A DNA stretch of 45,124 nt from Clostridia bacterium (GTDB lineage: Bacteria; Bacillota; Sulfobacillia; SLMV01), in contig PUMM01000147.1 of assembly GCA_003551365.1 (NCBI GenBank), forward strand, positions 1-45,124, in the 5' to 3' direction. Shown here piece after piece: positions 1-45,124 of this stretch (position 1 is its first letter; every line of letters begins with the position of its first letter). Both the position numbers and the translations under genes were made by a program. The notes below the pieces were generated by a model that was not told the origin of the DNA, searched no databases, and worked only from the letters and a program-made list of their open reading frames with translations.

Positions 1-329
1 CAGTAGCAGGCCGAGCTGGCCGCCTTGACCGATCCCATGCGCAGAAAACGGATCCCGTCTAAGGTGGTTGCGTAATCATCGAGCACATCGTCCACATCCG
101 GATTGAGCGTAAACATGCCGCTGTCACCGCCCACGCGCTCCTCGATCAGTGTTTCCAGCTCTATGAGCGGCCGGACCGGCTCCTCTATGCCCAGCATGGC
201 AGCACGATTGGCATCGGGGTCGGCATCAATGGCATATACTTCGTATCCTTGTTCCGCAAAGGTGCGGGCGAGGCTGGCCGAGAGCGTGGTCTTGCCAGTT
301 CCGCCCTTGCCGGAGATGGCGATTTTCAT
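1..329 (-). CDS. cooC: CooC-type nickel-insertion ATPase (CODH maturation), truncated at window start
   Basis: Manual reverse-strand translation MKIAISGKGGTGKTTLSASLARTFAEQGYEVYAIDADPDANRAAMLGIEEPV...GSVKAASSACYC; deviant Walker A GKGGTGKTT and CxC motif. Alternative start at 341. Not in ORF track because it is open at the edge. Confidence 0.88.
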   Translation of the reverse strand, partial: MKIAISGKGGTGKTTLSASLARTFAEQGYEVYAIDADPDANRAAMLGIEEPVRPLIELETLIEERVGGDSGMFTLNPDVDDVLDDYATTLDGIRFLRMGSVKAASSACY

Positions 330-469
330 TGTGCGTCTCATCCCTTTCCCGTTAGGTTGATCTGCAGACTGATTGTATCGCTTCCCGGTCAAAAATTGCA
401 CGCTGCAGCGGAGGTTTCCCCGCGGAAATCCCCGCCGAATGCGCTCGACGGGCAGGAGTGTGGCGGGAT

Positions 470-486
470 GGGGGGCGAATCCCCCC
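470..486. other. Short GC hairpin GGGGGG-CGAAT-CCCCCC between the divergent cooC and acsA genes
   Basis: Perfect 6-bp inverted repeat read in the sequence. Confidence 0.45.
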
Positions 487-523
487 TCAACCGGAAACGT
501 GACCGATATGATATAGTAATAGT

Positions 524-546
524 GAACACTTGTTCGGGCACGAACA
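524..546. promoter_or_regulatory. Nested dyad, candidate operator: GAACA-CT-TGTTC overlapping TGTTCG-GGCA-CGAACA
   Basis: Two overlapping perfect inverted repeats in the divergent cooC/acsA intergenic region. Confidence 0.5.
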
Positions 547-722
547 TGGTTATATTAGTTGTGCATGACATATAAGAACAGTACGATGCATCGATATCCG
601 TATAAGTGAAGCTGTAGCTGGCTCGAAAGTCAGCAAATGAAGAAGGAATTTGAGATGAAACGTATAAACGTATAAAGTTAGGAGCAGGACGGCGATAGCT
701 TTTGAAATGAGGAGGCCCGCAT

Positions 723-2720
723 ATGCCTAAGTCGAATGATCGTAAGACGACGGACAAGTCGCGAGATCTTGCGACGCAGCACATGATCGATGCAGCGGCG
801 GAAAAGGATTTGAGCCTGGCGTGGGACAGACACGCTGCGCAGTCGCCGCCGTGCCCATTTGGCAGCGCAGGAATGTGCTGCAGTATTTGTGCTATGGGCC
901 CGTGCGGCATCATGAAGGAGGGGAAGAGGGATCGCGGCGTTTGTGGCGCCACCGCAGACACCGTGGTATCCCGCAACTTCGCCCGCATGATAGCCGCCGG
1001 GGCTGCAGCGCACTCGGATCACGGTCGCGAAGTGGCGCAGATGTTCATCCGCACCGCGCGCGGAGAGGTTCCGGGTTACGAGATAAAGGATGAGGAAAAA
1101 CTGCGCCGCGTGGCCGAACTGTTCGAGATAGAAACCGACGATCGCGACAAGAATGAGATAGCGGAGGACGTGGGGAAGGCTGCGCTCGCCCAGTTCGGAC
1201 AGCAGTCCGGAGAACTGGCCTTCATCAAGCGCGCGCCGGAAAAGAGAGTGCAGTTGTGGCGCGAAATGGGTATAGTGCCCCGCGGAGTGGATCGCGAGGT
1301 GGTGGAGATTCTGCACCGCACCCACATGGGTGTGGACCAGGACTACCGCAACATCATGCTGCAGGGTGCGAGAGCATCCCTGGCAGACGGATGGGGCGGC
1401 TCCATGATAGCCACCGAGCTGCAGGACATCATGTTTGAGACGCCCGGACATCCGTGGCCCGATGCCGACCGCATACCGTCGCGGGCCAAGCTGAATCTGG
1501 GCGTGCTGGCGGAAGACCAGGTCAACATAGTCGTACACGGACACGAACCACTCCTTTCCGAGATGGTCGTTGTCGCCTCCCGGGATCCGGAGCTGCTGGA
1601 ACTGGCAGAGGAGGCCGGCGCATCCGGAATCAACGTGTCCGGTATCTGCTGTACGGCCAACGAGATTCTGGTGCGGCACGGAGTGCCGGTTGCCGGTAAC
1701 TTCCTGCAGCAGGAGTTGGCCATAGCCACAGGCGCGGTCGAAATGATGCTGGTGGACGTGCAGTGTATCATGCAGTCGCTGCCGCGCGTGGCGGAGGATT
1801 TCCACACGGAGGTCGTCACCACTACCGAAAAGGCCCGCATACAGGGCGCCACCCCGGCAGAGTTCGATGAGAATGCTCCGCTGGAGTCAGCCCGGGAGCT
1901 GGTGCGCCGCGCCATCGAGAATTATCCTCGTCGGCAGGGCGTCGACATACCCGACATAACCTCCGAGGCCGTCACCGGCTTTTCCCATGAATACATCACC
2001 TACATGCTGGGCGGCAGTTTCCGCGGTTCCTATGCACCGCTCAACAGCAATATTATCGATGGCCGCATCCGCGGAGTGGCCGGGGTCGTCGGCTGCAACA
2101 ACCCCGCAGTCAAGCACGACGAGACGCACGTGGCTCTGGTGGAGGAACTGATAGCCAACGACGTGCTGGTCGTGCAGACGGGCTGCGCCGCCATCGCCTG
2201 TGCCAAGGCCGATCTGCTGCGTCCCGAAGCTGCGATGGAAAAGGCCGGGGATGGTCTGCGCGAGGTGTGTGAGACCGTGGGCATACCACCGGTGCTGCAT
2301 GCCGGTTCCTGCGTGGACAACAGCCGCGTCCTCATCGCCCTGTCCGAGATGGTGAACATCGGACAGCGAGAGGCGAGGTTGTCCCTCGGGGACGATATCA
2401 GTGACCTGCCGGTTGCCGGTGCCGCTCCCGAATGGATGAGCGAGAAGGCCATCGCCATAGGTCAGTACTTCGTCACCTCAGGCGTATTCACGGTGTTCGG
2501 CGTTAACTTCCCGACCACTGGAAGCGAGGAGTTCACCGAGTTCCTGTTTGAGGATTACAAGGACATTCTAGGCGGCAGCTGGGCCTTTGAGGAGTCGCCC
2601 GAGGATATGGCCGCCCGCATGATCGACCACATCGATGAGAAACGCAAGGCCCTGGGTATCGACCGGGCGCGCGAGCGGATTCTCTTCGATATGGAGATGC
2701 GGAGAAAGATCGATACGTGA
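723..2720 (+). CDS. acsA: Anaerobic carbon monoxide dehydrogenase catalytic subunit
   Basis: 665 aa; B-cluster motif CCSICAMGPCGI, C-cluster motifs GICCTANE, VVGCNN, QTGCAAI, HAGSCVD. Confidence 0.97.
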   Translation: MPKSNDRKTTDKSRDLATQHMIDAAAEKDLSLAWDRHAAQSPPCPFGSAGMCCSICAMGPCGIMKEGKRDRGVCGATADTVVSRNFARMIAAGAAAHSDHGREVAQMFIRTARGEVPGYEIKDEEKLRRVAELFEIETDDRDKNEIAEDVGKAALAQFGQQSGELAFIKRAPEKRVQLWREMGIVPRGVDREVVEILHRTHMGVDQDYRNIMLQGARASLADGWGGSMIATELQDIMFETPGHPWPDADRIPSRAKLNLGVLAEDQVNIVVHGHEPLLSEMVVVASRDPELLELAEEAGASGINVSGICCTANEILVRHGVPVAGNFLQQELAIATGAVEMMLVDVQCIMQSLPRVAEDFHTEVVTTTEKARIQGATPAEFDENAPLESARELVRRAIENYPRRQGVDIPDITSEAVTGFSHEYITYMLGGSFRGSYAPLNSNIIDGRIRGVAGVVGCNNPAVKHDETHVALVEELIANDVLVVQTGCAAIACAKADLLRPEAAMEKAGDGLREVCETVGIPPVLHAGSCVDNSRVLIALSEMVNIGQREARLSLGDDISDLPVAGAAPEWMSEKAIAIGQYFVTSGVFTVFGVNFPTTGSEEFTEFLFEDYKDILGGSWAFEESPEDMAARMIDHIDEKRKALGIDRARERILFDMEMRRKIDT

Positions 2721-2763
2721 TGATGCTTCGAGTTGATCGAGTTAACGATAGGGAGGTAGGACC

Positions 2764-4998
2764 ATGTCGAAACTGATCGCCTCAGCGGCCATCAGGGGTG
2801 CTCACGAAGCCAGAAGAAATGCCAAACAGCGGTACGAGGAGGCACTCGAGGAATACGGCGAGGATCAGGTCGTCGAGCTTCCCAATACCGCGTATTTCCT
2901 GCCGGTATTTTACGCCATGACGGGGCAGGAAGTGGAAACAGTTGGGGACATGCGCAAGATCCTGGACCGGGTTGATCAGCTCCTGCCGCCGGAACCGGAT
3001 CAGGACCTGTGGGTCCCCTATCTGGGCCACACCCTCGATGCGGGAATGGCCACGTTGTTCTGTGATGAGGTCGTGGAGAGCCTGAAATATCTGGAGGATC
3101 CTCTCCCGTATCGCACGGAAGAGGACTGTCCGATGGAGGGGGATGACTTCTGGCTCGGCGCCGCGGACGATATCGTATTCCGTAAGCGGGGCCTGGAGTT
3201 CGTCGACGGTACCGCCCCCGGGTTTGCTGCCATCGTCGGATCCGCACCCACCAACGAAATCGCCGTAGAAATCGCCCGCGAGCTGCAGGAGAAGAACCTG
3301 TACGTGTTTTTGATCGGGGAGTCGGACGGGGTCAGCATCGCCGAGCAGCTGCGCGAGGAGGGCGTCCAGATGGGATGGGATACCCGCCTGGTCCCCTTCG
3401 GCAAGGAGAGTAGCTCTGCGGTATTCGCCCTCGGATTTGCCGCCCGCGTGGCCATGGCCTTCGGTGGCGTCAAACCGGGTGATTACAGCCGCATACTGAA
3501 CTACAACAAGAATCGCACCTTCGCGTTCGTGATGGCTCTCGGCGAGGTGCGGGATGAGGAGTACGCGCGGGCCGCCGGGGCCATTAACTTTGGCTTCCCG
3601 GCCATTGCCGATACCGACATTCCCGAGATCCTGCCCACGGGTGTCTGCACGTACGAGCACGTGGTGTCCATGCCGAAGCAGACCGAGAAGGAGAAGATCT
3701 ACGAGGAAATCGTCTCCCGCGCCATTGAGGTCCGGGGACTCAAGGTGGAAGTCAGTGAAGTGCCGGTTCCGGTCTCCTACGGACCGGCCTTCGAGGGTGA
3801 GATCATCCGCAAAGACGACCTGCAGGCGGAATTCGGAGGACAGCGTACGCCGGCCTTTGAGTACCTCCGCATGCGGGAACGCTCCGATGAGGTCACCGAC
3901 GGGGAAGTGGAGCTGATCGGACCGGACATCGACGACCTGGAACCCGGTTCCCGTTTACCTCTCGGCATACTCGTCGAAGTCTACGGGCGGGACATGCAGG
4001 AGGACTTCGAACCGGTCCTCGAGCGAATGATCCACACGTACATCAACCAGGCCTCCGGTGCCTGGCACCAGGGTCAGCGGGATATCAACTGGATGCGCAT
4101 CTCCAAGGATGGTTTCGAAGAGGGGCTGCGCGTCAAGCACTTTGGAGATATTCTGCACGCCCGCCTGCACCAGGATTACGGCGCGGTGGCGGACAAGATC
4201 CAGGTCAAGTTGTTCACAGAGGAGGAGAAGGTGAAAGAGTGGCGCGAGGAGGCGCGCGAGGCCTATCACGCCCGTGACGAGCGCATCCTCGGCATGACTG
4301 ACGAATCGGTCGACACCTTCTACTCCTGCATCCTCTGTCAGAGTTTCGCCCCCGATCATGTCTGCATCATCACTCCAGAGCGTTCCGGGCTATGCGGGGG
4401 ATACTCCTGGTTGGATGCCAAGGCCAACTACCAGATCATCCCCACCGGTCCGAACCAGCCGGTCGAAAAGGGCGAAACCCTGGACGATACCCTGGGTCAG
4501 TGGAGGGGCGTCAACGAGTACCTCGCCGAGGCTTCGCGCGGCAATCTGGAAAGGTTCAGCGCCTACTCCATGATCCACGATCCCATGACGTCGTGCGGCT
4601 GCTTCGAGTGCATCTCCGTGATGCTCCCGCAGACCAATGGCATCATGATCGTGCCGCGGGAATACTCCGAGATGACTCCCTGCGGAATGCGCTTTTCCAC
4701 GCTGGCCGGTCAGATCGGCGGAGGAGTGCAGACGCCCGGATTCGTCGGCCACTCGAAGATGTACATCAGCAGCGACAAGTTCATCAGCGCCGATGGAGGT
4801 TACGAGCGAATCGTCTGGATGCCCAAGATGCTCAAAGATGAGGTGCGCGAACGGCTGAACGAGCGCGCCGCCCAGGATGGCCACGACGACTTCGTCAGCA
4901 TGATTGCTGACGAGGACGTCGGAGAAACGGAGGCGGAAGTCCTGGAGTTCATGCAGGAAGTCGGGCATCCGGCGCTGGAGAAGGATCCAATGATGTAA
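2764..4998 (+). CDS. acsB: Acetyl-CoA synthase (CODH/ACS alpha/beta-type catalytic subunit)
   Basis: 744 aa; A-cluster motifs CILCQSFAPDHVCIITPERSGLCGGYSWLDAKA and CGCFECI. Confidence 0.97.
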   Translation: MSKLIASAAIRGAHEARRNAKQRYEEALEEYGEDQVVELPNTAYFLPVFYAMTGQEVETVGDMRKILDRVDQLLPPEPDQDLWVPYLGHTLDAGMATLFCDEVVESLKYLEDPLPYRTEEDCPMEGDDFWLGAADDIVFRKRGLEFVDGTAPGFAAIVGSAPTNEIAVEIARELQEKNLYVFLIGESDGVSIAEQLREEGVQMGWDTRLVPFGKESSSAVFALGFAARVAMAFGGVKPGDYSRILNYNKNRTFAFVMALGEVRDEEYARAAGAINFGFPAIADTDIPEILPTGVCTYEHVVSMPKQTEKEKIYEEIVSRAIEVRGLKVEVSEVPVPVSYGPAFEGEIIRKDDLQAEFGGQRTPAFEYLRMRERSDEVTDGEVELIGPDIDDLEPGSRLPLGILVEVYGRDMQEDFEPVLERMIHTYINQASGAWHQGQRDINWMRISKDGFEEGLRVKHFGDILHARLHQDYGAVADKIQVKLFTEEEKVKEWREEAREAYHARDERILGMTDESVDTFYSCILCQSFAPDHVCIITPERSGLCGGYSWLDAKANYQIIPTGPNQPVEKGETLDDTLGQWRGVNEYLAEASRGNLERFSAYSMIHDPMTSCGCFECISVMLPQTNGIMIVPREYSEMTPCGMRFSTLAGQIGGGVQTPGFVGHSKMYISSDKFISADGGYERIVWMPKMLKDEVRERLNERAAQDGHDDFVSMIADEDVGETEAEVLEFMQEVGHPALEKDPMM

Positions 4999-5007
4999 TT
5001 GCGTAAA

Positions 5008-5038
5008 GCGCGGGCCCGCCACATACGCGGGCCCGCGC
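5008..5038 (+). other. Intercistronic hairpin between acsB and acsC
   Basis: Perfect 12-bp stem GCGCGGGCCCGC / GCGGGCCCGCGC with 7-nt loop CACATAC; no T-tract. Confidence 0.7.
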
Positions 5039-5080
5039 GGCGCACCGCAGTAATTACCAGACAGTGCGGAGGGATCACAG

Positions 5081-6421
5081 ATGGCATTGACAGCAATGGA
5101 GATCTACGCTCTGCTGCCGCAGACCAACTGCGGGGAATGCGGAACGCCCACCTGCCTGGCGTTCGCCATGCAGCTGGCCAACAAACAGGCCAGCCTGGAC
5201 GACTGTCCGGACGCCTCCGATGAGGCGCGCCAGACGCTGGCCGCGGCGGCCGAACCCCCGATATCGCTGGTTGAAATAGGCAGCGGAGATCGCAAGATGA
5301 AGATCGGCAATGAAACGGTCATGTTCAGGCACGAGGAGACCTTCCACCACCCGTGCGGGCTGTGCGTGTGCATTCCGGATGATGCAGAAGATGCAGAAGA
5401 ACGCATTGAAAAGGCGGGCGAGTTATGGTTTGAGCGGATCGGCGATATGATCGGGGCAGAGCTGGTGGCCATTGAGGATACCAGCGGTGACGCCGATCGC
5501 TTTGCCGGGCTGGTTGCCGCGGTGCTGGAGCAGGGAACGCAGGTTCCCGTCCTGATGTCAGAGGATCCCGGACTGGTCCGCAGCACCTTCGAGACCGTCG
5601 AGAACCTGGCCGATGCACGCCCTCTGGTGTACGGGGCGAACGAGGATAACTGGTCCGATATGGCGGAGGTTGCCGCGGAGTTTGATGTTCCCCTGGGTGT
5701 CAGGGCCGAGGGACTGGATGCTCTCGCCGAGCTTACGCCGCAGATAAAGGACAAGGGAGTGGAGCAGATGGTGTTGGATCCGGGCGGCGAGGATGCGCTC
5801 GAGACCATGCAGATGCTGACACAGATCCGGCGCCAGGCCCTGGAGAACAACTTCCGCCCCCTGGGGTATCCCACGATTGCCTTTGCGCGCAGTGATGATC
5901 CCCGCAAGGCGGCCGTGGATGCCAGCACATATGTCTCCAAGTACGCCGGCGTGGTAGTGATCGAGGGAGAGGAACCCTGGCAGATTCTGCCGCTGGCGAC
6001 GCTGCGTCAGAACCTGTACACCGACCCGCGGGTACCGCCGGCCGTCGAGGCCAAACTGTACGAGATTGGCGAACCGACAGAGGATTCCCCGGTTATCCTC
6101 ACCACCAACTTTGCACTGACCTACTTTACGGTGGTGAATGAGATAGAGGCCAGTCGCGTCTCAGCCTGGGTGGTGGTCGTGGATACAGAGGGACAGTCAG
6201 TGCTGACGGCATACTCCTCTGAGAACCTGAACGCGGAGATTGCGGCGGAGGCGATCAAGGAAGTGGGTCTGGAGGACCTGGTGAATCACCGCGAAGTCAT
6301 CATTCCGGGATACGTCGCAGTGATGAGCGGTGCGTTGGAAGAGGAGAGCGGTTGGAGCGTGACCGTGGGGCCGCGTGAGGCCACCGCCATCCCCACGTAT
6401 CTGCGCCGCAAGGCTTCTTGA
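5081..6421 (+). CDS. acsC: Corrinoid/iron-sulfur protein large (gamma) subunit
   Basis: 446 aa; N-terminal LLPQTNCGECGTPTCLAFAMQLANKQASLDDCP [4Fe-4S] motif. Confidence 0.96.
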   Translation: MALTAMEIYALLPQTNCGECGTPTCLAFAMQLANKQASLDDCPDASDEARQTLAAAAEPPISLVEIGSGDRKMKIGNETVMFRHEETFHHPCGLCVCIPDDAEDAEERIEKAGELWFERIGDMIGAELVAIEDTSGDADRFAGLVAAVLEQGTQVPVLMSEDPGLVRSTFETVENLADARPLVYGANEDNWSDMAEVAAEFDVPLGVRAEGLDALAELTPQIKDKGVEQMVLDPGGEDALETMQMLTQIRRQALENNFRPLGYPTIAFARSDDPRKAAVDASTYVSKYAGVVVIEGEEPWQILPLATLRQNLYTDPRVPPAVEAKLYEIGEPTEDSPVILTTNFALTYFTVVNEIEASRVSAWVVVVDTEGQSVLTAYSSENLNAEIAAEAIKEVGLEDLVNHREVIIPGYVAVMSGALEEESGWSVTVGPREATAIPTYLRRKAS

Positions 6422-6461
6422 AAGAGATCTGCACCGGAGCGATGACGAGGGGTGATTATCT

Positions 6462-7217
6462 GTGGGGGAAACAATAGCCGTTGCCGGAAAGGGCGGCACC
6501 GGAAAGACCACGGTGGCCAGCCTGATCGTAAGCAAACTTCTGGCCGACGGTCTGTCGCCCATCCTCGCCGTTGATGCCGACCCCAATGTCAACCTGAACG
6601 AGTGGCTGGGGGTCGAAATAGTCAACACACTGGGTGATCTGCAGGCCGATATGCTGAAAAACCGCGACAGTATCCCGGCCGGGATGGACAAACGTCGTTA
6701 TCTGCAGTACTACCTGCAGACCTGTCTGTCCGAGGAATCCGGATTTGATCTGGTGGCCATGGGCCGATCAGAGGGCCCCGGCTGCTACTGTTACGTGAAT
6801 GACATCCTCCGCGATTTCCTCGAAGAGCTCACTCCCAACTACCGGTACGTGGTGGTGGATAACGAGGCAGGGATGGAACACATGTCCCGGCGCACGGCGC
6901 GGGATGTGCAGAAATTGTTCATCGTCAGCGACGGCAGTCCGATAGGGATACGGGCCGCCAAGCGCATCAATGAACTACGCGAGTCGCTGGAGATAAATGT
7001 GGAGGAGGCCTACCTCCTGCTCAACCGGGCGACGGACGAGATTGCCGCCGCACTCGAGGACGAGATTGCCGACAGCGGGCTGGAACTGCTTGCGACCATT
7101 CCCATGGATGCCAATCTCACGGAATTCAGTCTGCAGCGCCGACCGCTTCTGGAGCTGGAGGATGATTCTCCCGCCAAGGCGGCAGTGAACAGTGCGCTGG
7201 AGAGGGTCATGGTATGA
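6462..7217 (+). CDS. cooC: CooC/AcsF-type ATPase (ACS/CODH maturation)
   Basis: 251 aa, GTG start; AVAGKGGTGKTTVASL and CYC (CxC) motif. Confidence 0.92.
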   Translation: MGETIAVAGKGGTGKTTVASLIVSKLLADGLSPILAVDADPNVNLNEWLGVEIVNTLGDLQADMLKNRDSIPAGMDKRRYLQYYLQTCLSEESGFDLVAMGRSEGPGCYCYVNDILRDFLEELTPNYRYVVVDNEAGMEHMSRRTARDVQKLFIVSDGSPIGIRAAKRINELRESLEINVEEAYLLLNRATDEIAAALEDEIADSGLELLATIPMDANLTEFSLQRRPLLELEDDSPAKAAVNSALERVMV

Positions 7218-7912
7218 GACTGACGGTTATTTACGGGGAGGGCGCCACCTGGAGTGAACAGATCGTGCGCCATCTGCGCGCGGAAGCGCCGGATGCATGG
7301 CAGATGCAGCTGCAGCCGGCCCCGGAGGGACTGCCGGTGATAGTCGAGGAGCCGGCGCGGCACATTCCGGCAGAAATGCCGCACGGCGACCTGCTGCTGG
7401 TGCTGGCGGAAAATACGCCGGTCGCCCAGCTGGTACCCGAGCTGGCCGAGGCCGCTGATGCGTCTGAGGTCATCGTCCCGGTTGACGACGAGGCGGTTTT
7501 GCCCCTGGGGCTGCAGAAGCAGATTCGGAACAGCCTGCAGTCGGCAGATGCCGAGGTCGTCTTCCCTACGCCGTTCTGTAGTCTGACAGAACATCACGGG
7601 CGCGGCCCGCATATCAGAGAGTTTGCCGGGAGGTTTGGCCAACCGCGGCTCGCGGCCGTGTCGGATGAAAATGAACAGATCAGAGAGTTCAGCGTCCTGC
7701 GGTGTGCCCCCTGTGGGAATACCGCCCACGTGGCCCGGCAGGTGCGTGGTCTCGACCCCGCGAAGGCAGAGGAACGAGGCCCACTGGTGCACCAGTTTTA
7801 CCCCTGTCTGGCCTCGCACGATTTGATCTATCAGTCCGCCCTCATTACCAGGGGTGCCCTGCGGGCGGCAATTCGACGTCATAATAGCGAAATGAAGGAG
7901 GGACGGACGTGA
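7214..7912 (+). CDS. DUF166 family protein
   Basis: 232 aa; DUF166-like motifs VFPTPFCSL, LRCAPCGNT, HQFYPCLAS recognised by memory; 4-nt overlaps with cooC and acsD. Confidence 0.75.
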   Translation: MRLTVIYGEGATWSEQIVRHLRAEAPDAWQMQLQPAPEGLPVIVEEPARHIPAEMPHGDLLLVLAENTPVAQLVPELAEAADASEVIVPVDDEAVLPLGLQKQIRNSLQSADAEVVFPTPFCSLTEHHGRGPHIREFAGRFGQPRLAAVSDENEQIREFSVLRCAPCGNTAHVARQVRGLDPAKAEERGPLVHQFYPCLASHDLIYQSALITRGALRAAIRRHNSEMKEGRT

Positions 7913-8856
7913 GTGTGACCCCAGTGAAGAAGAAATGGAGTCATCAGATAAAGGAAGTCACCATAGGTGCGGAGGACGAGGCGATTACGGTTGGAGGCGA
8001 AACAACGCTTCCATTTTTGCACGACGAAGGAGAGATGCCCAACCCGCCCCGCATAGCCCTTGATGTGTTTGACGCGGTTCCCGATACCTGGACCGAGGAT
8101 CTGATCGAGGCATGTGGCGACGAGATCCACGACCCGGTGGAGTGGGCGCAGAAGGGCGTCGAGGAGTGGGGAGTGGAGATGATCTCCTTCAACCTGACGC
8201 AGCACGCCCGGGAGGAAGATCCGGTATCGCCGGAGGCGTGTGGCGAGCTGGCGGAAAAGATCGCCGATACGGTCGGCGTTCCCATGCTGGTGTGGGGCGC
8301 GGGAGAGGATGAGCCCGATAGAAAGGTCTATCCCGTAGTCAGCCAGGCTCTGGCCGGACGCCGCTGTTTGATGGGCAGCGCCTCGGAGGATAGCTATAAG
8401 ACCCTCACCGCCACCTGTATTGCAGACGGGCACAACATCATCGGAGAATCTCCCATCGACATCAACATATGCAAGCAGGTAAATATCCTGGTCACGGATA
8501 TGGGAATGCCGGAAGACCGCATCGTCATATTCCCGACCAACGGGGCGCTGGGCTACGGTCTGGAGTACGCTTACTCCATTCTGGAGCGCACCCGGGTGGC
8601 TGCCCTCGGCGGCGACCGAATGATGGCCATGCCCGTAGTCATTCGCGCCGGCACCGAATCGCAGCGGGCCAAAGAGGTCAAGGCTCCGCAGGATGAGTTC
8701 CCCGCATGGGGTTCCCGGGGCGATAGGGGCATAGTCTGGGAGGCGACCACCGCCACCTCTTACCTGCAGGCCGGGGCGGACATTGTGACCATGAATCACC
8801 CGGAGGCCATCCGGCTGATTCGCGAGTACATCGATACCTTCATGAATAATGAGTGA
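7909..8856 (+). CDS. acsD: Corrinoid/iron-sulfur protein small (beta) subunit
   Basis: 315 aa, GTG start; WSHQIKEVTIGA..., typical CFeSP small-subunit TIM barrel sequence. Confidence 0.95.
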   Translation: MSVTPVKKKWSHQIKEVTIGAEDEAITVGGETTLPFLHDEGEMPNPPRIALDVFDAVPDTWTEDLIEACGDEIHDPVEWAQKGVEEWGVEMISFNLTQHAREEDPVSPEACGELAEKIADTVGVPMLVWGAGEDEPDRKVYPVVSQALAGRRCLMGSASEDSYKTLTATCIADGHNIIGESPIDINICKQVNILVTDMGMPEDRIVIFPTNGALGYGLEYAYSILERTRVAALGGDRMMAMPVVIRAGTESQRAKEVKAPQDEFPAWGSRGDRGIVWEATTATSYLQAGADIVTMNHPEAIRLIREYIDTFMNNE

Positions 8857-8873
8857 TGAAAGGGAGGTCCCCC

Positions 8874-9680
8874 ATGATCATTGTGGGTGAAAGACTCAAC
8901 GGTCAGTTTGACGATGTCGGAAGGGCAATTCAGGATCGGGACCCGCGGGTCCTGCACGAGCTGGCGCAGAAACAGGTGGACGCAGGCGCCGATTATCTCG
9001 ACGTGAGCGTGGGCACGGCCGTGGCATCCCGTGACAAGGCCGACGCCATGGCGTGGATGGTCGAGGCCATTCAGGAAGCCACCGATTGCCCGCTGGCAAT
9101 TGACAGTCCGGTGGAGGCGGTCATGCAGGCCGGACTGGAGAAGGCGGAAAATCCGCCCATGATAAATTCCTCCAGCGCCGAGCCGGAGAAGTTGAAAAAG
9201 TACATTGAGATGGCCCAGGAGCACGATGCCGCGCTGGTGGCGTTGACTACCGACAAGGACGGGGTGCCGAACGACATCGCCAAGCGCACCGAACTGGCCG
9301 GCAACATCGTCATGGCCGCCATGGAGGCGGGTTTACCCTTCGATGATCTGTACATCGATCTCGTGGCGCTCCCGGTCAGCGCGACGCAGCAGCAGCCGGG
9401 CATCATGATCGAGGCACTGCGCCAGCTGCAGGGCATAGCCGATCCGTCGCCTCATTTCATCGTGGGCCTGAGCAATGTATCGCAGAGTGCCGCAAAGCGC
9501 AGCCTGATCAACCGGACTTATCTGGTCATGTGCATGGCCAATGGACTGGATGCGGCAATAATGGATCCGCTGGACGATGAGTTGATGGATGCGATGATTA
9601 CGGCGGAGCTGCTGCTGAATCAGCAGATCTACAGCGATTCCTTCCTCTCCGCCTATCGCTCCAGCAAGAGGAGATCCTGA
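8874..9680 (+). CDS. acsE: 5-methyltetrahydrofolate:corrinoid/Fe-S protein methyltransferase
   Basis: MIIVGERLNG N-terminus, pterin-binding family; preceded by GGGAGG. ORF track begins at 8853. Confidence 0.95.
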   Translation: MIIVGERLNGQFDDVGRAIQDRDPRVLHELAQKQVDAGADYLDVSVGTAVASRDKADAMAWMVEAIQEATDCPLAIDSPVEAVMQAGLEKAENPPMINSSSAEPEKLKKYIEMAQEHDAALVALTTDKDGVPNDIAKRTELAGNIVMAAMEAGLPFDDLYIDLVALPVSATQQQPGIMIEALRQLQGIADPSPHFIVGLSNVSQSAAKRSLINRTYLVMCMANGLDAAIMDPLDDELMDAMITAELLLNQQIYSDSFLSAYRSSKRRS

Positions 9681-9777
9681 AACCGGGCCGGATGAGGGAC
9701 AGGACTCTGGCCAAAGTTGCAGAGCAAACCCGGGCAGCCAGCTGTGCGCAAGATGCCGTGCGAGAGGAGTCCTAGCG

Positions 9778-11697
9778 TTGTCGACAAACACCACCTATGC
9801 AGTCACCGTCGCGCCGGACGAAGCGGAGATACAGTGCAGGTCGGGGGACAATCTGCTTGATGTACTGCACCGGGCTGACGTCGACATAGCCAGCTACTGC
9901 GGGGGAGCGGGAACCTGCGGTGGTTGCCGGGTCATCGTAGAGGGGGGAGAGGCCCGCACCGCCCGGGGCGCCACTGTTCAGGAGGGGGATGAATGTCTGG
10001 CCTGCCGGGCGGAAATCGTGGGTGACCTGCAGGTACGCATTCCCGCTGAATCCCGGCGGGCGGACGGCGAAGTGGCCACAGATGAGCCGCGGCACGTACT
10101 GGGCGCCGTCCGACCGGACCGGGAGATCGAGGTTGATCCGTTGTGTCAGGTCACCCCGGTGCAGATGACTCCGCCCTCGCTCGCGGACAACACCAGCGAC
10201 TTTGATCGCACCTGTCGCGCGCTGCAGGAGGCCACCGGGCGGGAGGTCTTTACCGCCTCGCACGGGGCCCTGCGCAGGATGGCCGCTCAGCTGCGGGACA
10301 GCGACTGGGAACCGATTGTTCTCTGGTTGGACCTACAGACGCACGGCGAAATAATTGACCTGCTCTCCCCGGGTGCGGCCGGGGGCGCCTACGGCCTCGC
10401 CATAGACATCGGAACCACCACCGTGGTGGCCGACCTGGTGGATCTCAGAAGTGGTGCATCCCTGGGTCGCGCCGGGGAGTACAATGCCCAGCAGCGGTGC
10501 GGTGAGGATGTGATCTCGCGCATCAACTTCGCCAGCCAGAGAGACGATGGCATCGAGACACTCCGGGAAGCGGTGACCGGCACCATCAACCAGCTGGTCG
10601 CCCAGCTGACCGACGGGGCGGCAGTGTCCGCACGGGAGATACGGGTGGCGGTTTGTGCCGGAAACACCACCATGATTCACACCCTGTATGGTCTGGATCC
10701 CAACAACATCAGACGGCAGCCCTACATACCAACCATAGGAAACGTGCCGCCGCTGCGGGCGTCAGAACTTGGTCTGGATGTGGATCCGGACGCGCGCATC
10801 TTCAGTTTCCCGGCGGTGGGGAGTTTTGTGGGTGGAGACGTCGTGGCCGGGGCGCTGGATTCGCGGCTGACCGAGAGGGAGGACATGACCCTGTTCGTGG
10901 ACATAGGTACCAACGGCGAAATCGTCCTGGCAGCGGCGGGATCGCTGCTGGCCTGTTCGGCCTCTGCCGGTCCCGCTTTCGAGGGAGGGGGAATCTCCTG
11001 CGGCACACGGGCAGTGCCAGGTGCGGTGGAGCGCTTCCGGGTCAGCCCCGGGGGCGATGAAGTATCCTACCGTACCATAGGGGGCGAGGCGCCCGTGGGC
11101 GTCTGCGGTACCGGGCTCATAGACCTCATGCACGCCCTGCTGCGGGCCGGAGTGATCAACCGGAGTGGTCGTTTCAACACCGAGCTGGAGACGGAGCGTC
11201 TCCGTGCGACGGAGGAAGGTTACCGTTATCTGCTGGTTCCAGCAGAGGAGACGAGGGACGGCAGGGATCTGACCATAGAGACGCCGGACATTCGCACTCT
11301 GCTGCGCTCCAAGGCGGCCATATACGCTGGCATCCGCATGCTGCTTACCAATCTGGCCCTGGACGAGTCGGCGGTCGGTCAGGTGCTCATAGCGGGCGGC
11401 TTCGGGACGCACATCAACCTCGAAGCGGCTGTGGCCATCGGGCTGTTTCCGGACATAGAGCGCGACCGCTTTCAGTTTGTGGGCAACAGTGCACTGCGGG
11501 GTGCACGTGAAGCCCTGCTCTCCCGCCTCTGCATGCGGGAGGCCCGGGAGCTGGCCGGCGGCATGACCTATCTGGAGCTTAGTGCGGACGAACAGGCCGC
11601 AGCCTTCATGGACGAATTCGTTGCGGCGGAGTTTCTCCCGCACACGGAGATGGAACGCTTTCCCTCCGTGGCGGATGATGGTGCGCCAGGGCCGTGA
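9778..11697 (+). CDS. Corrinoid activation/reactivation protein with N-terminal 2Fe-2S ferredoxin and ASKHA domains (RACo type)
   Basis: 639 aa, TTG start; CGGAGTCGGCRV 2Fe-2S motif, AIDIGTTTVVADLVDL, LFVDIGTNGEIVL, IAGGFGTHINLEAAVAIGLFPD. Confidence 0.93.
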   Translation: MSTNTTYAVTVAPDEAEIQCRSGDNLLDVLHRADVDIASYCGGAGTCGGCRVIVEGGEARTARGATVQEGDECLACRAEIVGDLQVRIPAESRRADGEVATDEPRHVLGAVRPDREIEVDPLCQVTPVQMTPPSLADNTSDFDRTCRALQEATGREVFTASHGALRRMAAQLRDSDWEPIVLWLDLQTHGEIIDLLSPGAAGGAYGLAIDIGTTTVVADLVDLRSGASLGRAGEYNAQQRCGEDVISRINFASQRDDGIETLREAVTGTINQLVAQLTDGAAVSAREIRVAVCAGNTTMIHTLYGLDPNNIRRQPYIPTIGNVPPLRASELGLDVDPDARIFSFPAVGSFVGGDVVAGALDSRLTEREDMTLFVDIGTNGEIVLAAAGSLLACSASAGPAFEGGGISCGTRAVPGAVERFRVSPGGDEVSYRTIGGEAPVGVCGTGLIDLMHALLRAGVINRSGRFNTELETERLRATEEGYRYLLVPAEETRDGRDLTIETPDIRTLLRSKAAIYAGIRMLLTNLALDESAVGQVLIAGGFGTHINLEAAVAIGLFPDIERDRFQFVGNSALRGAREALLSRLCMREARELAGGMTYLELSADEQAAAFMDEFVAAEFLPHTEMERFPSVADDGAPGP

Positions 11698-11709
11698 ATG
11701 GGAGGATAT

Positions 11710-12804
11710 ATGAAAAACCTGTTTGTGACAGCTACTGAGCGGGACGTCGGCAAGACCGCATTCACGGTCGGCCTGCTCTCGCTTTTGCGTGAGGAAATGG
11801 GAGACGTCGGATACATGAAACCAATCGGGCAGCGTTATGTGGTGCAGGATGGCATGAAGGTGGATGAGGATGTCGCAGTGGTCAACTCCATCTTCGACTA
11901 TCCGGATGCCCTTGAGGATATGAGCCCCATTGTGGTCGATCGTGACTTCACGCGCAAGTATCTCGATCTCTCCGGAACAGATGAGCTCACAGAGCGGGTC
12001 AGACGCGGTTTTGATCACATCTCTCGGCGCCACGGTAACGTGATCATGGAAGGTGCCGGCAAATGCAGTGTCGGCGAGTGCTTCGGCCTCTCCAATATGC
12101 AGGCGGCCAAGATGACCGACTCCTCCGTCATCCTGGTGGCGGAGGGAGGAATCGGCAGCACCGTGGACGCCTGCCTCCTGCAGATGGCCTATATGAAGCA
12201 ATATAATGTGGATGTTCGTGGAGTCATCATCAATAAGGTATTCCGAGAGAAATATGACGAAATTGTGGAGGTCACGGCGCGGGGACTGGAGCGCCGGGGG
12301 GTTCCGGTACTGGGAGTGGTGCCGTACGAGCCCGTCCTCTCCTATCCCACCCTGCAGATTATCATGGACGAGCTCGACGTGCGCAGGCTCACCCTGCAGG
12401 ATCAGCCCGATGTGGACAAAAACATCGGCCGGATAGTGGTCGGGGCGATGAAGCCACACCACGCTCTCAACTACATCCGCGAGGGCGAACTGCTGATCAC
12501 CGGCGGCGATCGTGGGGACATCCTGATCTCCGTGCTGTGCCGCAGCGCCATGTCTCTGCACGACGACACGGGATTCGCCGTAGTGGGAATCCTGGTGACG
12601 GGGGGGATGGAGCCGCACCAGTCCATTCTGGACGTCGCTGAACGGCTGGGCATCCTGGTCCTGGCGACGGACATGGATACTTACAACACCGTTGCACGCA
12701 TCAAGAGCATGCGGGTCAAGCTGCGCAAGGGCGACGATGAGAAAGTGGAGGCGCTCGTGCCGCTGATTCGCGATCATGTAGATATCGATCGCATTCTGGG
12801 TTGA
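11710..12804 (+). CDS. BioD-like AAA plus DRTGG-domain protein (Pta-N-like, no phosphotransacetylase catalytic domain)
   Basis: MKNLFVTATERDVGKTAFTVGLL; MEGAGKCSVG; central DRTGG-like region with GGDRGDI; GGAGGATAT SD before 11710. Confidence 0.82.
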   Translation: MKNLFVTATERDVGKTAFTVGLLSLLREEMGDVGYMKPIGQRYVVQDGMKVDEDVAVVNSIFDYPDALEDMSPIVVDRDFTRKYLDLSGTDELTERVRRGFDHISRRHGNVIMEGAGKCSVGECFGLSNMQAAKMTDSSVILVAEGGIGSTVDACLLQMAYMKQYNVDVRGVIINKVFREKYDEIVEVTARGLERRGVPVLGVVPYEPVLSYPTLQIIMDELDVRRLTLQDQPDVDKNIGRIVVGAMKPHHALNYIREGELLITGGDRGDILISVLCRSAMSLHDDTGFAVVGILVTGGMEPHQSILDVAERLGILVLATDMDTYNTVARIKSMRVKLRKGDDEKVEALVPLIRDHVDIDRILG

Positions 12805-12877
12805 AGCAAACATCAATGCCAGCGGACACACCGCTCTCCGGAGGCGGCGGTGGATGTTCCGTGGAGGAGGTGCAACG

Positions 12878-14119
12878 ATGCATGAATCTGTAGCAGTACT
12901 TGGCGCGGGCCCGGCCGGCCTGGCAGCTGCGCTGGAGTTGGCTGACAGCGGGGTGCCCACGCTCCTGCTGGAGCGAGATCTGCGGGTCGGGGGACGGGCC
13001 GCTGAATATACCTGCAAGGCCGGATCAGAGTGCGCGCGTTGTAACGTGTGTCTGGTGAGCGACCTCACTGACCGCGTGCGGGCGCACCAGCTGATCGAGC
13101 CCCACTTTGGAGTCCGCCCGCGGGAGCTGCGCGGGGAAGTGGGCAGCTTCCAGCTCAACGCCGACCGCGAGGGGCTCGTCCTGGATCCGGCCCGCTGCAC
13201 GGGGTGCGGACTCTGCGCCAATGAATGTCCGGCGGACGAGAGCCCTCCCGTGTATCCATCCGGCCTGGCCGGGGACCGGACCTACCGTCTGGACCCGGAT
13301 TCCTGTCTGCCCGACTGCCGGGTCTGCGAGGATGCCTGCCCGACCGGAGCCATCGACCTGGGGGCGGGGGAGGAGAGCCTGAGGTTCGATTTCAGCCACC
13401 TCATAGTGGCCACCGGATTTCGACCCTTTCCGGCCGGTACGCTGGCCGAATATGGATATGGAGCCACACCCACAGTGCTGACCGCCAACGACTTGGAGGA
13501 CGGCCTCCGCGCCTGTGGCGACCCGGCAGAGTATCTCGGTGATGCCCGCCGCGTCGCATTTGTGCAGTGTGTGGGGTCGCGCGATGAGCACAACAACAGC
13601 TACTGCTCCGCGGTTTGCTGTGCGTATACCATGCGGCTGGCGCGCCTGCTGCGGGAGGAAGTACCCGATGTGCAACTGACGCTGTACTACATGGATCTGC
13701 AGAGCTTCGGCCGCGGGTGGCCGGAATTTCGCGACCGCTGCCAGGAGCTCGGCATCGAGATGCGCCGTGGAAAGCCCGCATCCATTCAAGAGGGGGCAGA
13801 CGGTGTGGCCATCGTGCAGCGCGAGGACCCCTCCGGCGGACACCTGTGCAGCGAGGATCACGATTTGGTAGTGCTCTCGGTGGGTATCGCGCCCGAGGAG
13901 GATGCGTCCCGCCTGGCCCGCATTTTGCGCCTGACCCGCGACAGGGATGGATTTTTTGCCGTTCAGTCCGATGAGGCCAGCGCAACGGAGACGGACATCC
14001 CCGGGGTGTTCGCTGCGGGTGCGTGCACGGGCCCGGGAGACATTGCCCATTCAATCGCGCACGGGCGCCGCGCAGCCCTGGGAGTAAAATCATCACTTCA
14101 GAAAGGCCGGTCCTCATGA
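12878..14119 (+). CDS. HdrA-like FAD/[4Fe-4S] oxidoreductase
   Basis: MHESVAVLGAGPAGLAAALELA; two ferredoxin-type Cys clusters; HdrA signature QCVGSRDEHNNSYCSAVCCAYTMRLA. Confidence 0.87.
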   Translation: MHESVAVLGAGPAGLAAALELADSGVPTLLLERDLRVGGRAAEYTCKAGSECARCNVCLVSDLTDRVRAHQLIEPHFGVRPRELRGEVGSFQLNADREGLVLDPARCTGCGLCANECPADESPPVYPSGLAGDRTYRLDPDSCLPDCRVCEDACPTGAIDLGAGEESLRFDFSHLIVATGFRPFPAGTLAEYGYGATPTVLTANDLEDGLRACGDPAEYLGDARRVAFVQCVGSRDEHNNSYCSAVCCAYTMRLARLLREEVPDVQLTLYYMDLQSFGRGWPEFRDRCQELGIEMRRGKPASIQEGADGVAIVQREDPSGGHLCSEDHDLVVLSVGIAPEEDASRLARILRLTRDRDGFFAVQSDEASATETDIPGVFAAGACTGPGDIAHSIAHGRRAALGVKSSLQKGRSS

Positions 14120-15786
14120 CAACACACGAGCGACGAGGAGCAATTCTCTGCAGCTGCTGTGGACAGATCGAACTCGACGCAGTACAGGAGACGCTGCGGA
14201 CCTGCGGCATAGCCAGCTGGCAGCATGACCAGCTGTGCAGCGACGATGGAATGGATTTTTTGGCTGACCGGATCTCATCCGCCTCCCTTTGTCGTCTGCT
14301 CATCTGCGCCTGTGCGGACGAGGACAAGGTCAGTGCGTGGCAAAAAACTGCGCGGGTGGAGGGACTGCAGCCGGCCGTGACCAGTGTGCTGGGAATGCGG
14401 GACAGGGATCCCGCATCGTTGCCGCGTGAGGTGCGGGTGGCCGCTGCCTATCAGCAGTGTGCGCTACCCGTGGCCGTGCAGGATGCGATATCGGTGTCCC
14501 GGGATGTCCTGGTGCTGGGGGGCAGTATCTCCGGTCTCCGGACCGCCCTGCAACTGGCCGAGGGCGGGTACAGAGTTACCATAGCGGACGAAGAGAAGCT
14601 CGGAGACAGAGCTACAGGACACCCGCTGGCCGGACTGGACGAGGACGGTCCGGAAATGCTGCTCGAGCGGGTACGGGAATGCGAGGACATTTATGTTCGC
14701 GCCCCCACCCGCGTGCTTCGGGCCGACGGTCAGGTGGGAAGTTTTTATGTGACATTTTCCGGGCAGAACGGTGAGACAGAGGAGTTTGGGGCCCTGGTGC
14801 TGGCGACCGGCTGTGCGGCGGCCGGGCGCGAGAAATTTCTCGGGGTCGCCACTGGCGCCGAAATTGTGCCGGTAGGACATTTCGCCGCGGCTGTCAGCCG
14901 CGAGGAGGCATTGTCCGTTCCCGGAGCAGGTCGCCCCCATCAGTTGGCCTTCATCGTGCCGCCGGATGCTGCCCGGACCGAAGTCCCCTTCCTGGCCGCG
15001 GCGCGCGCGGCACGGGAGGCGGGCCGCCTGCTGAATGCCGAGATCTACCTGCTGTGCAATGATGCCAAGGTGGCCGCCCCCGGGGGAGAGCGCATGTACC
15101 GGGATCTCCGGGATCGCGGCGTTACGGTGATACGGTTTGATGCCGACAGCATGACCCTGGAGGAGGCGGAGGTTCCCCGCAGCTACACCGATCCGGCCGC
15201 AATGGACCACCCCCTGACACTCCGCTTCACCGGAGAGGTGCTGGAGGGTGCGGGAGGCGATACTGCCTGGGAGCTGGCCCTGGATCGACTTTTTGTCGCC
15301 GACCGTCTGCAGCTGAGCGAGATGGGTGTCCGTCTGGCCGACCTGCTGCAGGTGCGCCGCGCCGATGATGGTTTCCTGGGTGACGACAATGTATACCAGT
15401 TGCCCGCAGGAACCAATCGCCCCGGCATACTGGCCGTGGGGTCAGCCCGACGCCCGGCAACTCCGGCGGCTGCATCCACCGATGCAGCCAATGCCGCATC
15501 CTCCGTGCAAAAGCTTCTGGGTGAGGGAGTCATGAGTGTGGATCACATCGCAGCCGTGGTGCAGAGCGAAGAGTGTGTTCTCTGCCTCACCTGCATCCGA
15601 TCCTGTCCGCACGTGGCCATCTCCATCAGTGCGGAGGATGATGCTGCAAAGGTGCACCGGGAGGCCTGTCGGGGTTGCGGGATATGCGCCGGGGAGTGTC
15701 CGGCGGATGCCATACAGCTGGAAGGATATGCGGATGACAGTTTTGCTGCCGCTCTGGATGCTATGAGGGGAGTGCAGTCATCATGA
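14116..15786 (+). CDS. Divergent HdrA-like protein with C-terminal 2[4Fe-4S] ferredoxin
   Basis: ATGA overlap start at 14116; HdrA-N-like AILCSCCGQI..., DVLVLGGSISGLRTALQLAEGGYRV, C-terminal CVLCLTCIRSCP and CRGCGICAGECP. Confidence 0.83.
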   Translation: MTTHERRGAILCSCCGQIELDAVQETLRTCGIASWQHDQLCSDDGMDFLADRISSASLCRLLICACADEDKVSAWQKTARVEGLQPAVTSVLGMRDRDPASLPREVRVAAAYQQCALPVAVQDAISVSRDVLVLGGSISGLRTALQLAEGGYRVTIADEEKLGDRATGHPLAGLDEDGPEMLLERVRECEDIYVRAPTRVLRADGQVGSFYVTFSGQNGETEEFGALVLATGCAAAGREKFLGVATGAEIVPVGHFAAAVSREEALSVPGAGRPHQLAFIVPPDAARTEVPFLAAARAAREAGRLLNAEIYLLCNDAKVAAPGGERMYRDLRDRGVTVIRFDADSMTLEEAEVPRSYTDPAAMDHPLTLRFTGEVLEGAGGDTAWELALDRLFVADRLQLSEMGVRLADLLQVRRADDGFLGDDNVYQLPAGTNRPGILAVGSARRPATPAAASTDAANAASSVQKLLGEGVMSVDHIAAVVQSEECVLCLTCIRSCPHVAISISAEDDAAKVHREACRGCGICAGECPADAIQLEGYADDSFAAALDAMRGVQSS

Positions 15787-16205
15787 TAGCCGGAGAATCA
15801 CAGAATACAGTCGTCGCATTTTGCTGCGAGAACTCTGCACTACCCGCTCTGGAGGATGCCAGGCATGCCGGAACAGAGATTCCGGGGGTTGTCCAGACCA
15901 TCCGGGTCCCCTGTGCGGGTAAGGTGGAGGAGGATCACATCCTCAAGGCCCTGGAGTCCGGAGCGGAAGGCGTCATAATTCTGGCGTGCCACAAGGACAG
16001 CTGCCAGTACATACAGGGCAACGTCCGCGCTGAGAAGCGGCTCGTGCGCCTGCAGCAGCTGCTGGGCGAGGTGGATCATTCGCCAGAATGCATCCGGTAC
16101 GTAACCGCTGCTCCCTCCGAGGCGGCGCGGGTTGCGCGCCTGCTGCGCTCCTTCGTGCAGGATCTGTCCGGGGTCGATTCCGGGGAGGAGGCGATTGAAC
16201 GATGA
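15783..16205 (+). CDS. mvhD: MvhD-type hydrogenase delta-like 2Fe-2S subunit
   Basis: 140 aa; VVAFCCENSAL, RVPCAGKVEEDHILKALESGAEGVIILACHKDSC. Confidence 0.9.
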   Translation: MIAGESQNTVVAFCCENSALPALEDARHAGTEIPGVVQTIRVPCAGKVEEDHILKALESGAEGVIILACHKDSCQYIQGNVRAEKRLVRLQQLLGEVDHSPECIRYVTAAPSEAARVARLLRSFVQDLSGVDSGEEAIER

Positions 16206-16870
16206 TTGTGGCCGAGCGCAAGGCCATTGGCGATATAGTGCGGATGATTGAAGACGCCCGACGCGTTCTGGTGGTGGGCTGCGGTACCTGCGTCACGGTC
16301 TGTTTGGCAGGTGGAGAGAAGGAGGTAGCCGTTTGCGCCTCCCTGCTTCGCCTGCACGACCGCAACAGAGATGGGGACATGACGGTCGCCGAAACCACCA
16401 TCGAGCGCCAGTGCGAGTGGGAATTTGCCGAGCAGCTGGAGGACATGGCCGCCGACAGCGATGCAATCCTCTCTCTGGCCTGCGGTGCGGGAGTGCAGAC
16501 GCTGGTCGCGCACTTTCCCGATACCCCCGTCCTTCCGGGCCTCAACACCCAGTTCATCGGGATCCCCGAGGAACAGGGCGTGTGGACGGAGCATTGCCTC
16601 GCCTGCGGTGAGTGCGTTCTCGACCGGACGGGCGGCATCTGTCCGGTTGCACGTTGCGCCAAGACCATCCTGAATGGACCGTGTGGGGGATCACAGGACG
16701 GAAAATGCGAGATAGATCCGGAAACGGACTGCGCGTGGCAGCTCATCTTCGATCGACTGAAACGCCTGGGACGGCTGCACGTGCTGGAAGAAATTGAACC
16801 CCCCAAGGACTGGTCCAACAGTTCGGATGGCGGACCCAGGAAGGTGAAGCGAGAGGATATGATCCTATGA
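16202..16870 (+). CDS. metV: MetV, MTHFR zinc-binding partner (MTHFR C-terminal domain protein)
   Basis: 222 aa; CGTCVTVCLAGGEKE..., CLACGECVLDRTGGICPVARCAKTILNGPCGGS. Confidence 0.92.
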   Translation: MIVAERKAIGDIVRMIEDARRVLVVGCGTCVTVCLAGGEKEVAVCASLLRLHDRNRDGDMTVAETTIERQCEWEFAEQLEDMAADSDAILSLACGAGVQTLVAHFPDTPVLPGLNTQFIGIPEEQGVWTEHCLACGECVLDRTGGICPVARCAKTILNGPCGGSQDGKCEIDPETDCAWQLIFDRLKRLGRLHVLEEIEPPKDWSNSSDGGPRKVKREDMIL

Positions 16871-17814
16871 ACGAAATGCCCACCGGCCACACCAACACCA
16901 ATAGCAATCTGGAGCGAGTGCTGGCGGCGGGGGAGTTCGCCGTGTGCGGGGAGTTGGGCCCGCCGCGGAGCGCCGACGCAGAAGTCATCACTGAACACGC
17001 CAGGCATTTTCGCGGCTACGTCGATGCAGTGAACATTACTGACAACCAGACCGCCATAGTGCGTATGTCCAGTATAGCTGCCGGTGTGCTGCTGCGCGAG
17101 ACCGGATTGGAGCCCGTGATCCAGATGACCTGCCGCGATCGTAACCGGCTGGCACAACAGTCCGATCTTCTGGGCGCGGCGGCCCTGGGTCTCAATACCC
17201 TGCTGTGTCTCTCGGGAGACCATCAGGTATTTGGTGATGAGGATAAGGCCCGCAACGTCTACGACATCGATTCGATGCATCTTTTGCAGATGGTGCGCGG
17301 CATGCGGGATGACCGCCAGTTTCTGTCTGGCTCGGATATTGAGGGTGCTGAGCCGCGCTTCTTCGTGGGCGCCGCCGCCAATCCCTTTGCCGATCCCTTT
17401 GAGTTTCGCGTGGTCCGCCTGGCCAAGAAGGTCGCGGCTGGTGCAGAGTTCATTCAGACGCAGGCGGTGTACGATGTGCCGCGCTTTGCCCGCTGGATGG
17501 AGGCGGTGCGCGATCTGGGACTACACGAGAGGGTCAGTATCATGGCCGGACTGGTGCCGCCCAAATCGGCAGGTGCTCTGCGCTACATGAAAAATAATGT
17601 CTCGGGCATGCGGATACCGGATGAGCTGATCCGGCGCATGAGCGGGGCGGAAGACCCGCGGGACGAGGGTATACAGTTGACCGCAGAACTGATTGAACAG
17701 GTACGGGAGATCGAAGGGGTGCGGGGCGTGCACATAATGCCCATCATGTGGGAGTCGGCCCTGCCGGAAATTGTGACGCGCGCCGGTCTGACGCCCCGAC
17801 CGGATCTCGGCTGA
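16867..17814 (+). CDS. metF: Methylenetetrahydrofolate reductase
   Basis: 315 aa; CGELGPPRSAD, NITDNQTAIVRMSS, LLCLSGDHQVFGD, GAEFIQTQAVYD. Confidence 0.94.
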   Translation: MNEMPTGHTNTNSNLERVLAAGEFAVCGELGPPRSADAEVITEHARHFRGYVDAVNITDNQTAIVRMSSIAAGVLLRETGLEPVIQMTCRDRNRLAQQSDLLGAAALGLNTLLCLSGDHQVFGDEDKARNVYDIDSMHLLQMVRGMRDDRQFLSGSDIEGAEPRFFVGAAANPFADPFEFRVVRLAKKVAAGAEFIQTQAVYDVPRFARWMEAVRDLGLHERVSIMAGLVPPKSAGALRYMKNNVSGMRIPDELIRRMSGAEDPRDEGIQLTAELIEQVREIEGVRGVHIMPIMWESALPEIVTRAGLTPRPDLG

Positions 17815-17837
17815 TCTCGATAGGGGGTGCAGTAGAA

Positions 17838-18329
17838 GTGGTCGTCGATGCAAGCAAGCTCGATCCAGAATTCAAATACGAAGTCGCCTCGCTGCCCGGG
17901 GCAGAGAATGTGCGGGTGTGTTTTACCTGCGGGGTGTGTACCGCCAGCTGCCCGGTCAGTGAGGTGGAGGAGCGCTTCAATCCCCGCAGGATGATCCGCA
18001 TGATTATGTGGGGTCTGAAGGAAGAACTCCTGTCTTCCGACCTGCTGTGGCTGTGCAACCAGTGCTACGCCTGTTACGCGCATTGCCCGCAGGACGTGAA
18101 GTTCACCGACGTGGTGGGTGCCCTGCGGCGCATGGCCGTGCAGGAAGGGTATGTGGACGGCTCCTTCCTCCGGCTTTCGGAGGATATGGACTGTTTCGCC
18201 CAGCGAGTTAGAAACCGTCTGGTGAGCAAGGTCCTGCAGATCAGCAGTGAGGATGCCGACGCCGAAATCGATCTACCGTCCCTCATGGCCCGCATGGCGC
18301 AGGAACTAGAGGGGGAGGAGGACTGCTGA
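17838..18329 (+). CDS. hdrC: HdrC-type 4Fe-4S protein
   Basis: GTG start at 17838 within ORF 17748-18329; CFTCGVCTASCPV and CNQCYACYAHCPQ. Confidence 0.9.
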   Translation: MVVDASKLDPEFKYEVASLPGAENVRVCFTCGVCTASCPVSEVEERFNPRRMIRMIMWGLKEELLSSDLLWLCNQCYACYAHCPQDVKFTDVVGALRRMAVQEGYVDGSFLRLSEDMDCFAQRVRNRLVSKVLQISSEDADAEIDLPSLMARMAQELEGEEDC

Positions 18330-21300
18330 ATGGCTGAGCAAAACAACGGCCCCATCGGCTCAGTGCTGGTCGTCGGTGGCGGAATTGGCGGTGTCCAGAC
18401 CGCGCTCGACCTGGCGGACAGTGGTTATTTCGTCTATCTGGTGGAAAAATCCCCGTCGATAGGCGGTACCATGTCGCAGCTGGACAAGACATTCCCCACC
18501 AATGACTGCTCCATGTGCATACTGGGGCCGAAGCTGGTGGAGTGCGGCCGTCATCTCAATATCGAAAATATCACTTACTCTGAACTACTCGACCTGCAGG
18601 GCAAGGCGGGGAATTTCACCGCCACGGTGTGGGAAAAACCCCGCTACGTGGACGTGGAGGCCTGCACCGGCTGCGGTGAGTGCGCCGAAGTGTGTCCGGT
18701 CTCGGCCCTCAGTGAGTACGAGGAGTACCTGACGGACAGGAGGGCGGTATATCGTCCCTTCCCGCAGGCCTCGCCCAATGCCTTCACCATTGAAAAGCAC
18801 CGCGAACGGCGGCTTTGCGAACTGAACTGCCCGGCCGACTGTGATGCGCAGGGCTACATTGCCCTGATCGGCGAGGGCAAGTACGAGGAGTCTTTGTCCC
18901 TGATCCGGGAGACCATTCCTCTCCCCGGGGTTATGGGCCGCATCTGCGTTCATCCCTGCGAGGACAATTGCCGCCGCAGTGGGGTGGACGAGCCGGTCAG
19001 TGTGGCCGCGCTGAAGCGCTTCGTGGCTGAGCAGGTCGACCCCCTCGAGGTAATGCCGGAGATCGCGGAACCGCGCGACGAGAAGGTCGCCATTGTGGGA
19101 TCCGGACCGGCAGGACTCAGCAGCGCCTACTACCTGGCGCGATCCGGTTATCGCTGCACCATCTACGAGGCGCAGCCGGTCGCCGGTGGCATGCTGGCTC
19201 TGGGCATTCCGGAGTATCGCCTGCCGCACGATGTCCTGCAGCGCGAGATCAAGGTCATAGAGGAGATGGGCGTGCAGATCATCACCGATACGGCAGTCGG
19301 GACCGACATCACTGTGGACCAGCTCTTCGCGGACGGCTACGAGGCAGTCTATCTGGCCGTGGGAGCCCAGCGCGGTCGCGCCATGGGCATACCCGGTGAA
19401 GAGGCCGAATCGGCGGTGCAGGGAGTGGACTTTTTGCGCGAGGCCAACCTGCAGTCGCACGGTTATCCCTACAACGGCCCCGAGATTGCGGGCCGCAGTG
19501 TCGCAGTTGTGGGCGGCGGGAACGTGGCCATGGACGCCGCTCGAACCGCCCTCCGCATGGGTGCTGAGGACGTCCGGGTGCTGTATCGTCGCAGTCAGAA
19601 GGAAATGCCGGCGCTGGCAGAGGAGATTGAGGAGGCACACCACGAGGGCGTCCAGTTCGATTTACTGGTCAATCCCACGGAAATCCTCACCGCTGGCGGC
19701 GATGTGACCGGCGTGCGCTGTGTGAAGATGCAGCTGGGAGCCCCGGATGACAGCGGCCGGCGCCGCCCCGAACCCATAGAGGGATCGGAATTCGAGCTGG
19801 ACATAGATGTATTCATCGAGTGCATCGGCCAGAGCGTCGACCTGGATGCCGCAGATGATGCCGGCGTGGGGCACGATGACTGGACGGTCGATGCGGATCC
19901 CCTTACGCATGAAACCAGCCGCCCCGGCGTATTCGCCGGAGGAGACGGCGTGCGGGGCCCGGCCGTGGCCGTCGAGGCCATAGCGGACGGGCGCAAGGCA
20001 GCCGAGTCCATTCATCGCTATCTGAACGGCGAAAATCTGCGCGAGGGACGCGAGGATGAGGTGCGTCCCGACCCGGCGATGGATGATCTGCCGGTTCCGG
20101 TGCAGGCGGCAGCCCGCCAGAGACCGGAGGCAACCGGGGCTGCGGGAGAACCCGGCGACTTTTCCGAGGCGGTGGCCACGCTGGATTGCGACTCCGCGAT
20201 GATCGAGGCCGAACGCTGCCTGGATTGCGCAGTGTGTTCCGAATGCATGGAATGTGTGACTGCCTGCGAGGCCGATGCCATAAAACACGATGACCCGGGA
20301 CGCGTGCGCTCCATTGATGTGGGTGCGGTGGTGCTCAGCCCGGGGTTCGACGAGTTCGATCCACAAACCCTCTTCGAATACGGGTATCAGAGTTCGGAAA
20401 ACGTGGTCAGCAGTATAGAGTTCGAGCGCATTCTCAGCGCCTCGGGTCCGTACGGGGGAGAGCTGGTGCGACCCTCCGACGGCCGTCATCCCGACAGCAT
20501 TGCCTGGATACAGTGCATCGGCTCGCGGGATGAGCAGGTGGGCTGCGGCTACTGTTCCTCGGTCTGCTGTACCTACGCCATCAAGCAGGCGCAGGTAGCA
20601 CAGGAGCACAGCGATACGCCCCTGGACATGGGGATATTCTTCATGGACATGCGCACCCACGGCAAGGACTTCGAGAGATACTACAATCGGGCGCAGGACG
20701 AACATGATGTGGATTTCATCCGCTGCAAAGTACACGATGTGCACGAGGACGAGGATGGCCGCCTCACCCTGCGCTATGCCGCCGAAGACGGGGTCGCGCG
20801 GGAGGCCACTTACGATATGGTGGTTCTCTCCGTCGGACTGCGTCCTCCCGCCGACGGGGCAGACATGGCGGACAGGGCCGGCATCGGCCTGAATGACTAC
20901 GGATTCACGCGGAGCAACTATTTCCACCCGATAGAGACCACCCGCCCCGGCGTTTACGTGTCGGGCGCCTTCGGTGGCCCGCACGACATACCCGAGACGG
21001 TCATGCAGTCCTCAGCGGCCGCCGGACGGGTGTCGCAGCTGCTGTCCGATGCCCGCTTCTCTGCGACGCAGAAGAAGGAATATCCGCCGGAGAGAGATGT
21101 GAGCGAGGATCCGCCGCGCGTCGGGGTCTTCGTCTGCCACTGCGGTCTGAACATCGGCGGGGTGGTTGACGTCCCGACTGTGAAGGAATATGCGGCCGAA
21201 CTGCCGCACGTGGTGTTTGCGGAGGAGAATCTGTACACGTGCTCGCAGGACACCCAGGAGATAATCAAGGAAAAGATCGAGGAGTATGATCTGAACCGCG

Positions 21301-22784
21301 TCGTGGTCGCCTCATGTACGCCGCGTACGCACGAGCCGCTCTTTCAGGAGACGGTGCGGGAGGCCGGACTCAACCAGTACATGTTCGCGATGGCCAACAT
21401 CCGGGATCAGTGCTCTTGGGTGCACAGCTCGGACCCGGACGGGGCCACTGAAAAGTCCAAGGATCTGGTGCGGGCTGCCGTGGCCCGGGTGGTGGAGCTG
21501 GAGCCGCTGCCCGAGATAACCATCGGGCTGAACCGGAATGCCCTGGTCATAGGTGGCGGGGTGGCCGGTATGACCAGCGCGCTGACCCTGTCCGAGCAGG
21601 GCTTTGGCGTACACCTGGTCGAGCGGGAGGCCTCCCTGGGTGGTAATGCCCGCAAGGTCCGCCGCACCATCGACGGCGAGAGCGTGGACGAATTCCTGCA
21701 GGAGCTGATCCGTCGGGTGCAGGACGATCCTCTAATCGATGTACACACCGAGCGCGAAGTGGCGGATTCGGCTGGTTATGTGGGCAACTTTGTCACCACC
21801 CTCCGCGCCGATGACGGCACCGAAGATGAAATCGAACACGGTGCGGTCATTCTGGCCACCGGAGCGGTGCAGTACGAGCCGTCCTCCGGGGAGTTCGGCT
21901 GGGACGAACACGGCGACGTGTTGACCTGCGCCGATCTGGAGGATGAGATTATTGACGGCAGCGACAGGCTCAGGAAGGCGCAACGCGTGGGCATCGTTCA
22001 CTGCGTCGGCTCGCGCGATGAACAGCGCCCCTACTGCAGCCGAATCTGCTGCTCAACCGCCATCAAGAATGCCATTGAACTGAAGCAGAGATATCCGGAC
22101 AAGGAAGTGTACCTCTTCTACCGCGACGTGCGGACCTACGGGTTTGCCGAGGAGCACTACCGGCGCGCACGCGACCTGGGAGTGCATTTCATCCGGTACG
22201 AAGAGAATAACCCGCCGGAAGTCACCGCCGGCGACCAGCTGGCCGTGTCATTCTTCGACGAGGTACTGGGTCGACAGATGATGCTGGATCTGGATCTGCT
22301 GGCGCTGGCCAACGGCCTCGTTCCATCTCCGGGTGCGGTCGAGCTGGCCAAGCTGTTCAAGGTGCCGTTGAACGAGGACGGTTTCTTCCTCGAGGCGCAC
22401 GTGAAACTGCGACCGGTGGATTTTGCCACCGACGGGGTCTTCATGGCTGGACTGGTGCACGCACCGAAGAACCTCTCGGAAAGCATCAGCCAGGCCGAGG
22501 CGGCGGCGGGACGCGCCACCACTCTTCTCAGCCAGGACGAGCTGGCCGTGGAGGGCTGGGTGGCCCGAGTGAGCGAGGAACGTTGCTCGGGGTGCGAGGC
22601 ATGCGTCAACGTCTGTCCATACTCGGCTGTCAGCCTCGATGAGGAGAAGCACGTTGTGACGGTCAATGAGGTTCTTTGCAAGGGCTGCGGCGCCTGTACG
22701 GTGGCCTGCCGGGCCGGAGCGATCGACACCAAGGGCTTCACCAACCAGCAGCTGCTGAAGGAGGTGGAGGCGATATGCTTCTGA
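18330..22784 (+). CDS. hdrA: Giant fused HdrA: HdrA module interrupted by GltD/glutamate-synthase-small-subunit-like domain, plus second full HdrA module and terminal ferredoxin domain
   Basis: 1484 aa; VVGGGIGGVQTALDLADSG; GltD-like RVCVHPCEDNCRR-type (MGRICVHPCEDNCRRSG), AIVGSGPAGLSSAYYLA, AVVGGGNVAMDAARTALRMGA; IQCIGSRDEQ...YCSSVCC; VGVFVCHCGLNIGGVVDV; VIGGGVAGMTSAL; HCVGSRDEQRPYCSRICC; CSGCEACVNVCP / CKGCGACTVAC. Confidence 0.93.
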   Translation: MAEQNNGPIGSVLVVGGGIGGVQTALDLADSGYFVYLVEKSPSIGGTMSQLDKTFPTNDCSMCILGPKLVECGRHLNIENITYSELLDLQGKAGNFTATVWEKPRYVDVEACTGCGECAEVCPVSALSEYEEYLTDRRAVYRPFPQASPNAFTIEKHRERRLCELNCPADCDAQGYIALIGEGKYEESLSLIRETIPLPGVMGRICVHPCEDNCRRSGVDEPVSVAALKRFVAEQVDPLEVMPEIAEPRDEKVAIVGSGPAGLSSAYYLARSGYRCTIYEAQPVAGGMLALGIPEYRLPHDVLQREIKVIEEMGVQIITDTAVGTDITVDQLFADGYEAVYLAVGAQRGRAMGIPGEEAESAVQGVDFLREANLQSHGYPYNGPEIAGRSVAVVGGGNVAMDAARTALRMGAEDVRVLYRRSQKEMPALAEEIEEAHHEGVQFDLLVNPTEILTAGGDVTGVRCVKMQLGAPDDSGRRRPEPIEGSEFELDIDVFIECIGQSVDLDAADDAGVGHDDWTVDADPLTHETSRPGVFAGGDGVRGPAVAVEAIADGRKAAESIHRYLNGENLREGREDEVRPDPAMDDLPVPVQAAARQRPEATGAAGEPGDFSEAVATLDCDSAMIEAERCLDCAVCSECMECVTACEADAIKHDDPGRVRSIDVGAVVLSPGFDEFDPQTLFEYGYQSSENVVSSIEFERILSASGPYGGELVRPSDGRHPDSIAWIQCIGSRDEQVGCGYCSSVCCTYAIKQAQVAQEHSDTPLDMGIFFMDMRTHGKDFERYYNRAQDEHDVDFIRCKVHDVHEDEDGRLTLRYAAEDGVAREATYDMVVLSVGLRPPADGADMADRAGIGLNDYGFTRSNYFHPIETTRPGVYVSGAFGGPHDIPETVMQSSAAAGRVSQLLSDARFSATQKKEYPPERDVSEDPPRVGVFVCHCGLNIGGVVDVPTVKEYAAELPHVVFAEENLYTCSQDTQEIIKEKIEEYDLNRVVVASCTPRTHEPLFQETVREAGLNQYMFAMANIRDQCSWVHSSDPDGATEKSKDLVRAAVARVVELEPLPEITIGLNRNALVIGGGVAGMTSALTLSEQGFGVHLVEREASLGGNARKVRRTIDGESVDEFLQELIRRVQDDPLIDVHTEREVADSAGYVGNFVTTLRADDGTEDEIEHGAVILATGAVQYEPSSGEFGWDEHGDVLTCADLEDEIIDGSDRLRKAQRVGIVHCVGSRDEQRPYCSRICCSTAIKNAIELKQRYPDKEVYLFYRDVRTYGFAEEHYRRARDLGVHFIRYEENNPPEVTAGDQLAVSFFDEVLGRQMMLDLDLLALANGLVPSPGAVELAKLFKVPLNEDGFFLEAHVKLRPVDFATDGVFMAGLVHAPKNLSESISQAEAAAGRATTLLSQDELAVEGWVARVSEERCSGCEACVNVCPYSAVSLDEEKHVVTVNEVLCKGCGACTVACRAGAIDTKGFTNQQLLKEVEAICF

Positions 22785-23287
22785 ATCAGAATTGTCCCGG
22801 CGAGAATCAGTCTCCTGTTGCCGCATCAGATACCAGCGGCGGGGGGTCCCCTCGGTCGGAGGGGGGCGAGGACTGGACTCCCAATCTGGTCGGATTTTGC
22901 TGCAACTGGTGCAGCTATGCGGGGGCTGACCTCGCCGGGATAAATCGTCTGCAGTATCCGCCGAACCTGCGGATTATCCGGGTGTTGTGTTCCAGTCGCG
23001 TAAATCCAATGTTCATTCTCCGGGCGCTGCAGAAGGGAGCGGATGGGGTGTTGGTGGCCGGCTGCCATCCGGGTGACTGTCACTACTCCACCGGCAACTA
23101 CTACACCCGGCGGCGTTTCCACATATTCCAGCGCCACCTGGAGTTTTTTGGGATGGACCCGGAGCGGGTGCGGCTGGAATGGGTCTCCGCGGCCGAGGGC
23201 AAGCGTTTTGCCGATGTCGTATCGGAGATGACAGAGCAGGTGCGAAAACTTGGCCCCAATAAGAAGTTTAGGAGCAATCTGATATGA
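22775..23287 (+). CDS. mvhD: MvhD/FlxD-type 2Fe-2S subunit with N-terminal extension
   Basis: ATG at 22775; VGFCCNWCSYAGADLAGINRLQYPPNLRIIRVLCSSRV. Confidence 0.93.
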   Translation: MLLNQNCPGENQSPVAASDTSGGGSPRSEGGEDWTPNLVGFCCNWCSYAGADLAGINRLQYPPNLRIIRVLCSSRVNPMFILRALQKGADGVLVAGCHPGDCHYSTGNYYTRRRFHIFQRHLEFFGMDPERVRLEWVSAAEGKRFADVVSEMTEQVRKLGPNKKFRSNLI

Positions 23288-24297
23288 AAGACACAGTACA
23301 ACAGCTGCGGAGGCGATCGAAAGAACTGCTGCAGGAGGGCGAAGTGGATCGCGTGCTGGGCTGGAGAGCCGGGCGCCTGGCCTGGCAGAGCGCTCCCGCC
23401 GTAGCCGAGAGTCCGGAGGAGGTGGACCGGCTGCAGGTCGGTCCATTCTCCGCTTCCAATCTGACCAAGTATCTGATCGACATCGTCCGGCCGGAACATC
23501 CGGCACCGGATGAACAACCACCGGGTCGTACGGCGGTGTGGGCCCGCGGCTGTGATGCGCGGGCCATAAACCGACTGATCACAGATGGAGTCCTGGATCC
23601 TGCGCAGGTTCTGGTTCTGGGGTTCAGCTGTCCGGGCTTTGCCGACCGCGGCAGGGTGGCAGATTCGGTGGACTTGAAGTCGGCCGACTCCTGCCAATGG
23701 ACAGCGGATGAGGGAGCAGATTTTGTGGTGCGAACCGCCGATGGGGATGTGCAGCTGAGTATGGGCGATGTACTGGCGGACAGGTGTGCTTCCTGCACTC
23801 ATCCCGAACCGGTGCGGTGCGACGAGGAGTTCACTGGAGCGACATCGGCCGGTGCCGGAGATCGCTTTGCCGCGCTCGCCGAGTTCGAGGAAATGGATCA
23901 GCAGGAGCGTTACGAGTACTGGAGGCGACAGTTTGACCGGTGCATCCGCTGCTACGCGTGCCGCAATGTCTGCCCGGCGTGCAACTGCGTCGAGTGCGTC
24001 TTTGATGGCGACCTGCCCGATCGCCCGGACTGGCTGGGCAAGGCCACCGATCTCTCCGACAAACAGATGTATCACATAACGCGGGCATTTCACGTGGCTG
24101 GACGCTGCATTGAGTGCGGGGAATGTGAACGAATCTGTCCCGTCAACATTCCGCTGCGGGCGATCATGCAGAGGACGGCAGCTGACATCGAGGAGCTGTT
24201 CTCAGAACACCAGGCGGGGCTCAGCCCGGAGGAGACGCCGCCGCTGCAGTCCTACCGTCTCGATGATCCCGAGGTAAAAGAGGAGGGATCGACATGA
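23284..24297 (+). CDS. FrhB/FdhB-like 4Fe-4S protein, FlxC/FlxB-type subunit
   Basis: 337 aa; WARGCDARAINRLI, CIRCYACRNVCPACNCVECVF, CIECGECERICPVNIPL. Confidence 0.8.
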   Translation: MKDTVQQLRRRSKELLQEGEVDRVLGWRAGRLAWQSAPAVAESPEEVDRLQVGPFSASNLTKYLIDIVRPEHPAPDEQPPGRTAVWARGCDARAINRLITDGVLDPAQVLVLGFSCPGFADRGRVADSVDLKSADSCQWTADEGADFVVRTADGDVQLSMGDVLADRCASCTHPEPVRCDEEFTGATSAGAGDRFAALAEFEEMDQQERYEYWRRQFDRCIRCYACRNVCPACNCVECVFDGDLPDRPDWLGKATDLSDKQMYHITRAFHVAGRCIECGECERICPVNIPLRAIMQRTAADIEELFSEHQAGLSPEETPPLQSYRLDDPEVKEEGST

Positions 24298-25334
24298 AAC
24301 TGCTGCGCACCGAGGATCTGAAACGACTGCTCGTGCGGCTGGCCGATGAGGGCAGAGTCTATCTTCCCCGCATGGAGGATGAGACGGTCCTGTTTCGCCC
24401 CTGGGATGGGGGAGAACCATCCCTGGAGGGCGTGCGGAGCAAAAATGCCACCCTCCCACCCAAGGATCTGCTGTTTCCGCAGACCGAGGAGGTATTCCGC
24501 TTCGTCGCCAATGCGGCGGATCTTGAGATCACCCCCGGGGAGCCGGATGACGTGCCTCCGGTGATCTTCGGCATACGTCCGTGCGATGCCCGCAGCATCG
24601 CTATGCTGGACACGGTCTTTTTGGACGAACAGTTCCCGGAGACCTTCTACGCGGACAGGCGAGAGGGGGCACTGCTGATAACCTGGGGCTGCACGGAGGT
24701 GCGAGACACCTGCTTCTGCTCCACGTTCGATGTGGATCCCGCCGGGCCGGTGGAGGATGGCGACATTCATGTCACCGACCTGGGGGAGGAACTGGCCCTG
24801 GAGGCCACGAGTGATCGTGGTGCAGCCATTGTTTCTGACCTGGACGATATTGTACATGAGGCCGATGCGGAGACCGGGCGTCGGATCGAAAAGCTGCGGG
24901 AAGAGGTGCGGGAGAGTATCGTCGCGCAGCCGCCGGTGGAAGGTCTGGCGGAGACTCTCGCGGGAATGTATGAAGACCCGGTGTGGGAGGATCTGGCCTT
25001 TCGCTGCATCGGCTGTGGAACGTGTGCCTACCTGTGTCCCACCTGCCACTGCTACGACCTGGACGGAGAAACCAGGGGGACGGAGGGAGTGCGGTTCCGC
25101 TGTTGGGACTCCTGCATGTTCTCCGATTTCACCCGGATGGCCGGCGGCGAGAACCCACGTCCAACCAAGCTGCAGCGAATCCGCAACCGCTTCTTGCACA
25201 AACTGCAGTACTTTGCACAAAAGCACGGCGTATACGGGTGTGTGGGGTGTGGGCGATGCATTGACCACTGTCCCGCCTGCGTTGACATCGCCGACTTCAT
25301 CTATGCGGTGAAGGGAGCGGATTCCAATGAGTGA
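24294..25334 (+). CDS. AsrA/FlxB-like 4Fe-4S dicluster protein
   Basis: 346 aa; GIRPCDARSIAMLD, CIGCGTCAYLCPTCHCYD, CVGCGRCIDHCPACVDI. Confidence 0.82.
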   Translation: MKLLRTEDLKRLLVRLADEGRVYLPRMEDETVLFRPWDGGEPSLEGVRSKNATLPPKDLLFPQTEEVFRFVANAADLEITPGEPDDVPPVIFGIRPCDARSIAMLDTVFLDEQFPETFYADRREGALLITWGCTEVRDTCFCSTFDVDPAGPVEDGDIHVTDLGEELALEATSDRGAAIVSDLDDIVHEADAETGRRIEKLREEVRESIVAQPPVEGLAETLAGMYEDPVWEDLAFRCIGCGTCAYLCPTCHCYDLDGETRGTEGVRFRCWDSCMFSDFTRMAGGENPRPTKLQRIRNRFLHKLQYFAQKHGVYGCVGCGRCIDHCPACVDIADFIYAVKGADSNE

Positions 25335-26148
25335 ACACCTCATTCCCCAAAAGGCACGGATCGCCGAGGTTATCAAGGAGACTCCGGATGTGAAGACCTT
25401 TCAGGTGGAGTTTCCCTGGGAGCCTCCTTTCGACTACATGCCCGGGCAGTGTGCCATGCTCAGCATGCCCGGCGTCGGGGAGGCCATGTTCTCCATTACT
25501 TCTTCACCGACGCGCGAACCGATGGAGTTTGCCATAAAGAAGATCGGCCGGTTGACCGATGCCCTGCACCGGGTGGAGCCCGGACAGGAAATAGGAATTC
25601 GCGGCCCGTACGGCAATGGCTTTCCCGTCGATTTCATACGCGGCAGCGACCTGCTGTTCATAGGCGGCGGCATCGGTCTGGCTCCTCTGCGGTCGCTGAT
25701 CAACTATTGCTTTGATCACCGCGCGGACTACGGTTACGCCCAGATTGTCTATGGGGCCCGCAGTCCCTCCGATCTGGTATTCAAAGAAGAGCTGTTTACC
25801 AACTGGCCGGAGGTGGAAAATGTCGACGTGGATGTCACCGTCGACGCCGCCGAGGGAGAGGACTGGGATGGACCAGTGGGTTTCGTCCCGCCTTTTTTGG
25901 AGGAGCTGGATCCCGATCCGGCCGGCAAGATAGCATTTACCTGTGGTCCCCCAATCATGATCAAGTTCGTGGTGCAGTCGCTGGATAAGATGGAATATGA
26001 GCCGGACAGGATCATCACCACCCTGGAGAAGAGAATGAAATGCGGCGTCGGTAAGTGCGGCCGGTGCAATGTCGGTACCCAGTACATCTGCATCGATGGA
26101 CCGGTCTTCACCATGGCGCAGCTGGAACGCCTGCCCGACGACTATTGA
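25327..26148 (+). CDS. FAD/NAD(P)-binding oxidoreductase, AsrB/FlxA-like
   Basis: 273 aa; FDYMPGQCAMLSMPGVGEAMFSI, FIGGGIGLAPLRSLI, C-terminal CGVGKCGRCNVGTQYIC. Confidence 0.88.
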   Translation: MSEHLIPQKARIAEVIKETPDVKTFQVEFPWEPPFDYMPGQCAMLSMPGVGEAMFSITSSPTREPMEFAIKKIGRLTDALHRVEPGQEIGIRGPYGNGFPVDFIRGSDLLFIGGGIGLAPLRSLINYCFDHRADYGYAQIVYGARSPSDLVFKEELFTNWPEVENVDVDVTVDAAEGEDWDGPVGFVPPFLEELDPDPAGKIAFTCGPPIMIKFVVQSLDKMEYEPDRIITTLEKRMKCGVGKCGRCNVGTQYICIDGPVFTMAQLERLPDDY

Positions 26149-26171
26149 CGGCGGGACCCGATAGTCAGCCT

Positions 26172-26208
26172 GCGAGGATCGCCGAACGTAACGGGCGGCG
26201 GTCCTCGC
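26172..26208 (+). terminator. Strong stem-loop after the flx-like genes (terminator or attenuator candidate, no T-tract)
   Basis: GCGAGGATCGCCG / CGGCGGTCCTCGC, 13 bp including one G.U, 11-nt loop. Confidence 0.55.
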
Positions 26209-26375
26209 GCCGTGTGTGCACAGGAGGCATGTGTGAACATCGCTGGGGGTCCCGGCGGCAGCTACAGGTGTCGGTCGATATGATGTAAACTCAGATGGTG
26301 AGTGGAGCTACGCGCATTGCGGGGGGCGCCGCGGCTGGACTTACGGGTGTGACCCTGCGCTAGGGAGGGACGCAA

Positions 26376-26612
26376 GTGAGGGTGAAGATCACCGTACACG
26401 GACACGTGAAATCGCTTCTTCCGTCGAATGAGAGTGAATTCGAGTTCGAGCTCTCCGAGCCGAGGGACGTCTCGGAGCTGATTGAGGAGAAGCTGGAGAT
26501 CAATCCCATGGTGTTCGCCTCCATTGTCATCGATGGCAAATCGGTGGAGCGCGATCACGTGGTGGACGAAGATTGCGAGATACTGCTGGTGTCACCGACA
26601 GCCGGGGGCTGA
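26376..26612 (+). CDS. MoaD/ThiS-like beta-grasp sulfur-carrier-type protein
   Basis: 78 aa; V..G.V....ES pattern, EILLVSPTAGG C-terminal di-glycine. Confidence 0.75.
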   Translation: MRVKITVHGHVKSLLPSNESEFEFELSEPRDVSELIEEKLEINPMVFASIVIDGKSVERDHVVDEDCEILLVSPTAGG

Positions 26613-26655
26613 TCGTAGACCGGTCGCCCCGGTGACCTGGAGAGGAGGAGATGCA

Positions 26656-26949
26656 GTGGGAGATTTTGGAGATTTGCTCATGGCCATGTGGCCCTGGCTT
26701 CTGATACTGGCCCTGATGTACCTGCTGTTCATACGCCCACAGCAAAAGCGAGAAAAAGAGCGAGAGGAAATGCTGCGGAGCCTGGAGGTGGGGGATCAGG
26801 TTATAACCATCGGTGGAATTCACGGCACGATAAGAACGCTGAGCGATAATAGTCTCACCCTCGAAGTGGCGGAAGATGTGGTGCTCAAGATGAGCCGCGA
26901 CGCCATCGCCGGACCGGGAGTAACGGAAGAGAGTAGTACTCCTCCCTGA
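26656..26949 (+). CDS. yajC: Preprotein translocase subunit YajC
   Basis: GTG start; LILALMYLLFIRPQQKREKEREEMLRSLEVGDQVITIGGIHGTI. Confidence 0.92.
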   Translation: MGDFGDLLMAMWPWLLILALMYLLFIRPQQKREKEREEMLRSLEVGDQVITIGGIHGTIRTLSDNSLTLEVAEDVVLKMSRDAIAGPGVTEESSTPP

Positions 26950-26966
26950 TCGATGGCAGATTGCGG

Positions 26967-26995
26967 TTTACCTGTGTCGCAGTACCGCTTATAAT
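26967..26995 (+). promoter_or_regulatory. Sigma-70-like promoter for GntR/kor genes
   Basis: TTTACC-N17-TATAAT. Confidence 0.55.
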
Positions 26996-27098
26996 GGATT
27001 GTGGGATGCACCAAGGAGCCAAATGGCTGAGCATTTGCCCCGCTTCCGGGGTTTCCTAACTCCGAGTGGGGCACAAATTGGCTGACTGGGGGTGCGAA

Positions 27099-28136
27099 GT
27101 GAGGTCCAATTGGCGGCGCATTGGCACAGACAGCAGCTCCAATATTTCTTCGCTGGATGACCTTCGCGTCGACCGGGAAAGCGGTGTCCCCCTGTACCTG
27201 CAGTTGCGCGATCAGATGGCCCAACTGATAGAGATGGGCATCTGGCTGCCGGGCCGCAAGCTGCCCACTGAGCGCCATCTTTCCCGTCGCCTCGGTGTCA
27301 GCCGCAACACCATCAGTCTGGCCTATCGCAAGCTGGCCGAAGGGGGTTTGGTGCAGAGCCATCAGGGCCGCGGAACCTTTGTGGCCGGGGCAGAGCCGCA
27401 GCGAGGTCACCCGGACGTGGCAGGTGAGGGCGACCCATCCCTGGACGATCTGGTGGATTCGCTGATAGGGACGGCCGCCGAGAAGGGCTACGATCTCGGC
27501 GCCGTGGACGAGGTATTTCATCGCCGCCTCGAGGAACGCCGGGCCAGATTGGCCCGGGTGCGGGCTGCCTTTGTCGAATGTAATCGGGAGCAGTTGGACT
27601 ACTTCAGTCGTTCACTGGAGCTGGGCGCTGGGGTGCACGTGCTTCCGGTGCTCCTGGCTGATTTGCTGCACGGCGATGATCGGGAGGAGTTGATCGACCG
27701 GGTCATAACGGCCGATCTCGCCGTAACTACCTTTTTCCATCTACGAGAAGTCAGGCAGGTGCTGGGACCGGATGTCGAGGTCCTGGGAATAGCCCTGGAT
27801 CCCGATATGGAGACCATGGTGGAAATTGCTCAGCTCCCGCGTGAGGAGCCGGTGGGGCTTTTGTGTTCGTCGGACAACTTTGCGCGGCGGGTGGTCAAAT
27901 CGATGTGTCAGTCCGGACTGGACAGCTTTGATCTCCGGGTGGAGACCTCCCCGGAGATTTCTGCGGTATGGCGGCTGCTGGCCGAGGTGGGGGCGGTCAT
28001 CGTCTCTCCGGGCCGGCGAGATGAAGTGCAAGAGATCGCCGGGGACAAGCCGGTGATTGAGTTCATCTACAAACCCGATGCGGGATCGGTCAATGCACTG
28101 CAGAACAGACTTCTGGAGAAGACTCGGAAGGAGTGA
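27099..28136 (+). CDS. GntR-family transcriptional regulator with unusual C-terminal effector domain
   Basis: Winged-helix GVPLYLQLRDQMAQLIEMGIWLPGRKLPTERHLSRRLGVSRNTISLAYRKLAEGGLVQSHQGRGTFV; GTG at 27099 preceded by GGGGG (ORF track starts 27066). Confidence 0.87.
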   Translation: MRSNWRRIGTDSSSNISSLDDLRVDRESGVPLYLQLRDQMAQLIEMGIWLPGRKLPTERHLSRRLGVSRNTISLAYRKLAEGGLVQSHQGRGTFVAGAEPQRGHPDVAGEGDPSLDDLVDSLIGTAAEKGYDLGAVDEVFHRRLEERRARLARVRAAFVECNREQLDYFSRSLELGAGVHVLPVLLADLLHGDDREELIDRVITADLAVTTFFHLREVRQVLGPDVEVLGIALDPDMETMVEIAQLPREEPVGLLCSSDNFARRVVKSMCQSGLDSFDLRVETSPEISAVWRLLAEVGAVIVSPGRRDEVQEIAGDKPVIEFIYKPDAGSVNALQNRLLEKTRKE

Positions 28137-28142
28137 GACTTT

Positions 28143-28373
28143 TTGAACGCCGATGCCGGGAAGACGGATGCGGAGACGCCGTTGATCAGCATCAACCGGG
28201 AATGGTGTAAGGCCTGCGGGATATGCATTGAATTCTGTCCCCGCGATGTACTTGACGGGGACGAGGAGGGCAAAGCCATTGTCGTCGATGAGGACGAATG
28301 CATCGAGTGCATGCAGTGCGAAATACGCTGCCCCGACTTTGCCATTCGAGTGAGAAGTGAGAACGATGAATGA
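28143..28373 (+). CDS. korD: 2-oxoacid:ferredoxin oxidoreductase delta subunit (ferredoxin)
   Basis: TTG start; [12 protein letters not shown] and [16 protein letters not shown]. Confidence 0.88.
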
Positions 28374-29502
28374 TAAGAAGATGGCACTCATGCAGGGAAA
28401 TGAGGCGGCTGCAGAGGGTGCACTGGCGGCGGGATGCCGGTTCTTTGCCGGATACCCGATCACACCGTCCACCGAGGTGGCAGAACACCTGGCGCTGCGC
28501 ATGCCCGATGTGGGGGGTAAGTTTATTCAGATGGAGGACGAGATCGCGAGTATGGCCGCGATCATCGGCGCATCGCTCACTGGTGAAAAGGCCATGACCG
28601 CCACGTCGGGCCCCGGATTCTCCCTGAAGCAGGAGAACCTGGGATATGCGGCCCTGACCGAGGTGCCGGTTGTGGTTGTCAATGTCCAGAGAGTGGGTCC
28701 GAGCACCGGTATGCCGACTTCTCCCGCACAGGGCGACATGATGCAGGCTCGCTGGGGTACACATGGGGATCACCCCATCGTCGCCATATCGCCAGCATCG
28801 GTGGACGAAACATACGAGGCTGCACTGCATTCATTTGCCATATCCGAGCGTCTCCGCGTGCCCGTAGTTCTGCTGATCGATGAGGTCATAGGGCACCTGC
28901 GCGAGGGTGTGCGGGTGCGCGATCCTGCCGATATCGAACAGGTAGAACGCAAGGCGCCCACAGTGCCACCCGAGGAATATCAACCATATCAGGACGACGG
29001 CACCGGCATACCGCCCATGGCCAACTTTGGCGACGGATATCGCTACCACATGACCGGACTGTTCCACGATGAGACCGGTTTCCCCAATATGGACGCCAAA
29101 AATGCTCAAAAGCTCATCGATCGCTTGATGGGCAAGCTGGATAACCACCGCGAGGTATACGAATGGGTGGAGGAGACGCAGGTCGATGATGCAGATGCCC
29201 TGGTCGTGTCCTACGGTTCCTCCGCGCGTGCCGCCTCCAGAGCAGTGCAGTGGGCTCGAGAGGACGGCGAAAGGATTGGCCAGTTCAGACTGGTGACCAC
29301 CTGGCCGTTTCCGGAAGATCGTTTGCGGGCCTTCAAGGGACAGGTCGACCGGGTTCTGGTACCCGAGATGAATATGGGCCAGATGCGCCTGGAAGTCGAA
29401 CGGGTCATGGGGGACAGCGCGGAGGTCATCGGAATCCATCGCGCCGACGGGGAGCTGTTCCGGCCCGAGCAAATCTATGAGAAGATCCGGGAGGTATTGT
29501 GA
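28366..29502 (+). CDS. korA: 2-oxoacid:ferredoxin oxidoreductase alpha subunit
   Basis: [52 protein letters not shown]. Confidence 0.94.
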
Positions 29503-29503
29503 A

Positions 29504-30331
29504 ATGGCGGCCATTGTTGATAAGTACTTCAGGGAATGGACGTTGCCGCACATCTGGTGTCCGGGATGTGGGCACGGCACCATAACCGGTGGAGTGGTCC
29601 GGGCCATTGATCGAGTGGGCATGGAGCAGGACGACACCGTGATTATATCCGGCATAGGCTGCTCCGGAAGGGCACCCGGCTATTTGGATTTCAACACCCT
29701 GCACACCACACACGGGCGGGCCCTGGCCTTTGCCACTGGTGTGAAGCTGGCTGATCCGGACCTCAACGTCATCGTTCTGACGGGCGATGGCGATGCTGCC
29801 GCCATCGGCGGCAATCACCTCATACACGCGGCGCGGCGCAATATAGACATCACCACCGTGTGCTACAACAACAGCATATACGGGATGACGGGCGGACAGT
29901 ACTCGCCGCTGTCTCCCCCCCAGAGCAGGGCTACCACGGCGCCATACGGCAATATCGATCCCTCTTTTGATCTCTGCAACCTGGTTTCCGGTGCCGGCGG
30001 CAACTATGTGGCGCGCAGCACTGTGTTTCACATCACCCAGTTGACCAACTACATCGCAAGGGGACTGGAGAAGGAAGGATTCGCCTTTATTGAGGCAGTA
30101 TCACAGTGTCCAATTTACTACGGCCGCCGCAATGAAATGCCAGGGGTCATGGATCTGTTGAACTGGCAGAAGGAGAACGCGGTCCCGATCGCACAGGCGG
30201 AGAAGATGGAACCGGAAGAACTGAAGGGCAAGTTTGTCATCGGTGAGTTCGCCGACGGCGATACCCCCGAGTATACCCGGGCATACGATGACCTGATAGC
30301 AGATCGGGCAGAGAAGCGGGGGCGGTCATAA
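29504..30331 (+). CDS. korB: 2-oxoacid:ferredoxin oxidoreductase beta subunit (TPP-binding)
   Basis: HIWCPGCGHGTI; GDGDAAAIGGNHLIHAARRNIDIT; ATG at 29504. Confidence 0.94.
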   Translation: MAAIVDKYFREWTLPHIWCPGCGHGTITGGVVRAIDRVGMEQDDTVIISGIGCSGRAPGYLDFNTLHTTHGRALAFATGVKLADPDLNVIVLTGDGDAAAIGGNHLIHAARRNIDITTVCYNNSIYGMTGGQYSPLSPPQSRATTAPYGNIDPSFDLCNLVSGAGGNYVARSTVFHITQLTNYIARGLEKEGFAFIEAVSQCPIYYGRRNEMPGVMDLLNWQKENAVPIAQAEKMEPEELKGKFVIGEFADGDTPEYTRAYDDLIADRAEKRGRS

Positions 30332-30867
30332 TGCGCAAGGAGATTCGTCTCGCCGGTCAGGGTGGACAGGGTCAGGTTCTGGCCGGAATCATCCTGGCCG
30401 AGGCTGCAGTGACGTACGACGGACTCAAGGCAACGCAGACCCAGTCATACGGTCCCGAATCGCGTGGGGGAGCCAGCAAGGCCGAGGTAATCATATCAGA
30501 CGAGCCCATAGACTATCCCAAGGTAACCCGCGCCGACCTACTCCTGTGCATGAGCCAGGAGGGGTACGAAAAATATCGGGACGAAGTGAGCGACGATTCG
30601 GTAATACTGGTGGACGGGACCCTGGTGGAGGCGGGAGATGAGGCCTACTCGCTTCCCATAACGGGGACTGCGCGGGACAAACTCGGTCGCGTCATCGTGG
30701 CCAACATAATCGCACTGGGAGTTGTGGTTGGCCTTACCGGGGCGGTGACCGAAGATGCGGCCCGGCAGGCGGTACTGGATCGCGTACCCGCTGGCACAGA
30801 GGACCTGAACAGACAGGCATTCGGTGAAGGATTGCGGTTGGCCCGGGAAATTGCGAGCGATCGGTAG
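30331..30867 (+). CDS. korC: 2-oxoacid:ferredoxin oxidoreductase gamma subunit
   Basis: RLAGQGGQGQVLAGIILAEAA...QSYGPESRGGASKAEVIIS. Confidence 0.93.
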   Translation: MRKEIRLAGQGGQGQVLAGIILAEAAVTYDGLKATQTQSYGPESRGGASKAEVIISDEPIDYPKVTRADLLLCMSQEGYEKYRDEVSDDSVILVDGTLVEAGDEAYSLPITGTARDKLGRVIVANIIALGVVVGLTGAVTEDAARQAVLDRVPAGTEDLNRQAFGEGLRLAREIASDR

Positions 30868-30943
30868 AGTTTTGCATCGACCTGTGTTATAAAAGCTGGT
30901 GGCAGAACGGTTGGCCACCCAATCACCCTAAGGAGGGAAATGA

Positions 30944-32197
30944 ATGACCGAAGAACTCAATCCGTTAACCATCGTCAATGGCCAGATGAAGGACGCCTGT
31001 GATGAGCTGGGTCTCGATCCCGCCGTTTACGAGATCCTGAGCAAGCCGCAGCGGTTTTACGAGGTCAGCATTCCCGTAACCATGGATGACGGCTCAGTGA
31101 AGAACTTCAGCGCCTACCGCGCCCAGCACAACAATGCCCTCGGCCCGTACAAGGGCGGGCTGCGCTTCCACCCCGAAGTTTATGATGATGAGGTCAAAGC
31201 GCTGTCCACCTGGATGACCGTCAAGTGCGCAGTCGTGAACATACCGTACGGTGGCGCCAAGGGTGGCGTTAAGGTTGACCCGCGCGAGCTGTCCGAGGGC
31301 GAAGTCGAGCGCCTCAGCCGCGGTTTCATTCAGGCCACCTTCAGCATGATCGGTCCGGAGATTGACATTCCCGCCCCGGACGTTTACACCAACGCACAGA
31401 TCATGGCCTGGATGGCGGATGAGTACGGTAAGATCGCCGGCAAGCCGGGAGTTGGCGTTGTGACCGGTAAGCCGCTCAACTTCGGCGGAGGAAAGGGCCG
31501 CAACAAGGCCACCGCGCAGGGAACCGTGCACTGCGTGGAGGAAGCGGGCAAGAGACTCGGCATCGAGATGGAAGGCGCCACCGTCGCCATTCAGGGATTC
31601 GGCAATGCCGGAAGCTTTGCCGCTCTGCTGATGGAGGACCTCGGCGCCAAGGTGATCGCGGTCAGTGACTCCCGCGGCGGCATCGTCAACCGCGACGGAC
31701 TGGATTCCCAGGCGGTCATCGATTTCAAGGCCGAAAATGGTACTGTGCAGGGCTTTGCGGGCGCAGAAGACATAACCAATGAGCAACTGCTGGCTCTGGA
31801 ATGCGATGTGCTGATTCCGGCGGCTATGGAGAATGTCATCACCTCGGAAAATGCGCACGAAGTGAAGGCCAAGATCGTGGGCGAGGCTGCCAATGGTCCC
31901 ACCACTCCCGCCGCCGATGAGACCATGTTCGAAAACGGCGTCTTTGTCATTCCCGACGTTCTCGCCAATGCCGGTGGAGTGGCCGTATCCTACTTCGAGT
32001 GGGTGCAGAACAACTACGGTTACTACTGGGAAGAGGACGTAGTGGCCCAGCGGCTGCACAAGAAGATGGTGGATGCATTCGAGGGCATCTACTCCTACCA
32101 CGAGGAGTTCGATGTCAAGATGCGCGATGCCGCGTACCTCGCTGCCATCAAGCGCATCGCTGACGCCATGCAAGTCAGGGGCTGGCTGAGCAAGTAA
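30944..32197 (+). CDS. gdhA: Glutamate dehydrogenase (Glu/Leu dehydrogenase family)
   Basis: 417 aa; YRAQHNNALGPYKGGLRFHPEV, MTVKCAVVNIPYGGAKGGV, VAIQGFGNAGSFAA. Confidence 0.96.
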   Translation: MTEELNPLTIVNGQMKDACDELGLDPAVYEILSKPQRFYEVSIPVTMDDGSVKNFSAYRAQHNNALGPYKGGLRFHPEVYDDEVKALSTWMTVKCAVVNIPYGGAKGGVKVDPRELSEGEVERLSRGFIQATFSMIGPEIDIPAPDVYTNAQIMAWMADEYGKIAGKPGVGVVTGKPLNFGGGKGRNKATAQGTVHCVEEAGKRLGIEMEGATVAIQGFGNAGSFAALLMEDLGAKVIAVSDSRGGIVNRDGLDSQAVIDFKAENGTVQGFAGAEDITNEQLLALECDVLIPAAMENVITSENAHEVKAKIVGEAANGPTTPAADETMFENGVFVIPDVLANAGGVAVSYFEWVQNNYGYYWEEDVVAQRLHKKMVDAFEGIYSYHEEFDVKMRDAAYLAAIKRIADAMQVRGWLSK

Positions 32198-32224
32198 TCG
32201 TCGTATCGCCAAATGCAAAGGACT

Positions 32225-32275
32225 GAGGGTGTGGGGCGGTCCGACACTGCTGATGCGGTGGGGCCCCACACCCTC
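32225..32275 (+). terminator. Transcription terminator-like hairpin after gdhA
   Basis: Perfect 13-bp stem GAGGGTGTGGGGC / GCCCCACACCCTC, 25-nt loop, followed by CCTTTATG. Confidence 0.65.
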
Positions 32276-32317
32276 CCTTTATGTGCAGCCCTTTTCTGTC
32301 AGATGGACCCTTTACCT

Positions 32318-32674
32318 TCAGGTGCGTGACCTCACCGCACCGGCACGCCGCAGCAAGATCAGTGGATGCAAAAACCATTCTGCTGCGGTGATCAGGGCCG
32401 CACAGACAATTGCGTCGGGCAGGCCAATATTCAGAATCCGCCAGAGTAGCTGAGATCCCCACACCACTGCCCACACAGTGAAAAAATCTGCGGCAGAGGC
32501 GGCGGCGTTTCCCCAGGTGGGCAGAACGGCGAGGTCGCTCAGCAGGTAGCTGGCGATGGCTGCCGCGGTAGCGATGAGCAGTGCCTCTGCGGGCATTATG
32601 AAGGTCAGCTGGTCGAGCACTATCCAGATTACGACCAGAAAGATTATGTACTTGATGAGCAGCAGTCGCAACAT
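32318..32674 (-). CDS. DUF2512 (YndM-like) small membrane protein
   Basis: 118 aa, ~4 hydrophobic segments; LLIKY...SYLLSDLAVLPTWGNAAASAADF pattern. Confidence 0.7.
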   Translation of the reverse strand: MLRLLLIKYIIFLVVIWIVLDQLTFIMPAEALLIATAAAIASYLLSDLAVLPTWGNAAASAADFFTVWAVVWGSQLLWRILNIGLPDAIVCAALITAAEWFLHPLILLRRAGAVRSRT

Positions 32675-32863
32675 GGGCCCGTCGCCCCCTTCCGCCTGCG
32701 CGACCTCATCGTCAATAAGTATGCGCGCGGCAATGCCAGCCTATTCGCTCGCCATCGGCAGGGAAGCCCGGCAGTGCCGAAGAAAGGGTACCGGAGGAAA
32801 GCGAGCCGCACCCGGTGCAGGTCGGGGTGGGGCCCGCACATCAGCATATGATATGGGGGACTG

Positions 32864-34540
32864 GTGATGCCTGAGAGAATACCTTTTGCCTGTGATCGCT
32901 ACCTTACCTATGCGGAGCTCGCCGCCGAGCTGCACGCTATTGCCGCAGCCTACCCTCATCTCGCCACTGTGCACAGCGCAGGGACGAGCTACGAGGGTCG
33001 AGATATACTGGCTGTCACGATCACCAATGAACAGACCGGTGCGCCGGAGGAGAAGCCGGCCATATACTGCGACGGAAACATACATGCCGGGGAGGTCGCC
33101 CCGTCCATGATCCTATTGCACGCGGCTGACTACCTGACGCAGAGGTTCGGCCGGGACAAAGAGGTGGACCACCTCCTGAATACGCGGACCTTCTATCTGC
33201 TGCCGCGCGTTAACCCGGACGGGGCGGAAAAATACCTGACCACGCCGCACCTGCTGCGCAGTTCAGTTCGCCCCTACCCGGATGAATCGGTGAGTCGAAT
33301 GCCCGGGCTGCATCCTGTCGATATTGATGGTGATGGGCGCATTCTCACGATGCGGGTGAGAGATGATCGGCGCGGCGCATGGAAGAAATCGCATCGGGAT
33401 CCCCGGGCCATGATTCCCCGCGGACCCGACGAATGGGAAGGCCCTTTTTACCATCTTTACCGCGAGGGTGAGCTGCGCAACACGGAGGGAGAGCCGTTTG
33501 AAGAGCGACCCACACAGTGGGGACTGGACATCAACCGCAATTTCCCCTCCAACTGGCATCCGGAGATAGAGGGCGGTGGACCCTACCCAACCTCCGAACC
33601 GGAGGTGAGGGCTATAGTGGAGTTTTTGGTGAACCACCCCAATATCGGAGCACTGCAGGCCTTTCATACCCACGGTGGTTTCTACTACCGAAATCCTTAC
33701 CAGTACCCGGAGGAGGAAATGGATGCAGAGGACCTGCAGGCGACTCGCCAGATTGCCCGAACGGGGGAGAAGGTCACGGGTTACACCGATGAGAAGTCGG
33801 ACAATTGCTGCACACTTACCGAGTGGGCCTATGAACACCACGGCATCCTGGGATACACTACTGAGGTGTGGGATCGGCTGACCCGTGCCGGGGTGGATCG
33901 CATGGAGTACCGCGAATCGGTGGATCCGGAGGCCCGGGAGGAGATGGAGATCAAACTCCTGCGGTGGAATGACCGCAGAGTAGGTGGCCGGGCCTTTCAC
34001 GACTGGCGCGAGTTCGAGCATCCCCAGCTGGGATCGGTGGAGCTGGGTGGCTGGGATCCCAAACTGTCGGTGCAGAATCCGCCAGAAGAGCTGCTGCATC
34101 AGGAGTGCTACAAGAATACGCGGTGGATCATGAAACACGCCGCGGCCCTGCCCCGCCTGCATATTGAGGATGTGCAGGTCACGCAGGAAGGTGCCGACGT
34201 GTACCGCATCGCGGCGCGCGTGGGGAATGCGGGATACCTTCCCACCTCCGCATCCAACAAGGCGCGGTCACTGGGAGTAGTTGAACCAGACCGGGTGAAG
34301 CTGCAGATACCGGATGGGGTTGAGATGCTCTACGGTGACAGCGAAAAGGAGATCGACTACCTGCACGGCTACATCAGTGGACACGACCCCCGCGATACTG
34401 CCACCGGAGAGTCCTGCGTGCAGGCCGAATGGGTGGTCCGGGCTCGCGAGGGTGACGTGCTCACTGTGCGGGCGACCTCAGATAGAGGAGGTCGCCACAG
34501 CGAGGACGTGTGCATCGCAAATTGTGGCGACGACCGCTAA
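32864..34540 (+). CDS. M14-family zinc carboxypeptidase
   Basis: 558 aa, GTG start; GNIHAGEVAPS (HxxE), RNFPSNW, HGGFYYRNPY, TTEVWD. Confidence 0.88.
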   Translation: MMPERIPFACDRYLTYAELAAELHAIAAAYPHLATVHSAGTSYEGRDILAVTITNEQTGAPEEKPAIYCDGNIHAGEVAPSMILLHAADYLTQRFGRDKEVDHLLNTRTFYLLPRVNPDGAEKYLTTPHLLRSSVRPYPDESVSRMPGLHPVDIDGDGRILTMRVRDDRRGAWKKSHRDPRAMIPRGPDEWEGPFYHLYREGELRNTEGEPFEERPTQWGLDINRNFPSNWHPEIEGGGPYPTSEPEVRAIVEFLVNHPNIGALQAFHTHGGFYYRNPYQYPEEEMDAEDLQATRQIARTGEKVTGYTDEKSDNCCTLTEWAYEHHGILGYTTEVWDRLTRAGVDRMEYRESVDPEAREEMEIKLLRWNDRRVGGRAFHDWREFEHPQLGSVELGGWDPKLSVQNPPEELLHQECYKNTRWIMKHAAALPRLHIEDVQVTQEGADVYRIAARVGNAGYLPTSASNKARSLGVVEPDRVKLQIPDGVEMLYGDSEKEIDYLHGYISGHDPRDTATGESCVQAEWVVRAREGDVLTVRATSDRGGRHSEDVCIANCGDDR

Positions 34541-34647
34541 GGGGAGTGCCTGGGGACGGCCCGCCGCACCGGGGCCGCCGCACACCGCCCCGGGACGTCG
34601 TCGTCCGGGACAATCGATTGAGACGCGACACTGTAGGGAGGTACTGC

Positions 34648-36195
34648 ATGGACGATCTGCTGCGAGAACTTCACCGCAGACGACAGAAAGTACACGCAGG
34701 AGGAGGAGAGGAGCGGGCGGCCAAGCAACACGCCAGGGGCAAATACACCGCCCGCGAGAGGCTCGACCTCCTGTTGGATGAAGGATCATTCAGCGAGATA
34801 GGCGAGTTCATCACCCACCGCTCCGGTGATTTTGGCATGCGGGAGCGGGAGGTGCCTGCCGATGGGGTAGTTACCGGGCATGGCAAGGTCTGCGGCCGCC
34901 CGGTCTACCTGTACTCGCAGGACTTCACTTCCATGGGTGGATCGCTGGGAGAAATGCACGCCCAGAAGATATGCCGCGTCATGGATCTTGCACTGCAGAA
35001 CGGCTGTCCAATGATAGGCATCAATGATTCCGGTGGAGCCCGGATTCAGGAGGGCGTTGACGCGCTCAACGGCTACGGCGAGATATTCCGCCGGAATACG
35101 CTTGCATCGGGTATAATTCCTCAGATATCGGTGATTGCCGGTCCCTGCGCGGGAGGTGCAACCTATTCTCCCGCTCTGACCGACATGGTTCTCATGGTGC
35201 GCGATAGCGCACAGATGTTCATAACCGGCCCCGCGGTCATCCAGTCCGTGACGGGCGAGCAAGTCGACTCGGAGGAACTGGGCGGGGCAGAGGCACATGC
35301 CAGAAAGAGCGGCGTGGCTCACGTCACCTACCCGGATGAGGACCAGTTGTTCGCCGATTTGCGCTGGATGTTGGGATTGCTTCCCCTGAACAGTGAGGAA
35401 GAAGCTCCGAGAATCGACGGCATCCCACCCGCCATCGGGCCCGAGGATCTCCGCAACATAGTCCCCGAGTCTCCCTACAAGGGATACAATGTCCAGCAGG
35501 TAATTGATGGTATACTGGATGAGGGCACCTTTTTCCAGATACATTCCGAATTTGCCACCAATGCGGTGGTGGGACTGGGCAGAATAGAGGGACGGGTGGT
35601 GGGCATCATCGCCAATCAACCGCGCTTTCTGGCCGGGTGTCTGGATGTGGATTCTTCCGACAAGATAGCGCGGCATGTACGTTTCTGCGATACTTTCAAC
35701 ATACCTCTGGTCACCCTGGTGGACACACCGGGTTATCTGCCCGGGGTCAGCCAGGAACACGGGGGAATAATCAGGCATGGAGCCAAGGTCCTTTATGCCT
35801 ACTCGGAGGCGACTGTGCCCAAGATATCCGTGGTCCTCAGAAAGGCCTATGGGGGAGCCTACCTGGCCATGTGCAGTAGATCACTGGGAGCAGACGCGGC
35901 GGTGGCCTGGCCATCGGCAGAAATTGCCGTCATGGGTCCCGAAGGCGCCTGCAATATCGTCTTTCGCCGCGAGATAGAGGAAGCCGAGGACTCTGAGACC
36001 ATGCGGCAGAGGATGATCGAGGAATATCGGCAGAAGTTTGCCAATCCGTACGTTGCCGCCTCCAACGGATACATCGACTCGGTTATAGACCCGGCGGAGA
36101 CGCGCCAGGAGCTGCAGCTGCGCCTGCAAGCCCTGCAGGGCAAACGAGCCCGTCACAGTAGTGGCCGTCGACCGCACGGCAATATCCCGCTATGA
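34648..36195 (+). CDS. Acyl-CoA carboxylase carboxyltransferase subunit (propionyl-/methylmalonyl-CoA family)
   Basis: ARGKYTARERLDLLLDEGSF, DFTSMGGSLGEMHAQKI, NDSGGARIQEGVDALNGYGEIF, GAYLAMCSRSLGAD; ATG 34648 after GGGAGG. Confidence 0.93.
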   Translation: MDDLLRELHRRRQKVHAGGGEERAAKQHARGKYTARERLDLLLDEGSFSEIGEFITHRSGDFGMREREVPADGVVTGHGKVCGRPVYLYSQDFTSMGGSLGEMHAQKICRVMDLALQNGCPMIGINDSGGARIQEGVDALNGYGEIFRRNTLASGIIPQISVIAGPCAGGATYSPALTDMVLMVRDSAQMFITGPAVIQSVTGEQVDSEELGGAEAHARKSGVAHVTYPDEDQLFADLRWMLGLLPLNSEEEAPRIDGIPPAIGPEDLRNIVPESPYKGYNVQQVIDGILDEGTFFQIHSEFATNAVVGLGRIEGRVVGIIANQPRFLAGCLDVDSSDKIARHVRFCDTFNIPLVTLVDTPGYLPGVSQEHGGIIRHGAKVLYAYSEATVPKISVVLRKAYGGAYLAMCSRSLGADAAVAWPSAEIAVMGPEGACNIVFRREIEEAEDSETMRQRMIEEYRQKFANPYVAASNGYIDSVIDPAETRQELQLRLQALQGKRARHSSGRRPHGNIPL

Positions 36196-36198
36196 AGG

Positions 36199-36837
36199 AT
36201 GGGGGGAGGCAGCGTGGCACTGTCTGAGAGTCAGATAAAAGAAAAAGACGAACTGCGAAGGGAAGCGCGCCGGTGGCGCGAGGGACTCACCGCAGAACAG
36301 CGCCGCAGTCTGAATGGTAAAATCCGTCTGTACGTGACCTCGCTGCCCGACTACCGCGGCGCTCACCGCATACTGTTTTACGCTGCGTTCCGCAATGAGG
36401 TGGACACGTGGTCGTTAATGCGGGCCGCCGCGGGCAGGGAGAAGATGGTGTACCTGCCGCGCACCCACCGGAAAGATCGCCAGATGCAGCCGGTCCCCGT
36501 CCAGTGGGAGGGTGAAAAGCCCGCCAACCTGCACCGCGGTGCCTATGGAATATGTGAACCCTGCGGCCGCGCAGAGGATCCCGGGCGGATGGACCTGGTG
36601 TTCGTGCCCGGACTGGTTTTTGACCGACAGGGATACCGCATAGGTTTCGGTGGCGGCTACTACGACCGCTTCCTGGCCGGTCTGGCGGCAGACGTGCCGC
36701 GGGTCGGTCTGTGTTATTCCGGGCAGCTCAAGGACCGAGTGCCGAGAGGTGACCATGACCTGCCGGTGGATGTGGTTGTGACTGAGCAGGGGGTGCTTCG
36801 AGCCGAGGCCTATCGGCGCAGCGGCAAAGAGATATGA
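36199..36837 (+). CDS. 5-formyltetrahydrofolate cyclo-ligase
   Basis: 212 aa; KDELRREARRWREGL, DLVFVPGLVFDRQGYRIGFGGGYYDRFL. Confidence 0.9.
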   Translation: MGGGSVALSESQIKEKDELRREARRWREGLTAEQRRSLNGKIRLYVTSLPDYRGAHRILFYAAFRNEVDTWSLMRAAAGREKMVYLPRTHRKDRQMQPVPVQWEGEKPANLHRGAYGICEPCGRAEDPGRMDLVFVPGLVFDRQGYRIGFGGGYYDRFLAGLAADVPRVGLCYSGQLKDRVPRGDHDLPVDVVVTEQGVLRAEAYRRSGKEI

Positions 36838-37643
36838 CCGCGGATGACGACAGGACCACCCTGAGGCAGCTGCGCCGCGCGCGGTGCGGATTCTTTGCTC
36901 ACTATGTGCGGCACCTCTTTGTGATAGCAGCTCTGGCTCGACGTTACGGCAACATTGCCGACCCCTGGGATCTCGACGCCCGAACCCACATCATGCATCT
37001 ACGCCAGGGACTGCTCTGCGCAGTGGAGGAGGCCAACGCCGGATGCTGCGAAGTGCACATCTACTGTGACGCTGACCGTCAGACACCGCGCGAGCTGGTG
37101 CGGGCTGTTCCGGATGCACTGCGACCGGCTCTGGTTTCACTCAATGCCGGTCAGCGTCAGCTCGCGGTTGAACTGCCGGGGGTCCGTCGGCGCGAACTGG
37201 ACGAAATCCTGTACTGGAGTGATGCGCATCCGGGGTCTGCCGGGAGGCGCCAATCGGACCTTCTGCCGGATGGACTGGTAACCCTGCGGCGCGATGGCCG
37301 GGACGCGGTGGCTCGTACCGGGGCATATCCGTCCGAGTTCCTACACCTGATCGCCGCGAAAAATGCTGGGACTGATGCTGCAGTCCTAAAGGATGCCGGA
37401 GGAAGCTGGCTCACCCGCTGTCATCTCGAACCCCTGGACATCGGAGTGGCAGAAGTGTGCGGTCTGGAGACTCACCCGCAACATCGACGGTGTGGCGGGG
37501 CAACGCGCCTGCTGGACGCCCTGCGCAGTGTCGGCAGTTCCTTCGCCCTACTGACGGTCGTCAGCAATGTCCCGGCGCGCCGCGCAGCCGAGTCGGCCGG
37601 TTTCCGTCCAGTGGACCGTCACTGCAAACTGCTGCTGACATGA
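36834..37643 (+). CDS. GNAT-family N-acetyltransferase
   Basis: 269 aa; C-terminal VAEVCGLETHPQHRRCGGATRLLDALRS...VVSNVPARRAAESAGF; ATGA overlap with upstream gene. Confidence 0.75.
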   Translation: MTADDDRTTLRQLRRARCGFFAHYVRHLFVIAALARRYGNIADPWDLDARTHIMHLRQGLLCAVEEANAGCCEVHIYCDADRQTPRELVRAVPDALRPALVSLNAGQRQLAVELPGVRRRELDEILYWSDAHPGSAGRRQSDLLPDGLVTLRRDGRDAVARTGAYPSEFLHLIAAKNAGTDAAVLKDAGGSWLTRCHLEPLDIGVAEVCGLETHPQHRRCGGATRLLDALRSVGSSFALLTVVSNVPARRAAESAGFRPVDRHCKLLLT

Positions 37644-37731
37644 TCGCGTCACGGACTTCCGCCCGGCCCCACGCGGACATACACTGGTTCTGTAACGGGA
37701 CTACATTTCACTGGGTGAGGGAGGCGGCGCG

Positions 37732-37917
37732 ATGAATGCTCTGCACCTCTGGGTGCTGTTGTCGAAGGAGGAGCTGTCGGCAATTACCCTGCTTTCCTTT
37801 CTGCTTCTGACTGTCATCCTGCAGGACTCCGATCGGACTCGTTCCCTGGCGGAGCCGCTTGTGTTCGTGATTCTTGCGCTGCTGGTCGGCAGCCGGGAGG
37901 GTGGGGGAGATGGGTGA
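37732..37917 (+). CDS. Small putative membrane protein
   Basis: 61 aa, two hydrophobic segments; GGGAGG SD upstream of ATG. Confidence 0.4.
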   Translation: MNALHLWVLLSKEELSAITLLSFLLLTVILQDSDRTRSLAEPLVFVILALLVGSREGGGDG

Positions 37918-38001
37918 TCCTGCTGCCGGGCAATAGGTGGGGAAAGGGGGCAGTGGGAGGATGCTCTCCGTGTGGGTGGCGGATCGCGACGCAAGTCTCT
38001 G

Positions 38002-38670
38002 TCAGGTGACCCGACGGAACGTAAGAGTCTTCTCTCCGTCGCTGTAGATCAGCCGGACGCCCAGATGCTGTTGCAGCCATTGGAAAGTCCTCTCACTGTA
38101 GAAGACTATATGGGTCGGGTCACGGTGATACCACCACGGCAAAAATTCCTCCGCCCCCGGGTGTAGGTGGGTCATGATGGCGAGAATCCCGCCAGGGGCG
38201 AGCAGCGGCACCAGCTCCTGCAGCACTCCCCGCGGATCGCGCAGATGCTCAAGAACCTCAGTAGCGGTTATCACATCGTACTCGCATTGGACGTATGCGT
38301 CGTCGGGAAAGAAATACGGATCGTACAGATCGACAGTGAAGTCCTCCCTCTCCATGAGAAACCCGAGTACCGGCCCGGGTCCGCAGCCGAAGTCCAGAGC
38401 GCGGCCGCCCTGTCCCTTGAGGTGCGGCAGCACAGCCTCCTGCAGAAAACCCTGCAGCATATTGACGTACCCGTCGTTATCGAGGGTGTTGTCATGTTCG
38501 AGATACCGTGCGCGCTCCTGTTGAGGGGAAGGTATCGCTGATTTTTCGGCAAAGATCAGATCACAGTGCGGACAGTGTTGATATGGTGTCCCCGTATCCG
38601 GTGCCCGTCCCAGAGAGGAGGAGGTGCAGCGGCAGAGCGGACAGGTGTTTGCAGTACTGCAGTTCGACAT
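38002..38670 (-). CDS. Class I SAM-dependent methyltransferase with N-terminal Cys-rich (zinc ribbon-like) segment
   Basis: 222 aa; CPLCR...HCPHCDLIFA, ALDFGCGPGPVLGFL, DVITATEVLEHLRDP. Confidence 0.83.
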   Translation of the reverse strand: MSNCSTANTCPLCRCTSSSLGRAPDTGTPYQHCPHCDLIFAEKSAIPSPQQERARYLEHDNTLDNDGYVNMLQGFLQEAVLPHLKGQGGRALDFGCGPGPVLGFLMEREDFTVDLYDPYFFPDDAYVQCEYDVITATEVLEHLRDPRGVLQELVPLLAPGGILAIMTHLHPGAEEFLPWWYHRDPTHIVFYSERTFQWLQQHLGVRLIYSDGEKTLTFRRVT

Positions 38671-38794
38671 GTAGAGCCTCCATCGTATGCTCCCGATTGC
38701 CCGATATCGCCGGGCACTATTGTACAGCTATGGTTGCAAAACAGAAAGCAGGTGCAAAAGCGGTGGAGATCCGGGGGTAGGGGTGACAGATACG

Positions 38795-38839
38795 GGTGAT
38801 GTGGCGCCGGTCCCGCTCAGTGGCCTGCGCCACATCGCC
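38795..38839 (-). terminator. Hairpin GGTGATGTGGCGC / GCGCCACATCGCC, likely terminator of the small minus-strand gene
   Basis: 13-bp stem with one G.U pair; no clear T-tract. Confidence 0.45.
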
Positions 38840-38884
38840 TTCATTTCTGACCCGGCACGGTGGCCCGCGCCGGTTGGAGACCAA

Positions 38885-39067
38885 CTATCGTTCCGGTCGC
38901 ACGTCAACATTGTCTCTGGCGAACAGGTACCAGAGGTTGTACAGAAGAACCACTCCGCCCACCACTGCACTGTTCACCATCATGCTTCGCGCCTCCAGGA
39001 TGTTCATATAGGGAGCGAGAATTAACCACGCACCGGCAATGATGTGTACCACATGAAAGGTCGTCAC
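38885..39067 (-). CDS. Small SPW-repeat-like membrane protein
   Basis: 60 aa, GTG start preceded by AAAGGTGAT; VVHIIAGAWLILAPYM...MMVNSAVVGGVVLLYNLWYLFA. Confidence 0.55.
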   Translation of the reverse strand: MTTFHVVHIIAGAWLILAPYMNILEARSMMVNSAVVGGVVLLYNLWYLFARDNVDVRPER

Positions 39068-39175
39068 TGGGTATCACCTTTTCTATTAGTCATGAGGCTC
39101 ACTTTCCCTAGTAGAGATGCGCAGATGCCGCAACGATTATGCATTGCGGAAGCTCCGGGGGAACAATGCAGAGTA

Positions 39176-39204
39176 TTGACCATCACCGGTGCGTGGTGTA
39201 ACAT
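39176..39204 (+). promoter_or_regulatory. Sigma-70 promoter of tRNA-Ala
   Basis: TTGACC-N17-TAACAT, 16 nt before tRNA 5' end. Confidence 0.65.
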
Positions 39205-39219
39205 GATGGGTGCGCAGGC

Positions 39220-39292
39220 GGGCGTGTAGCTCAGCTGGGAGAGCGCCAGAATCGCACTCTGGAGGCCAGGGGTTCAAATCCCCTCACGTCCA
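39220..39292 (+). tRNA. tRNA-Ala (anticodon CGC)
   Basis: GGGCGTG/CACGTCC acceptor with G3:U70, D-arm GCTC/GAGC, anticodon arm CCAGA-ATCGCAC-TCTGG, T-arm AGGGG-TTCAAAT-CCCCT; CCA not encoded. Confidence 0.95.
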
Positions 39293-39295
39293 CAG

Positions 39296-39328
39296 CCCCG
39301 TACACTGTGAAGTGGACGGGGTATTTTT
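39296..39328 (+). terminator. Rho-independent terminator after tRNA-Ala
   Basis: CCCCGT...ACGGGG stem followed by TATTTTT. Confidence 0.7.
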
Positions 39329-39741
39329 GTGCTGTGCCCCGCCCGCCGGTCCTACGTGACAGGTCCTCCCGCCACCGTGCGGGGACCATCCACTCGCCCC
39401 ACGTGTGCTGGGCCAGTGCGTCTGAGTGATGGACAGCTGCGACATATCAGCTCGTCCTCATCCAGCGTAGGTGCGCGGGCCGGCCAGAAGCAGCCCCGCC
39501 GCATTCATCCAATGCACGGACTGCATATATATGCTGATCACGGGCTCAGCAGACGGACTACATCAGACCTGCAGGAAGATAGCGGTATTGCGGCCGATGT
39601 GCCGGTGGCCGATTGCGCGTGGCCGGGGTCATCTCCCGACTGATCGGGGCTCTGCACATGTGCCGGCCGCCCGTAGCGGCCGCGAGAGCCTCCTGCCGCA
39701 AACTGGGGCTCTGCGCCCACGGTCCACGCATCTCGCCCCTG

Positions 39742-40725
39742 TCATGAGTTTCCGTGCTCGCGCAGGATACGCTGGATGGAGAAGCGGCCCCGGCCAAACT
39801 CCTCGGTAAGCTCTTCTATGGCTTTCTTTTTGGTGTTCCCCTCCTGCATGATGCCCTCGAATCGTTGCAGAAGCTGCTGTATTTCCGACTCTGTCCACCG
39901 TTTTCCCTGATTGCGGGGTCGCCCCACCGTGGGACGACGAAGGGAATCACACAGGTATCCAGGTTCGACAGTGCGCAACAGATTGACACCGTGCGAGAAG
40001 ATCTCACTGGATACTTCAAAGCCCGTCGCATTGCGGTTGAGTCCAAGTGCAACGCGGGCGGTGGAGAAACCGCCCAGGAACAGATCGCACACCAGTTCAC
40101 CCTCATTGCTGCTGTACTGCATCATTTTGGTGAGCAGCTCGTCGGGGAGCTCATTCTTGTTCTTGCTGCGGCCAGGTTTGTACTCTCGGTCGATTATCCA
40201 GACATCCTCCCGGTCGCGATAGTTCAGCGACCCACCCTGGTCGTCCCGCTCCTGCAGCCCGTACCGGCATTCCAGGTTGAAGGTTCTGCGCCCCCCGGGC
40301 TTGGCGTAGTAGAGGATATGATAATGCGACGACACGTACTTACGGCTGGTGTAGACACCGAAATTATACTTCCAGATAATGTGATTGATCTCCTGCAGAT
40401 CCGTCTCGTGCAGGGCATTGAGGATATGTATCAGATTACTGTAGCCAGAGATAACGTACATCTGTCCGCCCGGACGGAGGATGCGCTCCGCCTCCCGGAT
40501 CCACTTTCTGCTGAAGCTGGGATAATCAGCCAGGGGGATTTCCACGTAGCCATCTACCACATGCAGTTCATTCCGATTGTAGTGACGGTGGAGGGCGTCG
40601 CCCTCTATGCCGTAGGGGGGATCCGTTATTATGAGATCCACCGATTCGTCAGCAAAGTGCGATCTTACTCCTTCTATGCAGTCCATGTTGTAAAAATTGC
40701 ATCCGTGTATCGTTGTAGCGACCAT
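39742..40725 (-). CDS. DNA methyltransferase (DPPY amino-methyltransferase) with C-terminal DNA-binding-like tail
   Basis: MVATTIHGCNFYNMDCIEGV, LIITDPPYG, CDLFLGGFSTARVALGLNRNATGFEVS; SD AGAGGAG before ATG at 40725. Confidence 0.9.
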   Translation of the reverse strand: MVATTIHGCNFYNMDCIEGVRSHFADESVDLIITDPPYGIEGDALHRHYNRNELHVVDGYVEIPLADYPSFSRKWIREAERILRPGGQMYVISGYSNLIHILNALHETDLQEINHIIWKYNFGVYTSRKYVSSHYHILYYAKPGGRRTFNLECRYGLQERDDQGGSLNYRDREDVWIIDREYKPGRSKNKNELPDELLTKMMQYSSNEGELVCDLFLGGFSTARVALGLNRNATGFEVSSEIFSHGVNLLRTVEPGYLCDSLRRPTVGRPRNQGKRWTESEIQQLLQRFEGIMQEGNTKKKAIEELTEEFGRGRFSIQRILREHGNS

Positions 40726-40758
40726 ATGAGCTCCTCTTCGCGGCAGGTTGTGCATCAA

Positions 40759-40777
40759 TGTACAGCATAAGTGTACA
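40759..40777. promoter_or_regulatory. Tandem palindromic TGTACA boxes upstream of the DNA methyltransferase
   Basis: TGTACA at 40759-40764 and 40772-40777. Confidence 0.4.
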
Positions 40778-41046
40778 GAATTGGGCGTGAGCCCCTCAAG
40801 TCTCATTTAGTAAACGAACCGCAGGAAACGGCAGGGGCGCTCGAATGTCAGTACCGGCAACTGGTGTCCCCCGGAAGTCTCCGATGTGCAAAACCATGAG
40901 ATACTGCAGTTTGCTGCTGTAGGCTTGAGTGGTTTTCCGGGCGGGGCTGGGTGACGTTTGCCCTTTTCCGTGTATACATGGCAGAATAGCTTTGATGTAA
41001 GAGCTGTGTTGGAGCGATATGGCTGAAAACAGGCCCGGCTGGGGGT

Positions 41047-42159
41047 GTGATGCCTATGACCATGAACCGCAGGCGGTTTGTCAGAAATGCCTCTCTGCTG
41101 GGGGGTGCCGGCCTCCTGGGTCTGGCCGGCGGCACCTTCCTGTGGCAGGGCTGTGCGCCTCCCGAGGAGGAGGAGCTGAATAGGGAAGAGGAAGTGTCCG
41201 ATGACTTGCCCGCCTACGCCCGTTTGCACGAGGAGGGCGAGCTCGAGAGGCGGGTGGAACAGGCCTTCGCAGTGATGGAGGAGTGTTATCTGTGTCCCAG
41301 AGAGTGCGGAGTGAACCGCCGTGAGGGAGAGACGGGATTCTGCCGCACTGCAGGACACCCGGTCGTCTTCAGTCGTCAACCACATTTCGGTGAGGAGCGA
41401 CCGCTGGTCGGGGCCAACGGATCCGGAACCATTTTCTTTTCCAACTGCAACCTGCGCTGCGTCTTCTGCCAGAACTATCCACTGGCCCACAAGGGTAGGG
41501 GGCGGGAAGCCACCGATGAGGAACTGGCGCAGATGATGATGGATCTGCAGGATCGCGGCTGTCACAACATCAACCTGGTGACGCCCACACATGTTATGCC
41601 CAACATCATATCTGCCGTGCACATTGCGAGACAGGAGGGACTGGAGCTCCCGCTGGTCTACAATACCAGCGGCTATGAGAACGCAGAGATGATCGAGATG
41701 CTGGACGGTGTAGTTGACATCTACCTGCCGGACATGAAATTCATGGATGGCGACAATGCCGAGCGCTACAATGACGCTGAGGCCCGTGACTATCCAGAGA
41801 AGGCTCAGCGGGCCCTGATAAAAATGCACCGCCAGGTGGGAGATCTGGTAACCGATGAGCGCGGCATAGCTGAGCGCGGGTTGATGGTGCGGCATCTGGT
41901 TATGCCCAACCGCGTGGCCGGCACCCGCGAGTTCGTCGATTGGGTGGCCGAGAATCTGTCCACCGACACCTATGTGAATATCATGGCGCAGTATCGGGTA
42001 GAGCATCGGGCCTACGACTTCGAGAAGATAGATCGGGCCATTCATCCCGAGGAATTCATCGAAGCCGTGGAGTGGGCAGAGGAAGCCGGACTCACCAATC
42101 TTGACGAGCGGTCCCTTGAACAGCTGGAACGAATGCGCAGGCAGGTGGGGGGCGGCTAA
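41047..42159 (+). CDS. Radical SAM protein (PflA/AmmeMemoRadiSam-like) with Tat signal and lipobox-like Cys
   Basis: NRRRFVRNASLLGGAGLLGLAGGTFLWQGC; CNLRCVFCQN (CxxxCxxC). Confidence 0.9.
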   Translation: MMPMTMNRRRFVRNASLLGGAGLLGLAGGTFLWQGCAPPEEEELNREEEVSDDLPAYARLHEEGELERRVEQAFAVMEECYLCPRECGVNRREGETGFCRTAGHPVVFSRQPHFGEERPLVGANGSGTIFFSNCNLRCVFCQNYPLAHKGRGREATDEELAQMMMDLQDRGCHNINLVTPTHVMPNIISAVHIARQEGLELPLVYNTSGYENAEMIEMLDGVVDIYLPDMKFMDGDNAERYNDAEARDYPEKAQRALIKMHRQVGDLVTDERGIAERGLMVRHLVMPNRVAGTREFVDWVAENLSTDTYVNIMAQYRVEHRAYDFEKIDRAIHPEEFIEAVEWAEEAGLTNLDERSLEQLERMRRQVGGG

Positions 42160-43356
42160 TCAACTCCACCTGCCCGGTATCTCCTCGCTGCAGTACGCGC
42201 AGCGGCCGTCCTCCATGTTCACTTCTTCAATGACAAAGCCGAGCCGGTCGATGATTTTCTCTCCGCAGGCAGGACAGAAAGTATTTTCTGCTTCGTGGTC
42301 ACTCACCCGGGATATATAGACGAACTTCAACCCGGCCTGTTGGGCAGTTTCGCGCGCCTCCTCGAGGGTGGAGACCGGTGTTCGGGGCACCTCGGACAGT
42401 TTGTAAAGCGGATAGAACCGGACGAAGTGCAGAGGGATGGCGGGGTCGAGTTCGTCGGCAATCCATGCGCACATCTCGCCCACTTCCTCCATGTCGTCGT
42501 TCTGACCGGGGATCAGAATGTTGGTGATCTCAATGTGCACACCACTGTCTTTCAGAAGCCGCAGGGTATCGAGGACGGGCTGCAGCTCTCCTCCCACTAT
42601 GTCCCGATAGAACTTCTCATTGAAGCTCTTCAGGTCTACGTTTACTGCATCAATTCGGTCCACCAGCTCCTTCACCGGTTCGGGCTGCACATACCCCGCC
42701 GTGTGCACGAGATTGAGCAGGCCGGCCTCACTGGCGAGAGAGGCAACCTCGGACATGTACTCGTAGAATATGACCGGTTCGCCGAATGCATAGCTGATCG
42801 ACTCCACACCGGATTCCTCTGCATGCTGCAATGCCTTCTCCGGCGGAACGTCGTGTGCGTACACTTTTTCCGGATACTCGAGAGCCATGTCCCACACCTC
42901 ACAGAACTTGCAATCCAGGTTGCATCCCGCTGTCGATATGGACAGTGCGCGAGTACCGGGCAGCACGTGGAAGAATGGCTTTCTCTCTATGGGATCTTCC
43001 TGTAAGAGGGCGGGATTGCCGTAGGCCAGCGTGTAGCCGACCCCCTCGCGGTTTTCGCGTACCCGGCAGGGCCCTCTTTCCCCGTCCTGCAATTCACACT
43101 GTCTCGGACACAGCTCGCAGCGTATCCCGCCGTCGTCCAGTTCCGTGAACCAGGGGGAACGTACCGGATTGGTGAATCCCTTTCTTTCCTCCAGCAGCGC
43201 CTCCCCGGGCCCGTCATCCGCCGGCTTCTCCGGTTCTTCGGTCCCGGGGGAGCAGCCCAGGACGTTGGCGATATAAAATAGACAGATCCCGGCTCCGCCG
43301 CTGCGCAAAAAACGTCGCCTGCTGAGCTTGCCCTCGTCTTTCCTGTCATCAGACAT
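42160..43356 (-). CDS. AmmeMemoRadiSam-type radical SAM protein with Tat signal and lipobox-like Cys
   Basis: LSRRRFLRSGGAGICLFYIANVLGC; CNLDCKFCEV; CELCPRQCELQDGERGPCRVREN; C-terminal CPACG/CAYC zinc ribbon. Confidence 0.92.
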   Translation of the reverse strand: MSDDRKDEGKLSRRRFLRSGGAGICLFYIANVLGCSPGTEEPEKPADDGPGEALLEERKGFTNPVRSPWFTELDDGGIRCELCPRQCELQDGERGPCRVRENREGVGYTLAYGNPALLQEDPIERKPFFHVLPGTRALSISTAGCNLDCKFCEVWDMALEYPEKVYAHDVPPEKALQHAEESGVESISYAFGEPVIFYEYMSEVASLASEAGLLNLVHTAGYVQPEPVKELVDRIDAVNVDLKSFNEKFYRDIVGGELQPVLDTLRLLKDSGVHIEITNILIPGQNDDMEEVGEMCAWIADELDPAIPLHFVRFYPLYKLSEVPRTPVSTLEEARETAQQAGLKFVYISRVSDHEAENTFCPACGEKIIDRLGFVIEEVNMEDGRCAYCSEEIPGRWS

Positions 43357-45124
43357 ATGGGTTTTCAGCCCCCCTTGCCATCAGGAGCACCGCGGCCGCC
43401 GTGAGACTGGCCCCCGCCGCCAACAGACAGCACGCGGTGATGCCGAAAATGGGTGCCACCACAGCACTGGCCGCAATTGCTCCCAGACATGCTCCAAACA
43501 GCTCCACTCCGTATGCTGTTCCCGTTGATCTCTCGGCGCGTCCGTGTAGAGAGGTGTAGCAGGCCACCGCCAGCGGAAAGTCGATCCCGTTCAGCATTCC
43601 TGCCACAAAGGTTAGCACGGAAAATAGCAGAAACACAATAAGAGGCAATCGCACGGCTGCCGCACCGGGCAGGCCGAACGCTATGGCCCCGGACAGGACA
43701 GCCATGAGTATCTGCACCTTTGCCAGATTATCGATGCTGGTCTTATCACTCACATAGCGATGAGCGAGGAAGGCGCCCAGGGACAGACCGCACATGAACA
43801 TTGCCGTCACCAGTCCCACCATCTCGTAGACGAAACCGTATATGCTCTGAAAGGAAAACAGCAGACCTATTTGCAGGCTCATAGTGGAAAGGCCGGTGGT
43901 GAAGACCGTAAGGAGCACTGCCAGCCTGGACAGTGGGCCAGCGCCGATTCCCTTTGCTCTGACACGCAGTAGCGCTGCGAGCAACAGGGGAAGGGCAGCC
44001 AGCGGCAGTATCCACCAGAACTGCACGTGCAGCAGCTGGTGCAGCGACGCCATGGGGTCGCCCCTGGTCAGATCCTCCCAGAGCATCAGGGTGTAGTAGT
44101 ATCCTATCGGTTTGAGGTCAGCATTGATGAAGTAGTGCTGTTCGACGGGTGGCAGCTCGGCCTCCATCTCCTTTTGCTCATCCAGAGCTTTCGGAAACGG
44201 AGGAACTGCGCCCGGTCCCCGCAGGTGGGCGGTCGGATCCCGCCCGTGCGAACGAACCACCCAGTTCACTCTCCTCAGTTGGGTTTCCTCCAACAGTGTG
44301 TGATAGCGGCCGGGGGAAAACTCCTCCGCATCCACTTCCCGCTGTCTGTAGCGGTCCTCCAGGGTTTTGGGATCCACGGATGTTTGCGCAGGTGCGTCAG
44401 TGGCGAAGTAGAACATGAACCGGTCCCCGGCCGGCAGCACTTCAGTGAATACGGTGTCCAGGGTGTGGTATATGGTGGCGTTGCGATTGGCTATAGCAGT
44501 TCCGCGCAGGTCTGGGGTGGAGGTCACTCCGGTCACGAACACACCGTCGGGCCGGAGAAGGTCTGCAGCCTCGCGGAAGAATTCCCGGGTGTAGTATCGG
44601 TTCATCTCGGCGGTGAACGGATCGGGGCGATCCACGATGATCATGTCGTATTCGTACGGTGCGGTCTTAACAAACAGGCGCCCGTCGGCATGAATCAGGT
44701 TGACTCGATCATCATCGAGAGCCTGTCGCGTGCGGGCGGAAACATAGGGGCGCGCTGCGTGTGTCAGGGTCTCGTCCAGCTCCACGTAGTCGATTTCTTC
44801 CACGTCGTGCTGCAGGATTCCGCTCAGGACGCCCCGCAATCCGCCACCTATCAGAAGTATTCGTTCCGGGCTATCGTGCTGAACCAGGGCGAGGTGGGCA
44901 AAATCGACTGCTTCCCCTTCTTCCAGCCCGGCAACTGCGGTCTCCGGCCCGGCCGTACTGAAGATCAGGTGACCACTCTGGTAGAAACTGTACTGATCCC
45001 TCCGTTGGGCAATAGAAATCGCCCCGTGTTCAGAATGATGCGTTTCGATGAGCTCATGCTGCGGGGCAAAGTGGCCCCACTGCAGGTGATAGGCCCAGTC
45101 ATCTACCGCTGACAGAAAGGGAGC
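43349..45124 (-). CDS. Membrane-fused spermidine-synthase-like protein, N-terminus truncated by window end
   Basis: Reverse frame stays open to window end (APFLSAVDDWAYHLQW...EHGAISIAQRRDQYSFYQSGH...ERILLIGGGLRGVLSGIL), SpeE-like core DYVELDETLTHAAR, DMIIVDRPDPFTAEMNRYYTREFF, then multi-TM C-terminus; 8-nt overlap with the radical SAM gene. Confidence 0.85.
   Translation of the reverse strand, partial: APFLSAVDDWAYHLQWGHFAPQHELIETHHSEHGAISIAQRRDQYSFYQSGHLIFSTAGPETAVAGLEEGEAVDFAHLALVQHDSPERILLIGGGLRGVLSGILQHDVEEIDYVELDETLTHAARPYVSARTRQALDDDRVNLIHADGRLFVKTAPYEYDMIIVDRPDPFTAEMNRYYTREFFREAADLLRPDGVFVTGVTSTPDLRGTAIANRNATIYHTLDTVFTEVLPAGDRFMFYFATDAPAQTSVDPKTLEDRYRQREVDAEEFSPGRYHTLLEETQLRRVNWVVRSHGRDPTAHLRGPGAVPPFPKALDEQKEMEAELPPVEQHYFINADLKPIGYYYTLMLWEDLTRGDPMASLHQLLHVQFWWILPLAALPLLLAALLRVRAKGIGAGPLSRLAVLLTVFTTGLSTMSLQIGLLFSFQSIYGFVYEMVGLVTAMFMCGLSLGAFLAHRYVSDKTSIDNLAKVQILMAVLSGAIAFGLPGAAAVRLPLIVFLLFSVLTFVAGMLNGIDFPLAVACYTSLHGRAERSTGTAYGVELFGACLGAIAASAVVAPIFGITACCLLAAGASLTAAAVLLMARGAENPYV

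Follow-up and report, generated by a model that had tools for sequence, protein, structure and literature searches.

The two radical-SAM genes near the end of the window (the whole stretch of DNA analysed, 45,124 nt) belong to a three-gene unit. This unit is best explained, overall, as a single horizontally spread cassette encoding an extracytoplasmic radical-SAM system, a reading to which we assign a probability of roughly 0.5. Export of the two enzymes, an AmrS-family member and a PflX-like protein, is very likely on the evidence of their sequences; that radical chemistry takes place outside the cytoplasm has about even odds. The need for SAM and for a low-potential electron donor is generally taken to tie radical-SAM enzymes to the cytoplasm. 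We know of no exported radical-SAM enzyme and, to our knowledge, no source of SAM or of low-potential electrons outside the membrane has been described. Comparative analysis establishes that predicted export signals, cassette structure and SAM site are all conserved, and the signals, taken together with the cassette, point to a hitherto undescribed radical chemistry outside the cytoplasm. The occurrence of such signals alongside an intact SAM site over more than 12 phyla would imply either an external supply of SAM and a strong reductant, or a new extracellular use of the fold.

The features of the locus are as follows.

41047..42159, plus strand: PflX-like (PFL-activase-related) radical-SAM protein, 370 aa counted from GTG; likelier starts are the ATG codons at 41050, 41056 or 41062
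41047..41151, plus strand: predicted Tat signal of the PflX-like protein, NRRRF plus h-region
41152-41154, plus strand: possible weak lipobox Cys36 of the PflX-like protein (WQGC)
41446..41469, plus strand: cluster motif C134xxxC138xxC141 of the PflX-like protein
42160..43356, minus strand: AmrS-family radical-SAM protein, 398 aa, predicted Tat lipoprotein
42901..42924, minus strand: AmrS cluster motif C145xxxC149xxC152, found in 43/43 aligned relatives
43252-43254, minus strand: codon of the AmrS lipobox Cys35, read from the sequence
43255..43356, minus strand: predicted AmrS Tat signal, residues 1-34, with SRRRFLR and an h-region, up to the lipobox (VLG-C)
43349..45124, minus strand: membrane spermidine-synthase-like (SpdSyn-like) protein, 5' end lost at the contig end

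A preliminary description of this DNA had placed two radical-SAM genes, each retaining a CxxxCxxC cluster, between 41047 and 43356. Both the coordinates and the cysteine motifs (C145/C149/C152 in AmrS, C134/C138/C141 in the PflX-like protein) proved correct. AmrS matches TIGR04337 over residues 69-397 (355.6 bits, cut-off 220) and the plus-strand protein matches Pfam Radical_SAM PF04055 (49 bits, cut-off 29.5); the latter is here named PflX-like. The SpdSyn-like protein matches Pfam Spermine_synth (91.7 bits, cut-off 22.9), its gene being cut where contig and window end together. The radical-SAM genes had been described as a convergent pair. They do lie tail to tail with abutting stop codons, but the unit comprises three genes rather than two, the start of AmrS overlapping the stop of the SpdSyn-like gene. 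Besides CxxxCxxC, both radical-SAM proteins contain an N-terminal CxxCxxxC; AmrS has extra Cys motifs at both ends (CxxCxxxC and CPxC...CxxC). The cassette adjoins a gene for an N6/N4 DNA methyltransferase (39745-40806, minus strand; PF01555, 108.7 bits), near which no restriction partner was noticed.

Export signals

The N-terminus of the window AmrS reads MSDDRKDEGKLSRRRFLRSGGAGICLFYIANVLGC and that of the PflX-like protein M(MPM)TMNRRRFVRNASLLGGAGLLGLAGGTFLWQGC, with NRRRFVR as the signal. Twin-arginine motifs were scored by a strict RR rule and by a relaxed version admitting KR or RK. In line with the initial observation of twin-arginine N-termini, both window proteins (SRRRFLR and NRRRF) pass the strict rule, as do 51/79 cassette AmrS and 41/68 cassette PflX; background is 8/333 among unrelated neighbouring ORFs, and cytosolic relatives give 0/23 (AmrS) and 0/19 (PflX). 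A signal is detectable in 78 of the 79 cassette AmrS (RR in 59, KR in 13, RK in 5, RN in 1), the motif being mis-anchored in the 79th. Several Syntrophomonadaceae cassette PflX have RK instead of RR, a weaker motif. One could still suppose that these are ordinary cytosolic enzymes whose signals reflect chance or wrong start codons, radical-SAM enzymes being, as a matter of general knowledge, otherwise cytosolic. This is scarcely credible, given a signal borne by both genes over more than 12 phyla and by none of the cytosolic relatives scored. The preliminary description had itself raised translation from a downstream start as a way in which export could be disproved; in the window AmrS, the stretch from the signal to the first Cys offers no other start codon.

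A lipobox Cys had been proposed for both proteins. In AmrS the proposal holds up well: VLGC in the window is matched by LLGC and LPGC in orthologues. In the PflX-like protein, the window motif WQGC is weak and reads MNQC in the closest orthologue (genome G003), so that lipidation at this site is doubtful. An AmrS lipobox Cys was found at 35/35 readable loci of single-membrane bacteria vs 4/37 of two-membrane bacteria (one further call, at L108, is a truncated sequence), and most two-membrane cassette AmrS have AxA-like sites in its place. The association with envelope type gives a Fisher p of about 1e-15, a figure that reflects 3-5 independent contrasts on the tree; because the trait clusters in this way, the pattern fits genuine export and is consistent with it rather than proof. 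TatC is present in 31 of the 33 carrier genomes tested. It was not found in the window genome, which is 86% complete and has Lgt; a genome of the same genus (G001) and two cassette carriers (G003 and G005) do have TatC. A low pI was also considered as a mark of export (4.5-4.9 for the four exported AmrS of the window genome vs 7.6 for the cytosolic one). This argument was dropped because cytosolic window proteins are equally acidic and cytosolic PflX is more acidic than exported PflX.

The window genome encodes five AmrS proteins, of which four have an export or anchor sequence and one is cytosolic. Besides the cassette copy (contig C146), these are a protein with the N-terminus MDRRHFC...LLPAC (C17), two with a single N-terminal TM anchor each (C88 and C7) and a signal-less copy adjoining a LigB-AMMECR1 fusion (C29). 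Memo was considered as the AmrS partner and rejected, as the genome has zero Memo match and the partner at C29 is the fusion protein. Of the two PflX genes in this genome, that of the window encodes a signal and that on C149 does not.

Uncleaved anchors such as those on C88 and C7 raise the question of whether the N-terminal segments are membrane anchors, or slow export signals, with catalysis taking place in the cytoplasm or next to it, whether export follows or not. The cytosol provides both SAM and reductant, and some of the sister proteins with single uncleaved TM anchors have no RR. We hold this to be quite unlikely: a lipobox or AxA-type site follows the h-region in most relatives, the positive-inside charge puts the anchored domains outside, and the domain of the membrane partner is likewise predicted to lie outside. 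The extracytoplasmic, membrane-anchored location that the preliminary description had thought surprising thus gains weight from several sides, namely predicted signals on both proteins across more than 12 phyla that are absent from cytosolic paralogues in the same genome, TatC in nearly all carriers tested, an AmrS lipobox that tracks envelope type and the predicted orientation of the partner.

Conservation and distribution of the cassette

Relatives of AmrS were sought in one genome per species (84,980 species), which yielded 76 close homologues with 52-72% identity. The same order recurs at about 77 homologous loci spread over more than 12 phyla: first a gene for a SpdSyn-like membrane protein of ~830 aa, which runs up to or into the start of AmrS, next AmrS itself and last the PflX-like gene, read from the other strand. 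At loci whose contig extends far enough to tell, the PflX-like gene is adjacent to and convergent with AmrS in 70/73 cases, and the SpdSyn-like gene precedes AmrS in the same orientation in 74/76. The PflX-like protein shows 51-73% identity to its homologues, cytosolic and exported alike. No further neighbour is conserved, the largest apparent clusters being antisense ORFs. One of these, a 412-aa ORF at 40807-42045 (minus strand), runs antisense to the window PflX-like gene; such ORFs, repeated at other loci, look like by-products of base composition. The neighbours surveyed include no conserved glycyl radical enzyme or SAM decarboxylase gene, no Memo or AMMECR1 gene lies beside AmrS in the window or at the cassette loci, and no viral copies were found.

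The divergences of the three cassette proteins are correlated (r of 0.73, 0.76 and 0.68); for AmrS and PflX, 1000 permutations gave no r higher than 0.18. In a tree of 119 AmrS sequences (79 cassette, 15 sister exported, 24 cytosolic and one signal-less, L143), a branch with support 98/90 splits the exported proteins from the 24 cytosolic ones, L143 falling on the exported side. All cassette AmrS form a single clade (100/100), in which Bacillota, Chloroflexota, Thermodesulfobacteriota, Pseudomonadota, Planctomycetota, Spirochaetota and others are mixed, as horizontal transfer predicts. Occurrence near the window genome is sparse, with close PflX-like homologues in 3/154 genomes of its class and cassette AmrS in 3/399 genomes of its phylum, the window genome counted. 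A partial PflX at a contig end in genome G026 (L166, contig C158:2-688), 62% identical to the window protein and bearing a signal and a lipobox LLSGC, probably marks another cassette in the same class. On one Omnitrophota contig (T3Sed10; L080:3076-9065), a sister-type Tat-AmrS comes after a window-type cassette.

Catalytic sites and the membrane partner

An alignment of 43 AmrS shows no variation at any of the cluster cysteines, E193-P194 or D241/K243, and in a profile alignment the AmrS sites line up with CxxxCxxC, GGE and DLK of the PFL-activating enzyme. An AlphaFold2 model of AmrS (pLDDT 90) has as its best PDB match 3cb8, the AdoMet-bound PFL-activating enzyme. The radical-SAM site of AmrS thus looks intact in sequence. 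Neither protein approaches the PFLA equivalog cut-off of 231.75 bits (AmrS 70.6, PflX-like 21). Exported proteins that have lost radical-SAM activity, the fold now serving to carry electrons through Fe-S clusters or to bind metal, would need no SAM or flavodoxin outside the membrane, where no supply of either is known; the additional AmrS Cys motifs at both ends suit metal binding. Such a role is nonetheless unlikely, since the SAM-contacting GEP and DLK positions, needless for an electron carrier, are as invariant as the cluster cysteines in exported and cytosolic members.

Full-length relatives of the SpdSyn-like protein (~830 aa) consist of 7 TM segments, a SpdSyn-like domain of about 360-365 aa and 7 further TM segments, an architecture seen also in an AlphaFold2 model of one of them (L088; pLDDT 87.6). 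The density of K/R is 0.188 on the N-terminal side vs 0.062 on the opposite side, with the same sign in 26/26 sequences; by the positive-inside rule, all 26 place the SpdSyn-like domain outside, and the domain is accordingly predicted to face outward. Its closest structural matches are polyamine aminopropyltransferases. The Asp of the GGGDGG motif is Leu in 23/23 cassette sequences, which leaves the ligand uncertain, and the DxxDP aspartates are kept in 23/23 and 21/23. The truncated window protein scores 92.3 bits against a speE equivalog cut-off of 249.55, and 39.5 bits against the cut-off of 40 for NF037959. The replaced Asp and the shortfall against speE make a role as standard spermidine synthase unlikely.

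The fold, the solved structures nearest to it and the retained DxxDP aspartates would suit a cassette devoted to synthesis of polyamines, or aminopropylation of a surface molecule, beyond the membrane, with the radical-SAM proteins as accessories. We regard this as highly unlikely: the GGGDGG Asp is replaced throughout, the DxxDP aspartates are lost in sister proteins, the speE cut-off is missed by a wide interval and no SAM decarboxylase is a conserved neighbour.

Under the preferred reading, a cassette-encoded radical-SAM system outside the cytoplasm, AmrS and the PflX-like protein would fold and receive their [4Fe-4S] clusters in the cytoplasm and be exported, cluster-loaded, through the Tat pathway. 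In single-membrane bacteria a lipid anchor (here that of AmrS) would hold the enzyme on the outer face of the membrane; in many two-membrane bacteria the enzymes would be released into the periplasm. They would act beside the 14-TM protein and its outward SpdSyn-like domain, which would probably handle a nucleoside ligand: SAM itself or one of its derivatives, for example MTA or decarboxylated SAM. The most likely task of the two enzymes would be the radical modification of an envelope component useful at high pH. That the SpdSyn-like protein handles or supplies SAM is a speculative proposal, and an improbable one by our estimate. A fuller version, in which the whole radical-SAM system lies outside the membrane (two Tat-exported enzymes with an outward SpdSyn-like SAM provider or recycler), spread among alkaliphiles and nested within a wider exported AmrS family with its own electron conduits and Fe-S assembly factors, is tentative, falling somewhat short of even odds. 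Against the preferred reading we have weighed the want of a known external source of SAM and low-potential electrons, the lack of a donor in the cassette, the failure to find TatC in the window genome, RK in some PflX, the few lipobox contrasts and the lost GGGDGG Asp.

Sister systems, known relatives and habitat

A second type of exported AmrS, 40-47% identical, is likewise linked to a membrane SpdSyn-like gene. In the window genome (contig C88; L126:9743-13839), G002 and G007, a TM-anchored AmrS and a SpdSyn-like protein are accompanied by a DsbD_2 protein with paired GPC/PC cysteines; the SpdSyn-like protein of L126 passes NF037959 (46.9 vs 40 bits), and DsbD_2 is divergent at the sister locus of G019. 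Loci L126, L131, L132 and L130, from the window genome and relatives, represent this type, the third protein being a CcdA/DsbD-like membrane protein with two Cys. A Spirochaetales MAG (JAUVWI010000068.1; L124:1619-9125) has an operon-like cluster of two exported AmrS genes and a membrane SpdSyn-like gene, together with genes for a signal-bearing nitroreductase-family protein, an FMN_bind/Fer4_5 membrane protein, DsbD_2 and a TM-anchored FeS_assembly_P (DUF59-type) protein. These accessory genes are candidates for extracytoplasmic Fe-S/radical-SAM support and, by analogy, suggest how electrons and clusters could be handled outside. The preliminary description had advised a search for co-occurring electron donors. 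DsbD-like and FMN_bind/ferredoxin proteins do occur in sister loci, but the window-type cassette contains no electron donor, and DsbD_2, FMN_bind/Fer4_5 and Fe-S assembly genes are all absent from it.

At two Krumholzibacteriota loci (L121:5845-10794 and L123:5995-11056), a Memo-AMMECR1 fusion is encoded after Tat-AmrS, and a membrane SpdSyn gene runs convergently. The fusion protein begins with a hydrophobic, signal-like segment, and the start codon that includes this segment is preceded by a good ribosome-binding site; judging from these features, the AmmeMemoRadiSam system is apparently exported here in full.

TIGR04337, the curated family of the window AmrS, also contains the radical-SAM protein of AmmeMemoRadiSam, of which the copy next to the LigB-AMMECR1 fusion in the window genome is a canonical example; in contrast, the cassette AmrS is predicted to be exported, has no Memo or AMMECR1, and is paired with SpdSyn-like and putatively exported PflX-like proteins. 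The cassette enzymes share fold, CxxxCxxC, GGE-like and DLK motifs with PFL-AE and PflX-like relatives but lie far under the PFLA cut-off, carry predicted export signals and have no conserved glycyl radical enzyme. Like the fused MFS/spermidine synthases of NF037959 and the aminopropyltransferase PRK03612, the cassette SpdSyn-like protein joins an N-terminal TM block to a SpdSyn domain; it differs from them in having 14 TM segments and a domain that sits between TM7 and TM8, predicted to be outside, in the lost GGGDGG Asp and, within this set, in its place beside exported radical-SAM genes. Tat-exported Fe-S lipoproteins and periplasmic Fe-S enzymes take the same route, folded and cofactor-loaded, whereas the passenger here would be a SAM-dependent radical enzyme. 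A literature search of incomplete coverage found no exported, periplasmic or lipoprotein radical-SAM enzyme. The cassette also provides a way into the functionally uncharacterised AmmeMemoRadiSam family, relatives of whose partners occur even in humans.

Sample codes of alkaline sites are attached to 67 of the 76 named cassette loci. Six have Cariboo codes and two a CROMO code, which we take to denote soda lakes and a serpentinite site, respectively. Kulunda soda lake codes (CSSed, CSBr, T1Sed, T3Sed and B1Sed) account for 59 loci. T1Sed, T3Sed, B1Sed and CSSed are soda-lake data sets from a study that treated 871 MAGs (PMC6146748). The enrichment is very large, as 871 MAGs are few vs the 84,980 species searched, an estimate from these sizes rather than from a formal background count. 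That the cassette is concentrated in organisms of soda lakes and serpentinite sites suggests a common adaptation to high pH. The AmrS cores of G003 and G005, both of the window's family, are identical to those of the soda-lake MAGs B1Sed10_244R1 and T3Sed10_282, and the window genome therefore probably comes from a site of this type as well.
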